Source: Chitinophagaceae bacterium
GTDB lineage: Bacteria > Bacteroidota > Bacteroidia > Chitinophagales > Chitinophagaceae
Assembly: GCA_947455215.1 (NCBI GenBank)
Contig: CANGNA010000010.1
Location: 1 to 64,000, forward strand
Reading direction: 5' to 3'
Length of the DNA stretch: 64,000 nt
Under the pieces are notes generated by a model. The model saw only the letters and a program-made list of their open reading frames with translations. It was not told where the DNA came from and searched no databases. Shown piece after piece: positions 1-64,000 of the stretch; the first letter of the stretch is position 1; each line of letters opens with the position of its first letter. Made by a program: the position numbers and the translations under genes.

Positions 1-657
1 AATGGTGCCTATATGAAGGGAACCAACACGTTCGGTACGTGCGCCATCGTATCTATCGATACGCTGAGTTCGCCGCATATGCTTATCGTACGTTTTGGTA
101 ACGAAAATTGCGTGTGCCTGGATGGTAAGAGCCGCAGGGGTACTATATCGGTTTCTTATTCAGGACACTACACAGACTCTAACCAGATACACACGATCAC
201 TTACGATAATTACTACGTAAACAACATACAGCTGTCTGGTAATACCAAGGTTACCCGTGTAGACACTACTGTTGTTGGCAACTGGTACTACAGGGTATTG
301 GTTAACGACACCATGACGCTCAGCCCGAACGTTTATGTTACCTGGAAGGGCGCACTTACCCGTAAGTGGATAAGCGGCTATGGTTCAGGCGACAGGAGCG
401 ATGATGCTTTCTCTATATCCGGTAACGCTACGCTTGTAAGGCCTAACGGTCACTTGTTTGCCTGCGATATCCAGACACCACTGAAGTTTGCGCTTGACTG
501 TAATTATGCCGAATCAGGCGTGGTGAATGTTACCGGCTTCAACGGCGAAACACGTGTGCTGAACTACGCGCTGGGTGCCAATACTCCCGGTCAGTGCGAT
601 AATTTTGCACAGCTGAATATTGGCGTACACGTGTACCAGCTGGCTATGAGTTATTAA
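1..657 (+). CDS. C-terminal part of a probable surface lipoprotein, function unknown (partial)
   Basis: The reading frame is open at base 1, so the N-terminus and any signal peptide lie outside the window; the ATG at 13 is probably internal. About 218 residues are visible. They are rich in Thr, Asn, Tyr and Gly, with alternating beta-strand-like stretches and short motifs such as NCVCLDGKSRRG and DDAFSISGNA. This resembles a common Bacteroidota family of secreted or lipid-anchored beta-rich proteins for which I know no established function. A strong hairpin terminator follows the stop codon at 655-657. The family resemblance is from memory of the pattern, not from a search. Confidence 0.6.
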   Translation, partial: NGAYMKGTNTFGTCAIVSIDTLSSPHMLIVRFGNENCVCLDGKSRRGTISVSYSGHYTDSNQIHTITYDNYYVNNIQLSGNTKVTRVDTTVVGNWYYRVLVNDTMTLSPNVYVTWKGALTRKWISGYGSGDRSDDAFSISGNATLVRPNGHLFACDIQTPLKFALDCNYAESGVVNVTGFNGETRVLNYALGANTPGQCDNFAQLNIGVHVYQLAMSY

Positions 658-683
658 TACAAATTGTCACGATATTATCACGG

Positions 684-708
684 ACAGGCGGCTTTTGCCG
701 CCTGTTTT
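684..708 (+). terminator. Intrinsic terminator after the first gene
   Basis: A perfect 9-bp stem (ACAGGCGGC, 684-692, with GCCGCCTGT, 697-705) encloses a TTTT loop and is followed by TTT. It lies 27 bases after the stop codon of the partial gene and separates it from the NHL-repeat gene. Confidence 0.8.
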
Positions 709-813
709 CGTATGTGCCTGCCATTCATCAACTTTTCCGACCGTTGGTCAACAATAATCGTTTCCCGGCTTTTCGAGGTGGTAATTTTAGTACAGAAGTA
801 CATGTAGTAAAAA

Positions 814-823
814 GGAAAGGAGG
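814..823 (+). promoter_or_regulatory. Shine-Dalgarno sequence that fixes the NHL gene start
   Basis: GGAAAGGAGG ends 4 bases before the ATG at 828. Strong Shine-Dalgarno sequences are unusual in Bacteroidota, so this one argues clearly for 828 rather than the in-frame ATG at 714. Confidence 0.6.
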
Positions 824-827
824 CTTT

Positions 828-1976
828 ATGACACGGTGTAGTATGGGAATGGTGATCGTAGCGATAATGGCATTGGGCCTGCCAATGGCAAATGCCCAGA
901 CGATAACAGTATTTGCTGGCAGTGGTAGCCAAACATATAACGGAGAGCATATTGCAGCGGTAGCTGCCGGCATAGGCAAGGCCGCCGCCGGAGCAATGGA
1001 TGAACAGGGCAACCTGTTCTATGCCGATGCCGTAAACAATCGTATCAGGAAGATAGATGCCGGTGGCAAGGTGTTTACCATTGCCGGTAACGGTATAGCT
1101 GGTTACACGCCCGATGGTGTGCAGGCTACGGATGCAGCTATCAGTCAACCATCGGCCATAGCTATTGATGCGGAAGGCAATATTTACTTTGCAGAATACC
1201 TGAACGCAGTCGTCAGGAAAATAGATAAGCAGGGCATATTGACAACTGTGGCAGGTAGTGCTGTAAGCGGATACTACGGTAATACCCGCCCGGCTACAGA
1301 GGCTAAGTTACAGGGGCCTTCGGGGCTGGCTATAGACAAGGCCGGCAACTTATATATAGCTGATGCGGACAACAATTGTGTGCGTAAGGTAGATAAGGCA
1401 ACAGGCATCATCACCATATATGCAGGCAATGCCAAAGGCCATGGCACAGGCCTGGGTGGCTATAGCGGCGATGGGGGCAAGGCTATAGCCGCGCATCTGA
1501 ACCAGCCAGGCAGTCTTACTTTTGATGAAGCAGGCAACCTCTATATTTCCGATTGCTTTAATCATTGTATACGGAAGGTGACTCCGGCAGGTATCATCAG
1601 TACTGTTGCAGGTACAGGCCAGCCCGGTTTTAACGGAGATGGGAATGTGGCGACCACAGCTCAGCTGAGCTTTCCTGATGGGTTGGCCGTAGACAAAGAG
1701 GGTAACCTGTACATATCAGATAACGGCAACAGCCGCCTAAGGGTAGTGAACAAGGCAGGCATAATAAACACAGCAGCAGGTAACGGGGAAGTGAACCGCA
1801 ATTTTGGCAAGCCGGGTTTTGTAGTGCTCAATAACGACGGCGATCTGTTGGTGGGCGATAATTCCAGGATACGGTTGGTAAAAGATACACGGGGTGGCGT
1901 AGCGCATACCCCCTGTACAAATACCAACAGCCATGTTTCTTCTTCAGCTATGTCTGTATCCGGTGGTGGCCTGTAA
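828..1976 (+). CDS. Secreted NHL-repeat beta-propeller protein
   Basis: The 382-residue protein begins with a clear signal peptide (residues 1-23, ending MANA|Q). The rest consists of about five or six NHL-type blades with recurring cores such as GLAIDKAGNLYIADADNNCV, SLTFDEAGNLYISD and GLAVDKEGNLYISD, alternating with VAGTGQPGFNGDG-like turns. NHL propellers are usually binding scaffolds in the periplasm or at the surface; the ligand is unknown. The start at 828 is chosen because it is followed by the signal peptide and preceded by GGAAAGGAGG. An in-frame ATG at 714 would add 38 residues that lie before the signal peptide. No T9SS sorting domain is visible: the C-terminus is a Ser/Thr/Gly tail. 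It converges on the aminotransferase gene with only 5 bases between the two stop codons. Confidence 0.8.
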   Translation: MTRCSMGMVIVAIMALGLPMANAQTITVFAGSGSQTYNGEHIAAVAAGIGKAAAGAMDEQGNLFYADAVNNRIRKIDAGGKVFTIAGNGIAGYTPDGVQATDAAISQPSAIAIDAEGNIYFAEYLNAVVRKIDKQGILTTVAGSAVSGYYGNTRPATEAKLQGPSGLAIDKAGNLYIADADNNCVRKVDKATGIITIYAGNAKGHGTGLGGYSGDGGKAIAAHLNQPGSLTFDEAGNLYISDCFNHCIRKVTPAGIISTVAGTGQPGFNGDGNVATTAQLSFPDGLAVDKEGNLYISDNGNSRLRVVNKAGIINTAAGNGEVNRNFGKPGFVVLNNDGDLLVGDNSRIRLVKDTRGGVAHTPCTNTNSHVSSSAMSVSGGGL

Positions 1977-1981
1977 TGCTA

Positions 1982-3154
1982 TCAGATGCAGCTGAGCAAT
2001 ATGCTGCAAGCTTGCTTTATTTCTTCTTCGGTAATGGTAAGCGGTGGTGCTATGCGGATGCAGTTGGCAGCGAACAGGAACCAGTCGGAAAACAGGCCCT
2101 GTGCCAGGCAGCGCTGTAATACCTGCAGTACAGCATCAGCACTATCCAGCTCTACCGCCATCAGCAAGCCTTTGCTACGTACTGCCCTTATATTTTTATG
2201 TTGTAACAGCGAGCGGAACAATGCTTCTTTTGCAGCCACACCTTCAGTGATCTGTTCGTCTATCAATGCCTGCATACCTGCCAGGCCGGCAGCGCACGAC
2301 ACAGGGTGGCCACCAAATGTGGTGATGTGCCCCAACACAGGATTATCGCTAAAGACACTCATCAGTGTATGCGATGCCACAAACGCACCCAATGGCATAC
2401 CTCCGCCAAGGGCTTTGCCCAGCAGCACTATATCTGGCACTACATTGTAGTGTTCAAAGCTCCATAGTTTACCCGTTCGGCCAAAGCCACATTGTATCTC
2501 ATCCAGTACCAGTAACGTGCCTGTGGCTGTGCATTTTTCGCGTACGCGCTGCAGCCAGTTATTTTTCGGTTCTATTATTCCGGCCTCTGCCTGTATGGTC
2601 TCCAGCACCACACACGATGTATTTTCGTTGATGGCTGCTATCAGTTCTTCAGAATTATAGTCGTAGTGCCATACACCAGGCAACAATGGCCTGAAGGCAT
2701 TGCGCCAATACTCATCGCCCATAATGCTTAAAGCACCCATGGTGTGTCCATGATAGCTGTTGTTGCAGCATATGACCTCTGTACGGCCCGTTGCACGGCG
2801 GGCAAGCTTCAATGCCCCTTCTGTGGCTTCGGAGCCCGAATTGGTAAAGTACACACAATCAAGAGCCGCTGGCAGAAGATCGGCCAGCAGCTTGGCATAA
2901 CGCACCTGGGGGCTCTGCACCAGTTCTCCGTATACCATTATATGCAGGTATTGGTCGGCCTGCTCCTTTATCGCAGCAACAACCTTGGGATGCCTGTGCC
3001 CCACATTACAAACGCTGATACCGCCAATGATATCCAGGTATTCTTTACCATCGGCACCGTACATTTTAGTGCCGCTGGCCGATGTTATTTCCAATGCCAG
3101 CGGTGCCGGCGATGTTGGTGCAAGATGCTGCTGAAATAATTGCCTGTTATTCAT
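1982..3154 (-). CDS. Class III PLP-dependent aminotransferase (acetylornithine/4-aminobutyrate type)
   Basis: The 390-residue protein has the fold-type I, class III aminotransferase layout. An N-terminal substrate region with [20 protein letters not shown] is followed by the phosphate-binding [27 protein letters not shown], the [15 protein letters not shown] aspartate motif near residue 218, and the Schiff-base lysine in [13 protein letters not shown] near residue 247. Such enzymes move an amino group from an omega-amino acid, ornithine derivative or similar donor to a keto acid in the cytosol. The substrate cannot be read from sequence, and no arginine or GABA pathway genes are nearby, so I give no gene symbol. 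Its start overlaps the end of the CCA-adding enzyme gene by 8 bases, so the two are probably translated from one mRNA. Confidence 0.88.
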
Positions 3155-4571
3155 GTTTTGCCGGTTGCAGGTTCAGTTCCTGTGCTTTAGTGAGCAGCAG
3201 CTGGTAGGCTGCATCGTATGTATTGGGTATGATGCCGTCCAGTATGGCCTCCCGTATTGTCGTCTTCAGGATGCCTACCTGGCGCGATGGTTCCAGCCCG
3301 AAGAGCTGCATGATCTCGTCGCCCGATATAGGTGGTTGCCAGTTGCGTATCTTATCACTTTCTTCAACTGCCACTAGCCTGGTCTTCACCATCTCAAAAT
3401 TCTCGAGATACCGTTTTACCTTTTGTTTGTTTTTAGAGGTGATGTCGCTCTCGCACAATATCATCAGGTCCTCCAGGTCGTCGCCGGCATCAAAGAGCAG
3501 GCGCCTCATGGCAGAGTCTGTTATGTCTTCTTTGCTCAGGCTGATGGGCCGCAAATGCAGCGCTACCAACTTGGCCACGTACTTCATCTTCTCGTTTTGC
3601 GGCAGCTTCAGTTGTTTGAATATCTTCGGCGTCATGCGCTCGCCCACAACCTCGTGGCCGTGGAATGTCCAGCCATGGCCTTCTTCAAAGCGTTTGGTAG
3701 CGGGCTTGCCTATATCATGCAGCAGGGCAGCCCAGCGCAGCCACAGGTCGTTGCTGCGTGCTGCGGCATTGTCTATTACCTGCAGCGTATGGTAGAAATT
3801 GTCTTTGTGCCCCTTACCGTCAATAAATTCAGCCCCGGCCAATGCCACCATCTGTGGAAAGAAGTGGTGTAACAGCCCGGTGCGATAGAGCATGTCCAGG
3901 CCTATAGATGGTTTGGGCGCTGCCATTATCTTGTTCAGCTCGTCGGTAATGCGTTCCTGCGAAATGATCTTGATGCGCTCTGCATTAGTAGTTATGGAGC
4001 GGAAGGTCTCCGGCACTATGTCAAAATTCAGCTGGGTGGCAAACCGTATGGCCCGCATCATACGCAAAGGGTCGTCCGAGAAGGTCACATCGGGTCCCAG
4101 CGGTGTGCGGATGAGTTTATTGTCCAGGTCTTTAAGTCCGTTAAAAGGGTCTGTAAGCTTGCCGTAATCGCCGGGGTTAAGGCTTATGGCCAATGCGTTG
4201 ATGGTAAAGTCTCTGCGTAGCTGGTCGTCTTCTATTGTCCCCGGTTCTACGTCGGGCTTACGGGAGTCCGCCCTGTAAGATTCTTTACGGGCCCCTACAA
4301 ACTCCACATCAAAATCGTGGTAGCGGAAATGTGCCGTACCAAAATTCTTAAAGTAGCTCACCGTCATTTTTGGCGATAGTTTTGCCGCAGCCAGTTGGGC
4401 CAGGGCTATCCCATCGCCGGTACATACAATATCGGCATCCTTGGTAGGCCTGCCCAGTAACTTATCTCTTACAAAGCCGCCTATCAGGTAGCATTGCACA
4501 TTCAGCTCTGTTGCTGCCTTGCTAACTATTTCGAAGATTTTATTCTCTTCAGGCGTGCAAACAATTTCCAT
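3147..4571 (-). CDS. cca: CCA tRNA nucleotidyltransferase / poly(A) polymerase family protein with HD domain
   Basis: This 474-residue cytosolic enzyme adds or repairs the 3' CCA end of tRNAs. The class II nucleotidyltransferase core is clear: [20 protein letters not shown] (residues about 32-51) carries the GG motif and the metal-binding DxD, and [10 protein letters not shown] follows near residue 119. A tRNA-binding head comes next. An HD phosphohydrolase domain then contains [10 protein letters not shown] and [13 protein letters not shown], with a further FHGHEVVG histidine motif. The length fits bacterial HD-containing members. The start codon is at 4571, and the upstream gap carries a duplicated hairpin. 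It overlaps the aminotransferase gene downstream. Confidence 0.92.
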
Positions 4572-4652
4572 ACGGCGGCAAAACTATGATACAGGCGGCA
4601 GATATGAAAGATAAAAGCCTGTAATTGAATAATGAAAGTGTCATAAAAAGCA

Positions 4653-4703
4653 TAAGACTCCAGAGAACTGAAGTCTTATTTACACCTTATGAAAAATATA
4701 CCC
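4653..4703. repeat. 51-bp hairpin repeat, copy 1
   Basis: This unit matches the copy at 4791-4841 in 50 of 51 bases. Its first part is an inverted repeat (ATAAGACT ... AGTCTTAT, 8 bp, with an inner CAG/CTG pair around AGAA). Read on the minus strand, the unit starts with GGGTATATTTTTC, which resembles a -7 box, and ends with the hairpin followed by TGCTTTTTATG. Confidence 0.85.
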
Positions 4704-4790
4704 GATATAAATTTAGATAAAATCTTTTGAATAAAAACAAAAAAAATAAAATTATTTTCCTGTAAATCTTTGGGTCTCAGGCAAAAAAAA

Positions 4791-4841
4791 TAAGACTCCA
4801 GAGAACTGAAGCCTTATTTACACCTTATGAAAAATATACCC
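4791..4841. repeat. 51-bp hairpin repeat, copy 2, with minus-strand terminator
   Basis: This is the second copy of the unit at 4653-4703. The single difference (T to C in the right arm) makes an A/C mismatch in plus-strand RNA but a permitted G-U pair in minus-strand RNA. On the minus strand the hairpin is followed directly by eight T residues (plus-strand A run 4783-4790), the classic form of an intrinsic terminator. Confidence 0.85.
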
Positions 4842-4966
4842 ACAACAAATGTCGGAACTATTTTTGAATTGCCAACTTTTCAATTGTTAATTTTTTATTT
4901 TTCGAAAAGTAATGTTAAAGAAATATGGTTTATAAAATCAGGTACGGGTATTGCTCTTTAGCTGAT

Positions 4967-5536
4967 ATGGAAAGAACATCAAAGATCGGTACGCTGTTAC
5001 TGGGTTTTATCCTGGCCACTACAAGTACATATGCCCAGGTATCTGATACACTTTATGGCGGACAATTGCAGGAAGTAAAGATCAGAAGCCGCTGGAAGAA
5101 CGACGTTGAGCGATATCATTATAACCAAACCAAATACTACGTTACTACTATCTTGCCTTACCTTAATGCATCTACAGCGCTGTTCAATGAGGTAAGCCGG
5201 AAAGAGGCAGATCCGAATATATCGAGGAGAGAATACAAGCAATTCATTGCCCGCAAGCAGGAGGAAATGAAGACGCAGTTCGAGGATAAGATCAAAGCAT
5301 TGAACGTAACACAGGGTGCCCTGCTGGTGAAGCTTATAGCGCGGCAAACCGACCTGAACATCTATAAAATGGTATCGGAAGTAAAGAACCCCGTTGCAGC
5401 CATGAAATGGCAAAGCTGGGCCTTGCTGAATGGCTTGAACCTGGACAGGAAATATCACCCTGAAGAAGAGCCCATGCTGGAAAATATAATGGAAGACCTT
5501 GGTTACCCCCTACCCGCAAGTTATGCGAAGAATTAA
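4967..5536 (+). CDS. DUF4294-family exported protein
   Basis: The 189-residue protein starts with a signal peptide (MERTSKIGTLLLGFILATTS, then TYAQ). The body is alpha-helical and charged, and has the conserved DUF4294 segment: TQGALLVKLIARQTDLNIYK, a WQSWALLNGLNLD stretch and a YHPEEEP motif near the C-terminus. DUF4294 is a Bacteroidota-specific family without an established role; the signal peptide places it in the periplasm or envelope. An ATG at 4925 would add 14 residues before the signal sequence, so 4967 is preferred. Its stop codon overlaps the stop of the converging membrane protein gene. Confidence 0.8.
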   Translation: MERTSKIGTLLLGFILATTSTYAQVSDTLYGGQLQEVKIRSRWKNDVERYHYNQTKYYVTTILPYLNASTALFNEVSRKEADPNISRREYKQFIARKQEEMKTQFEDKIKALNVTQGALLVKLIARQTDLNIYKMVSEVKNPVAAMKWQSWALLNGLNLDRKYHPEEEPMLENIMEDLGYPLPASYAKN

Positions 5537-7131
5537 GGGTTAAGCTCGAACAGCGTGGTACGGCCCGATGCAGAAGTATAGATACGGTGGTAATGCTGGC
5601 CAATGTACTGTTGCAGCCCATCGAATCCCGGATCGCCGGCAAATTTGCTCACGTATCCCCAAACGACAATATAGTTGATAGGTGTGCCTGAAGTGGCCAC
5701 GTAATGGTCTATATCAGCTGATGGCGGCAGCCCTTCTATGCCATTACCTGTCGATAGGTGAGCGTAGGGATTCATTTTATATTGCCACAACAATGGGAAA
5801 TAGCCGGTGTTGGCTTCGTAGTTATCCAGCAATATAAGTGGTTTGCTGCAGCCGGTATAGTGCAGTGCGTGTGTAAAAGAATAGTTCCTGTTGGCAATAG
5901 TATTGGCGTGGGTATTTACACCTTCAGGTGCCAGGTCCAGCGGCAGCACTACCGAATACGGCTTGATATAGGCCGCTACAGAGTTATAGTCTTTAACGGC
6001 ATCAGCCACATCATTCATTACGCCAAATCTGATAAATGACAGCGCAATAAAACAACACATCATCACCAGTCCGCCTGCATTCTTGATCTTCTGGGGCAAG
6101 GTATAAGCTGCTACAGTTCCTGCAATGGCCAGTAAGAACAACTGGGTACGCATAGTGATGAGTATGGCCCTGTGCATGAAGTTTTCGGGAAAGAACAGGT
6201 AGATGATAAGCAGAATGGCAAAGCTGTAGATAAAGCCGTCGTACTTATTCACCCATTCTTTTTGCCGTACGCGCATTACCAGCGCTACAATAAACATGGT
6301 AACGATAGTAAAGCCCGAGATAGCGGCAAACAACTCTTCCCTGGCGCTGGCAACGATACCATATTTATATTGCACTAATTCTACTGCCCGGTAAAAGTGA
6401 TGCTTCAATTCTATGCCTGCTCCGCCTTGCTTATCGGTGAACCAAAACATCAGTCCAACATAAGGTCCTATCAAAACGCCAAACTCTGCGGCGGCTCTTA
6501 TAAACTCGAACGCGCGCGGACGTTTAGATGACGTCGATGTGGCTATATGGGATATCAGTAGTGAAAAGCACGTGATGGCGCCAAAAGCAAAGGGCAGTAA
6601 TTGGGAAAAGAAAGTAAGCCCGGTGAAAACGAAGAACAGCAGGGTATTGATAGTGTTGCGTTGCGCTATGAAGCGCAGCCAGCTCCACACCATCCAGAAA
6701 TATAATGCTGTGCCCAGCGAGAAATTGTAAAAGCCTTTGGCAAGGGTGTGATGAAATACAAAGAGAAAAACAATGGTGATAATATAAGAGCTGCTACCAC
6801 TTACCTGTTTGATGACCTTATAAAAGCCTAATGCCAGTACCAACGCATAGATGGTAAGGAATAGCTTTTCTGCCACTACGGCACTGGCAAAGTACATGAA
6901 CCACCCCATAATGATGCTGGATAACCAGTTGGGATTAGGCGCATAGATGACATCGTAAAAACGCTGATAAAAGCTGGCATCGTGCCTGTTCCATATATCG
7001 TGCAGCACCTTGGCATTGTACAAGTGGCAGGGGCCGTCGCCGGTAAGGTAATAGGCAGGCCACCATATCTGCACCAGGCACATGGCTATTCCGGCTATCA
7101 TTAAGGTATATAACAACTTTACCCTGGGCAT
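5533..7131 (-). CDS. Polytopic membrane protein, GT-C glycosyltransferase-like
   Basis: The 532-residue protein has about ten to twelve hydrophobic segments spread from residue 7 to about 365, followed by a soluble C-terminal domain of about 150 residues. An early extracytoplasmic loop contains YLTGDGPCHLYNAKVLHDIW, an acidic loop after the first helix such as is seen in GT-C transferases (ArnT/PMT type). The family assignment is only an inference from topology. It lies 38 bases downstream of sprA on the same strand and may share its transcript, but nothing shows that it works with the T9SS. Confidence 0.6.
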   Translation of the reverse strand: MPRVKLLYTLMIAGIAMCLVQIWWPAYYLTGDGPCHLYNAKVLHDIWNRHDASFYQRFYDVIYAPNPNWLSSIIMGWFMYFASAVVAEKLFLTIYALVLALGFYKVIKQVSGSSSYIITIVFLFVFHHTLAKGFYNFSLGTALYFWMVWSWLRFIAQRNTINTLLFFVFTGLTFFSQLLPFAFGAITCFSLLISHIATSTSSKRPRAFEFIRAAAEFGVLIGPYVGLMFWFTDKQGGAGIELKHHFYRAVELVQYKYGIVASAREELFAAISGFTIVTMFIVALVMRVRQKEWVNKYDGFIYSFAILLIIYLFFPENFMHRAILITMRTQLFLLAIAGTVAAYTLPQKIKNAGGLVMMCCFIALSFIRFGVMNDVADAVKDYNSVAAYIKPYSVVLPLDLAPEGVNTHANTIANRNYSFTHALHYTGCSKPLILLDNYEANTGYFPLLWQYKMNPYAHLSTGNGIEGLPPSADIDHYVATSGTPINYIVVWGYVSKFAGDPGFDGLQQYIGQHYHRIYTSASGRTTLFELNP

Positions 7132-7169
7132 CCTGTTTTTATTATGGCGCTTATATTATACCGCTACCG

Positions 7170-10100
7170 TTACTGTGCAAAGATAAAGCGCAACGTTACA
7201 CCGGCCTTGGTGTTTGTGGTAGGGTACGATGTAGATACGTAAGGTACTGTTTGCTGGCGATCGAAGAAGAAATGGAGCGTAAGCTTGGAGTTTACCGCAT
7301 AGTCTACGGATGGTGATATACGCAGCACCTTCTGTCCGCGCGACGTAACACTGATGTTGTTGGCGAGGAAGGTATTGCTGTTCTTATCATCGCGCAGGCC
7401 TATGTCCATTTTAAAGATCAGCTCGTTCTTCAGTTTCTGTATACCAAACACTTCAAATGGCAGTTTTACACCCTTCTTCCTGAAGCCAAATCCTATTACG
7501 TATTCTGTACTGGCGTTCTCGCTTACCTGGTAATCTATCAGGCTAAGGCTCATCGTCTTCGATTTCCTTATTTCGAACTTAGCAGTAAAATTGTTCTTCA
7601 TGGCCAGGTCTATACCTATCAGCGGGTTGAATGCCTGCTGTATGGTAACGTTAGGTACCTGGAAGAACGGCACATAGTTATGCGAGTTCGAATCGATGAA
7701 TGATGGGAAGCCCAGGCCATACAGGTCTTTGTACAGCAACGATGAGTTGAAACCATTCATAGACATGCTACCCGTATAGTTGTGCGTAATGGTAAGGTTG
7801 TTCAGGTACTTGGCGAAGAACGGATATTTGCTCAGGCCATTGTACTGCACCTTCCAGTTAGGCAGCGGATTGAAGTACTTGAATGGATTGTCGGATATGG
7901 TTGTATGCTTATAGTCTACCAGCGCCTGGGTTTGTGCACTGTTGCCGGTAAAGGCAGCAATGAACGCCGGTATCAGTACATCCTGGGAGAACTGCGTATA
8001 GCCCTTGGTATAATTAGGGTTAGCAGGGTCAGGCAATCCGTTGGTATACGGGTTGCTGCTACCCAGACGGGTAGATATGATCTCCCTGTTGGCCAGGAAC
8101 TGGTTGTACACATCAGAGTATACTGCAGTATTCTTCATGATCGTTTTAACCGCTATATAGCTGATGTTGAACGATCCATTCTCGTACGGGTTAAAATGAT
8201 GGAACTCGCCGGTGCCGGTGTCCTTGAACAGCTCGTTGTGCGATTTGCTGAAACTCTTGCTCAAAGAAAGGTCTATCCTGAAGTCTTTGAACGGAACAAG
8301 GGTTGCCGTACCTGTAAGGTTAGAGGTATAGGTCTGCTGGAACTGGGCATTGAACAGGGAATCCCTGGTCAGCTTGCCTTCGGTGGCTTTTTGCTCCAGC
8401 CATGCCGCTGTAGGCTGGTAGCCATAAACATAGTTAAAGCCCGGCGCTGCAGAGTAGTTGTTCACACCCATAAAGCGTGTGCTGTCCAGGTAACCCGGTA
8501 ATATGGTGCCGCCTGTTTGCGTGTAGTTCACAGATACGCGGGTCAGCATGGTAAGTATATGCCCTGCCACACGCACAGGAGCCGACAGCTCGGGCAGCTT
8601 TGCACGGCGTGCTTTACGGGCAGCCTTACGTGCCTTCTTCTTTTTCAGCTTCTCGGCCTTATGCCATGCATGGTCTATAGAGTCCTGCAGGTCTACCAGC
8701 GAATCCAGTTGCTGATCTGTAAGCGATGCCGTATTGATGTTCTGGAACACATTTGGCGGGCCTGCCGGGGCAGTAGTGGTAGGTATATTATTGCCCTTGC
8801 CATTATTGTTACCGCCGGTGTTGCCTGTAGTGTTACCTGTGTTATTGCCTCCGTTGTTATTATTTCCGGTGCCGGTATTACCTGCATTATTGGCATTGCC
8901 ATTACCGCCCTTTGGTCCTCCTGTATTACCCTTAGGCCCGTTGTTGCCAGCGTTGCCTGTATTGTTGCCTCCGGTGGTGTTAGTATTACCTGTGCTGCTG
9001 TTGCCTGTATTATTGCCGGCATTATTGCCTGTAGAGGTGTTACCAGCCGGGTTAGGGTTGGTAGTATTATTGCCTGTTGCCGACCCGCTGGCTCCTGTAG
9101 TGCCGGTATTGCCTGCTGTGCCGCCGCCATTAGGTGCGCCGTTGGTATTGGTTGTGCCATTAGTACCAACTGTATTGCCACCCGGAGTATTTACACCATT
9201 ACCCGCACCTGGCCCGCCGTCGTCTACGTCTCCCTGTATCTGTGCGCCAGGCAATACCTTACCATTGCGCTTCAGGTCTTCTATCCGTGGCGCAGGGCCG
9301 GCAGGGCGGCCATTATTGCCCGGTACCGGTTCGTTTTTATTGCCCTGGTCGCCCCCCTTGCCCTTAGGACTCGGTTTGGCATTCAGTGCCCTCAGCCACC
9401 TCCATTTAGAGTATAGCTTGTTCATGTCCAGATCGCCCGATATCTGCTTGGTGTTGGTATTGCCAATGGTATTACCCAATTCATACGCCACAGGCGCAGC
9501 TCCCGTCCAGGTATAGTTGGCGGAATAGCTCATGCGTACGTTGATCCAGTCTGTTGCAGGCAATTTAGACAGCGGTACGGTATACGAGCTATTGAAAGTT
9601 TGGGTATAGGATGTGTTGTGCCCAAAGCGGCTGATAGCCCGCAGCACAGAGTCTTTCTTCTCCTTGGAATCAATGCGGCCATACGGCTCATCAAGGCGCG
9701 ATACATTCGTAGCGGTATAATCCAGCGAAAGAGACTTGGTCAGCTCCCATCGGGTATTATATACGCGTGTCCAGTTGAAGTTCTTATAGAAGGTGGATGG
9801 GCTCACATAGCCGGAACCGTCATTCAGGTCGCGCACACGTGTTTCCTCTACCAGCCTGTTCAGATCGTTACGGAGAGAGAAGCTGGATGGTAAAGGTTTT
9901 ATATTAAAGTCCTTCACCAACGCAAACCATTTAGACTTGGACTTGATGAGTTTCTTGAATGGTTCAATAGGCTTGGATGGCAGGCTGTACGTATAACCAA
10001 TACCCAGCTTCTGCGTATTGATATTATCCAGTGCTATAAGCGAGTTGTGCTTGAACTGGTTATTGTAAGAATAGGTAAAGTCGAAGTTCTTAACGCTCCA

Positions 10101-13100
10101 TGGCATGCGTGGTCCCTTGGTATTAGGGCTGCCATTGATGCGCACATTGGTGAGGTTGAGGCTGGTAATAGAGGTGAAGTCCTGCGATGCTCTTTTGATA
10201 GAGTCCGCTTTGGCTGCACTGCCGGCAGAGCCCATCGCATCAGAAAGCAGCACGTCCTGGTTGTAGGGGTTGTACTTGGGGGTGGTAACGTTTTGGGTAT
10301 AGCCGGCGTATACGGGCAGCTGCACATGCCATTTCTGCGGCATCAGCTTACCCATGTTCAGGTTGGTAGATACGTTATACTGGTAATAGTCGTCCTGCGA
10401 ACGCTGACCTATCTTTTGGTCTATGCTGCCGTAGCCCTGCGTATGCATGCTGCCCGAAAGGTTGACGCTGCCAAGGTCGGCCAGCTGCACAGATACTTTA
10501 CCTGCAGCGGCATAGCCAGGATGGTCTTTGGTGCCCGCCATGCGCATTTCGTCAAACCACAATTCCACGCACTTGCCCAGTCCGTCATCGCCCGGTGTCT
10601 GTGTTGTTTTCTTGGGGTTCAGTACGCCCAGCATGATGTTCTTGGCTCCGCCTATATTAGGGTTACCTACTACCACTATGGTATTGCCCTTACTATCGGT
10701 TACATAGTAGGGTATGGTAGATGGCAGGTTCTGTGCATCGCGTGCTTTCTTGGCTTCAACAAGGTCCTGCAGGGTCAGGTTCATCTGGTTTGCTGCCGGC
10801 CATATCAGGTTCTCATCGCGGTTAACGGTAGGTTGTGTTATAGTCACCGGCATACGGTACTCGTAATAGTTGCCGGTAAAGTCTGCGCCAATACGGATAA
10901 AGGCACTCACGTCGGCATCTTTCACCGGTATCTGGCCTACCTGCGATTCCGCATGCACAAACATGCGCAGGTAGGTAAACTGGCGCATATCTACATTCAC
11001 TTCTTTGAACACACCGCGGGCATCGCCGTCTTGTAAAGAACATGCCCTGAGTGACAGCGCCTGCTCATTTTGAGCGATGGCCTGGCCGGTGCTTCCTGTG
11101 GTCAGTTGCCTTTGTACGCCGGGGGGCAGCACGTACGGCACCGGTGTGCGGGATGCGTTTTCTTCAACGCTCACAGAGGTTACAGAGAAGTCGGTACTGC
11201 TCGCATTTTGTTGTGGCTGGTTCTCACCCGGCGTGGTAAGTGAGTAATTATAGGTACGCCACTGGCTGCGGCCCAGCTCCAGCGATGCAAAACGCATAAC
11301 GGTGCTGTCCTGCCATCCGCTTAGGAACATGCGGATGAAACGGATAGAACGGAAGTCGGCAATGCCACCTACCACATTGTTATAGTTCCTTACCGGTATT
11401 TTGAACTGGTACCATTTTTCCGAGGATATCTGCCCGTTGGGTAGTTTTATCTTGCTTGCATCCTGTTCGCTGATGATGTAGTTACTACCTACACGCATAT
11501 TGTTGGGGTCCAGGTCTAGCCGGTACTGGTAATAGTTCTCAGCTTCGTTCAGTGTATTATCCCTGTTAATATCTTCAGACTCCGGTATGGTAGTGGCCGA
11601 CGTAGCGTAGGCAGAGTTAGGGTCGGTTACAGGAGAGTTGCCTTCAGGGTTGTTGAAGTGCTTGTAGCGGCCCATTATCCCCGTTTTATTAGCATCGTAA
11701 TCCGATCCCCTGTAGTATTTGTAGTCATCACTTGCCGGGTCTGTAGCAGTCTTCAGGTAGGCCGGGTTTGATGCTCCCAGGCGATTTCTAAGAGACGTAA
11801 GGAAGTTGGCAAACTGCGTAGCTTCCCTGGTGTTGTTCATTTCATCGTAGCCAACGTCCTGCGCCGCACGTGCTGAAGGATCATTATCAAACGCACGGGT
11901 TATCTGCTGCTGGAACCGGGGGACATATCCCCATATCGTAGTGTCCAGTTTGGTCTGATCAAAAGGATAGGGTACACCATTCTCAAAAGACAATCTCGAG
12001 TCTTTCAATACATCTTCCGATACAGAACCGAGGTTGATATATAACGAGCCGCCTGTCTTTAGTCCTTGCGCGAATGGGTCAAGCATCCAGAACTGGATAT
12101 ACTGTACATTCGATGCTTCAAAGTCGGTATTGTCTATAGCGCGCTGTATACCGCCCCATCTGTCTTTAGGGTTGGTCAGCTTACCGCTGTCGTCTATATG
12201 TACAGCATCAAAATTGTATGGGCCACGCTCACTTGGATAAAACGCAAGGTCGAAGGTGCTGAGTGATGTTTGCAAGGATTGCTGCGACCTGTTAGGGAAC
12301 ACATCCTGCACCTGCACCAGCCTTATGAAGTGTTGGTTACTGTCGTTACGCACATAGTCCGGTACGCCTTGTCCCGGGTCTACCAGGGTTGGTTCTATGG
12401 TATACCATGCCAGTCGGGCCCTGTTCTCGCCGTATTTTAGCTGGTCGCTCAGTGCGGCCTCGGGGAACAGTGTTTTGCCCGATTTGTCTACCGCACCAAA
12501 TGGGGTAGAGGCCAGCGACCATGCCTGTGCAGGGAAGCGCAGATCGTAGCTGCTGGTAGTACCTTCAAAGTCGTCGATATACACCGCACCCTCGGGGTCC
12601 AGTGAATTGATCTGGCTGGGATGGCCCGGCAATATGCCCGCTACCTCGCCCGATACATTGATGAACGACGGCGCCGTGGTAGAATAAATAGGCAGCTTGT
12701 CCAATATGCGGGTAAGCGCCGGCACTTCCGACTGGTAGTTGGCATCCAGGCCTATCACCGTGTTTTTTATCGGGTCTTCCCCAAAGCTCACCTTCTGGGT
12801 AAACGGTCTTTCGTTCAACCTCATGATGGTACCGCCCAGGGTCAGCTTCTTGTTCATGTAGTAGTCGAAGCGCGCACCCATAAAGTTCTGCTGCTGGAAG
12901 CCAAATGTAGAGTTGTCCTCGTACTGGATGTTGATCGGCACACCGGAGCTAAGTATACCCGTGTTCAATATCTTCAGCCTGCCCAGGCCATACTCTATCT
13001 GGTAATCCTGGTTTTCCACCAGCTTGGTACCACCTGCCGTTACGCTCACAGAGCCTGCCGGTATGTTGAAACCACCCAGGAATATTTCCGAAGAGGTAGA

Positions 13101-15065
13101 CGATTTATATGTACCCTTCAGCGCATACCTGTTCAGGTTCTGGAACTGCTGGGCTATTGTTTTGGTAGAGTCATACAGTGCCTGGAAGATATACCTGCGC
13201 TGCAGTATGGGTGTGGCCGGTGCATCAATGGCGGCGGCAAGGTCGTTACCGAACGGTTCCAGCACGGGGAAGATGATCTTACCCTGCTGCATGTTGATGG
13301 TGATACCATCCACAAAGTCGAACACCCCATCCGGCTGCGCCTCGTTCTGCGAGTTCAGGCGGTCCAGGTTCAGCAACTGTATAAATGGGATCCCCTTTTT
13401 AGGTCCTTCAGGAAAGTAGCGCTTATCGCTGCCCGCAGGGTCCTGGTACATCACGTTGAGCGTAAAGTTCTCCTTGGTAAGGCCAAAACCACCCAGGGCA
13501 TATACGTTCTTCATCATCAGCTTCCATACCGGCAGCTTAGGACGATTAGAGGTGCCCTTCAGCAACTTCAGGTACAGTACCTTAGGGTTGGTGGTGTCAG
13601 GCGGAAGGTCTTCCGCAAATTCACCCACCTGGTATACCTGGCCCTTGTACGTATAGCGGTAGGCAACACCCAGCACATCGTCAGGGTTCATCTGCGTATG
13701 CAGCATGATGTAGCCCAGCTGTGGGTTAAAGTTATATTCGCTGGCGGCCAGTTGGCGTGCCGTAGTGCGTTCAAAGTCTTGTCCCAGTCCCAGCCCCAGT
13801 CCTATGGCTGCGTTCGATGCGTAGCGCTGCTGGCGGTTGTTGGGTGTCTGCTGCAGTTCTGTATACAGCCTGTTGCTGCGGTTGTCCGGCACGCCATCGC
13901 GTATGCCGGGTGCTCCGTTATTCATGCTGGCCATGTACGGGTTAGCCTCACCTAGATCCTGGAAACACAGCACATCGCGCACGCCGTTCACCGCACCCGT
14001 ACGGTTGGTGATCCACACCTGTATCTTGGTGATCTGCACCTGCGAGTTGATGACCGGAAAATCCTTCAGCGCTATGTTATACCTGTCGTGGAAATACTGC
14101 GCCAGCAGGAAGTCTTTGTTTTCTTCATACGCATCAGCCTTTATAGAAAACTGTTGTGCCTGTGCACCGCCTTGAATGGTAAGGCTTTTGCGCTGCGATT
14201 TTTGTTGAGAGATAACACCGGTCACCCACAGCTTGCCAAACTGCAGCTGTGTCTTCAGACCAAACAGCGACTGCACGCCGCTGATGAGGTTGCTCTTCAG
14301 CGGGAAGCTGATATTGCCTGCCTCTATCTTTTTGATCATCTCGTCTTCCTTGCCGCTGTAGTCCAGCTTCTGCATGTTCTGGTAATCAAACGTGGCCTTG
14401 GTGTTGTTGCTGATGTTCAGCTTCATCTTGTCACCAATAGTGGCCAGCAGGTTGATGTTCATCTGCATGTCAAAGTCGAAGATGCCGTATTTCTGTGCGC
14501 GCTGCACCAGTGTAGGGTTCTTGATGTTCTGCCAGTTACCACCAAAGGTCACGTCCACATTACCCTGCGGCTTTACGGAAATGGTGTTGCTGCCAAATAT
14601 GCGGTCAAAAAGACCGTCTTTGTACATCTGCGGCAGTTCCGGCTTTTTGTTGAACAGCATCATGGCATCCAGGCGGCGCTGCCAGTAGGCATCATCGTCT
14701 ATCTTGGCCCTGTATTTCTGGTACTCGGCAAGACTCATGTACGTTGGGTTCCTGTTGTACATAGAGCCCATCTTGTCGTTGTAGTAGTAGCGGTTCGAGT
14801 CCGGGTCGTACTCAAAGGTCTTTTTCTCCAGCTTCGGGTCGCCCAGGTCTATCGATTTTGGCCTTTCCAGATCTATGCGCGGATCGCCTGTCTTATCGTG
14901 TATCGGGAACTTCAGCTTATGCGCGGTATCCCCGACGGTATCCTGTGGTGGCGGTGGCGGGAATGGGAAGAAGATACGCCTCGGACGCGCTGCGGCATTC
15001 AGTATGATCACCGCCAGTATTATGAAACCAATTAATTTATATCCGAAAAAACGCTTGCCCTTCAA
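7170..15065 (-). CDS. sprA: SprA, T9SS outer-membrane translocon / gliding motility protein
   Basis: At 2631 residues this is the largest gene here and matches SprA (also Sov), the giant beta-barrel through which T9SS cargo crosses the outer membrane. It begins with an N-terminal hydrophobic segment (residues 10-25) and a Pro-rich run (FFPFPPPPP). It continues with SprA-type sequence such as the plug-region EGAVYIDDFEGTTSSYDLRF and ELWFDEMRMAG, and ends in aromatic-rich beta-strands with a terminal FIFAQ. No ATG is available near the start, so translation probably begins at TTG (15065), 14 bases after the ruvA stop and behind an AAAGGG run. Between residues about 1948 and 2103 lies an Asn/Gly/Thr low-complexity block, followed by a very basic stretch (EKLKKKKARKAARKARRAK). 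The ruvA-sprA order is also known from other Bacteroidota. Confidence 0.95.
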   Translation of the reverse strand: MKGKRFFGYKLIGFIILAVIILNAAARPRRIFFPFPPPPPQDTVGDTAHKLKFPIHDKTGDPRIDLERPKSIDLGDPKLEKKTFEYDPDSNRYYYNDKMGSMYNRNPTYMSLAEYQKYRAKIDDDAYWQRRLDAMMLFNKKPELPQMYKDGLFDRIFGSNTISVKPQGNVDVTFGGNWQNIKNPTLVQRAQKYGIFDFDMQMNINLLATIGDKMKLNISNNTKATFDYQNMQKLDYSGKEDEMIKKIEAGNISFPLKSNLISGVQSLFGLKTQLQFGKLWVTGVISQQKSQRKSLTIQGGAQAQQFSIKADAYEENKDFLLAQYFHDRYNIALKDFPVINSQVQITKIQVWITNRTGAVNGVRDVLCFQDLGEANPYMASMNNGAPGIRDGVPDNRSNRLYTELQQTPNNRQQRYASNAAIGLGLGLGQDFERTTARQLAASEYNFNPQLGYIMLHTQMNPDDVLGVAYRYTYKGQVYQVGEFAEDLPPDTTNPKVLYLKLLKGTSNRPKLPVWKLMMKNVYALGGFGLTKENFTLNVMYQDPAGSDKRYFPEGPKKGIPFIQLLNLDRLNSQNEAQPDGVFDFVDGITINMQQGKIIFPVLEPFGNDLAAAIDAPATPILQRRYIFQALYDSTKTIAQQFQNLNRYALKGTYKSSTSSEIFLGGFNIPAGSVSVTAGGTKLVENQDYQIEYGLGRLKILNTGILSSGVPINIQYEDNSTFGFQQQNFMGARFDYYMNKKLTLGGTIMRLNERPFTQKVSFGEDPIKNTVIGLDANYQSEVPALTRILDKLPIYSTTAPSFINVSGEVAGILPGHPSQINSLDPEGAVYIDDFEGTTSSYDLRFPAQAWSLASTPFGAVDKSGKTLFPEAALSDQLKYGENRARLAWYTIEPTLVDPGQGVPDYVRNDSNQHFIRLVQVQDVFPNRSQQSLQTSLSTFDLAFYPSERGPYNFDAVHIDDSGKLTNPKDRWGGIQRAIDNTDFEASNVQYIQFWMLDPFAQGLKTGGSLYINLGSVSEDVLKDSRLSFENGVPYPFDQTKLDTTIWGYVPRFQQQITRAFDNDPSARAAQDVGYDEMNNTREATQFANFLTSLRNRLGASNPAYLKTATDPASDDYKYYRGSDYDANKTGIMGRYKHFNNPEGNSPVTDPNSAYATSATTIPESEDINRDNTLNEAENYYQYRLDLDPNNMRVGSNYIISEQDASKIKLPNGQISSEKWYQFKIPVRNYNNVVGGIADFRSIRFIRMFLSGWQDSTVMRFASLELGRSQWRTYNYSLTTPGENQPQQNASSTDFSVTSVSVEENASRTPVPYVLPPGVQRQLTTGSTGQAIAQNEQALSLRACSLQDGDARGVFKEVNVDMRQFTYLRMFVHAESQVGQIPVKDADVSAFIRIGADFTGNYYEYRMPVTITQPTVNRDENLIWPAANQMNLTLQDLVEAKKARDAQNLPSTIPYYVTDSKGNTIVVVGNPNIGGAKNIMLGVLNPKKTTQTPGDDGLGKCVELWFDEMRMAGTKDHPGYAAAGKVSVQLADLGSVNLSGSMHTQGYGSIDQKIGQRSQDDYYQYNVSTNLNMGKLMPQKWHVQLPVYAGYTQNVTTPKYNPYNQDVLLSDAMGSAGSAAKADSIKRASQDFTSITSLNLTNVRINGSPNTKGPRMPWSVKNFDFTYSYNNQFKHNSLIALDNINTQKLGIGYTYSLPSKPIEPFKKLIKSKSKWFALVKDFNIKPLPSSFSLRNDLNRLVEETRVRDLNDGSGYVSPSTFYKNFNWTRVYNTRWELTKSLSLDYTATNVSRLDEPYGRIDSKEKKDSVLRAISRFGHNTSYTQTFNSSYTVPLSKLPATDWINVRMSYSANYTWTGAAPVAYELGNTIGNTNTKQISGDLDMNKLYSKWRWLRALNAKPSPKGKGGDQGNKNEPVPGNNGRPAGPAPRIEDLKRNGKVLPGAQIQGDVDDGGPGAGNGVNTPGGNTVGTNGTTNTNGAPNGGGTAGNTGTTGASGSATGNNTTNPNPAGNTSTGNNAGNNTGNSSTGNTNTTGGNNTGNAGNNGPKGNTGGPKGGNGNANNAGNTGTGNNNNGGNNTGNTTGNTGGNNNGKGNNIPTTTAPAGPPNVFQNINTASLTDQQLDSLVDLQDSIDHAWHKAEKLKKKKARKAARKARRAKLPELSAPVRVAGHILTMLTRVSVNYTQTGGTILPGYLDSTRFMGVNNYSAAPGFNYVYGYQPTAAWLEQKATEGKLTRDSLFNAQFQQTYTSNLTGTATLVPFKDFRIDLSLSKSFSKSHNELFKDTGTGEFHHFNPYENGSFNISYIAVKTIMKNTAVYSDVYNQFLANREIISTRLGSSNPYTNGLPDPANPNYTKGYTQFSQDVLIPAFIAAFTGNSAQTQALVDYKHTTISDNPFKYFNPLPNWKVQYNGLSKYPFFAKYLNNLTITHNYTGSMSMNGFNSSLLYKDLYGLGFPSFIDSNSHNYVPFFQVPNVTIQQAFNPLIGIDLAMKNNFTAKFEIRKSKTMSLSLIDYQVSENASTEYVIGFGFRKKGVKLPFEVFGIQKLKNELIFKMDIGLRDDKNSNTFLANNISVTSRGQKVLRISPSVDYAVNSKLTLHFFFDRQQTVPYVSTSYPTTNTKAGVTLRFIFAQ
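8756..9220 (-). repeat. Coding minisatellite in sprA (Asn/Gly/Thr-rich)
   Basis: About 155 codons consist of degenerate short units giving GNNTGN, GNTG, GGNN and TGNT patterns; on the plus strand this appears as repeated TTGCCTGT/ATTATTG-like words. It interrupts otherwise normal SprA sequence. See the finding for this interval. Confidence 0.85.
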
Positions 15066-15079
15066 TGTATTATCCCTTT

Positions 15080-15658
15080 TTATAAAGCGCGAAGCGCCTC
15101 TTTGATCAGCTCTTCTACAGATAAAGAAGCGGCATTGGCTATTTTTTTGATAGCCGCTTCCGCCATATTCTTTCCTATACCTAAGTTGACTAATGCTATT
15201 AACGCATCTTCAGTTATTGTATTGTGTTTCTGGGCCTGTGGTGATACACTATTTTTTCCGGGTTGCAGCTTGCCTTTCAGCTCTAAAACTATCCTTTGTG
15301 CCGTTTTGGCACCTATACCTTTTACTTTTTCTAATGTTTTGGCATCATCAAACGTTACTGCACGCTCCAGTTCGGCCGTGGTAAGCGACGACAGGATGAT
15401 GCGCGCCGTAGCTGCGCCCACACCGCTGATGCCCAGCAACATGCGGAAAGTGGCCCGCTCTTCTTCCTCGGCAAAGCCGTAAAGTACCCAGGCATCTTCG
15501 CGCACCTGCAGGTGCGTGAACAAGCGGCAACGATCAGAATTGACAATAAGGCTGTAGGTCTGCAGGGTGATATTTACCTCGTAACCAACGCCCCCAACAT
15601 TCAGATATAACAACGACGGCGATTTGTAAACCAGTTCGCCCTCCAGAAATGCATACAT
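15080..15658 (-). CDS. ruvA: RuvA, Holliday junction branch migration complex subunit
   Basis: The 192-residue protein binds four-way DNA junctions as a tetramer and loads the RuvB motor during recombination repair. It starts MYAFLEGELVYKSPS (OB-fold domain I, residues 1-63). It continues with two helix-hairpin-helix motifs (LLGISGVGAATARIIL and VKGIGAKTAQRIVLELKGKL) and ends with the small C-terminal domain III that contacts RuvB (ALIALVNLGIGKNMAEAAI). The start at 15658 is chosen because it gives the standard RuvA N-terminus; upstream starts would add about 50 unrelated residues across the promoter. sprA follows 14 bases downstream. ruvB and ruvC are not in the window. Confidence 0.95.
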   Translation of the reverse strand: MYAFLEGELVYKSPSLLYLNVGGVGYEVNITLQTYSLIVNSDRCRLFTHLQVREDAWVLYGFAEEEERATFRMLLGISGVGAATARIILSSLTTAELERAVTFDDAKTLEKVKGIGAKTAQRIVLELKGKLQPGKNSVSPQAQKHNTITEDALIALVNLGIGKNMAEAAIKKIANAASLSVEELIKEALRAL

Positions 15659-15675
15659 AGTACTTGATGATATAG

Positions 15676-15736
15676 TTTTATTGCGCCCACAACAGGCAAT
15701 AAAAATAGGCGTGATCTCACGCCGCGCGGAAAGATA
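15676..15736 (-). promoter_or_regulatory. Promoter and structured 5' leader of ruvA
   Basis: A minus-strand -7 box TATCTTTC lies at 15736-15729. It predicts a start site near 15723, right at the edge of a 16-base palindrome (GGCGTGAGATCACGCC, 15708-15723). A second hairpin follows (9-bp stem, 15676-15684 with 15696-15704, 11-base loop). The leader is then about 65 nt long. Confidence 0.5.
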
Positions 15737-15826
15737 CAAAAAAAGCATGTTATTTACTTTTTTAAGTAGGTCGGTGGGCGTTGAAACGTGTAAATCGGTG
15801 TTGCGGTTCACCTTATCTTAAAACCC

Positions 15827-16306
15827 TTATTCAGATAGTTTTTTCACAAATGCGTAAGTGGCCGGGCAATGCACTATATTTTTTCTGAATGTTTCCACGT
15901 ATTCTTCAAATGGCTGTTTTTCGTGATGTGGGAACCCGGCACAATCAGCAGGACGTATGGCATAAACCGAGCATTTATTGTCGGGCAGTAAAAACTGGCA
16001 GGGCTGGCTCGTATTCACCCAGTGTCCCGATTTTGGTTCTTTTTTCAACCAACGCGTTTTAAAATCTGCCGGCTTCATGCGCAGGTGGGTAGCTATGCGG
16101 ATGATATCTTCGTTGGTAAATGCCGGGGTCATGGTCTTGCAGCAGTTGGCACAGGCGAGGCAGTCGGTCTCCCGCCACGCTGCCGCATTAGCTTCCGCTG
16201 CGTGTGCTGCAAAGTTGGCTGGCCGTTCATCCTGGGGTATATTCAAAAAGGCTACAAGCGTAGCCTTTTCTTCCTGTGCCTTTATCCTGAATTGCTCAAG
16301 GTCCAT
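15827..16306 (-). CDS. YkgJ-family cysteine cluster protein (putative Zn/Fe-binding)
   Basis: The 159-residue cytosolic protein belongs to the YkgJ/UPF0153 family. The conserved metal-site cysteines are visible: CLACANCCKTM near residues 45-55, then PCQFLLPDNKCSVYAIRPAD with a following CAGFPHHEK. The family is thought to bind a zinc or iron centre; its biological role is unknown. It lies 31 bases downstream of tex on the same strand, but also has its own promoter-like TAACTTTA at 16318-16311, only 4 bases before the ATG. No ribosome binding site would fit in a transcript starting there. Confidence 0.85.
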   Translation of the reverse strand: MDLEQFRIKAQEEKATLVAFLNIPQDERPANFAAHAAEANAAAWRETDCLACANCCKTMTPAFTNEDIIRIATHLRMKPADFKTRWLKKEPKSGHWVNTSQPCQFLLPDNKCSVYAIRPADCAGFPHHEKQPFEEYVETFRKNIVHCPATYAFVKKLSE

Positions 16307-16310
16307 GCTA

Positions 16311-16318
16311 TAAAGTTA
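16311..16318 (-). promoter_or_regulatory. -7 box TAACTTTA immediately before the YkgJ-family gene
   Basis: Reads TAACTTTA on the minus strand, a one-base variant of TAnnTTTG, 4 bases before the ATG at 16306. If used, the transcript would be leaderless. No convincing -33 element was seen. Confidence 0.35.
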
Positions 16319-16337
16319 GCCATTTATATGGCTGTCA

Positions 16338-18590
16338 TTACCTCGAAAACTTATTTTTCAACGCGCTCAGGGCATCATTCATGCTCACCGGTGCTTCCTC
16401 CTTTTTAGGTGCCGGCTTACCGCCGCTGAATTGCTTGGGCTTCGGCGGCCCTTGTTTGGTGCGGGCTTCTGGTTCCTGTGTCTGCTTTATAGACAGCGCA
16501 ATGCGCTTGCGGGCAGCATCCACTTCTGTTACCTTCACCATTACCTGTTGGTTCAGCTTCAACACCTCGTTAGGGTCGGTGATATACTTGTGCGATATCT
16601 CTGATACGTGCACCAGGCCATCCTGCTTCACCCCTATATCCACAAAAGCACCAAACCTGGTCAGGTTGGTTACCACACCAGGCACTATCATACCCGGTTT
16701 CACATCATCTATCGAATAGATAGCGGCAAATTCAAACTGCTGGGCCTCGCTGCGCGGATCTAGCCCCGGTTTCTTCAACTCGTTAATTATATCGCGCAAG
16801 GTATGTTCGCCTATCTCGGCTGTGATGTATTTCTTCGGCTCTATTTTCTTTACCAGCTCATCATTGCCTATCAGCGATTTTACGTCCGTGCCTATATCAT
16901 TGGCCATTTTACCTATTATGGCATATACTTCAGGGTGTACCGCGCTGGCGTCCAGCGGGTCTTCGCCATCCTTTATGCGCAGGAAGCCCGCACACTGTTC
17001 GTAAGCTTTATTGCCCAGGCGCGGCACCTTCATCAGCTGTTTGCGGCTGGTAAACTTGCCTACCTCTTTCCGGTAACTGATGATGTTCTCCGCTATCGAT
17101 GGGCCTATGCCGCTTACATAAGATAGCAGATGTTTGCTGGCCGTGTTCAGGTTCACGCCTACGGTGTTCACGCAGCTGATCACCGTCTGGTCCAGGCGCT
17201 CTTTCAGCCTTACCTGGTTCACATCGTGCTGGTACTGGCCTACGCCTATGCTCTTAGGGTCTATCTTCACCAGCTCTGCAAGTGGGTCCATCAGCCTGCG
17301 GCCAATGCTCACCGCACCGCGCACTGTAATGTCTTCTTCGGGGAATTCTTCCCTCGCTATTGCTGATGCCGAATAAATAGAGGCACCATCTTCGTTCACT
17401 AAAAATACCGGCAGACCAAGGTTCAGCTTTTTAATAAATCCTTCTGTCTCCCTGCCTGCGGTACCGTCGCCAATGGCTATACACTGCAGGTTATAGGTTT
17501 TGATGAGGTTACGCACTGTATGCTCGGCATCTACCAGGCGGTTGTTGTTTTCGTGTATGTAGATGAGGCCGGTCTTCAGTAGGTTGCCCTGTTCGTCCAG
17601 GCACACTGTTTTGCAGCCTGTGCGGTAGCCGGGGTCTATGGCCAGCAGGCGCTTGCTGCCCAGTGGCGAGCTCAGCAGCAGCTGGCGCAGGTTCTCTGCA
17701 AATACATTAATAGCCTCCTCATCGGCCTTTGTCTTCAGCGCCATCCTGAATTCGCTCTCCAGGCTGGGGTGCAGTAATCTGCGCCACGCATCCTTTACGG
17801 CCTTCTTCACATGGTCGGCAGCTTCGTTATTGGCTTTTACAAACTGTTTTTCGGCAAGGGCAATGGCATCTTCCTCTACCGGGGTGATGACCATGCGCAG
17901 CACACCTTCCATAAAGCCGCGCATAATGGCCAGCAGCCTGTGCGATGGTATCTTGGATATCGGTTCAGAGAATTCGAAATAGTCTTTATACTTGGCTGCC
18001 TCGGCCTCCTTATCTGCCAGCACCTTACTTTGCACGGTGGCTGTTTGTTCAAATAGGCGACGCATACCCGCACGCACTTCGGCATGCTCATTCACCAGCT
18101 CGCTGATGATGTCGCGGGCGCCCTGCAGCGCTTCATCAACGGTTTTTACTTGTTCGTTGATATGGCTCGCAGCAACTTCAGCAAGATTAGTATTGCCTTG
18201 TTCCAGCAGCAAGTTAGCCAGTGGCTCCAGGCCGTTCTCGCGCGCTGTCTGTGCCTTGGTCTTGCGCTTGGGTTTGTAAGGCAGGTAAAGGTCTTCCAGC
18301 TCTGCCAATGTCAGCGCTGCGTCTATCTTACTCTGCAGGAACTCGGTCATTTTGCCTTGCTCTGTAATGGTCTTTTCTATAAAGGCTTTACGTTCGGCAA
18401 ACTCTTTCAGCGCATTGGCTTCATCCTGTATCGCCTGCACCTGCACTTCATCCAGCGCTCCGGTTTTATCCTTCCTGTATCGGGCTATAAAGGGAATGGT
18501 AGCACCCTCGCCCAGCAGCGTCAATACTGCTTCTACATCCTGTTTCCTTAAATTCAACCTGGCGCTCACGCCACTCGCAAAAGCTAACAT
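16338..18590 (-). CDS. tex: Tex-family RNA-binding transcription accessory protein
   Basis: The 750-residue cytosolic protein matches Tex, a nucleic-acid-binding factor related to eukaryotic Spt6. Domains in order: N-terminal helical region (VEAVLTLLGEGATIPFIARY), a YqgF/RNase H-like domain (LLAIDPGYRTGCKTVCLDE, about residues 320-450), helix-hairpin-helix modules (LLSYVSGIGPSIAENIISYR and LMKVPRLGNKAYEQCAGFLR), and an S1 RNA-binding domain (GMIVPGVVTNLTRFGAFVDI, about 630-700). It ends in a short basic Pro/Lys-rich tail. The length fits the family. It starts a minus-strand run that continues with the YkgJ-family gene and then, after a 168-base gap, with ruvA and sprA. Confidence 0.95.
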   Translation of the reverse strand: MLAFASGVSARLNLRKQDVEAVLTLLGEGATIPFIARYRKDKTGALDEVQVQAIQDEANALKEFAERKAFIEKTITEQGKMTEFLQSKIDAALTLAELEDLYLPYKPKRKTKAQTARENGLEPLANLLLEQGNTNLAEVAASHINEQVKTVDEALQGARDIISELVNEHAEVRAGMRRLFEQTATVQSKVLADKEAEAAKYKDYFEFSEPISKIPSHRLLAIMRGFMEGVLRMVITPVEEDAIALAEKQFVKANNEAADHVKKAVKDAWRRLLHPSLESEFRMALKTKADEEAINVFAENLRQLLLSSPLGSKRLLAIDPGYRTGCKTVCLDEQGNLLKTGLIYIHENNNRLVDAEHTVRNLIKTYNLQCIAIGDGTAGRETEGFIKKLNLGLPVFLVNEDGASIYSASAIAREEFPEEDITVRGAVSIGRRLMDPLAELVKIDPKSIGVGQYQHDVNQVRLKERLDQTVISCVNTVGVNLNTASKHLLSYVSGIGPSIAENIISYRKEVGKFTSRKQLMKVPRLGNKAYEQCAGFLRIKDGEDPLDASAVHPEVYAIIGKMANDIGTDVKSLIGNDELVKKIEPKKYITAEIGEHTLRDIINELKKPGLDPRSEAQQFEFAAIYSIDDVKPGMIVPGVVTNLTRFGAFVDIGVKQDGLVHVSEISHKYITDPNEVLKLNQQVMVKVTEVDAARKRIALSIKQTQEPEARTKQGPPKPKQFSGGKPAPKKEEAPVSMNDALSALKNKFSR

Positions 18591-18751
18591 ACGTATTCAA
18601 TTCTTAGGGCTGCGAATGTAGCTTGCCTATGTGACTCTGAAAAACAAAATATTTAATAATGTATAACGTGCAGTCTACATATAACAACAAAAGTGCCCCA
18701 GACCCGTAAGCCCGGAACACCCGTAACCGCACATGTGTAGCGGTTTTATCG

Positions 18752-18934
18752 TTAGGCAGTTGCCTTCGCTTTATGTAGATATTTGTCAGCTTGTTTTACC
18801 AGGTCATCTGCTTTTTTCTTCAGCTTCCGGCCTTTCGTTTCGGTATCACTTTTTACCTTCAGAAAGGTGTTCTCCAGCAATAGCCCCGCTATCACTCCGG
18901 CGGCTGCATATGTCAATAGGCGTGTCATTGTCAT
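18752..18934 (-). CDS. Small YtxH-like membrane protein
   Basis: This 60-residue protein has one N-terminal membrane helix (LLTYAAAGVIAGLLLENTFL) followed by a lysine-rich amphipathic helix (KKADDLVKQADKYLHKAKA). This is the layout of YtxH-type proteins, which are envelope-associated and often stress-induced; the function is unknown. A hairpin with stem AACCGC/GCGGTT (18724-18747) lies just past the stop codon. A second YtxH-like gene is at 50942-51136. Confidence 0.6.
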   Translation of the reverse strand: MTMTRLLTYAAAGVIAGLLLENTFLKVKSDTETKGRKLKKKADDLVKQADKYLHKAKATA

Positions 18935-19025
18935 GATTTTATCTCTGTTCTCATTATATGACTAAATAAATTGTGCCAACAGCATTTCATGCCTGATCTT
19001 TAACTTTAACTATTCAACTACTCAT

Positions 19026-19388
19026 ATGTTCGAAAATAAACGGCAGGCAGTAGCGCCGGTCAGCGTATTCTACAGCCGCATATTACACAGCTTCGCTATC
19101 GGTCTGCTCATCTTGTTAATTTGCCTGGTCATCGGCATATTGGGTTATCACTACCTGGCTGATATCCCCTGGATAGACGCCATACACAATGCCTCCATGA
19201 TCCTCAGCGGCATGGGGCCTGTAGCAGAAGTAAAAGGCACCGGAGGCAAATTATTCTCCTCAGCCTATGCTTTGTTTAGTGGGGTGGTGTTCATTACCAA
19301 TATCGGTATTATCCTGGCACCTGCCGCGCATCGCTTCTTTCACAAATTACACGTGGAAGAAGATGACGATGATGATCAGGGTAAATAA
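19026..19388 (+). CDS. Two-helix membrane protein resembling a potassium-channel pore module
   Basis: The 120-residue protein has a first membrane helix (FAIGLLILLICLVIGILGYH, residues about 24-43). It is followed by a re-entrant-like segment (PWIDAIHNASMILSGMGPVA) and a second helix (LFSSAYALFSGVVFITNIGI), and ends in an acidic EEDDDDDQ tail. The spacing copies the Ion_trans_2 pore (helix, pore helix, filter, helix), including the GKLFSSAYALFSG pattern after the filter. The filter itself, normally TxGYGD, reads SGMGPV. It may be a non-selective or non-conducting relative, or an unrelated small membrane protein. There are no obvious partner genes. Confidence 0.55.
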   Translation: MFENKRQAVAPVSVFYSRILHSFAIGLLILLICLVIGILGYHYLADIPWIDAIHNASMILSGMGPVAEVKGTGGKLFSSAYALFSGVVFITNIGIILAPAAHRFFHKLHVEEDDDDDQGK

Positions 19389-19432
19389 ATATTTCGCGAA
19401 ATTATATAAGCCAGCAGCACCCATATACCATG

Positions 19433-19440
19433 TATCTTTG
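19433..19440 (+). promoter_or_regulatory. -7 box TATCTTTG for the thioesterase gene
   Basis: Matches the Bacteroidota -7 consensus TAnnTTTG exactly, 21 bases before the ATG at 19462. The -33 element is not evident. Confidence 0.55.
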
Positions 19441-19461
19441 CGCCTTCAATAACAGATCGCC

Positions 19462-19920
19462 ATGGGCTATAAAGAAATACCACGCGGAAGAGTGCTGGAG
19501 TGGGTAAAAGAAACTTACCTGGGTAAAGAGGTGACAGACTCACGCTCACCTGCGGGCAACTGGTTGCATTTCACGCTGGAACATATAGAGAAAGGTAGTG
19601 CTACACTCACTATGGAGGTGCGCCCCGAGATGACCAACCCTTATGGTAACATCCACGGCGGCATGATGAGCCTGGTGATAGATGAGGCCATAGGATGGGC
19701 TATTGTGAGCCTGGATACAGAGATGCATTACACCTCGCTAACGCTCAATGTTGATTTTCTCTATGCTATCTCTGCCGGTCAGCGCCTGCGCGTAGAATCG
19801 AAAGTGATGCGTTCAGGGAAAAAGATCATCTGTGTAGAATGCCACGTATACGATATGGAAGGCAAGATACTCGCCCGAGGCAACAGCAACCTCATCGTCA
19901 CAGGAATGGCTTTCGTATAA
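19462..19920 (+). CDS. PaaI-family hotdog-fold acyl-CoA thioesterase
   Basis: The 152-residue protein has the hotdog signature NPYGNIHGGMMSLVIDEAIG, with the conserved HGG and the acidic residue on the central helix, followed by the strand YTSLTLNVDFLYAISAGQRL. Members hydrolyse acyl-CoA thioesters as dimers or tetramers in the cytosol; the substrate cannot be deduced here. It is a stand-alone gene with its own promoter box and no neighbouring fatty-acid or phenylacetate genes. Confidence 0.85.
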   Translation: MGYKEIPRGRVLEWVKETYLGKEVTDSRSPAGNWLHFTLEHIEKGSATLTMEVRPEMTNPYGNIHGGMMSLVIDEAIGWAIVSLDTEMHYTSLTLNVDFLYAISAGQRLRVESKVMRSGKKIICVECHVYDMEGKILARGNSNLIVTGMAFV

Positions 19921-20113
19921 AAAACAAAGTAGAACACGGTCATGGCGAGGAACAGCCTGTCCCGAACGCTTTCGGGAAAGCCATCTCACATGTGGACGTA
20001 TTCATTTTCGGACACTATTCTATATCGAATATCGGGTAAGCATAAAACTGTAAATTGCAACTACACCTCCCTTTAGGGCCGGGGTTTAATTAAGCATCCA
20101 CACTCATCATACA

Positions 20114-22285
20114 ATGGCAACCTTCACTACAGAACGCCTCAAACAGGCACTCAAGCATTTCTTTGGTTACGACGATTTTCGCTTTAACCAGTTGCCGGTA
20201 ATAGAGCACGTACTGGCCGGTAAAGATGTGATGGGCATCATGCCCACCGGCGGTGGTAAGAGCATCTGCTACCAGCTGCCGGCTATGTTATTGCCCGGTA
20301 TCACCATAGTGGTATCCCCCCTCATCGCCCTGATGAAAGACCAGGTCGATTCGCTTCTGGCCAACGGTATCCACGCCGCCTACCTCAACTCTACACAAAC
20401 TCAGGAAGAGCAGCGCGATATCATAGCACTGGCAAGGGCCGGCAATATCAAGTTGTTGTACATCGCTCCGGAGCGCATACCTTCCAACAGCAGTTCATTT
20501 ATAGATTTTCTGCGTACGCTTAACCCTTCACAGTTCGCTATCGACGAAGCACACTGTATCTCATCGTGGGGCCACGATTTCCGTCCGGAGTACCTGAAGC
20601 TGGCCGTGCTGAAAAGAAACTTTCCCAACATCCCGGTCATTGCCCTCACAGCCAGTGCCGACAGGCAAACACAAAACGATATTTTGCAAAAGCTGGATAT
20701 CCCATCTGCAAGTGTATTCATCTCCAGCTTTAACAGGCCCAACATATATTACTACATACGCCCTAAGCAAAATACCATGGCGCGTATTGCAGAGTATGTA
20801 AAAAAGCATAAGAACGATTGCGGTATCATTTATGCCCTTTCTCGTTCTTCTACAGAAGATATTGCGGCCAAGCTGCGCAATGTAGGCATCAATACAGCAC
20901 ATTACCATGCTGGTCTCGATCCTGCCGAGCGCGCCCGTGTCCAGGAAGCTTTCCAGAAGGATGATATCAATGTAATAGTAGCCACCATAGCCTTCGGTAT
21001 GGGTATCGATAAATCTAACGTACGTTACGTTATCCATCACGATGTCCCTAAGAACATTGAAGGGTACTACCAGGAAACAGGCCGTGCCGGCCGCGATGGA
21101 TTGAAGAGCGATGCTATCCTGTTCTTCTCCCGCGGCGATATCATGAAACTGAAAGGTTTTGTAGAGATAGATGGCAACCCGGAGCAAACAGCCGTATCGT
21201 TGAAGAAGCTGAAGATGATGGAGCAGTTCTGCGAAAGCGATACCTGCCGCCGGCAATACCTGATGAACTATTTCGGTGAGCAGTTCCCCGCATACTGTGG
21301 CTCGTGCGATTATTGCATGAGTTCACTGGAAGAACGCGACGCCACTATCGATGCGCAGAAGTTCCTGTCAGCTATTGTGCGCACCAACGAGCGGTATGGC
21401 GTAGGGTACATCATAGACATACTGCGTGGCTCTAATAGCGAGAAGATACAACCTGCACATAAAGAACTAAAGACCTATGGCATAGGTAAAGACCTGAAGA
21501 AAGAAGAGTGGCAGTGGCTGGCACAACAACTGCTGGCTGGTGGCTTTGTGTCGCGCACAGAAGATCAGTATGCCACGCTCAAGTTGAACGACAAAAGTCG
21601 TGCGATACTGAAGGGCGAGAGCAAGCTGATGCTGGTGATGCAGAAGGCAGAGCGCGAGGATGTGATGCAGGAAGAATCGCTGGAGTACGACCGCGAGCTG
21701 ATGAACACACTACGCTCCGTTCGCCACGACCTGGCTGAGAAGGAGAATGTACCCGCCTACAACATTGTGCCGGATAATACGCTGGTAGAGCTGGCTACTT
21801 ACCTCCCTACAAGCTTCAACGAGCTAAAGGATATATCCGGCTTCGGCGATTATAAGGTGAGCAAATATGGTGGGGCTTTCCTTAAAGAGATAGACCGCGC
21901 CATCCGTACCCGCAACCTGCAGTCGCGCATGGACATGAAGATGCCGAAGAACTTTAAGAAAGGCACGGAGGCCAAACCCGCAGCAGGAGAAACACACAAG
22001 GCCACACTGGCACTGCATAAAGAAGGGTACACCATAGAAGAGATAGCAGAGAAGCGAAAACTCTCCTTATCAACAGTAGAAGGCCACATCGCCAAGTTCG
22101 TCACTACTGGCGAGGTGGATATATTCAAGCTTGTATCGCCGTACAAGGTGGATAAGATAATGGAGCTCATCGCGGAATCGAACAATCCCAACATCGGCTT
22201 GCGCCCGCTGAAAGATCGCCTGGGCGATGACTTCAGCTTCGGCGAGATCAGGCTGGTAATGGAGTATAACAAACTGTTGAAATGA
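20114..22285 (+). CDS. recQ: RecQ ATP-dependent 3'-5' DNA helicase
   Basis: The 723-residue enzyme unwinds recombination and replication intermediates. Motifs in order: Walker A MPTGGGKSICYQLP (near residue 41), DEAH box AIDEAHCISSWGHDFRPEY, motif III ALTASA, the helicase C domain with VATIAFGMGIDKSNVRYVIH and YYQETGRAGRDG, and the zinc-binding RQC cysteines (FCESDTCRRQYLMNYFGE, CGSCDYC). An HRDC-like domain (TYLPTSFNELKDISGFGDYK) and a C-terminal helix-turn-helix domain (EGYTIEEIAEKRKLSLSTVE) follow. The length agrees with the long Bacteroidota RecQ form. It stands alone, followed by a repeat-containing gap. Confidence 0.96.
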   Translation: MATFTTERLKQALKHFFGYDDFRFNQLPVIEHVLAGKDVMGIMPTGGGKSICYQLPAMLLPGITIVVSPLIALMKDQVDSLLANGIHAAYLNSTQTQEEQRDIIALARAGNIKLLYIAPERIPSNSSSFIDFLRTLNPSQFAIDEAHCISSWGHDFRPEYLKLAVLKRNFPNIPVIALTASADRQTQNDILQKLDIPSASVFISSFNRPNIYYYIRPKQNTMARIAEYVKKHKNDCGIIYALSRSSTEDIAAKLRNVGINTAHYHAGLDPAERARVQEAFQKDDINVIVATIAFGMGIDKSNVRYVIHHDVPKNIEGYYQETGRAGRDGLKSDAILFFSRGDIMKLKGFVEIDGNPEQTAVSLKKLKMMEQFCESDTCRRQYLMNYFGEQFPAYCGSCDYCMSSLEERDATIDAQKFLSAIVRTNERYGVGYIIDILRGSNSEKIQPAHKELKTYGIGKDLKKEEWQWLAQQLLAGGFVSRTEDQYATLKLNDKSRAILKGESKLMLVMQKAEREDVMQEESLEYDRELMNTLRSVRHDLAEKENVPAYNIVPDNTLVELATYLPTSFNELKDISGFGDYKVSKYGGAFLKEIDRAIRTRNLQSRMDMKMPKNFKKGTEAKPAAGETHKATLALHKEGYTIEEIAEKRKLSLSTVEGHIAKFVTTGEVDIFKLVSPYKVDKIMELIAESNNPNIGLRPLKDRLGDDFSFGEIRLVMEYNKLLK

Positions 22286-22651
22286 TAGTACGCGGTTATT
22301 GCTGTGCGGCATCAACACCGCATGTCATCTCCCTCTCCTTTGGAGAGGGCCGGGGGTGAGGCTAAGCCAACGTACGAAAAAACGGCAATCACGTCCGCGC
22401 GCTATTAAAACCTCCCCTTAGGCGATGGCATTTTAGTCAAAAAGGGCCGGTCTGAAAGACCGAAAGATAATAGCCCGGGATGCAGTCCCGGGTGGGATTA
22501 AACAAGTAGGGTAGAGCTCTGTAAGAGCGAAAGATACCCAACAGAAGGCTCTTAAAGCCATAGCCCCAATTGTTAAATTACCAATGCCAATTAAACAATA
22601 CTATGTCATTACATAAATTCACTATAATTTAGCAACCACATAAAAATTAAT
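22286..22651 (+). repeat. Intergenic region with several REP-like hairpins
   Basis: This 366-base gap contains no gene. It holds a run of short inverted repeats: CCCTCTCC/GGAGAGGG (22331-22349), GGTCT/AGACC (22449-22461), CCCGGGA/TCCCGGG (22474-22492), GCTCT/AGAGC (22516-22528) and GGCT/AGCC around 22547-22560. The words CGAAAGATA follow two of these stems at nearly identical positions (22461 and 22528), so two related units are present. The style matches dispersed REP-like elements of Bacteroidota. A possible -7 box TAATTTAG at 22625-22632 precedes the M16 gene. Confidence 0.65.
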
Positions 22652-25477
22652 ATGAATCGGATCAGTTACTTTATACGGACCTCCGTATTATGCTCGGCGA
22701 TAGCCATCGCCCTGCCTGCCATTACGCGTGCGCAGGACCTGAAAGCACCCATTCCCAAAGACCCGGATGTTGTCACCGGCAAACTGGATAATGGGCTTAC
22801 CTATTACATCCGCAACAACCACAAGCCTGCGAGTAAGGTGGAACTGCGCCTGGCAGTAAAGGCCGGCTCTATCCTGGAGACCAACGAGCAGCTGGGTCTG
22901 GCCCACTTCATGGAGCACATGAACTTCAACGGCACCAAGAACTTCCAGAAGAACGAACTGGTAAGCTACCTGCAGTCTATAGGTGTACAGTTCGGTGCCG
23001 ACCTCAATGCCTATACCGCTTTCGATCAGACAGTATATATCCTGCCTATCCCTACCGATAAGCCGGGTAACCTGGAGAAAGGTTTCCAGATCATTGAAGA
23101 CTGGGCACACAATGCATTGCTTACAGACAAGGATATAGATGAAGAGCGTGGCGTAGTATTGGAAGAAAGCCGCTTGGGCAAGGGTGCTGACGATCGCATG
23201 CTGAAGAAGTACTTCCCTAAGCTGGCATCTGGTTCTCTGTACGCGCAGCGCCTGCCTATCGGTAAAGATGAGATCCTGCACAACTTCAAGTACGAGACCA
23301 TCCGTAGCTTTTACCACGACTGGTATCGCCCTGATCTGCAGGCGGTAATCGTAGTAGGTGATATAGATGTGGCTACTGCTAAGAAGATGATCCAGGATCA
23401 CTTTGGTGGTGTGAAGAATCCTGCCAATGAAAAGAAGCGCAACTACATTGATGTTACTGCACGTAAAGCTCCGGAAGCGATGGTGGTTACCGACAAGGAA
23501 GCTACTAACGCTGAGCTGACCATCATGTTCCCGTATACTAAAAAGACAGAAGACAAGACCGTAGGTGATTACCGCAATAGCCTGGTGCGTGCACTGGCTA
23601 TACAGATGATCAACCGTCGCCTGTCTGAACTGACGCAGAGCGCAGAACCTCCGTTCCCATATGCTTACGCAGGTAACGACAACCTGATCCATGGTTATGA
23701 AGGCTTCGTCATCTCCAGCGGTATCAATGGCAACGATGTGGAAACAGCTATGAACGCTGCCACCGGAGTATTGCTGAAGATAAAGCAGTTCGGCTTCAAT
23801 GGCTCTGAGCTGGAAGTAGCGCGCAAGAACATGCTGAGCAGCATAGAAAAAGCATACAACGAAAAGAGTACTACCGATAGCAAGATGTATGTGGAAGAGT
23901 ATATCCGCGCCTTCCTGGATGGTGAGTCTTTCCCTGGTATCAACAACGAATTCAACTATCAGAAGAACCTGCTGCCGGGCATCACTGTAGCAGAGGTGAA
24001 CGCTGCCATCAAGAAATGGACAGCAAGTCCCAACACATTCACGCTGATCACTGGCCCTGACAAAGCTGACCTGAAATTCCCTTCAGACAAGGAATTGCTG
24101 GCCATGACCACCAAGAGCTTCAAGCAGGCAGTGAAGAAGGACGAAGAGAAGAAAGTAGCTGCAGCACTGATGACCACTAAGCCTACAGCAGGCAAAGTAG
24201 TAAGCCAGCAGGCCGAGGATGGTTTCGGTGCTACTACTTACACATTAAGCAATGGTATAAAGGTGACCATCAAGCCTACAGACTTCAAGAGCGATGAGAT
24301 ATTGCTGACAGGTATCAAGAAGGGTGGTTCTAATAACTATGGTGTTGCTGATAAGAACAACGTGAAGTTCGCTACAGAGATCATGGATAACATGGGCTAC
24401 GGCGCTTATGATCCTACCGAGATCGAAAAGATACTGGCTGGCAAGAAGATAGAAGCTTCTATGACCATCAGCGAAATAGATGATGAGATCAAGTGCAGCA
24501 GCACAGTGAAGGACTTTGAGCCTATGCTGCAATTGCTATACCTGCAGATCATGCAGCCGCGTAAAGACGAAGCCCTGTTCAAGGCATATAAAGACAAGCA
24601 GACAGCTATGCTGCAGTTCATCACCGCCAATCCTCAGGCTGCCTTTGCTGATACGATGCTGAAGGTGATGTTCAACAATAACCCGCTGGCGCGCACTGCC
24701 TTCCCTAAGAAAGAAGACCTGGCCAGCATCAACCTGGACCGTGCTATACAGATATACGCTGATGAGTTCGGTAGCGCCGATGGTTACCATTTCTTTATGG
24801 CCGGTAACGTAAAGCCTGAGACTGCTATACCATTGCTGGAAACATACCTCGGCAGCATTCCTGCTAAGAACAAGACCGTTTCTTACAAAGACAATGGTGT
24901 ACGCATGGTAAAGGGCACTAACCAACTGGCAGTACACAAAGGCAAGGAGCCTAAGAGCCTTATCCTTACCTTCTACTCAGGCGAAATGCCATATTCAGAA
25001 GACATGTCTCTGAAAACAAAGGCAGTGGCTGAGATACTGAACATAAAGGTGATAGAAGAGATGCGCGAGAAGATGGGTGCTATCTACGGTGGTGGCTTTA
25101 GCGGCAATATGTCTAAAGAGCCATATGAGCGCTACGCTATTCAGCTGGCACTGCCTTGCGGCCCTGAGAATGTAGATAAGCTGCTGGCAGCCGCTAAAGA
25201 CGAGATCAAGAACCTGAAGGAAAAAGGTGCTGATGCCAAGGACGTAGACAAGGTAAAGAGCCAGTGGATCGAGAAGTACAAGACCGATGTGAAAGAGAAC
25301 AAGTTCTGGACAGAGAAGATGACCGCTAACCTCTTCTGGGGCCGCGATAAGGACAGGATACTGAACTACGAAAGCTATGTGAACAAGCTGACAGCTGCAG
25401 ACATACAGGATGCTGCCAAGAAGCTGTTCACCGATAACAACGAGTTTACAGCTATACTGTACCCTGAGTCTAAATAA
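22652..25477 (+). CDS. M16-family zinc protease (insulinase/PqqL type), exported
   Basis: The 941-residue protein begins with a signal peptide (residues 1-28, cleavage near TRAQ|D). The first M16 domain has the inverted zinc motif HFMEH in GLAHFMEHMNFNGTKNF (near residue 86), with the third zinc ligand in EERGVVLEESRLG. A second M16 domain starts near residue 515 (GFGATTYTLSNGIKVTIKP) and lacks the HxxEH motif, as is usual for this clamshell family. The C-terminal part keeps REKMGAIYGGGFSGNMSKEP. It probably degrades peptides in the periplasm. It ends with a strong terminator and has no operon partner. Confidence 0.92.
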   Translation: MNRISYFIRTSVLCSAIAIALPAITRAQDLKAPIPKDPDVVTGKLDNGLTYYIRNNHKPASKVELRLAVKAGSILETNEQLGLAHFMEHMNFNGTKNFQKNELVSYLQSIGVQFGADLNAYTAFDQTVYILPIPTDKPGNLEKGFQIIEDWAHNALLTDKDIDEERGVVLEESRLGKGADDRMLKKYFPKLASGSLYAQRLPIGKDEILHNFKYETIRSFYHDWYRPDLQAVIVVGDIDVATAKKMIQDHFGGVKNPANEKKRNYIDVTARKAPEAMVVTDKEATNAELTIMFPYTKKTEDKTVGDYRNSLVRALAIQMINRRLSELTQSAEPPFPYAYAGNDNLIHGYEGFVISSGINGNDVETAMNAATGVLLKIKQFGFNGSELEVARKNMLSSIEKAYNEKSTTDSKMYVEEYIRAFLDGESFPGINNEFNYQKNLLPGITVAEVNAAIKKWTASPNTFTLITGPDKADLKFPSDKELLAMTTKSFKQAVKKDEEKKVAAALMTTKPTAGKVVSQQAEDGFGATTYTLSNGIKVTIKPTDFKSDEILLTGIKKGGSNNYGVADKNNVKFATEIMDNMGYGAYDPTEIEKILAGKKIEASMTISEIDDEIKCSSTVKDFEPMLQLLYLQIMQPRKDEALFKAYKDKQTAMLQFITANPQAAFADTMLKVMFNNNPLARTAFPKKEDLASINLDRAIQIYADEFGSADGYHFFMAGNVKPETAIPLLETYLGSIPAKNKTVSYKDNGVRMVKGTNQLAVHKGKEPKSLILTFYSGEMPYSEDMSLKTKAVAEILNIKVIEEMREKMGAIYGGGFSGNMSKEPYERYAIQLALPCGPENVDKLLAAAKDEIKNLKEKGADAKDVDKVKSQWIEKYKTDVKENKFWTEKMTANLFWGRDKDRILNYESYVNKLTAADIQDAAKKLFTDNNEFTAILYPESK

Positions 25478-25498
25478 GAACAGGAACTGCATTCAATG

Positions 25499-25530
25499 AA
25501 CAAGCCGCCCGAAAGGCGGCTTGTTTGTTT
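25499..25530 (+). terminator. Intrinsic terminator of the M16 protease gene
   Basis: An 11-bp perfect stem (AACAAGCCGCC, 25499-25509, with GGCGGCTTGTT, 25515-25525) with a CGAAA loop is followed by TGTTT. It lies 22 bases after the stop codon. Confidence 0.85.
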
Positions 25531-25724
25531 ATGTAAAGTGTTGATGAAGCTGGACAACTCCCCTCTTTGCATAGCCTATGCGCGCCGGCTGAAAGAGGGG
25601 ACGATATTCGACCAAGCGAAGCGCGTTGTCGAATGTCGGGGGTGATTACTACGGGTTACACATGCTTTAAAACGAGCTAGGTCACGGTAGTCAATTGTGG
25701 GTCTTAGGAGTGCTGTTATGTATC

Positions 25725-26183
25725 TTATCGTGTTCCCCATTCCCACAACCCGAACTGTATCTTCTTATCTACCGGGTGGCCGCTTTGTTTCAATGCCATC
25801 ATCAACTGCCCCCTGTGGTGCGACTCATGCGATATCATGTAGCCCAGGAAGGTCATAGGGTAGGGCTTCATGCCTTTTATCTTGCCTGTCTCAAGGCCTT
25901 GTGTCAGCAGCTGTTCTATGGCAGCACTGCTGGCATTTAGTGCAGCCGCAAGTGTTGCTTTGGTCAGGTTGTCCTTCTCTAATTTGTCCAATCCTTCAAG
26001 TAAGGCTGGTGCTGATGCCTTCAGCCACAGCAGCCGCACGTTGTGCATATGCGCCAGTTGCTCACCTACTGTGCGTCCTTTAGACGAGGCAGTATCATTG
26101 AGATGTTCTTCTGCTATGGCATCCAGCAAGTAAATGTTGATGCGATTATGTATCTGCCAGGTGGATATAACTTGGTCCAACAC
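25725..26183 (-). CDS. DinB-family protein
   Basis: The 152-residue protein has the four-helix DinB/YfiT layout. It carries an N-terminal helix with the first metal histidine region (IHNRINIYLLDAIAEEHL), a middle helix (HMHNVRLLWLKAS) and the C-terminal ISHESHHRGQLMMALKQ motif that supplies the other metal ligands. Such proteins are divalent-metal-dependent and often act as thiol-dependent S-transferases; the substrate here is unknown. Translation appears to start at GTG (26183), as no ATG fits. The gene lies 11 bases after the PAP2-like gene and is probably in the same transcript. Confidence 0.85.
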   Translation of the reverse strand: MLDQVISTWQIHNRINIYLLDAIAEEHLNDTASSKGRTVGEQLAHMHNVRLLWLKASAPALLEGLDKLEKDNLTKATLAAALNASSAAIEQLLTQGLETGKIKGMKPYPMTFLGYMISHESHHRGQLMMALKQSGHPVDKKIQFGLWEWGTR

Positions 26184-26194
26184 GAGCTACTCAA

Positions 26195-26869
26195 TTATTT
26201 AAGGTAGATGTATGCGCCTATCTGCACGATGATCCCTACAATATAGCCCAGCCATACATCGCCGCGCTGGTGTGCCTTCAGCAGCATACGCGCCGTACCT
26301 ATAATGCCGGCGATCACCATAGCACTAAAGAACGGTACGATCATATTCACCGGGCTGGTCATCATCAGTACTATGATGATACCCAGCATACCACCGGCTG
26401 CAGCGGTGTGCATGCTTATCTTGGTAAAGATGTTGATGACGAACAACAGGATGATACCCCAGAAATTGCCCAGCATCAGCACTTTCAATATGAAGGGCAC
26501 CGATATCTCGGTCATGCTGTTGAACACGTGGCTTATCCAGAAGTAGAACACCATGGTCACCATCAGCGGTATGGTACGTTCCTTGGCCGTAGGCATATGA
26601 TAGCTGGTAATAAAGCCCAGCGGCTTCATCAGTAATATGGCAAACAGCGGGAACATTACCGACGAGATAACAATGTTGATGAGCAGCATGCCCTGTTGCT
26701 TCGGTGTGATACCGCTAAAGCTCACCGGCGACAACATATTCAGCACTACCGCCATTATCAGCGGCATGAACACCGGGTGGCATATATAAGATACAATGCT
26801 GGCCAGTATGCGCACCACCTTGGGTTGCTGGTCATCGGTTGTTGTTACTTGTTGTTCTGTAGTGCTCAC
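26195..26869 (-). CDS. PAP2-like integral membrane protein
   Basis: The 224-residue protein has about six membrane helices and starts at GTG (26869). Three short motifs sit in the order expected for PAP2 phosphatases: a KERTIPL loop, ISMHTAAAGG in place of PSGH, and ARMLLKAHQRGD, which fits R-x5-H-x3-D exactly. PAP2 enzymes remove phosphate from lipid phosphates such as undecaprenyl pyrophosphate or phosphatidic acid. Motif 2 keeps the histidine but lacks the usual Pro-Ser-Gly, so activity is uncertain. It is probably co-transcribed with the downstream DinB gene. Confidence 0.65.
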   Translation of the reverse strand: MSTTEQQVTTTDDQQPKVVRILASIVSYICHPVFMPLIMAVVLNMLSPVSFSGITPKQQGMLLINIVISSVMFPLFAILLMKPLGFITSYHMPTAKERTIPLMVTMVFYFWISHVFNSMTEISVPFILKVLMLGNFWGIILLFVINIFTKISMHTAAAGGMLGIIIVLMMTSPVNMIVPFFSAMVIAGIIGTARMLLKAHQRGDVWLGYIVGIIVQIGAYIYLK

Positions 26870-26928
26870 TTGTTATTGCTTTAACTCTTCAATACAAAGC
26901 TATATCATTAATAGCTGTCAAATATAAT

Positions 26929-29643
<2,715 letters not shown>

Positions 29644-29656
29644 AATTTATGCGGGG

Positions 29657-29664
29657 CAAAGATA
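29657..29664 (-). promoter_or_regulatory. -7 box TATCTTTG for metH
   Basis: Exact TAnnTTTG match on the minus strand, 13 bases upstream of the metH ATG. It predicts a leader of about 7 nt. Confidence 0.5.
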
Positions 29665-29738
29665 GTATATATAGCAGGCATAAGCTTTGGGAGCGGTTGG
29701 CTCATTATGATATGGCTACTATATAAGATGATAATTGT

Positions 29739-29746
29739 TATATTTG
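29739..29746 (+). promoter_or_regulatory. -7 box TATATTTG for the T9SS cargo gene
   Basis: Exact TAnnTTTG match, 18 bases before the ATG at 29765. It excludes the TTG at 29735 as a start, since that lies upstream of the predicted transcription start. Confidence 0.5.
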
Positions 29747-29764
29747 ATAAATTTTTGTATTTCA

Positions 29765-30841
29765 ATGAGAAGGATATTTACACTTGTTTGCATTCTTACT
29801 ACGATGCTGGGTGCCCAGGCCCAGATAACTATTACGTCGAGCGACATGCCTGTTTCTGGCGATACCCTGCGCTACAGTAATGCCAATATAGTAGGGAACA
29901 CCATAAACCTGGCAGATAGCGGTGCGGGCTTTGCCTGGAACTACAGCGACCTGGTGCCAATAACACAGAATGTAGATACCTATAAAACAGCGCTGTCTGT
30001 GAACCTGGCCTACGCGTTGATCTCGTTCACTGCCTATGGTTACAAGGTGTCTGATTCGTTCCCCGGAGCCAGCTCGTTCCTTCCCGTGTCAATCAACCAG
30101 CTCTATACTTTCTTTGAGAAAAAGACCAGCCCCAGCCGCTATTCAGCAGTAGCTTTTGCCGCTAAGATAGGTGGTTTGCCTACTCCATTCAACTATACCA
30201 TAGACGATGACTGGTACTACTTTCCGCTTACCTATCACAGCGCAGATAGCTCCAGGTTCTCACTCACTATAGGGCTTTCAGGTACTGCTTCGCTGAAGCA
30301 AACCGGCTACCGCAAGACCACTGTGGATGGCTGGGGTACTATTACCACCCCTTATTACACATCGCCCGTTAACTGCATACGCGTGCGCTCGTTCATCAGG
30401 GAAATAGATTCTATTGATTTCAGCGGCTTCCCGTTCACTATACCACGCACTACAGTAGAGTATAAATGGTTGGTGAATGGTGGTCATTACCCTGCGCTGT
30501 GGGTAACGGCCAATAAAACAGACACCGTTGACAATACAGGCGCTGAGATCATCACCAATATACGCTACCGCGATGTTGCCCGCCAGCTTAATGTAGGTGT
30601 ACCCAAAGAGCCACTTCGCGGTACTGTAAAGGTATTTCCTAACCCCGCAGTAAATGGTAGAGTGACGGTTGATGTGCCTGCTGACTGGAAGACGTATAGT
30701 ATCACGATCTATGACCAAACATCAAAAGCAGTAATGACGACCAACAAGGCGGAGATAGATATCAGTAACCTGCCTGCCGGCATGTATGTAGCACAAGTGA
30801 TACATAATGCGGATGTGGTATATGCACAGATAGTCAGATAA
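29765..30841 (+). CDS. Secreted protein with T9SS type A sorting domain
   Basis: The 358-residue protein has a signal peptide (MRRIFTLVCILTTMLGAQAQ) and a beta-rich body without recognised catalytic motifs. It ends in a typical type A C-terminal signal of about 75 residues: VKVFPNPAVNGRVTVDVP, then ITIYDQTSKAV and the terminal DISNLPAGMYVAQVIH. This predicts export by Sec, transport through the SprA translocon and attachment at, or release from, the cell surface. The role of the mature part is unknown. The start is placed at 29765 because the signal peptide begins there and the promoter box lies just upstream. Confidence 0.88.
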   Translation: MRRIFTLVCILTTMLGAQAQITITSSDMPVSGDTLRYSNANIVGNTINLADSGAGFAWNYSDLVPITQNVDTYKTALSVNLAYALISFTAYGYKVSDSFPGASSFLPVSINQLYTFFEKKTSPSRYSAVAFAAKIGGLPTPFNYTIDDDWYYFPLTYHSADSSRFSLTIGLSGTASLKQTGYRKTTVDGWGTITTPYYTSPVNCIRVRSFIREIDSIDFSGFPFTIPRTTVEYKWLVNGGHYPALWVTANKTDTVDNTGAEIITNIRYRDVARQLNVGVPKEPLRGTVKVFPNPAVNGRVTVDVPADWKTYSITIYDQTSKAVMTTNKAEIDISNLPAGMYVAQVIHNADVVYAQIVR

Positions 30842-30861
30842 TAATTATCTCTTGCCTTAGT

Positions 30862-30897
30862 AGATGTGGCATCCCGCATGTGCGGGATGCCACATCT
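30862..30897. terminator. Long perfect inverted repeat between converging genes
   Basis: Two 17-base arms (30862-30878 and 30881-30897) are exact reverse complements with only TG between them. The element sits 20 bases after the T9SS cargo stop and 20 before the purF stop. It probably acts as a bidirectional terminator, though neither side has a long T run. Confidence 0.55.
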
Positions 30898-30917
30898 GTA
30901 TTATGTAATTGAGTGAT

Positions 30918-32765
30918 TTAATATCCTCTTGCTTCTTTCTGCTCCATGTAGTTGATGAACGCACGGTTGGCTACGCGGTTGCCCCCCGGTGTGGGGTAGT
31001 TGCCGGTAAAATACCAGTCGCCTTTATCGTTGGGGCAGGCGTCGTACAGGCCTTCTATGCTCTGGTAGATCACATCTACCTGTGCATTTACATCGGCGTG
31101 GCGCAGCATGCGGGCTATCTTTGCGCTGATCTCTTCGGCAGTGAACGGCTCATATATTGCCCTTACAAAGTTTTGTTCTTTCAGCTTATTGTTTTGCTCG
31201 GCATCTTTACACAGATTGTAGGTGTCTGTGAGGACGTGTTCCCTGCCTGTTTCCTTAAGCAGCTGTACGGCGGCCTGGAAGGCAATGAAATCGCCCATGC
31301 GGCTCATATCTATACCGTAGCAATCGGGGTAGCGGATCTGCGGGGCAGATGATACTACTATGATACGCTTAGGGCCCAGGCGGTCGAGCATCTTGATGAT
31401 ACTCTCTTTCAGAGTGGTGCCGCGAACGATCGAGTCGTCAATGACCACCAGGGTATCGACATCGCGTTCTACGGTGCCATAGGTAATGTCGTATACGTGT
31501 TGTACCATCTCGTTGCGCGAGGCATCTTCCGTGATGAAGGTGCGCAGCTTGGCATCTTTGATGGCTATCTTCTCGATACGAACACGACGATTGATGAGTT
31601 CACGCATTTCGTCGGCGGTCAGCTCGTCTTTGCGCGCCATGATGCGCGTGAGCGTTATCTCTTTCAACCAGTCTTCCAATCCCTTTATAAGGCCGTAGAA
31701 TGCAGTCTCGGCAGTGTTGGGGATGAAGGAAACGATGGTATGCTTGAGGTGATAATCCAGCTCTTTGAGCACGGTTGCGGCCAGGTTGCGGCCCAGCTGC
31801 ATACGCTCGCGGTATATAGACGGATCGCTGCCGCGGCTGAAGTAGATACGCTCGAAGCTGCATGCGGTGAGCTTGCGGGCAGGCAGTATCTCTACATCTT
31901 TAAAGTCGCCATTGGCAGATATAATGATAGCATGGCCTGGTGCGAGCTTGATCACGTCTTCTTTTGTTACATTGAATGCCGTCATAATAGCAGCACGCTC
32001 TGATGCAGCCACTATAACCTCGTCGTTCTTGTAATAGTAACACGGCCTGATGCCGTTGGCATCGCGCATCACGAAGCTATCGCCATTGCCGATAAGCCCG
32101 CTGAACACATAGCCGCCATCGAAATGGATAGTGGCCTGTTTGAGGATACCCTCAATGTTCAGTGCTTCAGGGTTAGTATCGTCGGCCAGGCACAGATAGT
32201 AATGTATGGTCTCGATCATGGCGCCGAGATCGCTCTCGCGCATAGTACTTGTTGGGTGCTGCGTCAGCATATCAAACAGCTCGTCGGTATTGACGAGGTT
32301 GAAATTGCCGGCCATAGCCAGGCTACGGGTGGGGTTAATATCGTGCTTGATGAACGGATGGCAGAATTCTATATTGTTCTTGCCCTGTGTGCCGTAGCGC
32401 AGGTGGCCCAGCAGCAGCTCGCCCGCAAAACGCATGTACCCTTTCATAAAGCCGGGGTGCTGCAGGATATTGGGGTATGCTTTTTCGAGATCGGCAACCT
32501 CTTCGTTGATGTTCTGGAATATCCGGGCAATGGCCTGCTGGCCGCTTACGCGCAACCTGTGCATATTTTGGTTGCCGGGAGGCACATCCAGCTTTACACT
32601 GGCGATACCGGCGCCGTCCTGGCCACGGTTGTGCTGTTTTTCCATGAGCAGGTATAGCTTATTGAGGCCGTACACTGCGGTACCGTACTTGAGGTGGTAA
32701 TGAGAGAGTGGCTTGAGCAGGCGGATGTACGCCAGGCCACATTCGTGCTTTATCGCGTCGGACAT
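30918..32765 (-). CDS. purF: Amidophosphoribosyltransferase (PurF), long Bacteroidota form
   Basis: The 615-residue protein catalyses the first committed step of purine synthesis, making phosphoribosylamine from PRPP and glutamine. The N-terminal glutaminase domain has its nucleophile at Cys9 (HECGLAYIRLL), so eight residues must be removed to free it. NRGQDGAGIASVKLD, LRYGTQGKNNIEFCHPF and ANGIRPCYYY follow. The PRPP-binding loop DTLVVIDDSIVRGTTLKESI is in the C-terminal phosphoribosyltransferase domain. The protein is about 110 residues longer than E. coli PurF (about 505), mostly in the C-terminal half. It stands alone, not in a pur operon. Confidence 0.93.
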   Translation of the reverse strand: MSDAIKHECGLAYIRLLKPLSHYHLKYGTAVYGLNKLYLLMEKQHNRGQDGAGIASVKLDVPPGNQNMHRLRVSGQQAIARIFQNINEEVADLEKAYPNILQHPGFMKGYMRFAGELLLGHLRYGTQGKNNIEFCHPFIKHDINPTRSLAMAGNFNLVNTDELFDMLTQHPTSTMRESDLGAMIETIHYYLCLADDTNPEALNIEGILKQATIHFDGGYVFSGLIGNGDSFVMRDANGIRPCYYYKNDEVIVAASERAAIMTAFNVTKEDVIKLAPGHAIIISANGDFKDVEILPARKLTACSFERIYFSRGSDPSIYRERMQLGRNLAATVLKELDYHLKHTIVSFIPNTAETAFYGLIKGLEDWLKEITLTRIMARKDELTADEMRELINRRVRIEKIAIKDAKLRTFITEDASRNEMVQHVYDITYGTVERDVDTLVVIDDSIVRGTTLKESIIKMLDRLGPKRIIVVSSAPQIRYPDCYGIDMSRMGDFIAFQAAVQLLKETGREHVLTDTYNLCKDAEQNNKLKEQNFVRAIYEPFTAEEISAKIARMLRHADVNAQVDVIYQSIEGLYDACPNDKGDWYFTGNYPTPGGNRVANRAFINYMEQKEARGY

Positions 32766-33405
32766 GAGGGTGTAAAATTAATTTAATTTCCAGGAATGAA
32801 ACTCCAAATTTCAAGAGAGGAGATGTTAATTGTGATCGTCTGAATCAGAATTGGCCAGAATTTTAAAATTTACAGAATTTAGATTGTCTGAATCAGTATG
32901 GTGAGTATTTGAGTAAAGGCAGTATTGGAAAAAAATGAAGACAATCGGGTGTTGTTGGTGTTGATTTTGAATGGATTGTGGAATTTGGACCGGGTGTTTT
33001 TGTCTGAATCAGAATTGGCCAGAATTTAAGAATTTACAGAATTTGGGTTGTTGATTGTTATCGGAAACAGTATGGTTAGTATTTGAGTATTGGGAGTATT
33101 GATTTTTAAAAAATGAGCAAAACGGGTGTTGTTGGTATTGGTTTTGAATGGGTTGTGGAAAGTGAACCGGGTGTTTTTCGTCTGAACCATGATTCATAGG
33201 ATTTAGGGATTTTCAGGATTTACGTTTTAATGCTGAGGGCTTTTCAGGTGATGGTTTTTTATGCATGAGAAGGGGTTTTAGGTGGTGCAAAGATACGTTG
33301 GAACAAGAGGGTGTTCCAAATAAAGATATGCACAAAACGAATGTATAATTGTTGTTTTAATGATTGGTGCAGGGTTAAGATCGCTGGACAAATTTTAGCT
33401 GTTTT
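32766..33405. other. Repeat-rich intergenic region
   Basis: This 640-base gap between purF and the frameshifted outer-membrane gene contains two long tandem repeat units and a third partial one (32838-33224). The remaining 180 bases up to 33405 are A+T-rich with no gene, promoter or RNA structure that I can support. Confidence 0.6.
32838..33224 (+). repeat. Tandem 164/178-bp repeats with a third truncated unit
   Basis: Unit 1 spans 32838-33001, unit 2 spans 33002-33179, and a partial unit starts at 33180. Each begins with GTCTGAATCAGAATTGGCC followed by AGAATT/ATTTACAGAATTT words, continues through a CAGTATGGT-GAGTATTTGAGTA segment and ends in GGGTGTTGTTGGT...GAATGG...CCGGGTGTTTT. The third copy (GTCTGAACCATGATTCATAG) is diverged and keeps only the first module. 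Confidence 0.85.
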
Positions 33406-34054
33406 TTAGAAACGATAGCCAACAAAAATATTTCCAAGTCCTTTGTAGCCGTACCCTATTTCCCCGCCAAAACTCACAAAGCGTGCCTGGTATTCCAGTC
33501 CTAATAAAGTAAGTTGCCATGTATATTCCGACCTGCTATGGGCGTATGGATTTGTTGGTACTTTACCTTGTGGCCCGTAAAACATATTGGCATACTTGAC
33601 ATTGTCTACGAATGTATATGTTTCAGTGCTTTTTGTAGAGCCAACACCGATACCGCTATAAAAAATCATATTCTTTTCTGTATCTATAACATAAAAAGCA
33701 CTCTGCGGCGATCGTATACGACCTTCTTTTATAATAGCCGATTGAATACACAGAAGAAAATGTACTGGAGTGGGGAGGGCCGTAGGACAGCCGTCCCGAC
33801 TGGTTGTCTAAGCCCGCAGTTGCCCTGACGGCCAATTTATTAAAAAAAAGTCTGCGATAGGTAATGAACGCAGCGCCACTATATCCCTGAGGAATGCGGG
33901 GCATATCCATATAACCAACCAGCGGCCCATTAAATATGCCCCGGAACTGATAGTTGGAAAGTATGCCTCCGCTAAGGGAGATCTCATTATTATTTTTAGC
34001 TATTGAAACCTGGAAAAACAAAGTGCAGAGCAGGGTAGATAGTATGTATCTCAT
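33406..34054 (-). pseudogene. Outer-membrane beta-barrel-like protein gene with a frameshift
   Basis: Read from the ATG at 34054, the frame gives a good signal peptide (MRYILSTLLCTLFFQVSIAK) and beta-strand-like sequence up to YSIGYYK. It then runs into unrelated residues and a stop near 33656. A second frame continues with RIRSPQSAFYVIDTEKNMIF and ends in the barrel-like GEIGYGYKGLGNIFVGYRF at 33406. Removing one base from the T run at 33727-33730 (A run on the coding strand) joins the two into one 215-codon frame reading YYKEGRIRSPQS. It lies 35 bases downstream of the MlaE gene. It is either a true pseudogene, a phase-variable gene or a sequencing error. Confidence 0.7.
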
Positions 34055-34089
34055 ACTACAACAACGGAAAGAGTATGATTTTATTACAA

Positions 34090-34827
34090 TTATAATAGCA
34101 ACACAGTAAGGCCATAGTCGGCGAAGAGGATGAGGATGCAGCTGACCACGACGGCGGTTGTGGATGCGCGGCCGATCTCGAGTGCGCCACCTTCTACATG
34201 GTAGCCAAAATAGGACGGTATAATGGTGATGATAAGGGAGAAAACTGATGATTTGACCATAGCAAAAACCAGGTTGTATGGTACAAAACCTGTGGTAAGG
34301 CCGGTAAGGAATTGCTGGCGGGTGAGGATGTGAGAGAATAAACCAGCAAGGTAGCCACCCGATATACTGATAGCAATAGCCAGCACAATAAGACATGGCA
34401 CTACGATGATGCCAGCCAGTATTTTAGGCAGGATGAGGTATGATCGGGTGTTTATCCCCATTATTTCTAATGCGTCTATTTGTTCGCTGACGCGCATATT
34501 ACCGAGCTCCGAGGCTATTTTGGAGCCAACCACGCCAGCGAGGACGATACAGGTAACGGTAGGCGAAAATTCGAGGATGGCAGAATCGCGGACGAGGGTA
34601 CCGATGATGGACTTGGGTACGAACGGGCTGACAAGCTGGTAAGAGAACTGCACCGTCATCACCATACCAATGAACAGGGAGATGATGATGACAATAGGCA
34701 AGGAGCGGATGCCAATGTCGTTGCATTGTTCCATAAACTCTTTCCAGTAAACTTTCAGGTTCTCGGGCTTTGTAAAACCTCCCTTTATCATGAGGGATAT
34801 TTTGCCGACGTGCTCCAGGAATGTCAT
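34090..34827 (-). CDS. MlaE/YrbE-family ABC transporter permease
   Basis: The 245-residue membrane protein has five or six helices and the MlaE signature: IIISLFIGMVMTVQFSYQL, then FSPTVTCIVLAGVVGSKIAS with the conserved ELGNMRVSEQIDALEIMGIN, and a C-terminal YFGYHVEGGALEIGRASTTA. MlaE permeases work with an ATPase (MlaF) and an MCE protein (MlaD) to move phospholipids between the inner and outer membranes. Neither partner is adjacent here, so the gene is an orphan or the upstream part of a split locus. The frameshifted outer-membrane gene follows in the same direction. Confidence 0.88.
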   Translation of the reverse strand: MTFLEHVGKISLMIKGGFTKPENLKVYWKEFMEQCNDIGIRSLPIVIIISLFIGMVMTVQFSYQLVSPFVPKSIIGTLVRDSAILEFSPTVTCIVLAGVVGSKIASELGNMRVSEQIDALEIMGINTRSYLILPKILAGIIVVPCLIVLAIAISISGGYLAGLFSHILTRQQFLTGLTTGFVPYNLVFAMVKSSVFSLIITIIPSYFGYHVEGGALEIGRASTTAVVVSCILILFADYGLTVLLL

Positions 34828-34854
34828 CAGGGGCTAAAATTAGGTAAAAATGGT

Positions 34855-35091
34855 ATTGGTATGTGTGATAATGTTGTCTTAAAAAATGGGGCCAATGGAT
34901 TTTTGTGTGAACCCGGAGATCAGAAAGTAAATGCGTATAAATTTTGTCAATGTGTTATCCGGGTCAGTCGGAGACTGATTCACTTATGTCGTCAGGAGAG
35001 CGCTATGCTGAACTCTCGCGACAGGAGGAAATTGTATGTGCTCGATCTGTTTTTCGATATTGATATTAAGAATTGGATAATAGGCAAGTAG
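34855..35091 (+). pseudogene. Possible decayed glycosyltransferase (GT4) C-terminus
   Basis: The frame reads GIGMCDNVVLKNGANGFLCE followed by PGDQ and then degraded, basic sequence ending at a stop at 35089-35091. The pattern nG-xxGFLcepGD is a hallmark of the donor-binding half of GT4 enzymes. There is no start codon of its own, since upstream the frame runs antisense to mlaE, and no intact domain. It lies right before a polysaccharide operon, where such remnants are common. This rests on a short motif only. Confidence 0.35.
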
Positions 35092-35114
35092 TATTAAAGA
35101 TGGAGATAATAAAT

Positions 35115-35122
35115 TACCTTTG
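35115..35122 (+). promoter_or_regulatory. -7 box TACCTTTG of the polysaccharide operon
   Basis: Exact TAnnTTTG match 68 bases before the first start codon. The leader would contain a 7-bp hairpin, CGAAATG-AAAG-CATTTCG, at 35140-35157. The -33 element is not evident. Confidence 0.55.
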
Positions 35123-35190
35123 CACACCGAAAACGAGGGCGAAATGAAAGCATTTCGTACATTGAAAAATAATACTCAACATCATACATA

Positions 35191-37302
35191 TTGAAACAGA
35201 TCATACAATCATTCAAGACGGGCGCGACAGTGCTGGAAGAGGTACCTGCACCTGCGGTAAAGAGGGGATGTGTATTGATACAAACCACCCGTAGCCTGGT
35301 ATCGCTGGGTACGGAGCGTATGCTGGTGGAGTTTGGCAAGGCCAACCTGCTGCAGAAGGCCCGTCAGCAACCGGACAGGGTGAAGGAGGTACTGGCCAAG
35401 ATAAAGACCGATGGTCTGAAGCCTACCATTAATGCCGTGTTCAACAAACTGGGGCAGCCCCTTCCGCTGGGTTACTGTAATGTGGGCAAAGTAATAGCTG
35501 TAGGCGATGGCGTAAATGAATTCAAAATAGGCGACAGGGTAGCATCTAACGGTCCGCATGCAGAATATGTATGTATACCTAAGAACCTGGTTGCATCGGT
35601 ACCTGATAATGTTACCGATGAAGAGGCGGCCTTTACTGTTATTGGTTCCATAGGCTTGCAGGGTATACGCCTGTGCAATCCGCAATTGGGGGAAACCATA
35701 GTAGTTGTGGGCCTGGGCCTGATAGGCATGATAACAGCAGAACTGTTGGTAGCCAATGGCTGCCGTGTGATAGGTGTAGACCTGGACCCGAAGAAGATAG
35801 CCATAGCGAAGGAGAAAGGTATCATTGCCATCAACCCGCGCGATGGTGTGGACCAGGTGAAGTATGTGATCTCTGTAACAGACGGGCAAGGTTGCGATGG
35901 CGTGATCATCACGGCCAGCGCCAAGACCGACGAGATAATAGCGCAGGCTGCCAAGATGAGCCGTAAGCGTGGCCGCATCATATTGGTGGGCGTGATAGGC
36001 CTGAACATAAGCCGTGCTGATTTTTATGAAAAGGAACTGACCTTCCAGGTGAGCTGCTCGTATGGCCCCGGCCGCTACGACGACCGCTATGAAAAGGAGG
36101 GTATAGACTATCCGCTGCCATTTGTGCGGTGGACAGAGAAGCGTAACTTCCAGGCGATACTGCAGGCGATAGCCACCAGGAAGCTGAATGTGGCCGGGCT
36201 GATAACCGAGCGTGTGCAACTGGAGAATTTTGACCAGATATATGGTAACATCAGTAACCCGAATTCGATAGCATCGATACTGGAATACCCTGAAAAGAGC
36301 CAGCACGCTGTGTCTGTATCTATTACTGATGGAAAGTTTGAAGCAGGCAGGGGAGGGATAGGCATAATAGGTGCGGGCAACTTTACTGCGATGACCATGC
36401 TGCCGGTGCTGAGTGAGATCAATGCACCGCTGTATGCTATAGCCAGTGCGCAGGGCCTTACCGGCACCACGCTGGCCAAGAAACACAAGATAGGCAAGAG
36501 CACAACCGATTATAATAGCATCATCAACGACCCAACAATAGACCTGGTGATCATTACCACAAGGCATAATGAACATGCCCGCATGGTAACGGAAAGCCTG
36601 GAAGCGGGTAAACACGTGTTTGTAGAAAAGCCGCTGGCGCTGAGCCGTGAGGAACTGGACGGTATCATTAAAGCTTATAAGGGTGACAAGACGCTGACGG
36701 TAGGGTTTAACCGCAGGTTTAGTCCGCATATGCAGAAGGTAAAGCAGCTGACGGGCAATGTGCAGATGAACGTGATAGCTACCATGAATGCCGGCCATAT
36801 ACCACAGAATGTATGGGTGCATGACATGAAGGTAGGCGGTGGCCGTATAGTAGGTGAAGCCTGCCACTATATGGACCTTATTACTTACCTGACCGGCAGT
36901 AAGATAAAGAGTGTGTGTATGAATGCCATGGGCATTAACCCACAGGCCAATACAGACAGCGCATCGATACTGCTGGAGTATGAGAACGGCAGTACCGGTG
37001 TGATCAACTATTTTTCTAACGGCAGCAAGTCTTACAGTAAAGAGCGTATAGAAGTATATGCACAAGACAGAACGATAGTAACCGACAACTTCCGTGTGAC
37101 GGAGGGCTTTGGCTATAGCGGATTCTCTAAGTTGAAGACCGGTATAGACAAGGGGCATGCTACACAGTTCAAGCTACTGGTAGACAGGGTGAAGAATGGC
37201 GGGCAGGCGCTGGTGCCGTTTGATGATGCGGTAAACACAACGCTTGCCAGCTTTGCAGCTATTGAGAGCCTGCTGACAAGAAGGTGGGTGAATGTTGATT
37301 AA
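35191..37302 (+). CDS. Bi-domain oxidoreductase (MDR dehydrogenase fused to Gfo/Idh/MocA)
   Basis: The 703-residue cytosolic protein joins two NAD(P)-dependent modules. Residues about 1-350 form a medium-chain dehydrogenase/zinc-alcohol-dehydrogenase-like unit (SLGTERMLVEFGKANLL, LPLGYCNVGKVIAVGDGVNE, VVVGLGLIGMITAELLVANG). Residues about 385-703 form a Gfo/Idh/MocA unit (GIGIIGAGNFTAMTMLPVL, VFVEKPLALSREELD, VGFNRRFSPHM, GGGRIVGEACHYMDLITYLT). Such fusions are typical of surface-polysaccharide clusters and are assumed to modify nucleotide sugars. The start is TTG at 35191, giving the family-typical MKQIIQSFKTG; no ATG is available. This is the first gene of the operon that runs to 44894. Confidence 0.9.
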   Translation: MKQIIQSFKTGATVLEEVPAPAVKRGCVLIQTTRSLVSLGTERMLVEFGKANLLQKARQQPDRVKEVLAKIKTDGLKPTINAVFNKLGQPLPLGYCNVGKVIAVGDGVNEFKIGDRVASNGPHAEYVCIPKNLVASVPDNVTDEEAAFTVIGSIGLQGIRLCNPQLGETIVVVGLGLIGMITAELLVANGCRVIGVDLDPKKIAIAKEKGIIAINPRDGVDQVKYVISVTDGQGCDGVIITASAKTDEIIAQAAKMSRKRGRIILVGVIGLNISRADFYEKELTFQVSCSYGPGRYDDRYEKEGIDYPLPFVRWTEKRNFQAILQAIATRKLNVAGLITERVQLENFDQIYGNISNPNSIASILEYPEKSQHAVSVSITDGKFEAGRGGIGIIGAGNFTAMTMLPVLSEINAPLYAIASAQGLTGTTLAKKHKIGKSTTDYNSIINDPTIDLVIITTRHNEHARMVTESLEAGKHVFVEKPLALSREELDGIIKAYKGDKTLTVGFNRRFSPHMQKVKQLTGNVQMNVIATMNAGHIPQNVWVHDMKVGGGRIVGEACHYMDLITYLTGSKIKSVCMNAMGINPQANTDSASILLEYENGSTGVINYFSNGSKSYSKERIEVYAQDRTIVTDNFRVTEGFGYSGFSKLKTGIDKGHATQFKLLVDRVKNGGQALVPFDDAVNTTLASFAAIESLLTRRWVNVD

Positions 37303-37430
37303 TGGCTCAATGGCTTAATAGCTTAATGGCTCAATGAATGCGGCAATGTGGTGTATAATGGCTCAATGATAATGGGGTAATGAGGTGGGAGATTTTAATT
37401 TTTGACTTTTGATTTTTTAGTTTTTAAGAT
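37303..37430 (+). repeat. Short-period TGGCTCAATGGCTTAA repeat tract
   Basis: From about 37304 to 37368 the sequence is built from the words AATGGCTC, AATGGCTT and AATAGCTT. The same words occur at 53474-53510, in another intergenic gap. This is probably a dispersed low-complexity repeat; no function is apparent. Confidence 0.6.
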
Positions 37431-38531
37431 ATGCTCATAGATATAATAGCAGGCGCGAGGCCGAATTTCATGAAGATAGCACCGATAATAGATGCTATAG
37501 AGGTGCAGCAGCAAAATGGCAAGGATATTCAGTATCGCCTTGTGCATACTGGCCAGCATTATGACAAGAAGATGAGCGCTGATTTCTTTGAGCAGCTAAA
37601 TATACCCGCGCCTCACCATAACCTGGAAGTGGGCAGCGGTACGCAGGCTGAGCAGACCGGCAAGATAATGATGGGCTACGAAAAGCTATTGCTGGAAAAG
37701 CCTTGTGACCTGTGCATAGTTGTGGGTGATGTAACATCGACCATGGCATGCTCTATAGCTGCAAAAAAGCTGAACAATATAAAGGTAGCGCACGTGGAAG
37801 CAGGCATCCGCAGCGGTGACTGGACGATGCCGGAAGAGATAAACCGCATGGTGACGGATTCTATAACAGACTATTTCTTCACCACATCGGACGTGGCGAA
37901 CAACAACCTGCGCAAGGCGGGAATAAGCGAAGACAGGATATTTTTTGTGGGCAATACCATGATAGATACGCTGTATAAGCAGATGCCCCGTTTTCAGCAG
38001 CCGGAAGTATGGAAAACACTTGGGCTGAAAGAGAGGGAGTACATCATTATGACGCTGCACCGCCCTGCCAATGTGGACAGCCAGGATAACCTGAAGTACC
38101 TGATAGATGAGATCGTTAAATCATCGCACGGGCTGCCGCTGGTATTCCCGATACACCCGCGTACGGCTAAAATACTGGAAGCTGCGGGCGTAAGTGCGCC
38201 TAACCTGCATATTATAGAGCCGCTGGGCTACCTGGAATTCAACTACCTTGTTAAAAATGCCAAAGCAGTAATAACAGACTCCGGTGGTATTACGGAAGAG
38301 GCAACGGTGATGAGCATACCATGTATGACCTTGCGTGACAGCACAGAAAGGCCTGAGACATGTACCGTAGGCACTAACGAATTGCTGGGTACAGACCCCA
38401 AGGCGGTAGCACCTGCCATGGAAAAGTTGTTTAGCGGCAACTGGAAGAAGGGTGGCATACCGGAAATGTGGGATGGCAAAACATCGCCAAGGATAGTAGC
38501 CCACATCATGCAGCTTTTTGGTATCAACTAG
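37431..38531 (+). CDS. wecB: UDP-N-acetylglucosamine 2-epimerase (non-hydrolysing)
   Basis: The 366-residue enzyme interconverts UDP-GlcNAc and UDP-ManNAc in the cytosol. It starts with GARPNFMKIAPIIDAI, has the active-site region VAHVEAGIRSGDWTMPEEIN and contains MTLHRPANVDSQDNLKYL. The C-terminal UDP-binding segment is KAVITDSGGITEEATVMSIP followed by MTLRDSTERPE. It is full length for the family. The product UDP-ManNAc is a common building block for surface polysaccharides, which fits its place between the bi-domain oxidoreductase and the downstream transferases. The histidine kinase gene begins 10 bases after its stop. Confidence 0.95.
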   Translation: MLIDIIAGARPNFMKIAPIIDAIEVQQQNGKDIQYRLVHTGQHYDKKMSADFFEQLNIPAPHHNLEVGSGTQAEQTGKIMMGYEKLLLEKPCDLCIVVGDVTSTMACSIAAKKLNNIKVAHVEAGIRSGDWTMPEEINRMVTDSITDYFFTTSDVANNNLRKAGISEDRIFFVGNTMIDTLYKQMPRFQQPEVWKTLGLKEREYIIMTLHRPANVDSQDNLKYLIDEIVKSSHGLPLVFPIHPRTAKILEAAGVSAPNLHIIEPLGYLEFNYLVKNAKAVITDSGGITEEATVMSIPCMTLRDSTERPETCTVGTNELLGTDPKAVAPAMEKLFSGNWKKGGIPEMWDGKTSPRIVAHIMQLFGIN

Positions 38532-38541
38532 TAAAATAACA

Positions 38542-41103
38542 ATGCACCAGAGCGGAGCAGATACATATACAATTATTGCCCAGACCCTCGGCCACATTGG
38601 CGAGGTAGTGATACGTGTGTCGAACGAGAAGGTGGTAACGGATGTATGGGGCGATGCGGGCAAGCAACTGGTGACGGCCGGAGCAACGCTGGACAGTGCG
38701 CCATTATTACTGAAGTACAAGACAGAGATAGAAAAGGCCATTGCAGCGCGTTGCGATATACGAAGTGCTACCGAGGTGCAGATATTCAGCATATGTGCGG
38801 ATAAGGATGGCATTTACATAGTAGTGCTGCCACACGCCATGGCAGAGCCAAGGCTGCAGGAAGAACGCTGGAAAACAGCGCTGGATGCAGCCGGTGACGG
38901 TATGTGGGATATGGACATGGTTACGGGAGATGTAGTATTCTCCGACAAGTGGCATAGAAATTTTGATCAGTATTTTAATAAAATAAATAACCGCGACGAG
39001 TGGCGCACTATTGTACATCCTGATGACTTTGCGATGTCGAGGGAAAAGATAGCGCTTTATGAAAATGGCGACTCAACCCACTATACGTGTGAGCTACGCT
39101 ACCGGTTAAAGGACGGTGGCTATAAATGGGTGCAGAGCTCCGGCGTGATTATCCGGAAGGCTGCCGATGGCACGCCACTGCGGGCTATTGGTACCCACCT
39201 GGATATTGACGAGCGAAAGAAAAATGAACAATTACATTCTTCAACACAACAGTTATTGTCTACGCTGATCAGCAACCTGGAAGATGGCCTGGTAGTGGTA
39301 GACGATGTGCCGCAGATACTGTTTGCCAACCAGGCATTCTGCGACATATATGACATAGAAGAGTCGCCTGAAGAGTTTGCAGGTACGCCGATAGCCCATA
39401 GCATTGCTGCGCGCAGCCTGAAGGTAAAAGATCCGAAGAAGTTTGCGGCGCGTGCGGAAGAAGTGCGTGCGGCCCGGAGGCTGGTGAGGAATGATGAGAT
39501 AGAGCTTTTAAATGGTAAGACCTACAGCCGGGATTACATACCTATATCGCTTGGCGACGGCAGGAACGCAGAGATATGGAAGCTGAGGGACATAACTGAA
39601 GAGAAGAATGCCAATAAGCGATTTGAAGAGCAGCGGCTCTTCTATGAACGGATACTCAATAACATGCCAGCAGATATTGCTGTACATGATTCAGAACATC
39701 GTTTCCTGTTCATTAACCCGAATGCAGTGAAAGACGACGTGTTCCGTAAATGGCTGATAGGAAAGCGCCATGCCGACTATGTAGCCTACAGAAACCTGCC
39801 TGTTTCGATAGCGGAAGAAAGGGAGCAGAGATTTGAAGCATTATTAGCCAAGAAGGGTCTGGTAGAGTTTACAGAACGGCTGGTAGGGAGAGATGGCCAG
39901 GTGTCTTATCACCTGAGGCGATTGTCCCCGGTATTTAATGAGGCAGGCAGCCTGGACCTTGTTATAGTATATGGCGCTAACATAACCGAGCTGGTACTGG
40001 CACAGCAGGAACTAAAGAAGAGCAGAGATACATTTGCTAATGCCTTTAATTATTCCGGCACGGGCATGGCCCTACTTAGTCCTGACGGTAAGTGGATAGA
40101 AGTAAATAATGCACTGTGCGAGATAACCGGCTATACCCGCGAAGAGTTGTTGAACGTAACGTACAGAGAGATCACCTTTCCCGGAGATCTGCCCGGAGAT
40201 GATATTGCGATAAACAAGTTGCTGAATAAGCGGGAACAATATGTGATATTGGAGAAGCGCTATGTGTCCAAAAATAACAGGATCATATGGGTATTACTGA
40301 ATGTATCGCTGGTGTGGAATGAAGACGGTACGCCTGGATTCTTCATTGCACAGATATCTGATATCACGCAACGTAAGGAACTGGAGTCGGAGTTGAAGCG
40401 CAAGAACACAGAACTGGAAGCGGCCAGGTTGAGCCTTGTGAATAAGATAGGGCAGATGAATGAGCTGAACCATATGATAGCACATAACCTGCGTGGCCCT
40501 GTGGGTAATATCAAGATGTTGTCTGACCCCGACGAACACTCGTTTGACGCATTGGAGAAGGATGAGGTGATGAACCTGATACACCAGAGCAGTGTAGCAC
40601 TGATAGACAGCCTGAATACGCTGATGGAAACAGCGGAGATAAAGCTGAACAAGGATATAACCTATGATGATTGTGACTTTAATGAAGTGATACACAACAT
40701 CATTAACCAGCTGCATGCCACTATATACGAGAAGCATGCACAAATAGAAGTAAGGCTCGAAGAGGCTTCGATGAAGTATCCGAAAGCTTACCTGGAGAGT
40801 ATATTATATAATTTGCTGAGCAACGCACTTAAGTATACCCTGCCTAATCGCCCGACGGAGATAATAGTATCGACTAAGAAGGAAGACGGGCACACGGTGC
40901 TACGGGTAAAAGATAATGGCATTGGTATAGACCTGAAACGCTTTGAACACAAGCTCTTCCACCTGAACCAGATATTCCATTCGGGATATGACAGTAAGGG
41001 TATAGGGTTATTCATCACCAAGACCCAGGTAGAATCTTTGGGTGGCACCATCTCTGTAAAGAGTGAGCCGGACAAAGGAGCTGAGTTCATTGTTGTATTT
41101 TAA
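38542..41103 (+). CDS. Multi-PAS sensor histidine kinase inside the polysaccharide operon
   Basis: The 853-residue protein has no membrane helix or signal peptide and should be cytosolic. After an N-terminal domain of about 100 residues that I cannot classify come about four PAS units: near 115-235 (WKTALDAAGDGMWDMDMVTG), 240-360, 365-495 and 500-620 (NYSGTGMALLSPDGKWIEVN). A coiled coil leads to a HisKA-like helix with the phospho-acceptor histidine in HMIAHNLRGPVGNIKML. The ATPase domain has YNLLSNALKYT (N box), VKDNGIGIDL (G1) and SKGIGLFITK (G2). No response regulator is adjacent. The ATG at 38542 is preferred to a TTG at 38518 inside wecB. It is joined tightly to wecB (10 bases) and to the heparinase gene (3 bases). 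Confidence 0.92.
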   Translation: MHQSGADTYTIIAQTLGHIGEVVIRVSNEKVVTDVWGDAGKQLVTAGATLDSAPLLLKYKTEIEKAIAARCDIRSATEVQIFSICADKDGIYIVVLPHAMAEPRLQEERWKTALDAAGDGMWDMDMVTGDVVFSDKWHRNFDQYFNKINNRDEWRTIVHPDDFAMSREKIALYENGDSTHYTCELRYRLKDGGYKWVQSSGVIIRKAADGTPLRAIGTHLDIDERKKNEQLHSSTQQLLSTLISNLEDGLVVVDDVPQILFANQAFCDIYDIEESPEEFAGTPIAHSIAARSLKVKDPKKFAARAEEVRAARRLVRNDEIELLNGKTYSRDYIPISLGDGRNAEIWKLRDITEEKNANKRFEEQRLFYERILNNMPADIAVHDSEHRFLFINPNAVKDDVFRKWLIGKRHADYVAYRNLPVSIAEEREQRFEALLAKKGLVEFTERLVGRDGQVSYHLRRLSPVFNEAGSLDLVIVYGANITELVLAQQELKKSRDTFANAFNYSGTGMALLSPDGKWIEVNNALCEITGYTREELLNVTYREITFPGDLPGDDIAINKLLNKREQYVILEKRYVSKNNRIIWVLLNVSLVWNEDGTPGFFIAQISDITQRKELESELKRKNTELEAARLSLVNKIGQMNELNHMIAHNLRGPVGNIKMLSDPDEHSFDALEKDEVMNLIHQSSVALIDSLNTLMETAEIKLNKDITYDDCDFNEVIHNIINQLHATIYEKHAQIEVRLEEASMKYPKAYLESILYNLLSNALKYTLPNRPTEIIVSTKKEDGHTVLRVKDNGIGIDLKRFEHKLFHLNQIFHSGYDSKGIGLFITKTQVESLGGTISVKSEPDKGAEFIVVF

Positions 41104-41106
41104 TGT

Positions 41107-43002
41107 ATGGGCATAGCAGGTAAAATAAGCAGGATAGTGAACCTGGCCGGTAATATGGGCATGCGGTATATGCGTTTCCGTGCCGGGCACGAGGTGATGC
41201 GCCGTTCGGGCTTGCTGAAGCGAAAGTTTCCCGCGGCACCTGAGTATAAACAATACCTGACCCTTGCTGAGTGGAAAATGCTGCCGGTGAGCTTTTTCTT
41301 TGCATCGCGTGAGGCACTTAACTTTCCGAAAGATCCGGATAACGATCTTAAAAAACGTTACGAGCAACTAAAGAGTGGCAAGCTGCTCTTGTTCAATAGC
41401 ATAGTCGCTGATCTTGGTAAAGACTACGATTGGGTGACCAACCCCGATAGCGGCTATAAATACGATAAACATAAGCATTGGACAGAGATTCCCGACTATT
41501 CTAAGGAAGCGGGAGATATAAAATTTGTGTGGGAGAAGTCGCGTTTTTCTTACATCTATGATATTATCCGTTACGATTATCATTATGGCGAAGACTGCAG
41601 CCAGATGGTATTTGCCGACATATTGAGCTGGATAGATAATAACCCAGTAAACTGCGGACCCAACTACAGGTGCAGCCAGGAGATGTCGCTACGCGTATTG
41701 AACTGGACATTTGCCTTATACTATTACAGCAATTCGCCTAATCTTACGGAGGAGGTATTCAATAAGATGCAGCATGTCATTTACTGGCATATGCATCATG
41801 TATATCACAACATCAATTTCTCCCGCATTGCGGTTAGGAACAACCATGCTATAACGGAGACGCTCACTCTATACCTTGCAGGGTTGTTATATCCTGCTAT
41901 GCCGGGTGCTGACACCTGGAAGAAGCGGGGCAAAGCATGGTTTGAAGAGGAGGTAGCCTACCAGGTGTATGATGATGGCACCTTCCTGCAATACTCTATG
42001 AACTACCACCGTATAGTAGCCCAGCTGCTGACGTGGGGGATAACGCTTGCTGATAACAACAAGGAGCGTTTTGCAGATGTGGTATACCAGCGTGCCAAGC
42101 GATCGTTTGTGTTCTTACGTACCTGCATGGTAGACGAGAATGGCTACCTGCCCAACTATGGCGCTAATGATGGTGCGCTGTTCTTCAGACTGAGTAATGC
42201 TGAGTACCGCGACTACAGGCCGCAGCTGCAGGCGCTGGCGCTTGCGGTGGGTTCGGAGCTGAAGTTCAATGACCATAATGAGGATGCCTTCTGGTATGGT
42301 ATCTTTGAAAATGCCCGTAAGACATGGCAGCCCGCCAACGGAGTGCATACGTTTGAAAAGGGCGGCTACTACATCATTCGCGAGCCGGAGACACTGACAT
42401 TCATAAAATGCGGCGGTTATAAAGACAGGCCACAACATGCAGATAACCTGCACCTGGACATTTGGTATAAGGGTGTGAACATGCTGCCGGATGCTGGTAG
42501 CTATAAGTATAACACAGATGATGTAACTATCCGCTACTTTAGCGGTACGGCATCGCACAACACCGTGATGCTGGATGATAAAGACCAGATGCTGAAAGGC
42601 GGCCGCTTTATCTGGTATTACTGGACACAATTGGAAGGTGCACAGCTGATTGAAGAGAACGGTGAGTATATATTTGAGGGCATTATACATGCGTTCAGCT
42701 ACATCAATAAGGGTATCGTGCATAGCCGTACCGTAACCAAGAAAAAAGGAGTAGGCGCGTGGACTGTAAGCGATAAGGTAGCCAACAAGCCGGAACAGAT
42801 GCAACTGCGCCAGTTGTGGCACATAATGCCCAAGGCCGCGAAGCAGGTGAAGATTGCGGCAAAAGACAATGCAGGCAAAGAGTTGAAAGCGGCATCGCAG
42901 CAAGGGTGGCATTCATCGCGCTACGGAGAGAAAGAGCCGGTGAATGAACAGGTGTTCAGCACGAGTGCAGATGCTATTGAGACAACAATAAAGATAAGTT
43001 AG
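41107..43002 (+). CDS. Heparinase II/III-family protein (alginate-lyase-like)
   Basis: The 631-residue protein has an alpha/alpha-toroid N-terminal half, with GPNYRCSQEMSLRVLNWTFA, SRIAVRNNHAITETLTLYLA and DGTFLQYSMNYHRIVAQLL carrying the usual Asn/His/Tyr lyase residues. The beta-sandwich Hepar_II_III half has RDPQH-like RPQHADNLHLDIWYKGVNML and FSGTASHNTVMLDDKDQM. Such proteins cleave uronic-acid-containing polysaccharides; within biosynthetic clusters they are thought to trim or modify the polymer during assembly. No signal peptide is visible, so location is uncertain. It is translationally close to its neighbours (3 bases after the kinase, 12 before the GT4 gene). Confidence 0.88.
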   Translation: MGIAGKISRIVNLAGNMGMRYMRFRAGHEVMRRSGLLKRKFPAAPEYKQYLTLAEWKMLPVSFFFASREALNFPKDPDNDLKKRYEQLKSGKLLLFNSIVADLGKDYDWVTNPDSGYKYDKHKHWTEIPDYSKEAGDIKFVWEKSRFSYIYDIIRYDYHYGEDCSQMVFADILSWIDNNPVNCGPNYRCSQEMSLRVLNWTFALYYYSNSPNLTEEVFNKMQHVIYWHMHHVYHNINFSRIAVRNNHAITETLTLYLAGLLYPAMPGADTWKKRGKAWFEEEVAYQVYDDGTFLQYSMNYHRIVAQLLTWGITLADNNKERFADVVYQRAKRSFVFLRTCMVDENGYLPNYGANDGALFFRLSNAEYRDYRPQLQALALAVGSELKFNDHNEDAFWYGIFENARKTWQPANGVHTFEKGGYYIIREPETLTFIKCGGYKDRPQHADNLHLDIWYKGVNMLPDAGSYKYNTDDVTIRYFSGTASHNTVMLDDKDQMLKGGRFIWYYWTQLEGAQLIEENGEYIFEGIIHAFSYINKGIVHSRTVTKKKGVGAWTVSDKVANKPEQMQLRQLWHIMPKAAKQVKIAAKDNAGKELKAASQQGWHSSRYGEKEPVNEQVFSTSADAIETTIKIS

Positions 43003-43014
43003 AGATAACTGCTA

Positions 43015-44253
43015 ATGAATATACTACTACTACATCAGTACTTTTTGGAAGAGGATGATCCGGGTGGGTCGCGGTGGAACGAGCTGACGCGAGTATGGAC
43101 CGATATGGGACACACGGTTACAGTACTGGCGGGTATGATGCACGCCAATGGCCATGAAAAAAGGGAAGAGTACAAGGGTAAGCACTTTGTAAAAAAGCAG
43201 CAAGGCAATGTGACCGTATGGCGTTGCCACGTATCAGAATCGTATAATAATGGTTTTGCCGGCAGGCTGTGGGGCTATTTTTCGTTCATGTTCTCATCGT
43301 GCTACGCAGGGTTGTTCAAGGCGAAAGGGAAATTCGATGTGGTGATCGTAACGTCTCCGCCGCTGTTTGTTGGTGGTAGCGGTTATCTCATTTCGCGCCT
43401 TAGGCGCATGCCGTTTGTCTTTGAAGTGCGCGATCTGTGGCCGGAATCGGCGATAGATACTGGTGTGCTTACCAATGGTATGGTCATCAAGCTGGCCTAT
43501 TGGGTAGAGGGTTTCATTTACAAGAGTGCTAAGCTCATTAATGTATTGACACCGGCATTCTACAAAACGCTAAGGGATAAGAAGAACATACCCGAACGCA
43601 AGCTGATACAGATAAGCAATGCGTCAGACTTCAGTTTATCGGAGAAGTTGCTGGAAAATTTTGATGCGGCTGCATTCCGCAAAGAACATGACCTGGAAGG
43701 CCGCTTTGTGATCACTTATGTAGGGGCACACGGCGTGGCCAATCACCTGGAGCAGGTGATAGACGCCGGAGAGGCGTTGAAAGACACCAACGTACTGTTC
43801 CTGCTGATAGGGCAGGGGATGGAAAAGGAACGACTGAAAAAGCTGGCTGCCGACCGTGGTGTGACCAATGTACGTTTCCTTGATCCTGTGCCTAAGGCAG
43901 AGGTGTTCCGGTATATCCTGGCCTCGGAAATGGGTGCATCGGTACTGAAGCGTGTAGATACTTTCAAGACGGTATACTCTAATAAGACATTTGATTACAT
44001 GTCTTGCAAGAAGCCGATATTGATGGCTATAGATGGTGTGTCGCGCGAGTTGTTGGAAGACGCGGGTGCAGGCAGTTATGTAGAACCTGAGAATACTGCA
44101 GAGTACAACAGGATCATCCGCGAATACCTGGCTAACCCCGGCAGACTGAAGACAGAAGGGGAAAGCGGGTATGCTTACGCCAAGGAGAACTTTGATCGCG
44201 AAGTATTGGCTAAGAAGTATATCCATTACATTAGCGGCATCATTAAAAAATAG
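43015..44253 (+). CDS. GT4-family glycosyltransferase (WbuB-like)
   Basis: The 412-residue GT-B enzyme transfers a sugar from a nucleotide donor to a lipid-linked acceptor at the inner face of the membrane. The N-terminal domain starts NILLLHQYFLEEDDPGGSRW, as in WbuB-type enzymes, followed by VVIVTSPPLFVGGSGYLISR and PFVFEVRDLWPESAIDTGVL. The C-terminal donor domain has FVITYVGAHGVANHLEQVID, RFLDPVPKAEVFRYILASEM and a PILMAIDGVSRELLEDAGAG segment with the acidic donor-site region. It is the fifth gene of the operon, 5 bases before the sugar transferase. Confidence 0.92.
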   Translation: MNILLLHQYFLEEDDPGGSRWNELTRVWTDMGHTVTVLAGMMHANGHEKREEYKGKHFVKKQQGNVTVWRCHVSESYNNGFAGRLWGYFSFMFSSCYAGLFKAKGKFDVVIVTSPPLFVGGSGYLISRLRRMPFVFEVRDLWPESAIDTGVLTNGMVIKLAYWVEGFIYKSAKLINVLTPAFYKTLRDKKNIPERKLIQISNASDFSLSEKLLENFDAAAFRKEHDLEGRFVITYVGAHGVANHLEQVIDAGEALKDTNVLFLLIGQGMEKERLKKLAADRGVTNVRFLDPVPKAEVFRYILASEMGASVLKRVDTFKTVYSNKTFDYMSCKKPILMAIDGVSRELLEDAGAGSYVEPENTAEYNRIIREYLANPGRLKTEGESGYAYAKENFDREVLAKKYIHYISGIIKK

Positions 44254-44258
44254 CACCC

Positions 44259-44894
44259 GTGGAGATACAGCATAGCGCAGCCCAAAAGGTATACATTGGT
44301 ATTATAAAACCCCTGGCCGACATTTTCGTAGCCCTTGTGGTATTCATTGTATTGCTGCCGGTATTTGCAGTGCTGGTATTGCTGCTTACCATTGCTAACG
44401 ATGGTAAGCCATTCTTCTTTCAGCCACGGCCGGGTAAGCGGGAGAAGATATTCAAAGTGGTGAAGTTCAAGACGATGAATGACAAGAAAGATAAGGATGG
44501 CAACCTGCTTTCTGATGCCGAACGGTTAACGCCCGTAGGTGCTTTCATTCGTAAGACGTCGCTCGACGAACTGCCGCAGATGATCAACGTTATCAAAGGC
44601 GATATGAGCATCGTAGGGCCACGCCCGCTGCTGGTAGAGTATCTGCCGCTGTATAACGAAACGCAAAAGCACAGGCACGATGTGAAGCCGGGCATCACCG
44701 GCTGGGCACAGACCAACGGCCGCAACGCCATAGGCTGGAAGCAAAAGTTTGAGTACGATGTGTGGTATGTACAGCACATATCCTTCGCACTCGATTTTAA
44801 GATACTGCTGCGTACCGTTGCAAAGGTGTTCAAGTCGGAAGGTATCAGTTCTGATACCAGCGTTACAATGGAGAAATTCAAGGGGGAGCACTAA
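44259..44894 (+). CDS. Undecaprenyl-phosphate sugar-1-phosphate transferase
   Basis: The 211-residue monotopic membrane enzyme (PglC/WcaJ catalytic-domain type) starts a repeat unit by moving a sugar-1-phosphate to undecaprenyl phosphate. A membrane-inserted helix (IFVALVVFIVLLPVFAVLVL, residues about 18-40) is followed by FFFQPRPGKREKIFKVVKFK, the catalytic SLDELPQMINVIKGDMSIVG and PRPLLVEYLPLYN, then KPGITGWAQTNGRNAIGW. The start is GTG (44259). It is the last gene of the operon and ends 12 bases before the converging recO stop. Confidence 0.93.
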   Translation: MEIQHSAAQKVYIGIIKPLADIFVALVVFIVLLPVFAVLVLLLTIANDGKPFFFQPRPGKREKIFKVVKFKTMNDKKDKDGNLLSDAERLTPVGAFIRKTSLDELPQMINVIKGDMSIVGPRPLLVEYLPLYNETQKHRHDVKPGITGWAQTNGRNAIGWKQKFEYDVWYVQHISFALDFKILLRTVAKVFKSEGISSDTSVTMEKFKGEH

Positions 44895-44906
44895 AGCCTC
44901 CCTTTT

Positions 44907-45638
44907 TTAGTGGAGTATAGTTTGCAGTACCTGCAGCGATCGGATATTGCTCATGTGCTGGGTATGCCTTTGCAGGAATGCTATATACCATTCGGTAAGG
45001 CGCATACGCATGGTGGAGGTCATTTCTGTATGTTCCAGTGTGTCATAGTTGCCGGTGGCTATCAGAGTGGTCAACATTCTGCAATCTGCATCGTCCATAT
45101 AGGGCGGCAGCGATGGCAAGCCGGCAGTATAGCCACCTTCCTGCAGGTTAAGGTGTGGGGTGTCAGGGCTGTAGTTTCCCTTTAGTTCATACCCCAGCTC
45201 GCGGCTGCAATTGATGATGAAGTAGAGTGGAAAATTACCTACATGGCTGCGTGATGTTTTGTCGAGCGTTACGAAATATTGATAGGTAAAATCGAATAGC
45301 TCGGGTTGTGGTGCTGCTTCAGGCAACAGGCGTAGTAATACTTCCACAGAGAATAATGCTACGCTGTTTTTAATGATGTCTTCCAATACCGTAGTATAGA
45401 TATAAGCGGGCTGAAACTCGCGTATATGCTGCATGTTCTTGCTCTGTTGGTGGTAGATGACCATGTCGAGGAGTGTGCCGGGCTGTAGCAGGCCTGCGCG
45501 ATTGCGTGCGGCTTTGCTGCTTCTTACACCTTTCACCATGTAGGTCTGTACGCCATATAGCGATGTAAAGATCGTGGACACAAGACTGCTTTCCCCATAT
45601 TTTACCGATCGCAGTACTATGCCCTGTGTATTCTCCAT
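44907..45638 (-). CDS. recO: RecO, DNA repair and recombination mediator
   Basis: The 243-residue protein helps load RecA onto SSB-coated single-stranded DNA together with RecR. The N-terminal OB fold is typical (TQGIVLRSVKYGESSLVSTI, LYGVQTYMVKGVRSSKAARN, AGLLQPGTLLDMVIYHQQSK), followed by a helical domain with EVLLRLLPEAAPQPELFDFT. The usual zinc cysteines of other RecO proteins are not evident, as is common in Bacteroidota. It lies 18 bases downstream of porZ on the same strand and is probably co-transcribed with it. Confidence 0.9.
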   Translation of the reverse strand: MENTQGIVLRSVKYGESSLVSTIFTSLYGVQTYMVKGVRSSKAARNRAGLLQPGTLLDMVIYHQQSKNMQHIREFQPAYIYTTVLEDIIKNSVALFSVEVLLRLLPEAAPQPELFDFTYQYFVTLDKTSRSHVGNFPLYFIINCSRELGYELKGNYSPDTPHLNLQEGGYTAGLPSLPPYMDDADCRMLTTLIATGNYDTLEHTEMTSTMRMRLTEWYIAFLQRHTQHMSNIRSLQVLQTILH

Positions 45639-45656
45639 TCTGTGCCTGTGCAGCTA

Positions 45657-47945
45657 TTAGTTCATGAATACCATCTTGCCGGCATAGGTCTGCGACCCAT
45701 CGGTGTTGGAGGCAAAGATGAGGTATACGCCAGATTGTGGCCTGTGGCCTTTATAGTCGAGACCATTCCATACTGCCTGGCCGCCGAGGGCTGTTGTGCG
45801 GTATACCAGTTGCCCGTTGATGTCGGTAATGCGGACATCGGCATTTGCGGTGAGGCCCTTTATAGCTATTGTTCCTTTGTAATTGGTAGGCACAGGGTTG
45901 GGGAACGTGACTACGGTCGATGCTGTTTCCGCACCTTCGGTAGCTGTACTGCGGTAGCACATCAGGCCCTGGTCGGTGCCAATGTACACGTCTCCGGTCA
46001 CATCGTCAATAGTTATCTTCTGTATCTTATTAGATGGCAGTGGACTATTGTCTGTAGTGAAGCGGTAGATGATCTTGCTGTTGCCGGCATCAGGCGATAG
46101 CAGCCACACACCATTGTTAGTGCCTATCCACTTGCGGTTGGCGCCATCAACAGCGATCGACTGTACGGTTTCGCCTGCAAACAGGTAACCTGCATATTTA
46201 TCGTATTGTACGATCGGTATTTCTGCATCGCAACGTTGCGCAAGGCAGCTGGATGCATTGTACAGTATGCCTATACCATTCACCGTGCCTATCCACAGGT
46301 TGTCGTTCTTATCTATGGCTATGCTGCGTACGTCTGCATCGGGCAGGTTGCCCACGCCGCCACCTCCTGTCATATGGTACGTTACGTCATCACTCGGGTC
46401 GGAGAAAGTGCCCTTGGTATCGTAGCCGATAACACCACCGCCATAGCGGCACAGGTACCATACATGGCCCGAATTATCGAAAACCAACGGGCCTCCGGCG
46501 TTGGGGTAGTTGCGCGTATAGTTCAGGTGGTATTTGTACCAGTTGGCCGTGGCTTTTTCCCGCACATATAGTTCGTGGAAGGAACCGAACATGGTCACCC
46601 ACAGATTATCATCCTTATCAATGCCCGTACCTACTACCTGGTAAAAGTCGATGGAGCCGTTTGGAATACTTGGTTCCAACGCAGATCCATCTTTGTAGGT
46701 TGTGTTGGAGTCGTTGGCCTTTAATTCAAAAAGACCCCCGGAGAAAGAACCTGCGTATACTGTGCCGTCATTCTCGTCTTTGGTTATACTCACAAAGTCG
46801 AGTGTTTTGTAGGATATAGGCGGGTAATTATATGTACTGAATTGGCGCCACTTATCGTTCCTGAGATTAGAGAACCCGGTAAGGTTATTGTTGGCATGGT
46901 ACACATCATCGAAGCCACCATGTGCTACCCATATATCCCGGTTGTGTGCGTAGATATCGTAAGAGTTAGGGTCGGATGGACCATTGGGGGTATTGGGGAA
47001 GTAGCGTCCCGACAAAGGGCTCCACGCCAGTCCGTGATACATGCCGCCTATCCATATATTGCCGTCCGGCAGCTGTATGACCTTAGTAAAACTATCAACA
47101 AACACGATAGAATCGACCTGGCTAAAAAAGGTATCCATGATCCGCACCTTACCAAACTGGCGGATGAAATAGTTGTTGTTGCCACCATCTATACCTGTTA
47201 TACCCACAGTGTCGTTGGTATACACCGCAGCGGCGGTGTCTGACTGTAGCTGATAGATGATATGGCTGGTAGACATGGTGAGCTTGTTATTGAGCACCTG
47301 TATGTCTTTAAATACATGTACGCTATCAATGCGCTGCCATACCTGGAAGTTCTGCAATTGCGGGTTGTTCTTACTGGCACGATACAAGCCATTGGGTGTA
47401 GCGGCATAAAAATAACCGTTGTAAGCGGTGAAGCTATTGATAGCCAGCAGTTGGTTGTTGACAAAGAACTGATAGGTCTCTTCAAAGCTTTGTTCGTCCA
47501 GGTCTATTACCACCACGCCAAGCGATGTGCTGAAATACGCCTTGCCGTTCTCTGTGTAAACGGAGTTGATCTTTTTATCGCCTGCTACTGTTTTCAGTTT
47601 CAGGTCGGGGATGTTATAAAAGGTGTTATTCTTAAACAGGTCGATATTGGAGTTGGTATAGCCCAGCACTACGGTATTGCTTTTCTTATCGTAGGCCACA
47701 CACTGCATGCCGATATCAGACATGCCGTTCACCTTGCTGTACGTGGTTGTTTCCAGCGTAGCAGGATCCATGGTGAAGAAAGCCTGCTGGCATATGTTGA
47801 AGATCAGAGACCCATCGGTGGCCATACCGTAGGTGGTATTATAGGGCAGCAACGAGCTCCAATAACCTATAGGCTTTTCCTGGGCATGGGTAACGAACGC
47901 CATGAAAAAGGTAGATATAAAAAATAATATGTGTTTATGGCGCAT
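45657..47945 (-). CDS. porZ: PorZ-like T9SS protein: two-propeller surface component with C-terminal domain
   Basis: The 762-residue protein has a signal peptide (MRHKHILFFISTFFMAFVTHAQ). The body consists of two beta-propellers with two-component-regulator-propeller repeats, such as DIQVLNNKLTMSTSHIIYQ, IAIDKNDNLWIGTVNGIGIL and KITIDDVTGDVYIGTDQGLM. The N-terminus (GYWSSLLPYN, KVNGMSDIGMQCVAYDKKSN, TVVLGYTNSNIDLFKNN) is the pattern of PorZ, which belongs to the T9SS cell-surface attachment complex with PorU, PorV and PorQ and handles anionic lipopolysaccharide. The C-terminus (VTFPNPVPTNYKG, DINGQLVYRTTALGGQAVWN, SGVYLIFASNTDGSQTYAGK) resembles a sorting signal. A TTG at 47954 would add three residues; the ATG at 47945 fits the signal peptide. 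PorZ naming is from memory of the family. Confidence 0.82.
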   Translation of the reverse strand: MRHKHILFFISTFFMAFVTHAQEKPIGYWSSLLPYNTTYGMATDGSLIFNICQQAFFTMDPATLETTTYSKVNGMSDIGMQCVAYDKKSNTVVLGYTNSNIDLFKNNTFYNIPDLKLKTVAGDKKINSVYTENGKAYFSTSLGVVVIDLDEQSFEETYQFFVNNQLLAINSFTAYNGYFYAATPNGLYRASKNNPQLQNFQVWQRIDSVHVFKDIQVLNNKLTMSTSHIIYQLQSDTAAAVYTNDTVGITGIDGGNNNYFIRQFGKVRIMDTFFSQVDSIVFVDSFTKVIQLPDGNIWIGGMYHGLAWSPLSGRYFPNTPNGPSDPNSYDIYAHNRDIWVAHGGFDDVYHANNNLTGFSNLRNDKWRQFSTYNYPPISYKTLDFVSITKDENDGTVYAGSFSGGLFELKANDSNTTYKDGSALEPSIPNGSIDFYQVVGTGIDKDDNLWVTMFGSFHELYVREKATANWYKYHLNYTRNYPNAGGPLVFDNSGHVWYLCRYGGGVIGYDTKGTFSDPSDDVTYHMTGGGGVGNLPDADVRSIAIDKNDNLWIGTVNGIGILYNASSCLAQRCDAEIPIVQYDKYAGYLFAGETVQSIAVDGANRKWIGTNNGVWLLSPDAGNSKIIYRFTTDNSPLPSNKIQKITIDDVTGDVYIGTDQGLMCYRSTATEGAETASTVVTFPNPVPTNYKGTIAIKGLTANADVRITDINGQLVYRTTALGGQAVWNGLDYKGHRPQSGVYLIFASNTDGSQTYAGKMVFMN

Positions 47946-48041
47946 AAGAAACAACGAACGTCAAATTTATTACAAATAACGGACAGGCGCTGTTAATATT
48001 GTACCGTTGGGGCATTGCATAGCATTAGCGCAGTAATACTT

Positions 48042-48049
48042 TATATTTG
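48042..48049 (+). promoter_or_regulatory. -7 box TATATTTG for murI
   Basis: Exact TAnnTTTG match, 5 bases before the ATG at 48055 and 14 before the ATG at 48064. Transcription should begin at about 48055, so the GTG at 48049 cannot be the start. Confidence 0.55.
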
Positions 48050-48054
48050 TGGTC

Positions 48055-48882
48055 ATGGCGGGCATGCATCCTATAGGTATTTTCGATTCCGGTTACGGCG
48101 GGCTTACTGTGTTCCGGTCTATAGCTGCACAAATGCCGGGCTACGATTATATATACCTGGGCGACAATGGCCGTGCACCGTATGGCAACCGCTCTTTCGA
48201 GACGGTATATGAATATACGTTGCAGTGTGTGCGCTGGTTCTTCGACCAGGGGTGCCCGCTGGTCATTATAGCCTGTAATACAGCATCGGCCAAGTCCCTG
48301 AGAACAATACAGCAAAATGACCTGCCTGGCCTGGCGCCCGATAACAGGGTACTTGGCGTTATCCGCCCAACAGCCGAGGTAATAGGGACTTATACGCGTA
48401 CCGGATCGGTGGGCATATTGGGCACACGCGGAACGGTCAATTCAAGGTCGTACGAGATAGAGATAAGTAAATTTTTCCCCAATGTAAAGGTACACCCGCT
48501 GGCATGCCCTATATGGGTGCCGCTGGTAGAGTATGGCGAATATGATACACCCGGTGCCGATTTTTTTGTAAAGAAGTATATAGACGAGCTAATGGCAGCG
48601 GCCCCCGACCTGGATACTGTGCTGCTGGCCTGTACACACTACCCATTGCTACTGAATGCCATAAAAAGGCACTTGCCACCTAATGTATCAGTAGTAGCCC
48701 AGGGAGATATTGTGGCCAGGAGCCTGCAACAATACCTGGAGCGGCACAATGATATGAAAGACCGCCTGACCACTAATGGCACTATGCGTTTCTTTACCAC
48801 CGATGATACCCGCGATTTTGATAAGCATGGCGCGGCGTTTTTTGGGAAGGCGATACATTCTGAATTCGTGCACCTTACCTGA
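48055..48882 (+). CDS. murI: Glutamate racemase (MurI)
   Basis: The 275-residue cytosolic enzyme makes D-glutamate for peptidoglycan. Both catalytic cysteines are visible in their motifs: IIACNTASAKSL (near residue 75) and LLACTHYPLLLNA (near 185). The substrate loop HPIGIFDSGYGGLTVF and the LGDNGRAPYGNRS segment lie at the N-terminus. The start could be 48055 (MAGMHPIG) or 48064 (MHPIG). With the promoter box ending at 48049 the first would be leaderless and the second would have about 8 bases of leader. It is divergent from porZ. Confidence 0.95.
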   Translation: MAGMHPIGIFDSGYGGLTVFRSIAAQMPGYDYIYLGDNGRAPYGNRSFETVYEYTLQCVRWFFDQGCPLVIIACNTASAKSLRTIQQNDLPGLAPDNRVLGVIRPTAEVIGTYTRTGSVGILGTRGTVNSRSYEIEISKFFPNVKVHPLACPIWVPLVEYGEYDTPGADFFVKKYIDELMAAAPDLDTVLLACTHYPLLLNAIKRHLPPNVSVVAQGDIVARSLQQYLERHNDMKDRLTTNGTMRFFTTDDTRDFDKHGAAFFGKAIHSEFVHLT

Positions 48883-48925
48883 CGGGCTTAGATCGGTCTG
48901 TCTAAAATAATGTATTTTAGCGCCC

Positions 48926-50047
48926 ATGCTGATGACTGAGACCCCGGCTGCTCCCAAACACTTGTCTTACCTCGACTCCGCAAGGGGGATAGCTGCTATT
49001 ATGGTAATGGTCTATCACTTCATCGTATTCCGCTATGGCGATGAACTGCCGGTAAAAGTAGCCTCTATCGTTTTTAACGGCAGTGATGCTGTTTCCTTCT
49101 TTTTTGTGCTCAGCGGGTTTGTATTGTCTTATAAAACGGTAGTACTGGGCGAGTCCATGGATGTGGGCCGTTTCTTTGTGAGCCGTTTCTTCAGGCTGTG
49201 GCCGGCTTATTTTTTAACGCTGTTGCTTAATGTCAACTACAACCTCAGCCTGTTCCATTACTCAGCAGAAGGCTTCAGGGAGGTGTTCATTGAGAACAAT
49301 AATGGTTTCTGGCAGGAATTAATGCTGCTCCGTTCAGTGGGTCATTATTATATACCGGGGTGGACACTGGGTGTAGAGATGACCTTATCGCTGTTGGTGC
49401 CCTTCTGGATCATCATTGGTAAGAAAAGTCCCAGGTTCATCTGGTGGCTGATATTGGTAAACCTGCTGGGGTTCATCAATATCTACTTTACGCACTTTAT
49501 GCTGGGTATCTTGCTTAGCTTCCTGTATACCTATATTAGTTCAGCATCCTTCAAGGCCACGCGCTGGTATCAATACCGTTATGCGCTTATAGCTGCGGCC
49601 ATTGTATTGTTTTCCATTCGCCACATAGAGCGGATATCTCATTTTGGGCCATCGTACTTCGAGGTGGCCAGGTTCTTTGGTGTCGACTTTTTCCACTACA
49701 CGGGTTTTGCCTCATTCGTGTTCCTGGCTGCTATCATACAAAGCCCTAAAGCCAGGCAGGTGCTGGCCCATGGCATCCTTACGTTCTTTGGTAAGATATC
49801 TTATGGTATCTACCTGATGCACTGGCTGATAGTGGTGTACGCGTATTCGTTCCTCGATCAGCTGAAACAAAGCATGCCGGAAAATGCCGCACTGGGCCTG
49901 TTGCTGGCGGCTACCATAGCGGCTACTATATTGTCGGCGGTATTGCTGCACTACCTTGTAGAGCTGCCATTTATAAAGATGGGGAAGAACATAGCACGCA
50001 AAATGAAGCCTACACTTATTGTAGGCAATGAACCCCTGGTGCAATAA
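48926..50047 (+). CDS. Acyltransferase 3 family membrane protein
   Basis: The 373-residue protein has about ten membrane helices and the acyltransferase 3 signature: HLSYLDSARGIAAIMVMVYH with the catalytic histidine, SFFFVLSGFVLSY, FVSRFFRLWPAYFLTLLLN and the later FFGKISYGIYLMHW. These enzymes acylate (usually O-acetylate) sugars of exported polysaccharides or peptidoglycan. It is a separate unit about 4 kb from the polysaccharide operon, so any link is an inference. It converges on the holin-X operon and shares a hairpin terminator with it. Confidence 0.9.
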   Translation: MLMTETPAAPKHLSYLDSARGIAAIMVMVYHFIVFRYGDELPVKVASIVFNGSDAVSFFFVLSGFVLSYKTVVLGESMDVGRFFVSRFFRLWPAYFLTLLLNVNYNLSLFHYSAEGFREVFIENNNGFWQELMLLRSVGHYYIPGWTLGVEMTLSLLVPFWIIIGKKSPRFIWWLILVNLLGFINIYFTHFMLGILLSFLYTYISSASFKATRWYQYRYALIAAAIVLFSIRHIERISHFGPSYFEVARFFGVDFFHYTGFASFVFLAAIIQSPKARQVLAHGILTFFGKISYGIYLMHWLIVVYAYSFLDQLKQSMPENAALGLLLAATIAATILSAVLLHYLVELPFIKMGKNIARKMKPTLIVGNEPLVQ

Positions 50048-50074
50048 AAAACGACAGCTAAAAAGCTGCCGTTT
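50046..50074 (-). terminator. Shared terminator hairpin between converging genes
   Basis: Stem AACG-A-CAGCT / AGCTG-C-CGTT around AAAA. On the minus strand it is followed by TTTTTTA, so it should end the YtxH/holin-X operon; on the plus strand the T run is weak. It overlaps the last codons of the gene at 50058. Confidence 0.7.
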
Positions 50075-50555
50075 CCCTGCTTGCGCGTTTTTTTTCCTGT
50101 TGTTTCTTTATTAAATGCCTTGTGCCTTTAAAAGCCAGTTCTATCGCTTTCCATTTCAGGTAGCCCAGTATCACTTCTTTGGCTACCGACCCTGCTGCTT
50201 TTTTCACCTTATGCATTACAGTGTGGTGCAGCGCTTCTTCATCTACCGGCCCTGCCACGCGCACCTTATCTATCTTTGTCTTTTTGAACGTGAGTTTGTC
50301 CTCAACGGTTTTAAAAAGGCGTTTCTGGATGATGGGCAGCAGTGTAGCAATGAACGGATTGGATATAGGCAACATGCCTATGAGCGATGATATATCGAAG
50401 CCACCTGCCTTTTCACTATCGCCGGAGCGTTTGCCGGTAAGTGCGCTAAGGGAGAACAGCTCTTCCTTATTCAGCTCATCCAGTTGCCTGTTCAGGCGCT
50501 TTTTTTCCTGCTCCAGTGCCTTAAGGCTATTGAGTTCCCTGGGATAGATATTCAT
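50058..50555 (-). CDS. Hypothetical protein of the YtxH/holin-X operon
   Basis: This 165-residue protein is not recognised by a domain name. It starts with a heptad-like coiled coil (LKALEQEKKRLNRQLDELNK). It has a mildly hydrophobic middle (FDISSLIGMLPISNPFIATL) and a basic second half rich in Lys and Val, ending KKQQEKKRASRETAAF. It is the last of three closely spaced minus-strand genes (5 bases after the holin-X gene). The context suggests an envelope-associated protein that works with the two small membrane proteins. Confidence 0.65.
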   Translation of the reverse strand: MNIYPRELNSLKALEQEKKRLNRQLDELNKEELFSLSALTGKRSGDSEKAGGFDISSLIGMLPISNPFIATLLPIIQKRLFKTVEDKLTFKKTKIDKVRVAGPVDEEALHHTVMHKVKKAAGSVAKEVILGYLKWKAIELAFKGTRHLIKKQQEKKRASRETAAF

Positions 50556-50560
50556 TGCGG

Positions 50561-50926
50561 TTACTTTTTAACAGGTTCATCGTCATCATCTTCTTTACGC
50601 TTTTCTGTAAGTACCTTGATGAATAGCCCGGCAAAAAAATTAGTTATGTTCTTGCTTAACCCTAAAGTGGCAAACAGCATGAGTACGAAGACGCCCATGG
50701 TAGCAAAGTGTGCCCCTACCTTAGGCATACCCATTTCTACAAAAGCTTCGGATATGCCCAGCCCCATGAACATAATGATCACGAAGAGTATGAACATGCA
50801 GATGAGCGAGAACATAACGTAGCTAAGTACCTTGGCCGTTCCGCTCATAATGCTGAGCTTGGCCAGTTGCACGTGTACGTCTATGTACGCTCCTATTTTG
50901 TCTTTGATATTGCTGAATAGGCTCAT
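50561..50926 (-). CDS. Holin-X-like (phage_holin_3_6) small membrane protein
   Basis: The 121-residue protein has an amphipathic N-terminus (LFSNIKDKIGAYIDVHVQLA). Two long hydrophobic hairpin helices follow (VMFSLICMFILFVIIMFMGL and FATMGVFVLMLFATLGLSKN) and then an acidic, charged tail (KRKEDDDDEPVKK). This matches the widespread phage_holin_3_6/holin-X family, which is normally chromosomal and not lytic. The ATG at 50926 is preferred over a TTG two codons upstream. It is the middle gene of the operon with the YtxH-domain gene (15 bases upstream). Confidence 0.8.
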   Translation of the reverse strand: MSLFSNIKDKIGAYIDVHVQLAKLSIMSGTAKVLSYVMFSLICMFILFVIIMFMGLGISEAFVEMGMPKVGAHFATMGVFVLMLFATLGLSKNITNFFAGLFIKVLTEKRKEDDDDEPVKK

Positions 50927-50941
50927 AAGCAAGGCTGTGGA

Positions 50942-51136
50942 TTAAGAGTGATAGATCTCTTCTTCCAGATCGGCCGTTTTCTTGGCGAATTTGCTCTTAA
51001 GACTGTCCAATGATTTTTTCACCTTGTCCAGGTCTTCCTGGCGGGTTTCTTTGTCTGTTGCGAGTACATAACCTACTGCTACGCCAACTGCTGCACCTAT
51101 AAGGAAGGTAGCAATTGTATTACCTGTTTTTGCCAT
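50942..51136 (-). CDS. YtxH domain protein
   Basis: The 64-residue protein has one N-terminal membrane helix with small-residue packing (TIATFLIGAAVGVAVGYVLA) and a charged coiled tail (DKVKKSLDSLKSKFAKKTAD). YtxH proteins are small envelope proteins frequently induced by stress; function is unknown. It is the first gene of a three-gene operon and follows a good -7 box, TAACTTTG, at 51199-51192 with a leader of about 50 bases. Confidence 0.82.
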   Translation of the reverse strand: MAKTGNTIATFLIGAAVGVAVGYVLATDKETRQEDLDKVKKSLDSLKSKFAKKTADLEEEIYHS

Positions 51137-51191
51137 AAAAATGTGTATTTAATTAAATGATGTTCTGCTTATTGCAATAAAAATACCATGC

Positions 51192-51199
51192 CAAAGTTA
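51192..51199 (-). promoter_or_regulatory. -7 box TAACTTTG of the YtxH/holin-X operon
   Basis: Exact TAnnTTTG match on the minus strand, 55 bases before the YtxH ATG and 16 bases after the nadD stop. It separates the operon from nadD. Confidence 0.55.
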
Positions 51200-51215
51200 C
51201 GAAACAAGGCAAAAT

Positions 51216-51788
51216 CTATTTTGTATAATATTTGTTATCCAGAATATATTGCTCTACCGCCGCCGGTACTATGTATTTGATAGACCTTTTCTCTTTTATC
51301 TGGCGGCGTATGTAGGTAGAGGATATCTGCAGCAGGGGGGCTTCCAGCAGCGTAACCTGGGCGCCGTAGGTGTCTTCTATATCAAAGCCGGGGCGGTTGT
51401 ATACCACAAAAGAATAGCGGGCAACCAGTTGCTCAAAGTTCTTCCATCTGTGCAGGTTCTGGAAGCTGTCTGCGCCCATGATCACCGAAAAACGCTCCAA
51501 CGGGAACTTTTCTGTAAGGTAGGTGAGCGTATCTATGGTGTACGATGGCTTGGGCAGATTGAACTCCACATTGCTGGCCCTGAACTTAGGATTGTCTTCT
51601 ATGGCCAGGTTCACCAGGTGCAGCCTGTCGTGCTCATTGAGCAGGGAATGTGAATCTTTAAGCGGATTATGCGGCGATACCACAAACCATATCTTGGTGA
51701 TATCAGTATGTTCTATGATGTGGTTGGCTACTATTAAATGCCCGGTGTGTATGGGGTTGAAACTACCGAAGTATAATCCGATGTGCAT
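51216..51788 (-). CDS. nadD: Nicotinate-nucleotide adenylyltransferase (NadD)
   Basis: The 190-residue cytosolic enzyme adenylates nicotinate mononucleotide in NAD synthesis. The nucleotidyltransferase motif GSFNPIHTGHLIVANH is at residues 8-23, followed by WFVVSPHNPLK, SVIMGADSFQNLHRWKNFEQ and the C-terminal ISSTYIRRQIKEKRSIKYIV. The ATG at 51788 gives the family-typical start MHIGLYFG. A GTG at 51818 lies upstream of the promoter box (51802-51795) and is excluded. With the box only 6 bases before the ATG, the mRNA should be nearly leaderless. Confidence 0.95.
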   Translation of the reverse strand: MHIGLYFGSFNPIHTGHLIVANHIIEHTDITKIWFVVSPHNPLKDSHSLLNEHDRLHLVNLAIEDNPKFRASNVEFNLPKPSYTIDTLTYLTEKFPLERFSVIMGADSFQNLHRWKNFEQLVARYSFVVYNRPGFDIEDTYGAQVTLLEAPLLQISSTYIRRQIKEKRSIKYIVPAAVEQYILDNKYYTK

Positions 51789-51794
51789 AAGTTG

Positions 51795-51802
51795 CAAAGA
51801 TA
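51795..51802 (-). promoter_or_regulatory. -7 box TATCTTTG for nadD
   Basis: Exact TAnnTTTG match on the minus strand ending 6 bases before the nadD ATG. It implies a leader of about 0-2 nt. Confidence 0.55.
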
Positions 51803-51996
51803 AAAACAGTGGCGACACGAACAGCGTAAGCTGTATTTAATCATTTATCCTTAATGTGTTCGATCAGGATGGTCAGGATAGGAAGGATCGTTACCGGAAT
51901 TGTACGTGTTGGGCGGAGACGCAACATATTCCGCCTGCCGACGATAAACGACCCAGAGACGGTAGGTCTCCTACTTCTGGAAATGTTTTTTAACTG

Positions 51997-52635
51997 TTAC
52001 TTCCAGTCCAGCAGGCCAAAGTCGGTGACCAGGCGGCAAATGCTGCCATAGTCGTCGAAGCCTATGTAAGTAGCATAAAGGCCCTCGCCGTAGCCGCTGG
52101 AGAAGATGGCCACATTACTGTTCTTGCCCTCCCACATCAGCCAGCTGCGGGTATCTTTATAGTTTTTGCGCATCTCGCGCGATATGGTGGACAGGTTAAT
52201 GTCCTCTTTGTACAGGCTGTCGTACTCTACGTAGCCCGAACTATCCATAAAGGCACCAGTGCCCGATTCTATATCATAACCAAATATCTCATCGGCTTCC
52301 AGGTCTTTTACATCCTGGCCTTCGGTAAGGGCGTACGTCCATTTTACAGGCTTAGTGTCGGTAAACTTGATGCGGGCCAGGGCCACGCGCTCATCATCAT
52401 TGTTGATGGTGGCCACTGCCAGCTGCACCGGGTATTGCCCCTTGGGGAATTCGATATCGAAAGCCTCTTCCAGGTATAGTGCCAGTGGATCGCAGGCATA
52501 TAAACGTCCGTCCTTAATGTTCAGCCTGCCAATATCTACCATAGAGAATTGCAGCAGATCGCCATCAGCATCTTTCTGCGCAAAACCTGGCGTAAAGGCT
52601 GTTTCCAGGAAAGCGGGAGCGTTAAGGAATACCAT
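51997..52635 (-). CDS. DUF4241 domain protein
   Basis: The 212-residue protein has no signal peptide and carries the DUF4241 pattern. An N-terminal beta region (GRLNIKDGRLYACDPLALYL, GQYPVQLAVATINNDDERVA) leads to the conserved C-terminus with VAIFSSGYGEGLYATYIGFD and ICRLVTDFGLLDWK. The family is common in firmicutes and Bacteroidota and has no proven function; some members are linked to polymorphic-toxin immunity loci, but I see no toxin gene here. It lies 11 bases downstream of the beta-barrel gene and is probably co-transcribed with it. Confidence 0.8.
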   Translation of the reverse strand: MVFLNAPAFLETAFTPGFAQKDADGDLLQFSMVDIGRLNIKDGRLYACDPLALYLEEAFDIEFPKGQYPVQLAVATINNDDERVALARIKFTDTKPVKWTYALTEGQDVKDLEADEIFGYDIESGTGAFMDSSGYVEYDSLYKEDINLSTISREMRKNYKDTRSWLMWEGKNSNVAIFSSGYGEGLYATYIGFDDYGSICRLVTDFGLLDWK

Positions 52636-52646
52636 ACTTTGGGATA

Positions 52647-53408
52647 TTAAAGGCCTGTGATACAGAAGCCTACAGACGCAGGGGTAAGAGCCGGGCCGTT
52701 GTTCTCTTTAAACGCGTTGGTGATGTTGTAAGAGCCGAACACAGACATGTTGCCCCAGCCTATGCGTGCAGTGGCAGCAAAATTCCACGGGCTGTAGTAG
52801 CGCTTGGTGTTCTCTTTATACTTCACATTGATACCGCCTACAGAGGTAAGCTCTTTGGTATGCGCACCCAGGAAGGCACCTACGGTAACGCCCACGGCAG
52901 CTTTGAAGCCCATATTGCGGTTCTGCTTATTGCTGAAGTAGCGCAGTTCGAACGGGGCCTGAAGGTAAGTAGTGTTCACCTTGTAGCGTTTGCCCGGCGT
53001 AGGATCTGCAATGATGCGTGCGGCCGTAACCGAGCCGGTATCTGTATTGACCAGCATTTGCTTGTCCAGATATACAACAGATGTATTGATACCCAGGCCT
53101 GCAGCAAAACTCATGTTCGACTTTTTGATGGGGAAATCGTAGCAGAGGTATGCGTTAAAAACGTAGCCAAAGCCCTTTGTTTTAACAGAGTCGGGCTTGC
53201 TCACCCAATTGTTGTAGCCCAGCTGCACCATCACAAAATCGCGCGATGGCTTAACGATGCCTGTATTCTTATTGCCAAACGTTACTGCAGAGCTGTCTTT
53301 AACAGACCTGTCCTGTCCGCCGGAGTTGACATATACATTGCTCTTTTGGGCAAATGACAGCGCAGACAGCGTGAACAGCAAAGAAAATAATGCAATACGT
53401 TTGAGCAT
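52647..53408 (-). CDS. Outer-membrane beta-barrel protein
   Basis: The 253-residue protein has a signal peptide (LKRIALFSLLFTLSALSFAQ) and alternating amphipathic strands with aromatic girdle residues, for example FVMVQLGYNNWVSKPDSVKT, GFGYVFNAYLCYDFPIKKSN and AATARIGWGNMSVFGSYNIT. It looks like a small porin-like or OmpW/OmpA-barrel-type protein; the ligand is unknown. A -7 box TATATTTG (53433-53426) lies 17 bases upstream of the ATG. The DUF4241 gene follows in the same transcript. Confidence 0.75.
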   Translation of the reverse strand: MLKRIALFSLLFTLSALSFAQKSNVYVNSGGQDRSVKDSSAVTFGNKNTGIVKPSRDFVMVQLGYNNWVSKPDSVKTKGFGYVFNAYLCYDFPIKKSNMSFAAGLGINTSVVYLDKQMLVNTDTGSVTAARIIADPTPGKRYKVNTTYLQAPFELRYFSNKQNRNMGFKAAVGVTVGAFLGAHTKELTSVGGINVKYKENTKRYYSPWNFAATARIGWGNMSVFGSYNITNAFKENNGPALTPASVGFCITGL

Positions 53409-53425
53409 AGTTTTGAATTAGTGTG

Positions 53426-53433
53426 CAAATATA
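53426..53433 (-). promoter_or_regulatory. -7 box TATATTTG for the beta-barrel gene
   Basis: Exact TAnnTTTG match on the minus strand, 17 bases before the ATG at 53408. Confidence 0.5.
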
Positions 53434-53473
53434 ATAGCTGGGCAATGGAAATTTTGTTAAAAAAAGACAATAT

Positions 53474-53510
53474 AATGGCTCGATGGCTTAATGGCTCAAT
53501 TGCTCAATGG
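53474..53510 (+). repeat. Short-period ATGGCTC/TTAATGGCTC repeat tract
   Basis: Built from the same words (ATGGCTCGATGGCTTAATGG, then CTCAATTGCTCAATGG) as the tract at 37304-37368. It lies in the divergent gap between the beta-barrel gene and tadA. Confidence 0.6.
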
Positions 53511-53616
53511 GGTTTGGGTGTGAAATGGCTGGTTAAGATCGTCTTATTTTCTGGTTGACTTAATTAGGTTTGGGTACGAAATGCCTTAATAAGAATGCCG
53601 TATTTTGTGCCCGATT

Positions 53617-54060
53617 ATGGAATACACGGACGAGCATTTTATGAAGGAGGCGCTGAAGCAGGCCAGGCTGGCATACGATGCCGGTGAGATACCTATTGGC
53701 GCCGTGGTGGTGTGGGGCAATAAGATAATAGCCCGTGGCCACAACCAGGTAGAGCAGCTGAACGACAGCACCGCCCATGCCGAAATGATAGCCCTTACCG
53801 CAGCCTTTAACGAGCTGGGTAGCAAATACCTGCCCGAGGCTACCCTGTATGTAACCGTAGAGCCCTGCCTGATGTGTTGCGGCGCCCTGTACTGGAGCAA
53901 AGTGAAGCGGATAGTATATGGCGCCGAGGATGTGAAGAACGGCTACCATAAGACCACTGGCGATAACTGGCCCTTCCACCAGAAGGCAGACCTGACCAAA
54001 GGCATATTGGCGGCAGAATGCGGCCAGCTGATGAAAGACTTTTTTGCTGCACTGAGGTAG
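53617..54060 (+). CDS. tadA: tRNA adenosine deaminase (TadA-type nucleoside deaminase)
   Basis: The 147-residue cytosolic enzyme converts adenosine-34 of tRNA-Arg(ACG) to inosine. The zinc deaminase motifs are intact: HAEMIALTAAF with the catalytic Glu, and EPCLMCCGALYWSKVKRIVY with the two zinc cysteines. The N-terminus EYTDEHFMKEALKQARLAYD is typical of TadA; guanine deaminases of similar size differ in the C-terminal helix, so a small doubt remains. A TTG at 53605 lies within the promoter-like TATTTTG and is not used; the ATG at 53617 is preferred. Confidence 0.88.
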   Translation: MEYTDEHFMKEALKQARLAYDAGEIPIGAVVVWGNKIIARGHNQVEQLNDSTAHAEMIALTAAFNELGSKYLPEATLYVTVEPCLMCCGALYWSKVKRIVYGAEDVKNGYHKTTGDNWPFHQKADLTKGILAAECGQLMKDFFAALR

Positions 54061-54157
54061 TGAAAATGATTAGCGTTAGCGTAGTACCATACCGTACTTT
54101 TTGTTTGATAGGACGTCTATTAGATAATCTTGTAGATTGTATTATATTTTTGCTGAC

Positions 54158-55165
54158 ATGCGGACTAAAAGGAACAGTCGTGTTTATGAAGATTTGCTTG
54201 CCGACATTGGGATGACATTAATATCGGCAAAGCAAACGGTAGCTTTAGCTATCAATGCGGAATTGGTAAAGGCCAATTGGAATATAGGTAAGCATATAGT
54301 TGAGTTTGAACAACATGGTGAGACAAAAGCTAATTACGGAGACGCATTATTAAGTAATCTGGCCAGAGATCTTAAACTGGCCTACGGCAAAGGATTTAGC
54401 AAAAGCAATCTATACTTGTGCAGGCAATTCTATCTGAAGTATCCAATTTTCCAGACACTGTCTGGAAAATTAAGCTGGAGTCATTATTCGGAGTTAGTCA
54501 CAATAACTGATGATAAAGAACGACAATTTTATGAACATTTAGCTATTAAAGAAAACCTGAGCTTTAGAGAATTGAAGCGACAGATAGATTCTGTGGTATT
54601 CCATAGGACGCTTTTAAGTAAAAATAAAAAGCAAGGGTCAAATGAAAATGGTTTAGTGTCAATTAATATAACCGATGTTGTAAAAGACCCATATATTTTT
54701 GAATTTCTCGGACTCCCGAAACAATCAATAATTACAGAAAAAGTTTTAGAAAGGAAACTAATAGACAATCTGCAGAATTTTCTTTTAGAACTTGGTAAAG
54801 GCTTTACGTTTGTTGCTAAACAGTATAAGATCACATTAGATAATCAGCATTACTTTATTGATCTGCTATTTTATCATAGGATATTGAAGTGTTTTATTCT
54901 TATTGACCTTAAAACGAGAAAGGTAAAACACCAGGATATTGGGCAGATGAATATGTACCTAAACTATTTTAAGGAAGAGGAAAATACTATTGATGATAAT
55001 GAACCTATAGGATTAATAATAGCAGCTGACAAGCATGAATTATTAGTTAAATACGCAACCGGTGGAATTTCCAACAAGATATTTGTATCGAAGTATCAGT
55101 TATACTTGCCGGATAAAAATGCCATTGAACAGCGATTGAAGCAACTTATTGATACTGATAATTAA
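54158..55165 (+). CDS. YhcG/DUF1016-family PDDEXK nuclease-domain protein
   Basis: The 335-residue protein has the DUF1016 N-terminal helical domain (KANWNIGKHIVEFEQHGETK, FSKSNLYLCRQFYLKYPIFQ, LSWSHYSELVTITDDKERQF). The C-terminal PDDEXK nuclease-like domain has GKGFTFVAKQYKITLDNQHY, FIDLLFYHRILKCFILIDLK and GQMNMYLNYF. The role of these proteins is not settled; they are often scattered in accessory regions. The coding sequence is visibly richer in A+T than tadA and the Rieske gene on either side, and it uses different codons, which suggests acquisition. Its TAA overlaps the ATG of the Rieske gene by one base (TAATG). The ATG at 54158 is preferred over a TTG at 54137. Confidence 0.88.
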   Translation: MRTKRNSRVYEDLLADIGMTLISAKQTVALAINAELVKANWNIGKHIVEFEQHGETKANYGDALLSNLARDLKLAYGKGFSKSNLYLCRQFYLKYPIFQTLSGKLSWSHYSELVTITDDKERQFYEHLAIKENLSFRELKRQIDSVVFHRTLLSKNKKQGSNENGLVSINITDVVKDPYIFEFLGLPKQSIITEKVLERKLIDNLQNFLLELGKGFTFVAKQYKITLDNQHYFIDLLFYHRILKCFILIDLKTRKVKHQDIGQMNMYLNYFKEEENTIDDNEPIGLIIAADKHELLVKYATGGISNKIFVSKYQLYLPDKNAIEQRLKQLIDTDN

Positions 55166-55488
55166 TGAGCATGTATACCTGGCATAAAACTGAGGCCACT
55201 TTTACACAACTGGAAGAGAACAAACCTACCGAGACCACAACCGGCACCAAGAAGGTAGGGCTGCTTAAACGCAACGGCAAAGTACATGCGTTTGCTGCAT
55301 TGTGCCCCCACGCAGGCGCGCCCATGTGCGCTGGCTGGCTGGATGGTATGGGCCGCCTGGTGTGCCCCCTGCACAAATACCGCTTCGACCCCACCAATGG
55401 CCGCAACACCAGCGGCGAAGGGTATAAACTATTTACCTACCCCGTAGAGGTAAGAGGTGATGAGGTGTTTATTGGGTTGGTGGGGTAG
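55165..55488 (+). CDS. Rieske [2Fe-2S] ferredoxin-like protein
   Basis: The 107-residue soluble protein has a complete Rieske cluster site: Cys47-Pro-His49 (CPHAGAP) and Cys67-x2-His70 (CPLHKYRFD). It is of the small type that supplies electrons to oxygenases or serves as the small subunit of nitrite reductase. No oxygenase or reductase partner is in the window. It starts at the ATG overlapping the YhcG stop codon. Confidence 0.9.
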   Translation: MSMYTWHKTEATFTQLEENKPTETTTGTKKVGLLKRNGKVHAFAALCPHAGAPMCAGWLDGMGRLVCPLHKYRFDPTNGRNTSGEGYKLFTYPVEVRGDEVFIGLVG

Positions 55489-55502
55489 AGGTTGCATCCA
55501 CT

Positions 55503-55541
55503 TAAAAAATAAAAAAAGTGCCGGTTGTTACAACCGGCACT
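55503..55541 (-). terminator. Intrinsic terminator of the DEAD-box gene
   Basis: A perfect 11-bp stem (AGTGCCGGTTG, 55517-55527, with CAACCGGCACT, 55531-55541) with a 3-base loop. On the minus strand it is followed by TTTTTTTATTTTTT. It lies 24 bases past the helicase stop codon. Confidence 0.9.
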
Positions 55542-55564
55542 CAGATAAAATAGTATTTGATATA

Positions 55565-57343
55565 TTAATGGCGTTCCCTGCCACGGCCACCACCTTTGTA
55601 GCCGCCACCGCCACCACGATGCTCGCCGCCACCGCGCGATGAGCGGGTGTCGCCGGAGAAGCGTGGGCCGCTCTGGTTGCGCGAATAGCCGCGTTCACCA
55701 CCGCCGCTGGGACCACGGTAGCCGCCGCGTTCGCCGCCGCCTGAAGACTGTTCTGCATCTTCCAGGCGCACCTTGCGGTTCTTGAACTTCTTGCTGCTCA
55801 GGTGCTCGCGGATATAATCTGCAGCATCGGCAGGCACATTAAAGAAGCTGCTCAGGTCGCGCACTGTTATGCGGTCTATCAGGTTTGGCTCTATGTCTGT
55901 GCTTTCTGTTATGAACTGGAGCAGGCGCTGAGGGTTCAGGCCATCTTTCTCGCCCAGGTTAATGAACAGGCGCTTGTACCTGGCACCGCCACCTGCGGCA
56001 CCGCCCTTGCGTTCGAAGCCTGCGTTCAGGTCTTCGCTCTCCTGGTAGGCATCAATGGTGTCTTTCAACTGCAGCCATATCAGCTTGCGGATGAGCTCGT
56101 CCTTATCCACGCCGTCAAACTGCTCGTGCATAAAGTCGTAGTACATCTTGGCAAAGTCGTCCTTAGGTTCTGCTGTAGCTATCTGCTCCATGTAGAAGAA
56201 CAGGCGCTTGCGCACTACTTCAGCACCATCAGGTATGTCCGTTTTGTGGAACTTCTGTTTTACCAGCTTTTCTATCTGGCGGATGTTAGATATCTGCTTA
56301 GGCGACACGATAGACATACAGATACCTGATTTACCGGCACGTGCGGTACGGCCGCTACGGTGCGTATATACTTCAGGATCATCAGGCAGTTCGTAGTTGA
56401 TAACGTGGGTGATGTCATTCACATCTATACCACGCGCAGCTACATCGGTAGCCACTATCACCTGCAGCTGGCGGCTCTTGAAGCGCTCCAGCACCTTGCT
56501 GCGCATCTTCTGGTCCATATCGCCGTGCAGCGGGCTTACGTGGTAGCCCATCTTCATCAGCTTTTCAGCCACGTCCTGGCAATCCTGCTTGGTACGGGTG
56601 AAGATGATACCGTAGATATTTGGTGCAAAGTCGAGCAGGCGGCGCAGTGTTTCGAAGCGGTTGTGGTGGTTGGCCACAAAATACTGGTGGTCTATATTCT
56701 CGTTGGTAGCATTGGCTGCGGCCACAGAATATTCCTGCCATTCCTTCATAAAGCGCTTGGCTATGCCGCGCACATCGTTGCTCATGGTAGCAGAGAACAG
56801 CCACGTGCGTTTTTCGGCAGGGGTGTTCTTCAGTATCAGCTCAATATCCTCGCGGAAGCCCATGTTCAGCATTTCGTCGGCCTCATCCAGCACTACATAC
56901 TTCAGTTGCTCTAAAGATATTGCCTTACGCTCCAGCAGGTCTATCAGTCGGCCGGGGGTGGCCACTATGATCTGTGGATTAGCTTTTACGTCGCGTATCT
57001 GGCCCATAATGGGTACGCCGCCGTATACGGCAGCTATGCGCAGGCCGCGCATATGGTCGCCATATTTCTGCATTTCGGTCTGTATCTGCATACACAGCTC
57101 GCGGGTAGGGCTAAGAATAAGGCCCTGTACGGAGCGTACAGATACATCGACATGGTTAAGCAAAGGCAGGCCGAAGGCGGCTGTTTTACCTGTACCCGTC
57201 TGGGCCAGGCCTATAATATCTTTATCACCCTGTAAAAGGTGAGGGATAACTTTCTGCTGTATAGGTGTAGGTGTTTCAAATCCCAGGTCAGATAGTGCCT
57301 GTAACAATTCTTCTCGTAACGAGAAGGAAGAAAAAGAATTCAT
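55565..57343 (-). CDS. DEAD-box RNA helicase with DbpA-type domain and RGG tail
   Basis: The 592-residue protein is a CsdA/DeaD-like RNA helicase for ribosome assembly or mRNA remodelling in the cold. Motifs in order: Q motif region LGFETPTPIQQKVI, Walker A AQTGTGKTAAFGLP, PTRELCMQIQ, TPGRLIDLL, VLDEADEMLNMG (DEAD), FSATMS, then TDVAARGIDVNDITHVINYE and HRSGRTARAG. A DbpA RNA-binding domain (KRLFINLGEKDGLNPQRLLQ) lies near residues 470-545. The last 50 or so residues are a Gly/Arg/Ser RGG tail. The ATG at 57343 fits: the -7 box TAACTTTG at 57378-57371 lies upstream, excluding an earlier TTG. Confidence 0.93.
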   Translation of the reverse strand: MNSFSSFSLREELLQALSDLGFETPTPIQQKVIPHLLQGDKDIIGLAQTGTGKTAAFGLPLLNHVDVSVRSVQGLILSPTRELCMQIQTEMQKYGDHMRGLRIAAVYGGVPIMGQIRDVKANPQIIVATPGRLIDLLERKAISLEQLKYVVLDEADEMLNMGFREDIELILKNTPAEKRTWLFSATMSNDVRGIAKRFMKEWQEYSVAAANATNENIDHQYFVANHHNRFETLRRLLDFAPNIYGIIFTRTKQDCQDVAEKLMKMGYHVSPLHGDMDQKMRSKVLERFKSRQLQVIVATDVAARGIDVNDITHVINYELPDDPEVYTHRSGRTARAGKSGICMSIVSPKQISNIRQIEKLVKQKFHKTDIPDGAEVVRKRLFFYMEQIATAEPKDDFAKMYYDFMHEQFDGVDKDELIRKLIWLQLKDTIDAYQESEDLNAGFERKGGAAGGGARYKRLFINLGEKDGLNPQRLLQFITESTDIEPNLIDRITVRDLSSFFNVPADAADYIREHLSSKKFKNRKVRLEDAEQSSGGGERGGYRGPSGGGERGYSRNQSGPRFSGDTRSSRGGGEHRGGGGGYKGGGRGRERH

Positions 57344-57370
57344 TAAAAAGAACTTTATAATATGAAGGCG

Positions 57371-57378
57371 CAAAGTTA
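57371..57378 (-). promoter_or_regulatory. -7 box TAACTTTG for the DEAD-box gene
   Basis: Exact TAnnTTTG match on the minus strand, 27 bases before the ATG at 57343. It predicts a leader of about 20 nt. Confidence 0.55.
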
Positions 57379-57539
57379 CGTCGATTAATCGACAAACCTT
57401 TAATTATTCCAATCATATTATAGTTTTAACATGTTGCAGGGCAAAAATGCTGTTTTCTCACCCATATATTAACAAGTTTAGTGCTGTTTTACGGTGTTAT
57501 CAATATCTTTACGTAAAATCATTTTATTTATCTGACAGT

Positions 57540-58163
57540 ATGAAAAACCTTATTCTGACGATCTCGACCCTATTATGCTTTGGTCTTGCCCATGCGCAGG
57601 ATGCCGATAACAAGCAAAAAGCAAAAAAGACCGATGCCACACAAAAACCTGTATGTTATATTGGTTTTGGCGGCGGTATCAACAACCCATGCGGCATATT
57701 TGGCTTCGATTTTAATATTGCGCTGGCACCACATGTAACCCTTGATGCGGGTGCGGGTACCAGCACCTGGGGCAATAAATTATATGTTGGTTATAAATAT
57801 TACCTGGATGAACCACAGCGTGGCTGGGCATTTGGTGGTGGTCTTACCTTCAATTCAGGTATCGAGAACATGAAACTGAAGGATATGGAGACGGTAAATG
57901 GCAAGAGGGAGGTTATCCTTAACCTGAAGCCACAAACCAACATATATGTAGCAGCATCCAAATACTGGAAGCTGGGCAGAAGGAACAACCGTTTCTTCCT
58001 GACCATGGGCTATTCTGTTCCGATGAAAACAGTTAAATACCAGCAAACCTTTGGGCCTGAATTGACAGATACAGGCGAACGTGTGATCAAAACACTTGCT
58101 CCGGGTGGTCTTATGTTTGGCTGGGGCTTTTCTTTCGCGTTGTACAATAAGCACAGCAGTTAG
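57540..58163 (+). CDS. Exported beta-rich protein, probable outer-membrane barrel
   Basis: The 207-residue protein has a signal peptide (MKNLILTISTLLCFGLAHAQ) and then short alternating strands with Gly and aromatic residues (CYIGFGGGINNPCGIFGFDF, NKLYVGYKYYLDEPQRGWAF, GLMFGWGFSFALYNKHSS). The final aromatic residues fit an outer-membrane barrel. Function unknown. The start at 57540 is chosen for the signal peptide; the in-frame ATG at 57447 would add 31 residues. A TATCTTTA box at 57504-57511 lies 28 bases upstream. Confidence 0.7.
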   Translation: MKNLILTISTLLCFGLAHAQDADNKQKAKKTDATQKPVCYIGFGGGINNPCGIFGFDFNIALAPHVTLDAGAGTSTWGNKLYVGYKYYLDEPQRGWAFGGGLTFNSGIENMKLKDMETVNGKREVILNLKPQTNIYVAASKYWKLGRRNNRFFLTMGYSVPMKTVKYQQTFGPELTDTGERVIKTLAPGGLMFGWGFSFALYNKHSS

Positions 58164-58174
58164 TTAGTTTAAGT

Positions 58175-58182
58175 TACCTTTG
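58175..58182 (+). promoter_or_regulatory. -7 box TACCTTTG for the DUF5683 gene
   Basis: Exact TAnnTTTG match, 8 bases before the ATG at 58191, giving an expected leader of 1-3 nt. Confidence 0.5.
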
Positions 58183-58190
58183 CCGCCTTA

Positions 58191-58787
58191 ATGATCGCAA
58201 ACGCCAACAGATCTATTTTCCGGTTATCCATCTTGTTCTGCATAGCGCTGCTGTGCGGTGGCTTTGCGCTGCATGCCCAAACGAATTCGGGCGATACGGT
58301 AATAAAAATAGGAAATGACGCTACGGTGACATTGTCTCGTAAGCATGTTTTCCAGCCCAACCCTAAGCGTGCCGGCTTATATTCGGCCATACTGCCGGGG
58401 TTGGGGCAGTTTTACAACAGGCAGTATTGGAAGATACCGGTTATTTATGGCGGGCTGGCAGTTGCAGGCTATTACTTTGCTGATAACCTTACTAACTACC
58501 AGAACTATAGAAAGGCATATATAGGGCGTATCAATAATCCATATCCTACTGATAAGTATGTAGGTATATACACTGTTGATCAGTTGCAGCAGCTGCAGAA
58601 TGACTATAACCGATTCTTAAATCTAACTGTGCTTTTTACAGGGGTGGGTTATACGCTGCAGGTACTGGAAGCTATAACCGGTGCCCACCTTAAGAATTTT
58701 GATGTCTCAAGAGACGTATCCCTTCATGCCCAACCGGCTGTGTTTCCCAAAGCAATAGGTATCAGTGTGGCTGTTAACTTCAGGTAA
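58191..58787 (+). CDS. DUF5683 membrane protein
   Basis: The 198-residue protein has a signal-like hydrophobic N-terminus (LSILFCIALLCGGFALHAQ). The DUF5683 core follows: PKRAGLYSAILPGLGQFYNR, then QYWKIPVIYGGLAVAGYYFA and NYQNYRKAYIGRINN, with a further membrane helix (FLNLTVLFTGVGYTLQVLEA). The family is Bacteroidota-specific and has no known function. It may start a short leaderless mRNA, since the -7 box ends 8 bases before the ATG. Confidence 0.85.
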   Translation: MIANANRSIFRLSILFCIALLCGGFALHAQTNSGDTVIKIGNDATVTLSRKHVFQPNPKRAGLYSAILPGLGQFYNRQYWKIPVIYGGLAVAGYYFADNLTNYQNYRKAYIGRINNPYPTDKYVGIYTVDQLQQLQNDYNRFLNLTVLFTGVGYTLQVLEAITGAHLKNFDVSRDVSLHAQPAVFPKAIGISVAVNFR

Positions 58788-58891
58788 AGCATTGTTTAGG
58801 ATTACCTGATAGTCTAATATAAGCGTGCTGGTATTAACCTAAGTTAATTTTATTTAACAAAGAAATTTCACAACTTCCCAACGAAGGGGGA

Positions 58892-58899
58892 TAATTTTG
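58892..58899 (+). promoter_or_regulatory. -7 box TAATTTTG for the XRE regulator gene
   Basis: Exact TAnnTTTG match, 75 bases before the ATG at 58975. TTTC at 58866-58869 could be a weak -33 element. Confidence 0.5.
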
Positions 58900-58974
58900 C
58901 GTCTATATAGGCAAACAAACAATTTCTGTTACAAGCCCTGCACATCTACTCTAAAATCTTTAAAAGACCAAATC

Positions 58975-59298
58975 ATGAACATCGGATCAGCTATTAAGTC
59001 TATCAGGAAGAAGCTCTCTATCACACAGTATGAGTTAGCCGAAAAATGTGAGATATCACAAACTTCCCTTTCACAGATCGAGACCGGCGTTAAACGCCCA
59101 AGCCAGCGCACAATAAGCAAAGTTTGCAGCGTGCTTGACATCCCTGAATCAATCATTTATATTGTAGCGATGCAGGAGGCAGATGTGCCGGCCAGCAAGC
59201 GTGGTATATATGACCTTGTTTATCCGTCGATAAAGAGCCTTGCCCTGCAAATGGTGAGTGCTGAACACATAGGATTAGTTGATGAGCCCGTTAACTGA
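58975..59298 (+). CDS. XRE-family helix-turn-helix regulator
   Basis: The 107-residue cytosolic protein has an N-terminal HTH of the XRE/cro type (IGSAIKSIRKKLSITQYELA followed by EKCEISQTSLSQIETGVKRP). A short C-terminal part with no known ligand domain follows. The ATG at 58975 gives the usual compact N-terminus; the upstream ATG at 58897 overlaps the promoter. It has a leader of about 70 bases and its own terminator, so it is a monocistronic regulator. Its target is unknown. Confidence 0.88.
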   Translation: MNIGSAIKSIRKKLSITQYELAEKCEISQTSLSQIETGVKRPSQRTISKVCSVLDIPESIIYIVAMQEADVPASKRGIYDLVYPSIKSLALQMVSAEHIGLVDEPVN

Positions 59299-59342
59299 CA
59301 CGCCCCTGGTTAGTCCTTCACCAAAGCGCTTTTAACATAGTT

Positions 59343-59376
59343 ACTCCTCATGCATAGGCATGAGGAGTTCTTGTTT
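59343..59376 (+). terminator. Intrinsic terminator of the XRE gene
   Basis: A perfect 11-bp stem (ACTCCTCATGC, 59343-59353, with GCATGAGGAGT, 59358-59368) with an ATAG loop is followed by TCTTGTTT. Confidence 0.8.
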
Positions 59377-59409
59377 CCGGGCAGTATCCTATCTATTGCC
59401 CGAACTGAC

Positions 59410-59417
59410 TATCTTTA
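59410..59417 (+). promoter_or_regulatory. -7 box TATCTTTA just before prmC
   Basis: One-base variant of TAnnTTTG, 4 bases before the prmC ATG at 59422, so the transcript would be leaderless. Confidence 0.4.
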
Positions 59418-59421
59418 CCCC

Positions 59422-60282
59422 ATGCGCACATTGGGAGCGGCTTTTTATGATCTGAAAAAGGAACTTTCTTCTATATACGATGATAGGGAAGCCGCTGCGG
59501 TTGCTCACGAAATATTGAACCATATAACGGGCATGAGCAAGATGGACAGGCTGATGCAAAAGGATGCAGCGCTTACAGAAGTACAGGATGCGTTGTATGC
59601 TGATGCCCGCAAACATCTGATCGCTGGGAGACCCCTGCAATATGTTATAGGGTCGGCCTGGTTCATGGAGCGGCAGTTTGTAGTGAACGACCATGTGCTG
59701 ATCCCCCGGCCGGAGACCGAAGAGTTGGTGCAATGGATAGTGCTCGACCACCAGGATAAAGGAGCCATAAACATAATAGACATTGGCACAGGTAGCGGTA
59801 TCATACCTATATCGCTGCAACTGGCTATGCCTGCAGCCACAGTGACCGCCATAGACATAAGTGAAGGTGCCCTGGAAGTAGCTGCCAGTAATGCTGTAGC
59901 TCTTGGGGCAGACGTACATTTTATGGCGCTCGATATACTGGACAGGGAGCAGCAAAATAATACCGGCCTCTACCACGTTATAGTCTCCAATCCGCCATAC
60001 ATACCGGAATCGGAAAAAGAACACATGCATAGCAATGTGAAGGATCATGAGCCCGCAATAGCATTGTTTGTGCCGAATGATGACGCCATGCTGTTTTACC
60101 GGGAGATAGCCCAATATGGCAGAACGCACCTGGAACAGCACGGCTGTATATACTGCGAACTGGAGGCCAACCATGCCATAGAGGCGAAATTGTTATTTGA
60201 ACAGATGGGCTATGTGTATGTAGAGATAAGAAAAGATATGCACGATAATTGGCGGATGATAAAAGCAGTAGCAGCGCAATAG
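59422..60282 (+). CDS. prmC: PrmC, peptide-chain release factor glutamine methyltransferase
   Basis: The 286-residue cytosolic enzyme methylates the glutamine of the GGQ motif in release factors. It has an N-terminal helical domain (LKKELSSIYDDREAAAVAHE), the SAM-binding loop NIIDIGTGSGIIPISLQLAM and the signature HVIVSNPPYIPESEKEHM with the catalytic NPPY. The start at 59422 fits the family length and the promoter box; an ATG at 59350 lies inside the previous terminator. The downstream GT-C-like gene starts 4 bases after its stop. Confidence 0.95.
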   Translation: MRTLGAAFYDLKKELSSIYDDREAAAVAHEILNHITGMSKMDRLMQKDAALTEVQDALYADARKHLIAGRPLQYVIGSAWFMERQFVVNDHVLIPRPETEELVQWIVLDHQDKGAINIIDIGTGSGIIPISLQLAMPAATVTAIDISEGALEVAASNAVALGADVHFMALDILDREQQNNTGLYHVIVSNPPYIPESEKEHMHSNVKDHEPAIALFVPNDDAMLFYREIAQYGRTHLEQHGCIYCELEANHAIEAKLLFEQMGYVYVEIRKDMHDNWRMIKAVAAQ

Positions 60283-60286
60283 ACAC

Positions 60287-61624
60287 ATGCAGTTATTTAA
60301 AGACAGAAAGGATGTAACATTTGCCTGCATAATAGTGCTGGTGCATGTTGTATTCTTTTTACTGGCCTGCCGTTACGCACGCATATACATGGGTGATTCG
60401 TACGAGTATATATACGAGGCGTGCAATATTAAAAACCTGTTCTTCTGCTACAGCGGTAATCCTGTATTACCTATAGAGCCGGAGTATATGACACAGCGCC
60501 AACCCCTGTACCCGCTGCTGTTGATGGGGGTATACCTGTTCGCCGTAAATAATTGGATAGTACTGCTGATACAGAATCTGCTGTCTGTGTTCAATATTCT
60601 TTACGTCCGTAAATTGTTCTTGTCGGTTGGGTTTAATGCAAAGTACGATCGGCTGCTACTTTTGCTGCTGGTAGCGTATCCTGCGCAATTCATCAACGCC
60701 AATACTATCGCCCCCGATATTCTGTTACAGACATTTACCGTGCTTTATGCAGGTGCATTTGTGAAGTTGTATAACAGCGGGCAGTTGAAAGATGCTGCGT
60801 GGATGAGCCTGTGGCTGATAGCAGGAGTGTTTGTAAAGCCGGTGCTTTATCCATTTGTGATAGTGCATGTGGTAATTATTTTATTAGTTTTCAGAAAGCA
60901 TAAGGCACAACTGCAACGCCCCATGGCTATGGCAGTATTGCCCTTGTGTGCTGTGCTGTTATACAATTACAGCAACTATACGCGTACGGGCAAATTCCAT
61001 TTTTCCAGCAACCAGTCGTTCAATGCTATTTACTATTTTAAGGCCTATTACATTGCTACACAAGGCGTGGATAGTGGCGACAGATTTATTGCCAATGAGC
61101 GCAAGGCTATAGCTGCAATGCCCGAGTATAAAGACAGGTACGATGCTGCCAATGAACGCGGTATGACCTTATTGAAGCAGCACTTTGTATCATACATGTG
61201 GTTCCATGTCCGTAACGCAGGGCGTATATTCATAGAGCCCGGCAAGGCCGAGATAGACCTGTTTACCGGCAAGCTTACTTATGGAAAGTTATATACCGAT
61301 AAAAATGGTGGCTTTTTTAGTGTGCTTAAACAGAACGGCATATTAGGATTGAACGGCTATGTAGCTGCTAACCCTTCTTTGATAGTGGCAATTGTTGTAT
61401 TGTTGTTCAACCTGCTGAGAGCCTGGGGCATGATGCTGTTTTTTTTCGACAAGCGCATAAGCAGGGGTTTAAAAGGGTTCGTGTTTGTTATTGTGGCATA
61501 CTTTGCTATGGCGGCAGGGCCTATTGCCAATACACGTTATTTTTTACCTGTATCGCTGATAGCCATTGGTTGCGCGGCCATGGGCTGGGGTAACAAGTTG
61601 CAGCATAAAACGATAAAAAGCTAA
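60287..61624 (+). CDS. GT-C-like polytopic membrane protein (1)
   Basis: The 445-residue protein has about ten membrane helices. The first periplasmic loop after helix 1 has RIYMGDSYEYIYEACNIKNL followed by a Pro-rich turn with RQPLYPLLLMGVYL, the acidic-loop pattern of GT39/PMT-type GT-C glycosyltransferases. Such enzymes move sugars or phospho-sugars from polyprenyl carriers; the substrate is not predictable. It begins 4 bases after prmC and the next GT-C-like gene begins right at its stop codon, so the three form one operon. Confidence 0.7.
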   Translation: MQLFKDRKDVTFACIIVLVHVVFFLLACRYARIYMGDSYEYIYEACNIKNLFFCYSGNPVLPIEPEYMTQRQPLYPLLLMGVYLFAVNNWIVLLIQNLLSVFNILYVRKLFLSVGFNAKYDRLLLLLLVAYPAQFINANTIAPDILLQTFTVLYAGAFVKLYNSGQLKDAAWMSLWLIAGVFVKPVLYPFVIVHVVIILLVFRKHKAQLQRPMAMAVLPLCAVLLYNYSNYTRTGKFHFSSNQSFNAIYYFKAYYIATQGVDSGDRFIANERKAIAAMPEYKDRYDAANERGMTLLKQHFVSYMWFHVRNAGRIFIEPGKAEIDLFTGKLTYGKLYTDKNGGFFSVLKQNGILGLNGYVAANPSLIVAIVVLLFNLLRAWGMMLFFFDKRISRGLKGFVFVIVAYFAMAAGPIANTRYFLPVSLIAIGCAAMGWGNKLQHKTIKS

Positions 61625-63202
61625 TTGGATACACTAAAGAGATATATGCCCTTTTTAACATCAGCCATGCTGATGTGGTTGGTGCTGTATCTCATCTTTC
61701 CTAACTACCAATACTATATTGACCCCGACGGCACTGCCTACCTCACCATATCGCGCCGGTACGCCGAAGGGCATTTTGTACAGGCCATAAATGGTTACTG
61801 GAGTCCCTGGGGCTGCTGGCTGACCGCATTACTAATGAAGCAAGGGCTCAGCGCCATACCAGCATCAGTGATCATTAACGCTTTAGGTGCTACAGGTTTT
61901 TTATTCATCACCCAATCATTGTTCCTGCGTTTCGATGTCGTGAAGCAATTGCAGTGGTGGCTGAATGGCGCACTGATCGTATTTCTTAGCTGCGCAGTGT
62001 TCTATCAGTCGTTCGATGACCTGTGGGAATGTTTCTTCCTGTTGGCTGCTTTGCGTGTAATGCTATCAAAAAGTATTGCGGACCGGCCAGCCTTGTGGAT
62101 AGCGAACGGCGCTATAGGTGCATTGGCCTATTTTGCCAAAGCGTATGCGTTTCCGTTTTTTATCCTCAATACTATTTGCTGCTCGTTCCTGTTGAGTAAT
62201 AATAAACGGCAATGGATAAGCATTAGTGTGGTATCAATAATAGCCATGCTCGTAATAAGCGCACCGTGGCTATATGCGCTGCACTATAAGTACGGTATAT
62301 GGACAACCTCTACTGCCGGTCCACTCAATACATCGTGGTACCTGGTGGGGCACCCGTATTGGCGGGAGGGTATTGCACAGCTACTGCCGCCGGCTTATCC
62401 TGATAGTCCTTATTACTGGGAAGACCCGTATGCCGTAAACGGCGACACCCCTCATTTCTGGAGCTCGTTTCACCTGGCGGGGTTGCAGGTTGTCCGGTTA
62501 GGTTTGAACTTGTTTAAACTGCTTGTTAGTATGCTGCAGTTGTCAGTATTTTTTCCTGTTATTGCTTTAGTTGTGGTTTATTCGCTGAAGTACTATAAGC
62601 GAAGGGATATTTACCCGATCAATGTACAAGTGGCGGCATTGTCGTTCCTGTTGTTCCCGCTGGGGTATATGCTGGTCAATTTTGAGCCTCGTTATATCTG
62701 GTATATGTTGCCACTAAGCCTGGTATTGGGCGATTTCGTCATTAAACGGGCGCATCAGTTCATTACAGTAAAGATGCAGGTAATGGTAGTGTATGCATTG
62801 CTGGCGGTAAGTCTTGTCATTTACCCTGTACAACAATTAATAAAGATGAACCATGTGGGGTATGATGACCATATAGCCGCTGAGCAACTTGTTGGCAGTA
62901 ATGTGTTCGGCTCATTTACAAGCAATGCCACAACTAATAGTGACGTGCAGCGTATGGCCCGGCTGGCTTATTTTTCGGGTAATGCCTGTTATACGATACC
63001 GTATCCGGAAGAGATAACACATACTCAACTGTTGCAGGAGATCCGCAGGTATCATATACCTTTTTACTACTTCATCTGCAAGCGGAAAGAAGATCATCAA
63101 TTTAAATTGCTTGATGAATCAGGACGTCCTTTTCCCGAAGTAGATATGGGCAAAGTTGCCGATATAAGGGTATTCCAGGTAGATCCCTTAAAAAAGGAAT
63201 AA
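61625..63202 (+). CDS. GT-C-like polytopic membrane protein (2)
   Basis: The 525-residue protein has about eleven membrane helices. Its first loop has YYIDPDGTAYLTISRRYAEG and then GYWSPWGCWLTALLMKQ, which resembles the acidic loop and aromatic turn of ArnT-like GT-C transferases. The substrate is unknown. TTG at 61625 directly abuts the previous stop; an ATG at 61646 (MPFLTSAML) is the other candidate and I cannot decide between them. It follows GT-C protein 1 and may act on the same glycan. Confidence 0.7.
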   Translation: MDTLKRYMPFLTSAMLMWLVLYLIFPNYQYYIDPDGTAYLTISRRYAEGHFVQAINGYWSPWGCWLTALLMKQGLSAIPASVIINALGATGFLFITQSLFLRFDVVKQLQWWLNGALIVFLSCAVFYQSFDDLWECFFLLAALRVMLSKSIADRPALWIANGAIGALAYFAKAYAFPFFILNTICCSFLLSNNKRQWISISVVSIIAMLVISAPWLYALHYKYGIWTTSTAGPLNTSWYLVGHPYWREGIAQLLPPAYPDSPYYWEDPYAVNGDTPHFWSSFHLAGLQVVRLGLNLFKLLVSMLQLSVFFPVIALVVVYSLKYYKRRDIYPINVQVAALSFLLFPLGYMLVNFEPRYIWYMLPLSLVLGDFVIKRAHQFITVKMQVMVVYALLAVSLVIYPVQQLIKMNHVGYDDHIAAEQLVGSNVFGSFTSNATTNSDVQRMARLAYFSGNACYTIPYPEEITHTQLLQEIRRYHIPFYYFICKRKEDHQFKLLDESGRPFPEVDMGKVADIRVFQVDPLKKE

Positions 63203-63274
63203 TGTATAAGCTATGATTTTTATTCATTGTCCGTTGCACAATGATGCGTATAATTGTAGTAAATACTCCATGAT

Positions 63275-63724
63275 ATGTCTAAACCAATGCTTCCTAATGA
63301 ACAAAGCATAGCCGATGCAGATGATCTCACCTTACCTGCCGGCTGGACGGTAGATCCTGAATGTAATGGTAGCCTGAATGCTTACGAAAACAGGGAACAA
63401 TTCAAGAAGAGGATAAGGCAAACCCTGCCCCATGCTATGCAACAGGCAGAGCAACTGGTAAAGGCGCTGGACAGCGAATTGCGTATCTCCCTGCCATCGG
63501 TCTACCTGGTCATTAATTCAGACGTTGATTTTCATCTGTATTTGCCTATGGAGGAGCCAACTTATCACTCTCCTAAAAAAGTTGCTGCAAATCTTTTGTC
63601 TGAGCGGCTAATGACTGAATTGTCCGAAATTTCTGTTCGTACAGTATTCACCATTGATGAGGAGACCGATATGAAATATCTTACTTCTCCGCATGAGTAT
63701 GTGTTGGTGTACAGGTACCAGTAA
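63275..63724 (+). CDS. Hypothetical protein
   Basis: This 149-residue soluble protein has no signal peptide or membrane helix. A charged N-terminal half (YENREQFKKRIRQTLPHAMQ) leads into a beta-rich part (LPSVYLVINSDVDFHLYLPM, SVRTVFTIDEETDMKYLTS). I do not recognise a domain. The codon use resembles the neighbours and it has its own start, so it is probably a real gene. Confidence 0.6.
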   Translation: MSKPMLPNEQSIADADDLTLPAGWTVDPECNGSLNAYENREQFKKRIRQTLPHAMQQAEQLVKALDSELRISLPSVYLVINSDVDFHLYLPMEEPTYHSPKKVAANLLSERLMTELSEISVRTVFTIDEETDMKYLTSPHEYVLVYRYQ

Positions 63725-63778
63725 TGCGGCTACTTTACTTTTTAACCCTGACGTCTTTCAATTTTAACATTTTTAAAA

Positions 63779-63786
63779 TACCTTTG
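63779..63786 (+). promoter_or_regulatory. -7 box TACCTTTG of the aldolase gene
   Basis: Exact TAnnTTTG match, 25 bases before the ATG at 63812. TTT at 63756-63758 lies 20 bases upstream of the box, about where a -33 element is expected. Confidence 0.55.
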
Positions 63787-63811
63787 CGCACGGAATTATA
63801 AAAACCAACAT

Positions 63812-64000
63812 ATGGCATCTAGCAAGATCAACGAACTTTTAGGCGATAAGGCCGAGTATTACCTGGGCCACACCTGCCAGACAATCGACAAGTCATCTTT
63901 ACACCTGCCTTCTCCTTCGCATTTAGATAACGTATGGTTAAGCTCTAACCGTAACGTACAGACACTGCGCAGCCTGAACAGCATTATGGACCACGGCCGC
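63812..64000 (+). CDS. Class I fructose-bisphosphate aldolase, N-terminal part (runs off the window)
   Basis: Sixty-three codons are present before the window ends. The translation begins MASSKINELLGDKAEYYLGH and continues with LPSPSHLDNVWLSSNRN, the N-terminus of the DhnA/FbaB-type class I aldolase that cleaves fructose-1,6-bisphosphate in glycolysis. The Schiff-base lysine lies further downstream, outside the window. The -7 box at 63779-63786 supports this start. Confidence 0.85.
   Translation, partial: MASSKINELLGDKAEYYLGHTCQTIDKSSLHLPSPSHLDNVWLSSNRNVQTLRSLNSIMDHGR

Follow-up and report, generated by a model that had tools for sequence, protein, structure and literature searches.

The gene described in Table 1 encodes a member of a family, hereafter named the GMGP family after its most conserved motif, which lies within the 2TM P-loop superfamily and carries a filter of its own; homology and fold are well supported, and a pore function is probable. 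Judging from sequence comparison and a structural model, we favour, with moderate confidence, the reading that the gene product is a stand-alone, minimal (about 115-aa) tetrameric 2TM/P-loop pore with poor selectivity for cations, and it probably represents a stand-alone kind of channel not yet described. The gene lies in the window, the 64,000-nucleotide stretch of Chitinophagaceae DNA that was analysed as a whole.

Table 1. The GMGP gene and its parts, in positions of the window
Feature	Positions	Strand	Basis
Whole gene, minimal 2TM/P-loop protein (GMGP family), 120 aa	19026..19388	+	ORF, homologues, purifying selection
N-terminal part with the outer helix (model helix at residues 12-44)	19059..19157	+	model and alignment
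Pore helix, residues 49-60, WIDAIHNASMIL	19170..19205	+	model and alignment
Replaced selectivity filter SGMGPV, residues 61-66	19206..19223	+	alignments, tree
Inner helix (model helix at residues 72-117)	19239..19376	+	AlphaFold2 model, alignment
HRFFHKLH (residues 102-109) with the conserved HRxxHxxH, at the inner-helix end	19329..19352	+	153-row alignment

The reading frame starts with ATG and stops with TAA, and it is the single GMGP copy in a 4.2-Mb assembly that is 100% complete (G000). Comparison with seven relatives gave pS values of 0.70–0.87 and pN values of 0.13–0.28 (differences per site), indicating purifying selection. R18, G37, G40 and Y41 are conserved in the outer-helix part. 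The inner helix is followed by a short acidic tail and nothing else, and the Kir cytosolic domain is absent from the 120-aa protein; the HRxxHxxH end of the inner helix is presumed to face the cytosol. The flanking genes encode Tex (on the opposite strand), a 4HBT thioesterase and RecQ, and a window-local operon with these neighbours was rejected because the neighbours differ in relatives. Just upstream, an ORF on the minus strand (18752-18934) encodes a short protein that has a single hydrophobic segment and a tail rich in lysine and resembles the YtxH type.

The preliminary description of this DNA had proposed a K+-channel-like fold of two helices and a pore helix, and this proposal is supported by AlphaFold2, Foldseek, VIA-align, the profile searches and hhalign. 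The AlphaFold2 monomer, built from 81 sequences, reached a mean pLDDT of 81.8 and a pTM of 0.66; in this single chain the outer helix, pore helix, re-entrant loop and inner helix follow one another with the helix limits of Table 1, and the model supports a 2TM/P-loop fold with a pore helix. Foldseek against the PDB returned 640 matches at E ≤ 10 and none at E ≤ 0.001, and the best 50 of the 640 were all NaK, its mutants or its chimeras, with a probability of 1.00 and a query TM of about 0.46–0.54. VIA-align placed MthK at the top with Z 12.0 (rmsd 3.3, 81 residues aligned), a value in the range under about 13 where Z may reflect a common helical arrangement, and among the 50 matches listed it gave solely MthK, NaK-type and K2P1 channels. 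The preliminary description would have been refuted by the absence of any structural match to the channel fold; with the monomer model such matches were obtained. The elements had been listed in a loose order, SGMGPV in fact preceding GKLFSSAYALFSG (residues 74-86, C-terminal to the filter), and the described spacing of a 2TM/P-loop protein stands.

At the sequence level, the window protein alone gave no significant match among PDB sequences, NaK appearing at E 0.41 below an unrelated match at 0.19, and the narrow profile A1 was likewise not significant (E 0.056). A diverse profile of 17 members recovered CNG-mimicking NaK mutants at E 8.7e-07 and wild-type NaK at E 8.7e-05, with MthK and NaKTs at E 0.14 or worse. 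Canonical pores from the same phylum were collected from 42 searched loci, of which L152, L157 and L161 yielded none (L144, the same gene as L017, was omitted). The family profile matched 8 of the resulting 39 pores at E < 0.01, with a best value of 3.4e-11, left 31 unmatched, and matched none of the 39 reversed or 780 shuffled pores; five of the eight matched pores had entered the set via a family profile and three (L132, L133, L134) via Pfam Ion_trans_2. A pairwise hhalign comparison of family and canonical pores, not database-corrected, gave a probability of 96.8 over 87 columns. The gathering cut-off of Pfam PF07885 (Ion_trans_2) was missed (best 14.1 bits vs 22.5), and 15 members gave three weak Ion_trans_2 matches at E 0.051 or worse. 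The profile and profile–profile results with their controls indicate sequence homology to the 2TM P-loop superfamily.

The joint alignment with the 39 canonical pores agrees with the preliminary description that the canonical filter is absent and that SGMGPV stands in its place, facing T-T-[VI]-G-[YF]-G. G62 faces threonine in 36 of 39 pores, M63 valine or isoleucine in 39, G64 glycine in 39, P65 tyrosine or phenylalanine in 39, and V66 glycine in 35; at the column of N55 the canonical pores have F, W, M or Y. The L60–K75 loop spans 15 residues in 141/153 family rows vs 16 in 39/39 canonical pores, and the 12 family rows with 16 residues read ...GPVKTEGLS...GK or nearly so. Based on these aligned columns and loop lengths, three places that form K+ sites are altered and one later residue has been lost. 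Few motifs in membrane biology are as conserved as the K+ filter. A canonical K+ channel was rejected as a reading of the family, the T-x-G-[YF]-G filter being missing in 153/153 rows, with G-M-G-P-V at the aligned places.

Residues were counted over 153 distinct family rows, from which L016-L018 and duplicates of the window gene were excluded; the fragments L176, L178 and L187 are included here and absent from the 129-row count. Some rows start at an arbitrary residue, and a gene present in two collections may count twice if its starts differ. The conservation of SGMGP, which the preliminary description had left to a family alignment, is evident: residues 62-65 read GMGP in 145 rows, the other eight filters being GMGL, GLGI, GEGP, GQPV, GICP, GLGL, GVGP and VMGA. 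By column, G62 is kept in 152 rows, M63 in 147, G64 in 151, P65 in 148 and V66 in 139; in the pore helix N55 is kept in 142, M58 in 149 and L60 in 153, and in the inner helix F77 in 153, G86 in 152 and P99 in 153. The histidine motif is nearly as constant (H102 147, R103 146, H106 146, H109 132), HRxxH occurring in 144 rows, HRxxHxxH in 128, and GMGP together with HRxxH in 137. The nine rows lacking HRxxH (L173, L174, L175, L129, L130, L258, L264, L265 and L271) imply that this motif cannot be essential family-wide. NaK and CNG channels carry acidic residues in or right after the filter. In the family, neither the filter nor the residues directly after it showed a conserved acidic position; E68 is common (90 of 129 rows) but not constant across the family. 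The drifted filters of L177, L261, L275 and L178 (GLGI, GLGL, GICP and VMGA) occur with HRxxH wherever it is covered, and these natural variants are usable for mutational comparison.

A tree of 79 rows, comprising 40 of the 129 family rows and 39 canonical pores, placed the GMGP rows on one side of a single branch with support 100/100, and the split persisted when positions 55-68 were removed (SH-aLRT 99, quick method). The tree neighbours of the family are the RCK-type channels L016, L017, L134 and L171 (branch 97/83). The confinement of GMGP to one side of a branch, even without the filter columns, suggests that the filter was replaced rather than decayed. The GMGP filter may thus have a single origin, with which the tree is compatible short of proof, given that its columns are few, that the GMGP stem is long (2.87) and that the midpoint root is assumed.

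Among 39 related genomes 17 matched, 15 of them with family-type homologues and two with RCK K+ channels of ~350 aa only. Across a phylum sample of 395 genomes, 74 matched at E ≤ 0.001 and 44 were family-type at E < 1e-15; the remaining 30 matches were weak (2.4e-8 or worse) and mostly RCK-type frames of 330-400 aa, three of the short ones being canonical channels with TTIGYGD or STIGFTE. Of 557 candidate stretches from a species-level collection of genomes, 519 encode relatives, the best 80 of which were taken into the analysis. Close relatives come from Chitinophagaceae-type MAGs and from records of Taibaiella, Terrimonas and Flavipsychrobacter. Matches at E < 1e-20 were found in only 6 of 299 genomes from another family of the window's class and in 21 of 194 from another order of that class. 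Beyond the phylum, at least four plasmid-collection records carry the gene (Thioclava, Gloeothece and two Proteus), the Gloeothece copy having the filter SGMGPI. The Thioclava plasmid copy (L129 2465-3786) has GGEGPV, with a glutamate in the filter, and overlaps a mechanosensitive-channel gene by 4 bases. The two Proteus mirabilis records (L131 1940-3340) hold a divergent member with the filter LSGQPVEP, in a stretch without listed annotation and between two UspA-type genes (Pfam Usp confirmed for one); searching E. coli genomes with the Proteus DNA gave no match. Pfam and NCBIfam hold no model for the family, the window protein having no NCBIfam match and six further members none above cut-off; neither the window protein nor the L278 protein matched a PHROG, and a published description of the GMGP family was not found in the open-licence PMC literature.

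Gene neighbourhoods vary and consist mostly of unrelated housekeeping genes (8 of 111 loci were left out of this survey, the gene having been missed by a simple ORF caller). RND, membrane-fusion, P-type ATPase or multicopper-oxidase genes occur in five of the 29 neighbourhoods that lie beyond the window's order-level control (L188, L189, L190, L258 and L261; Pfam for three), against 0 of 80 control loci. At L188 a CusB/HlyD-type gene is followed by the GMGP gene and then by PP-binding and P-type ATPase genes; at L189 the GMGP gene overlaps a multicopper oxidase gene, followed by Usp; at L190 bestrophin and P-type ATPase genes follow, an order repeated at L258 with MgtC; and at L261 the sole metal-type gene, for a P-type ATPase, lies at a distance of over 2.5 kb. 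The GMGP genes of L188, L189, L190 and L258 mostly have the filter TGMGP and lack HRxxH. With metal-resistance genes at so few loci and the ATPase of L261 distant, a general metal function of the family was rejected. In other neighbourhoods, one copy overlaps a VIT1-family transporter gene (L259, 5142-6195), and the copies of L262 and L274 abut a DUF1003 gene.

Two IMG/VR phage contigs also carry the gene (L279 2500-2859 and L280 5523-5890), both copies lying near terminase. The intact one encodes 119 aa and is also near thymidylate synthase and portal genes, and the other is split across two frames. Among 80 contigs sharing a neighbouring phage gene the GMGP gene occurs in only 2, and neither a protein search of phage records nor a viral scan with the window protein gave a match. 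A role in anti-phage defence was rejected, with no PADLOC match for five members.

In the mechanism proposed here, four copies would assemble into a homotetrameric pore with both ends cytosolic, and the loop S/G/T-G-M-G-P-V after the pore helix would line its narrow part. Since the S4 threonine is exchanged for glycine, the tyrosine for proline and the second glycine for valine in a shorter loop, the four K+ sites could not form as they do in K+ channels, and the pore would therefore pass monovalent cations, perhaps also Ca2+, and discriminate little among them, like the pores of NaK, CNG and NaKTs. In the accessible text of a study on KcsA, T75G removed site S4 and lowered the conductance, and changes of T75 and G77 lowered the selectivity in simulation (PMC11251424). 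The inner gate would be the site of the invariant proline and of the subsequent HRxxHxxH; as a speculation, the histidines at the end of the inner helix might control the opening and closing of the bundle crossing there, by proton sensing or by binding of a divalent metal. The most economical reading is a cation pore of poor selectivity. Rather unlikely is the bolder proposal of a widespread, undescribed class of minimal homotetrameric pores whose K+ filter gave way once to GMGP, which are gated from the cytosol by protons or a transition metal at a ring of HRxxHxxH, serve alone in bacteria that lack other P-loop channels, and have entered heavy-metal efflux clusters in some lineages as well as large phages.

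Whether the protein acts alone was addressed in 57 GMGP carriers, namely 15 near relatives (G000 counted among them) and 42 genomes from the phylum sample (G347 of the 44 left out). An Ion_trans_2 match is absent from 15 of the 57, that is, from 2 of the 15 near relatives (G020, G038) and 13 of the 42 others, and the same 15 also lack IRK and Ion_trans matches. These genomes are 94-100% complete and belong to 10 genera, with six in one genus; two of them, G131 and G292, have copies with the filters VMGA and GMGL, respectively. Of 14 control genomes, 11 matched Ion_trans_2 and 8 Ion_trans; the IRK control is weak, with one of the 14 matched and that below the cut-off. Since the 15 genomes have none of the three, the GMGP protein most likely works by itself, as far as gene content can tell. 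The preliminary description had also suggested a regulatory subunit, and the same genomes disfavour that idea. An auxiliary or non-conducting subunit, associating with canonical K+ channels to modify their conductance, would fit the shared superfamily and the Ion_trans_2 channels present in 42 of the 57 carriers (three in the window's own genome), but it would be left without any such partner in the other 15, and a silent subunit would hardly have its filter loop as the best-conserved part; we regard it as quite improbable.

We doubt that a new filter chemistry keeps the pore selective for a single ion, be it K+, Ca2+, H+ or a transition metal. The near-invariant GMGP is tighter than would be expected of a merely leaky hole, one subclade lies in the heavy-metal efflux clusters described above, and the further copy that follows a VIT1 iron/manganese transporter gene points the same way; however, the filter itself offers no acidic or histidine ligand, and the metal contexts concern few loci, four of the five coming from rows without HRxxH. 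Least probable, at a very low level, is a mere look-alike, whose channel resemblance would come from decay or chance in a two-helix protein or from membership of a different family, for example the SieB-like exclusion proteins. Weak Pfam SieB matches in 4 of 15 members (best E 0.14), similar ones to several other membrane families and the insignificant PDB search with the window protein alone would suit it, but the evidence from profiles, profile–profile comparison and fold, controlled with shuffled and reversed sequences, speaks against it, as do strong conservation and purifying selection.

The poorly selective cation pore that we favour can be compared with several known channels. NaK/CNG-type pores were the best PDB sequence and Foldseek matches of the family among the matches listed. 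CNG filter loops are short, and it fits this background that CNG-mimicking NaK mutants (96 residues vs 97 in the NaK2K type) align without a gap through the family's shortened, CNG-like loop. The TVG[D/E] of NaK and CNG channels is missing, however, GMG being followed by P (148/153), and the cytosolic nucleotide-binding domain of the CNG type is absent. The RCK-type K+ channels L016, L017 and L134 from Bacteroidota-type genomes, the nearest canonical group on the tree, align with the family at the WI[DE]A start of the pore helix and the GxxF start of the inner helix, but keep a T-V-G-F-x or TTIGYH filter and a cytosolic domain, both of which the family lacks. Kcv-type viral K+ channels keep the K+ filter. 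As far as the accessible text on them goes, they resemble the family as minimal, pore-only proteins, with a GMGP copy also on phage contigs, whereas the GMGP family has bacterial hosts. NirBac channels, KirBac homologues with replaced filters, are tetrameric, non-selective bacterial P-loop channels and in this replacement resemble the family; in the accessible text they are few in known members, vary in their loops and carry a cytosolic domain of the Kir type (PMC4607889), whereas the GMGP proteins lack any additional domain and share a single near-invariant motif in many genera. NaKTs of Tsukamurella paurometabola is a Ca2+-activated, non-selective 2TM cation channel with the filter LPMGNGPLSP (PDB 5cbf, 5cbg and 5cbh), described, again in accessible text (PMC5052707), with features that the family shares, namely a 2TM pore with Met-Gly at the places of V76-G77 and a Gly-Pro after them. 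It differs in the proline at the place of T75, where the family has glycine (152/153), and in its filter, which is not shortened; the P-M-G-N-G-P arrangement with a Ca2+ site at the first proline is not found in the family, and its sequence matched the family profile weakly (E 0.19).

An unannotated gene of many genomes thereby gains a testable function. The nearest published filter is that of NaKTs, for which its authors, as far as the accessible text goes, found no other channel with a similar filter (PMC5052707). With proteins of about 115 residues in which the K+ filter has been exchanged for a near-invariant motif, the large natural GMGP family would offer a ready test case for the way in which the filter sequence determines selectivity.
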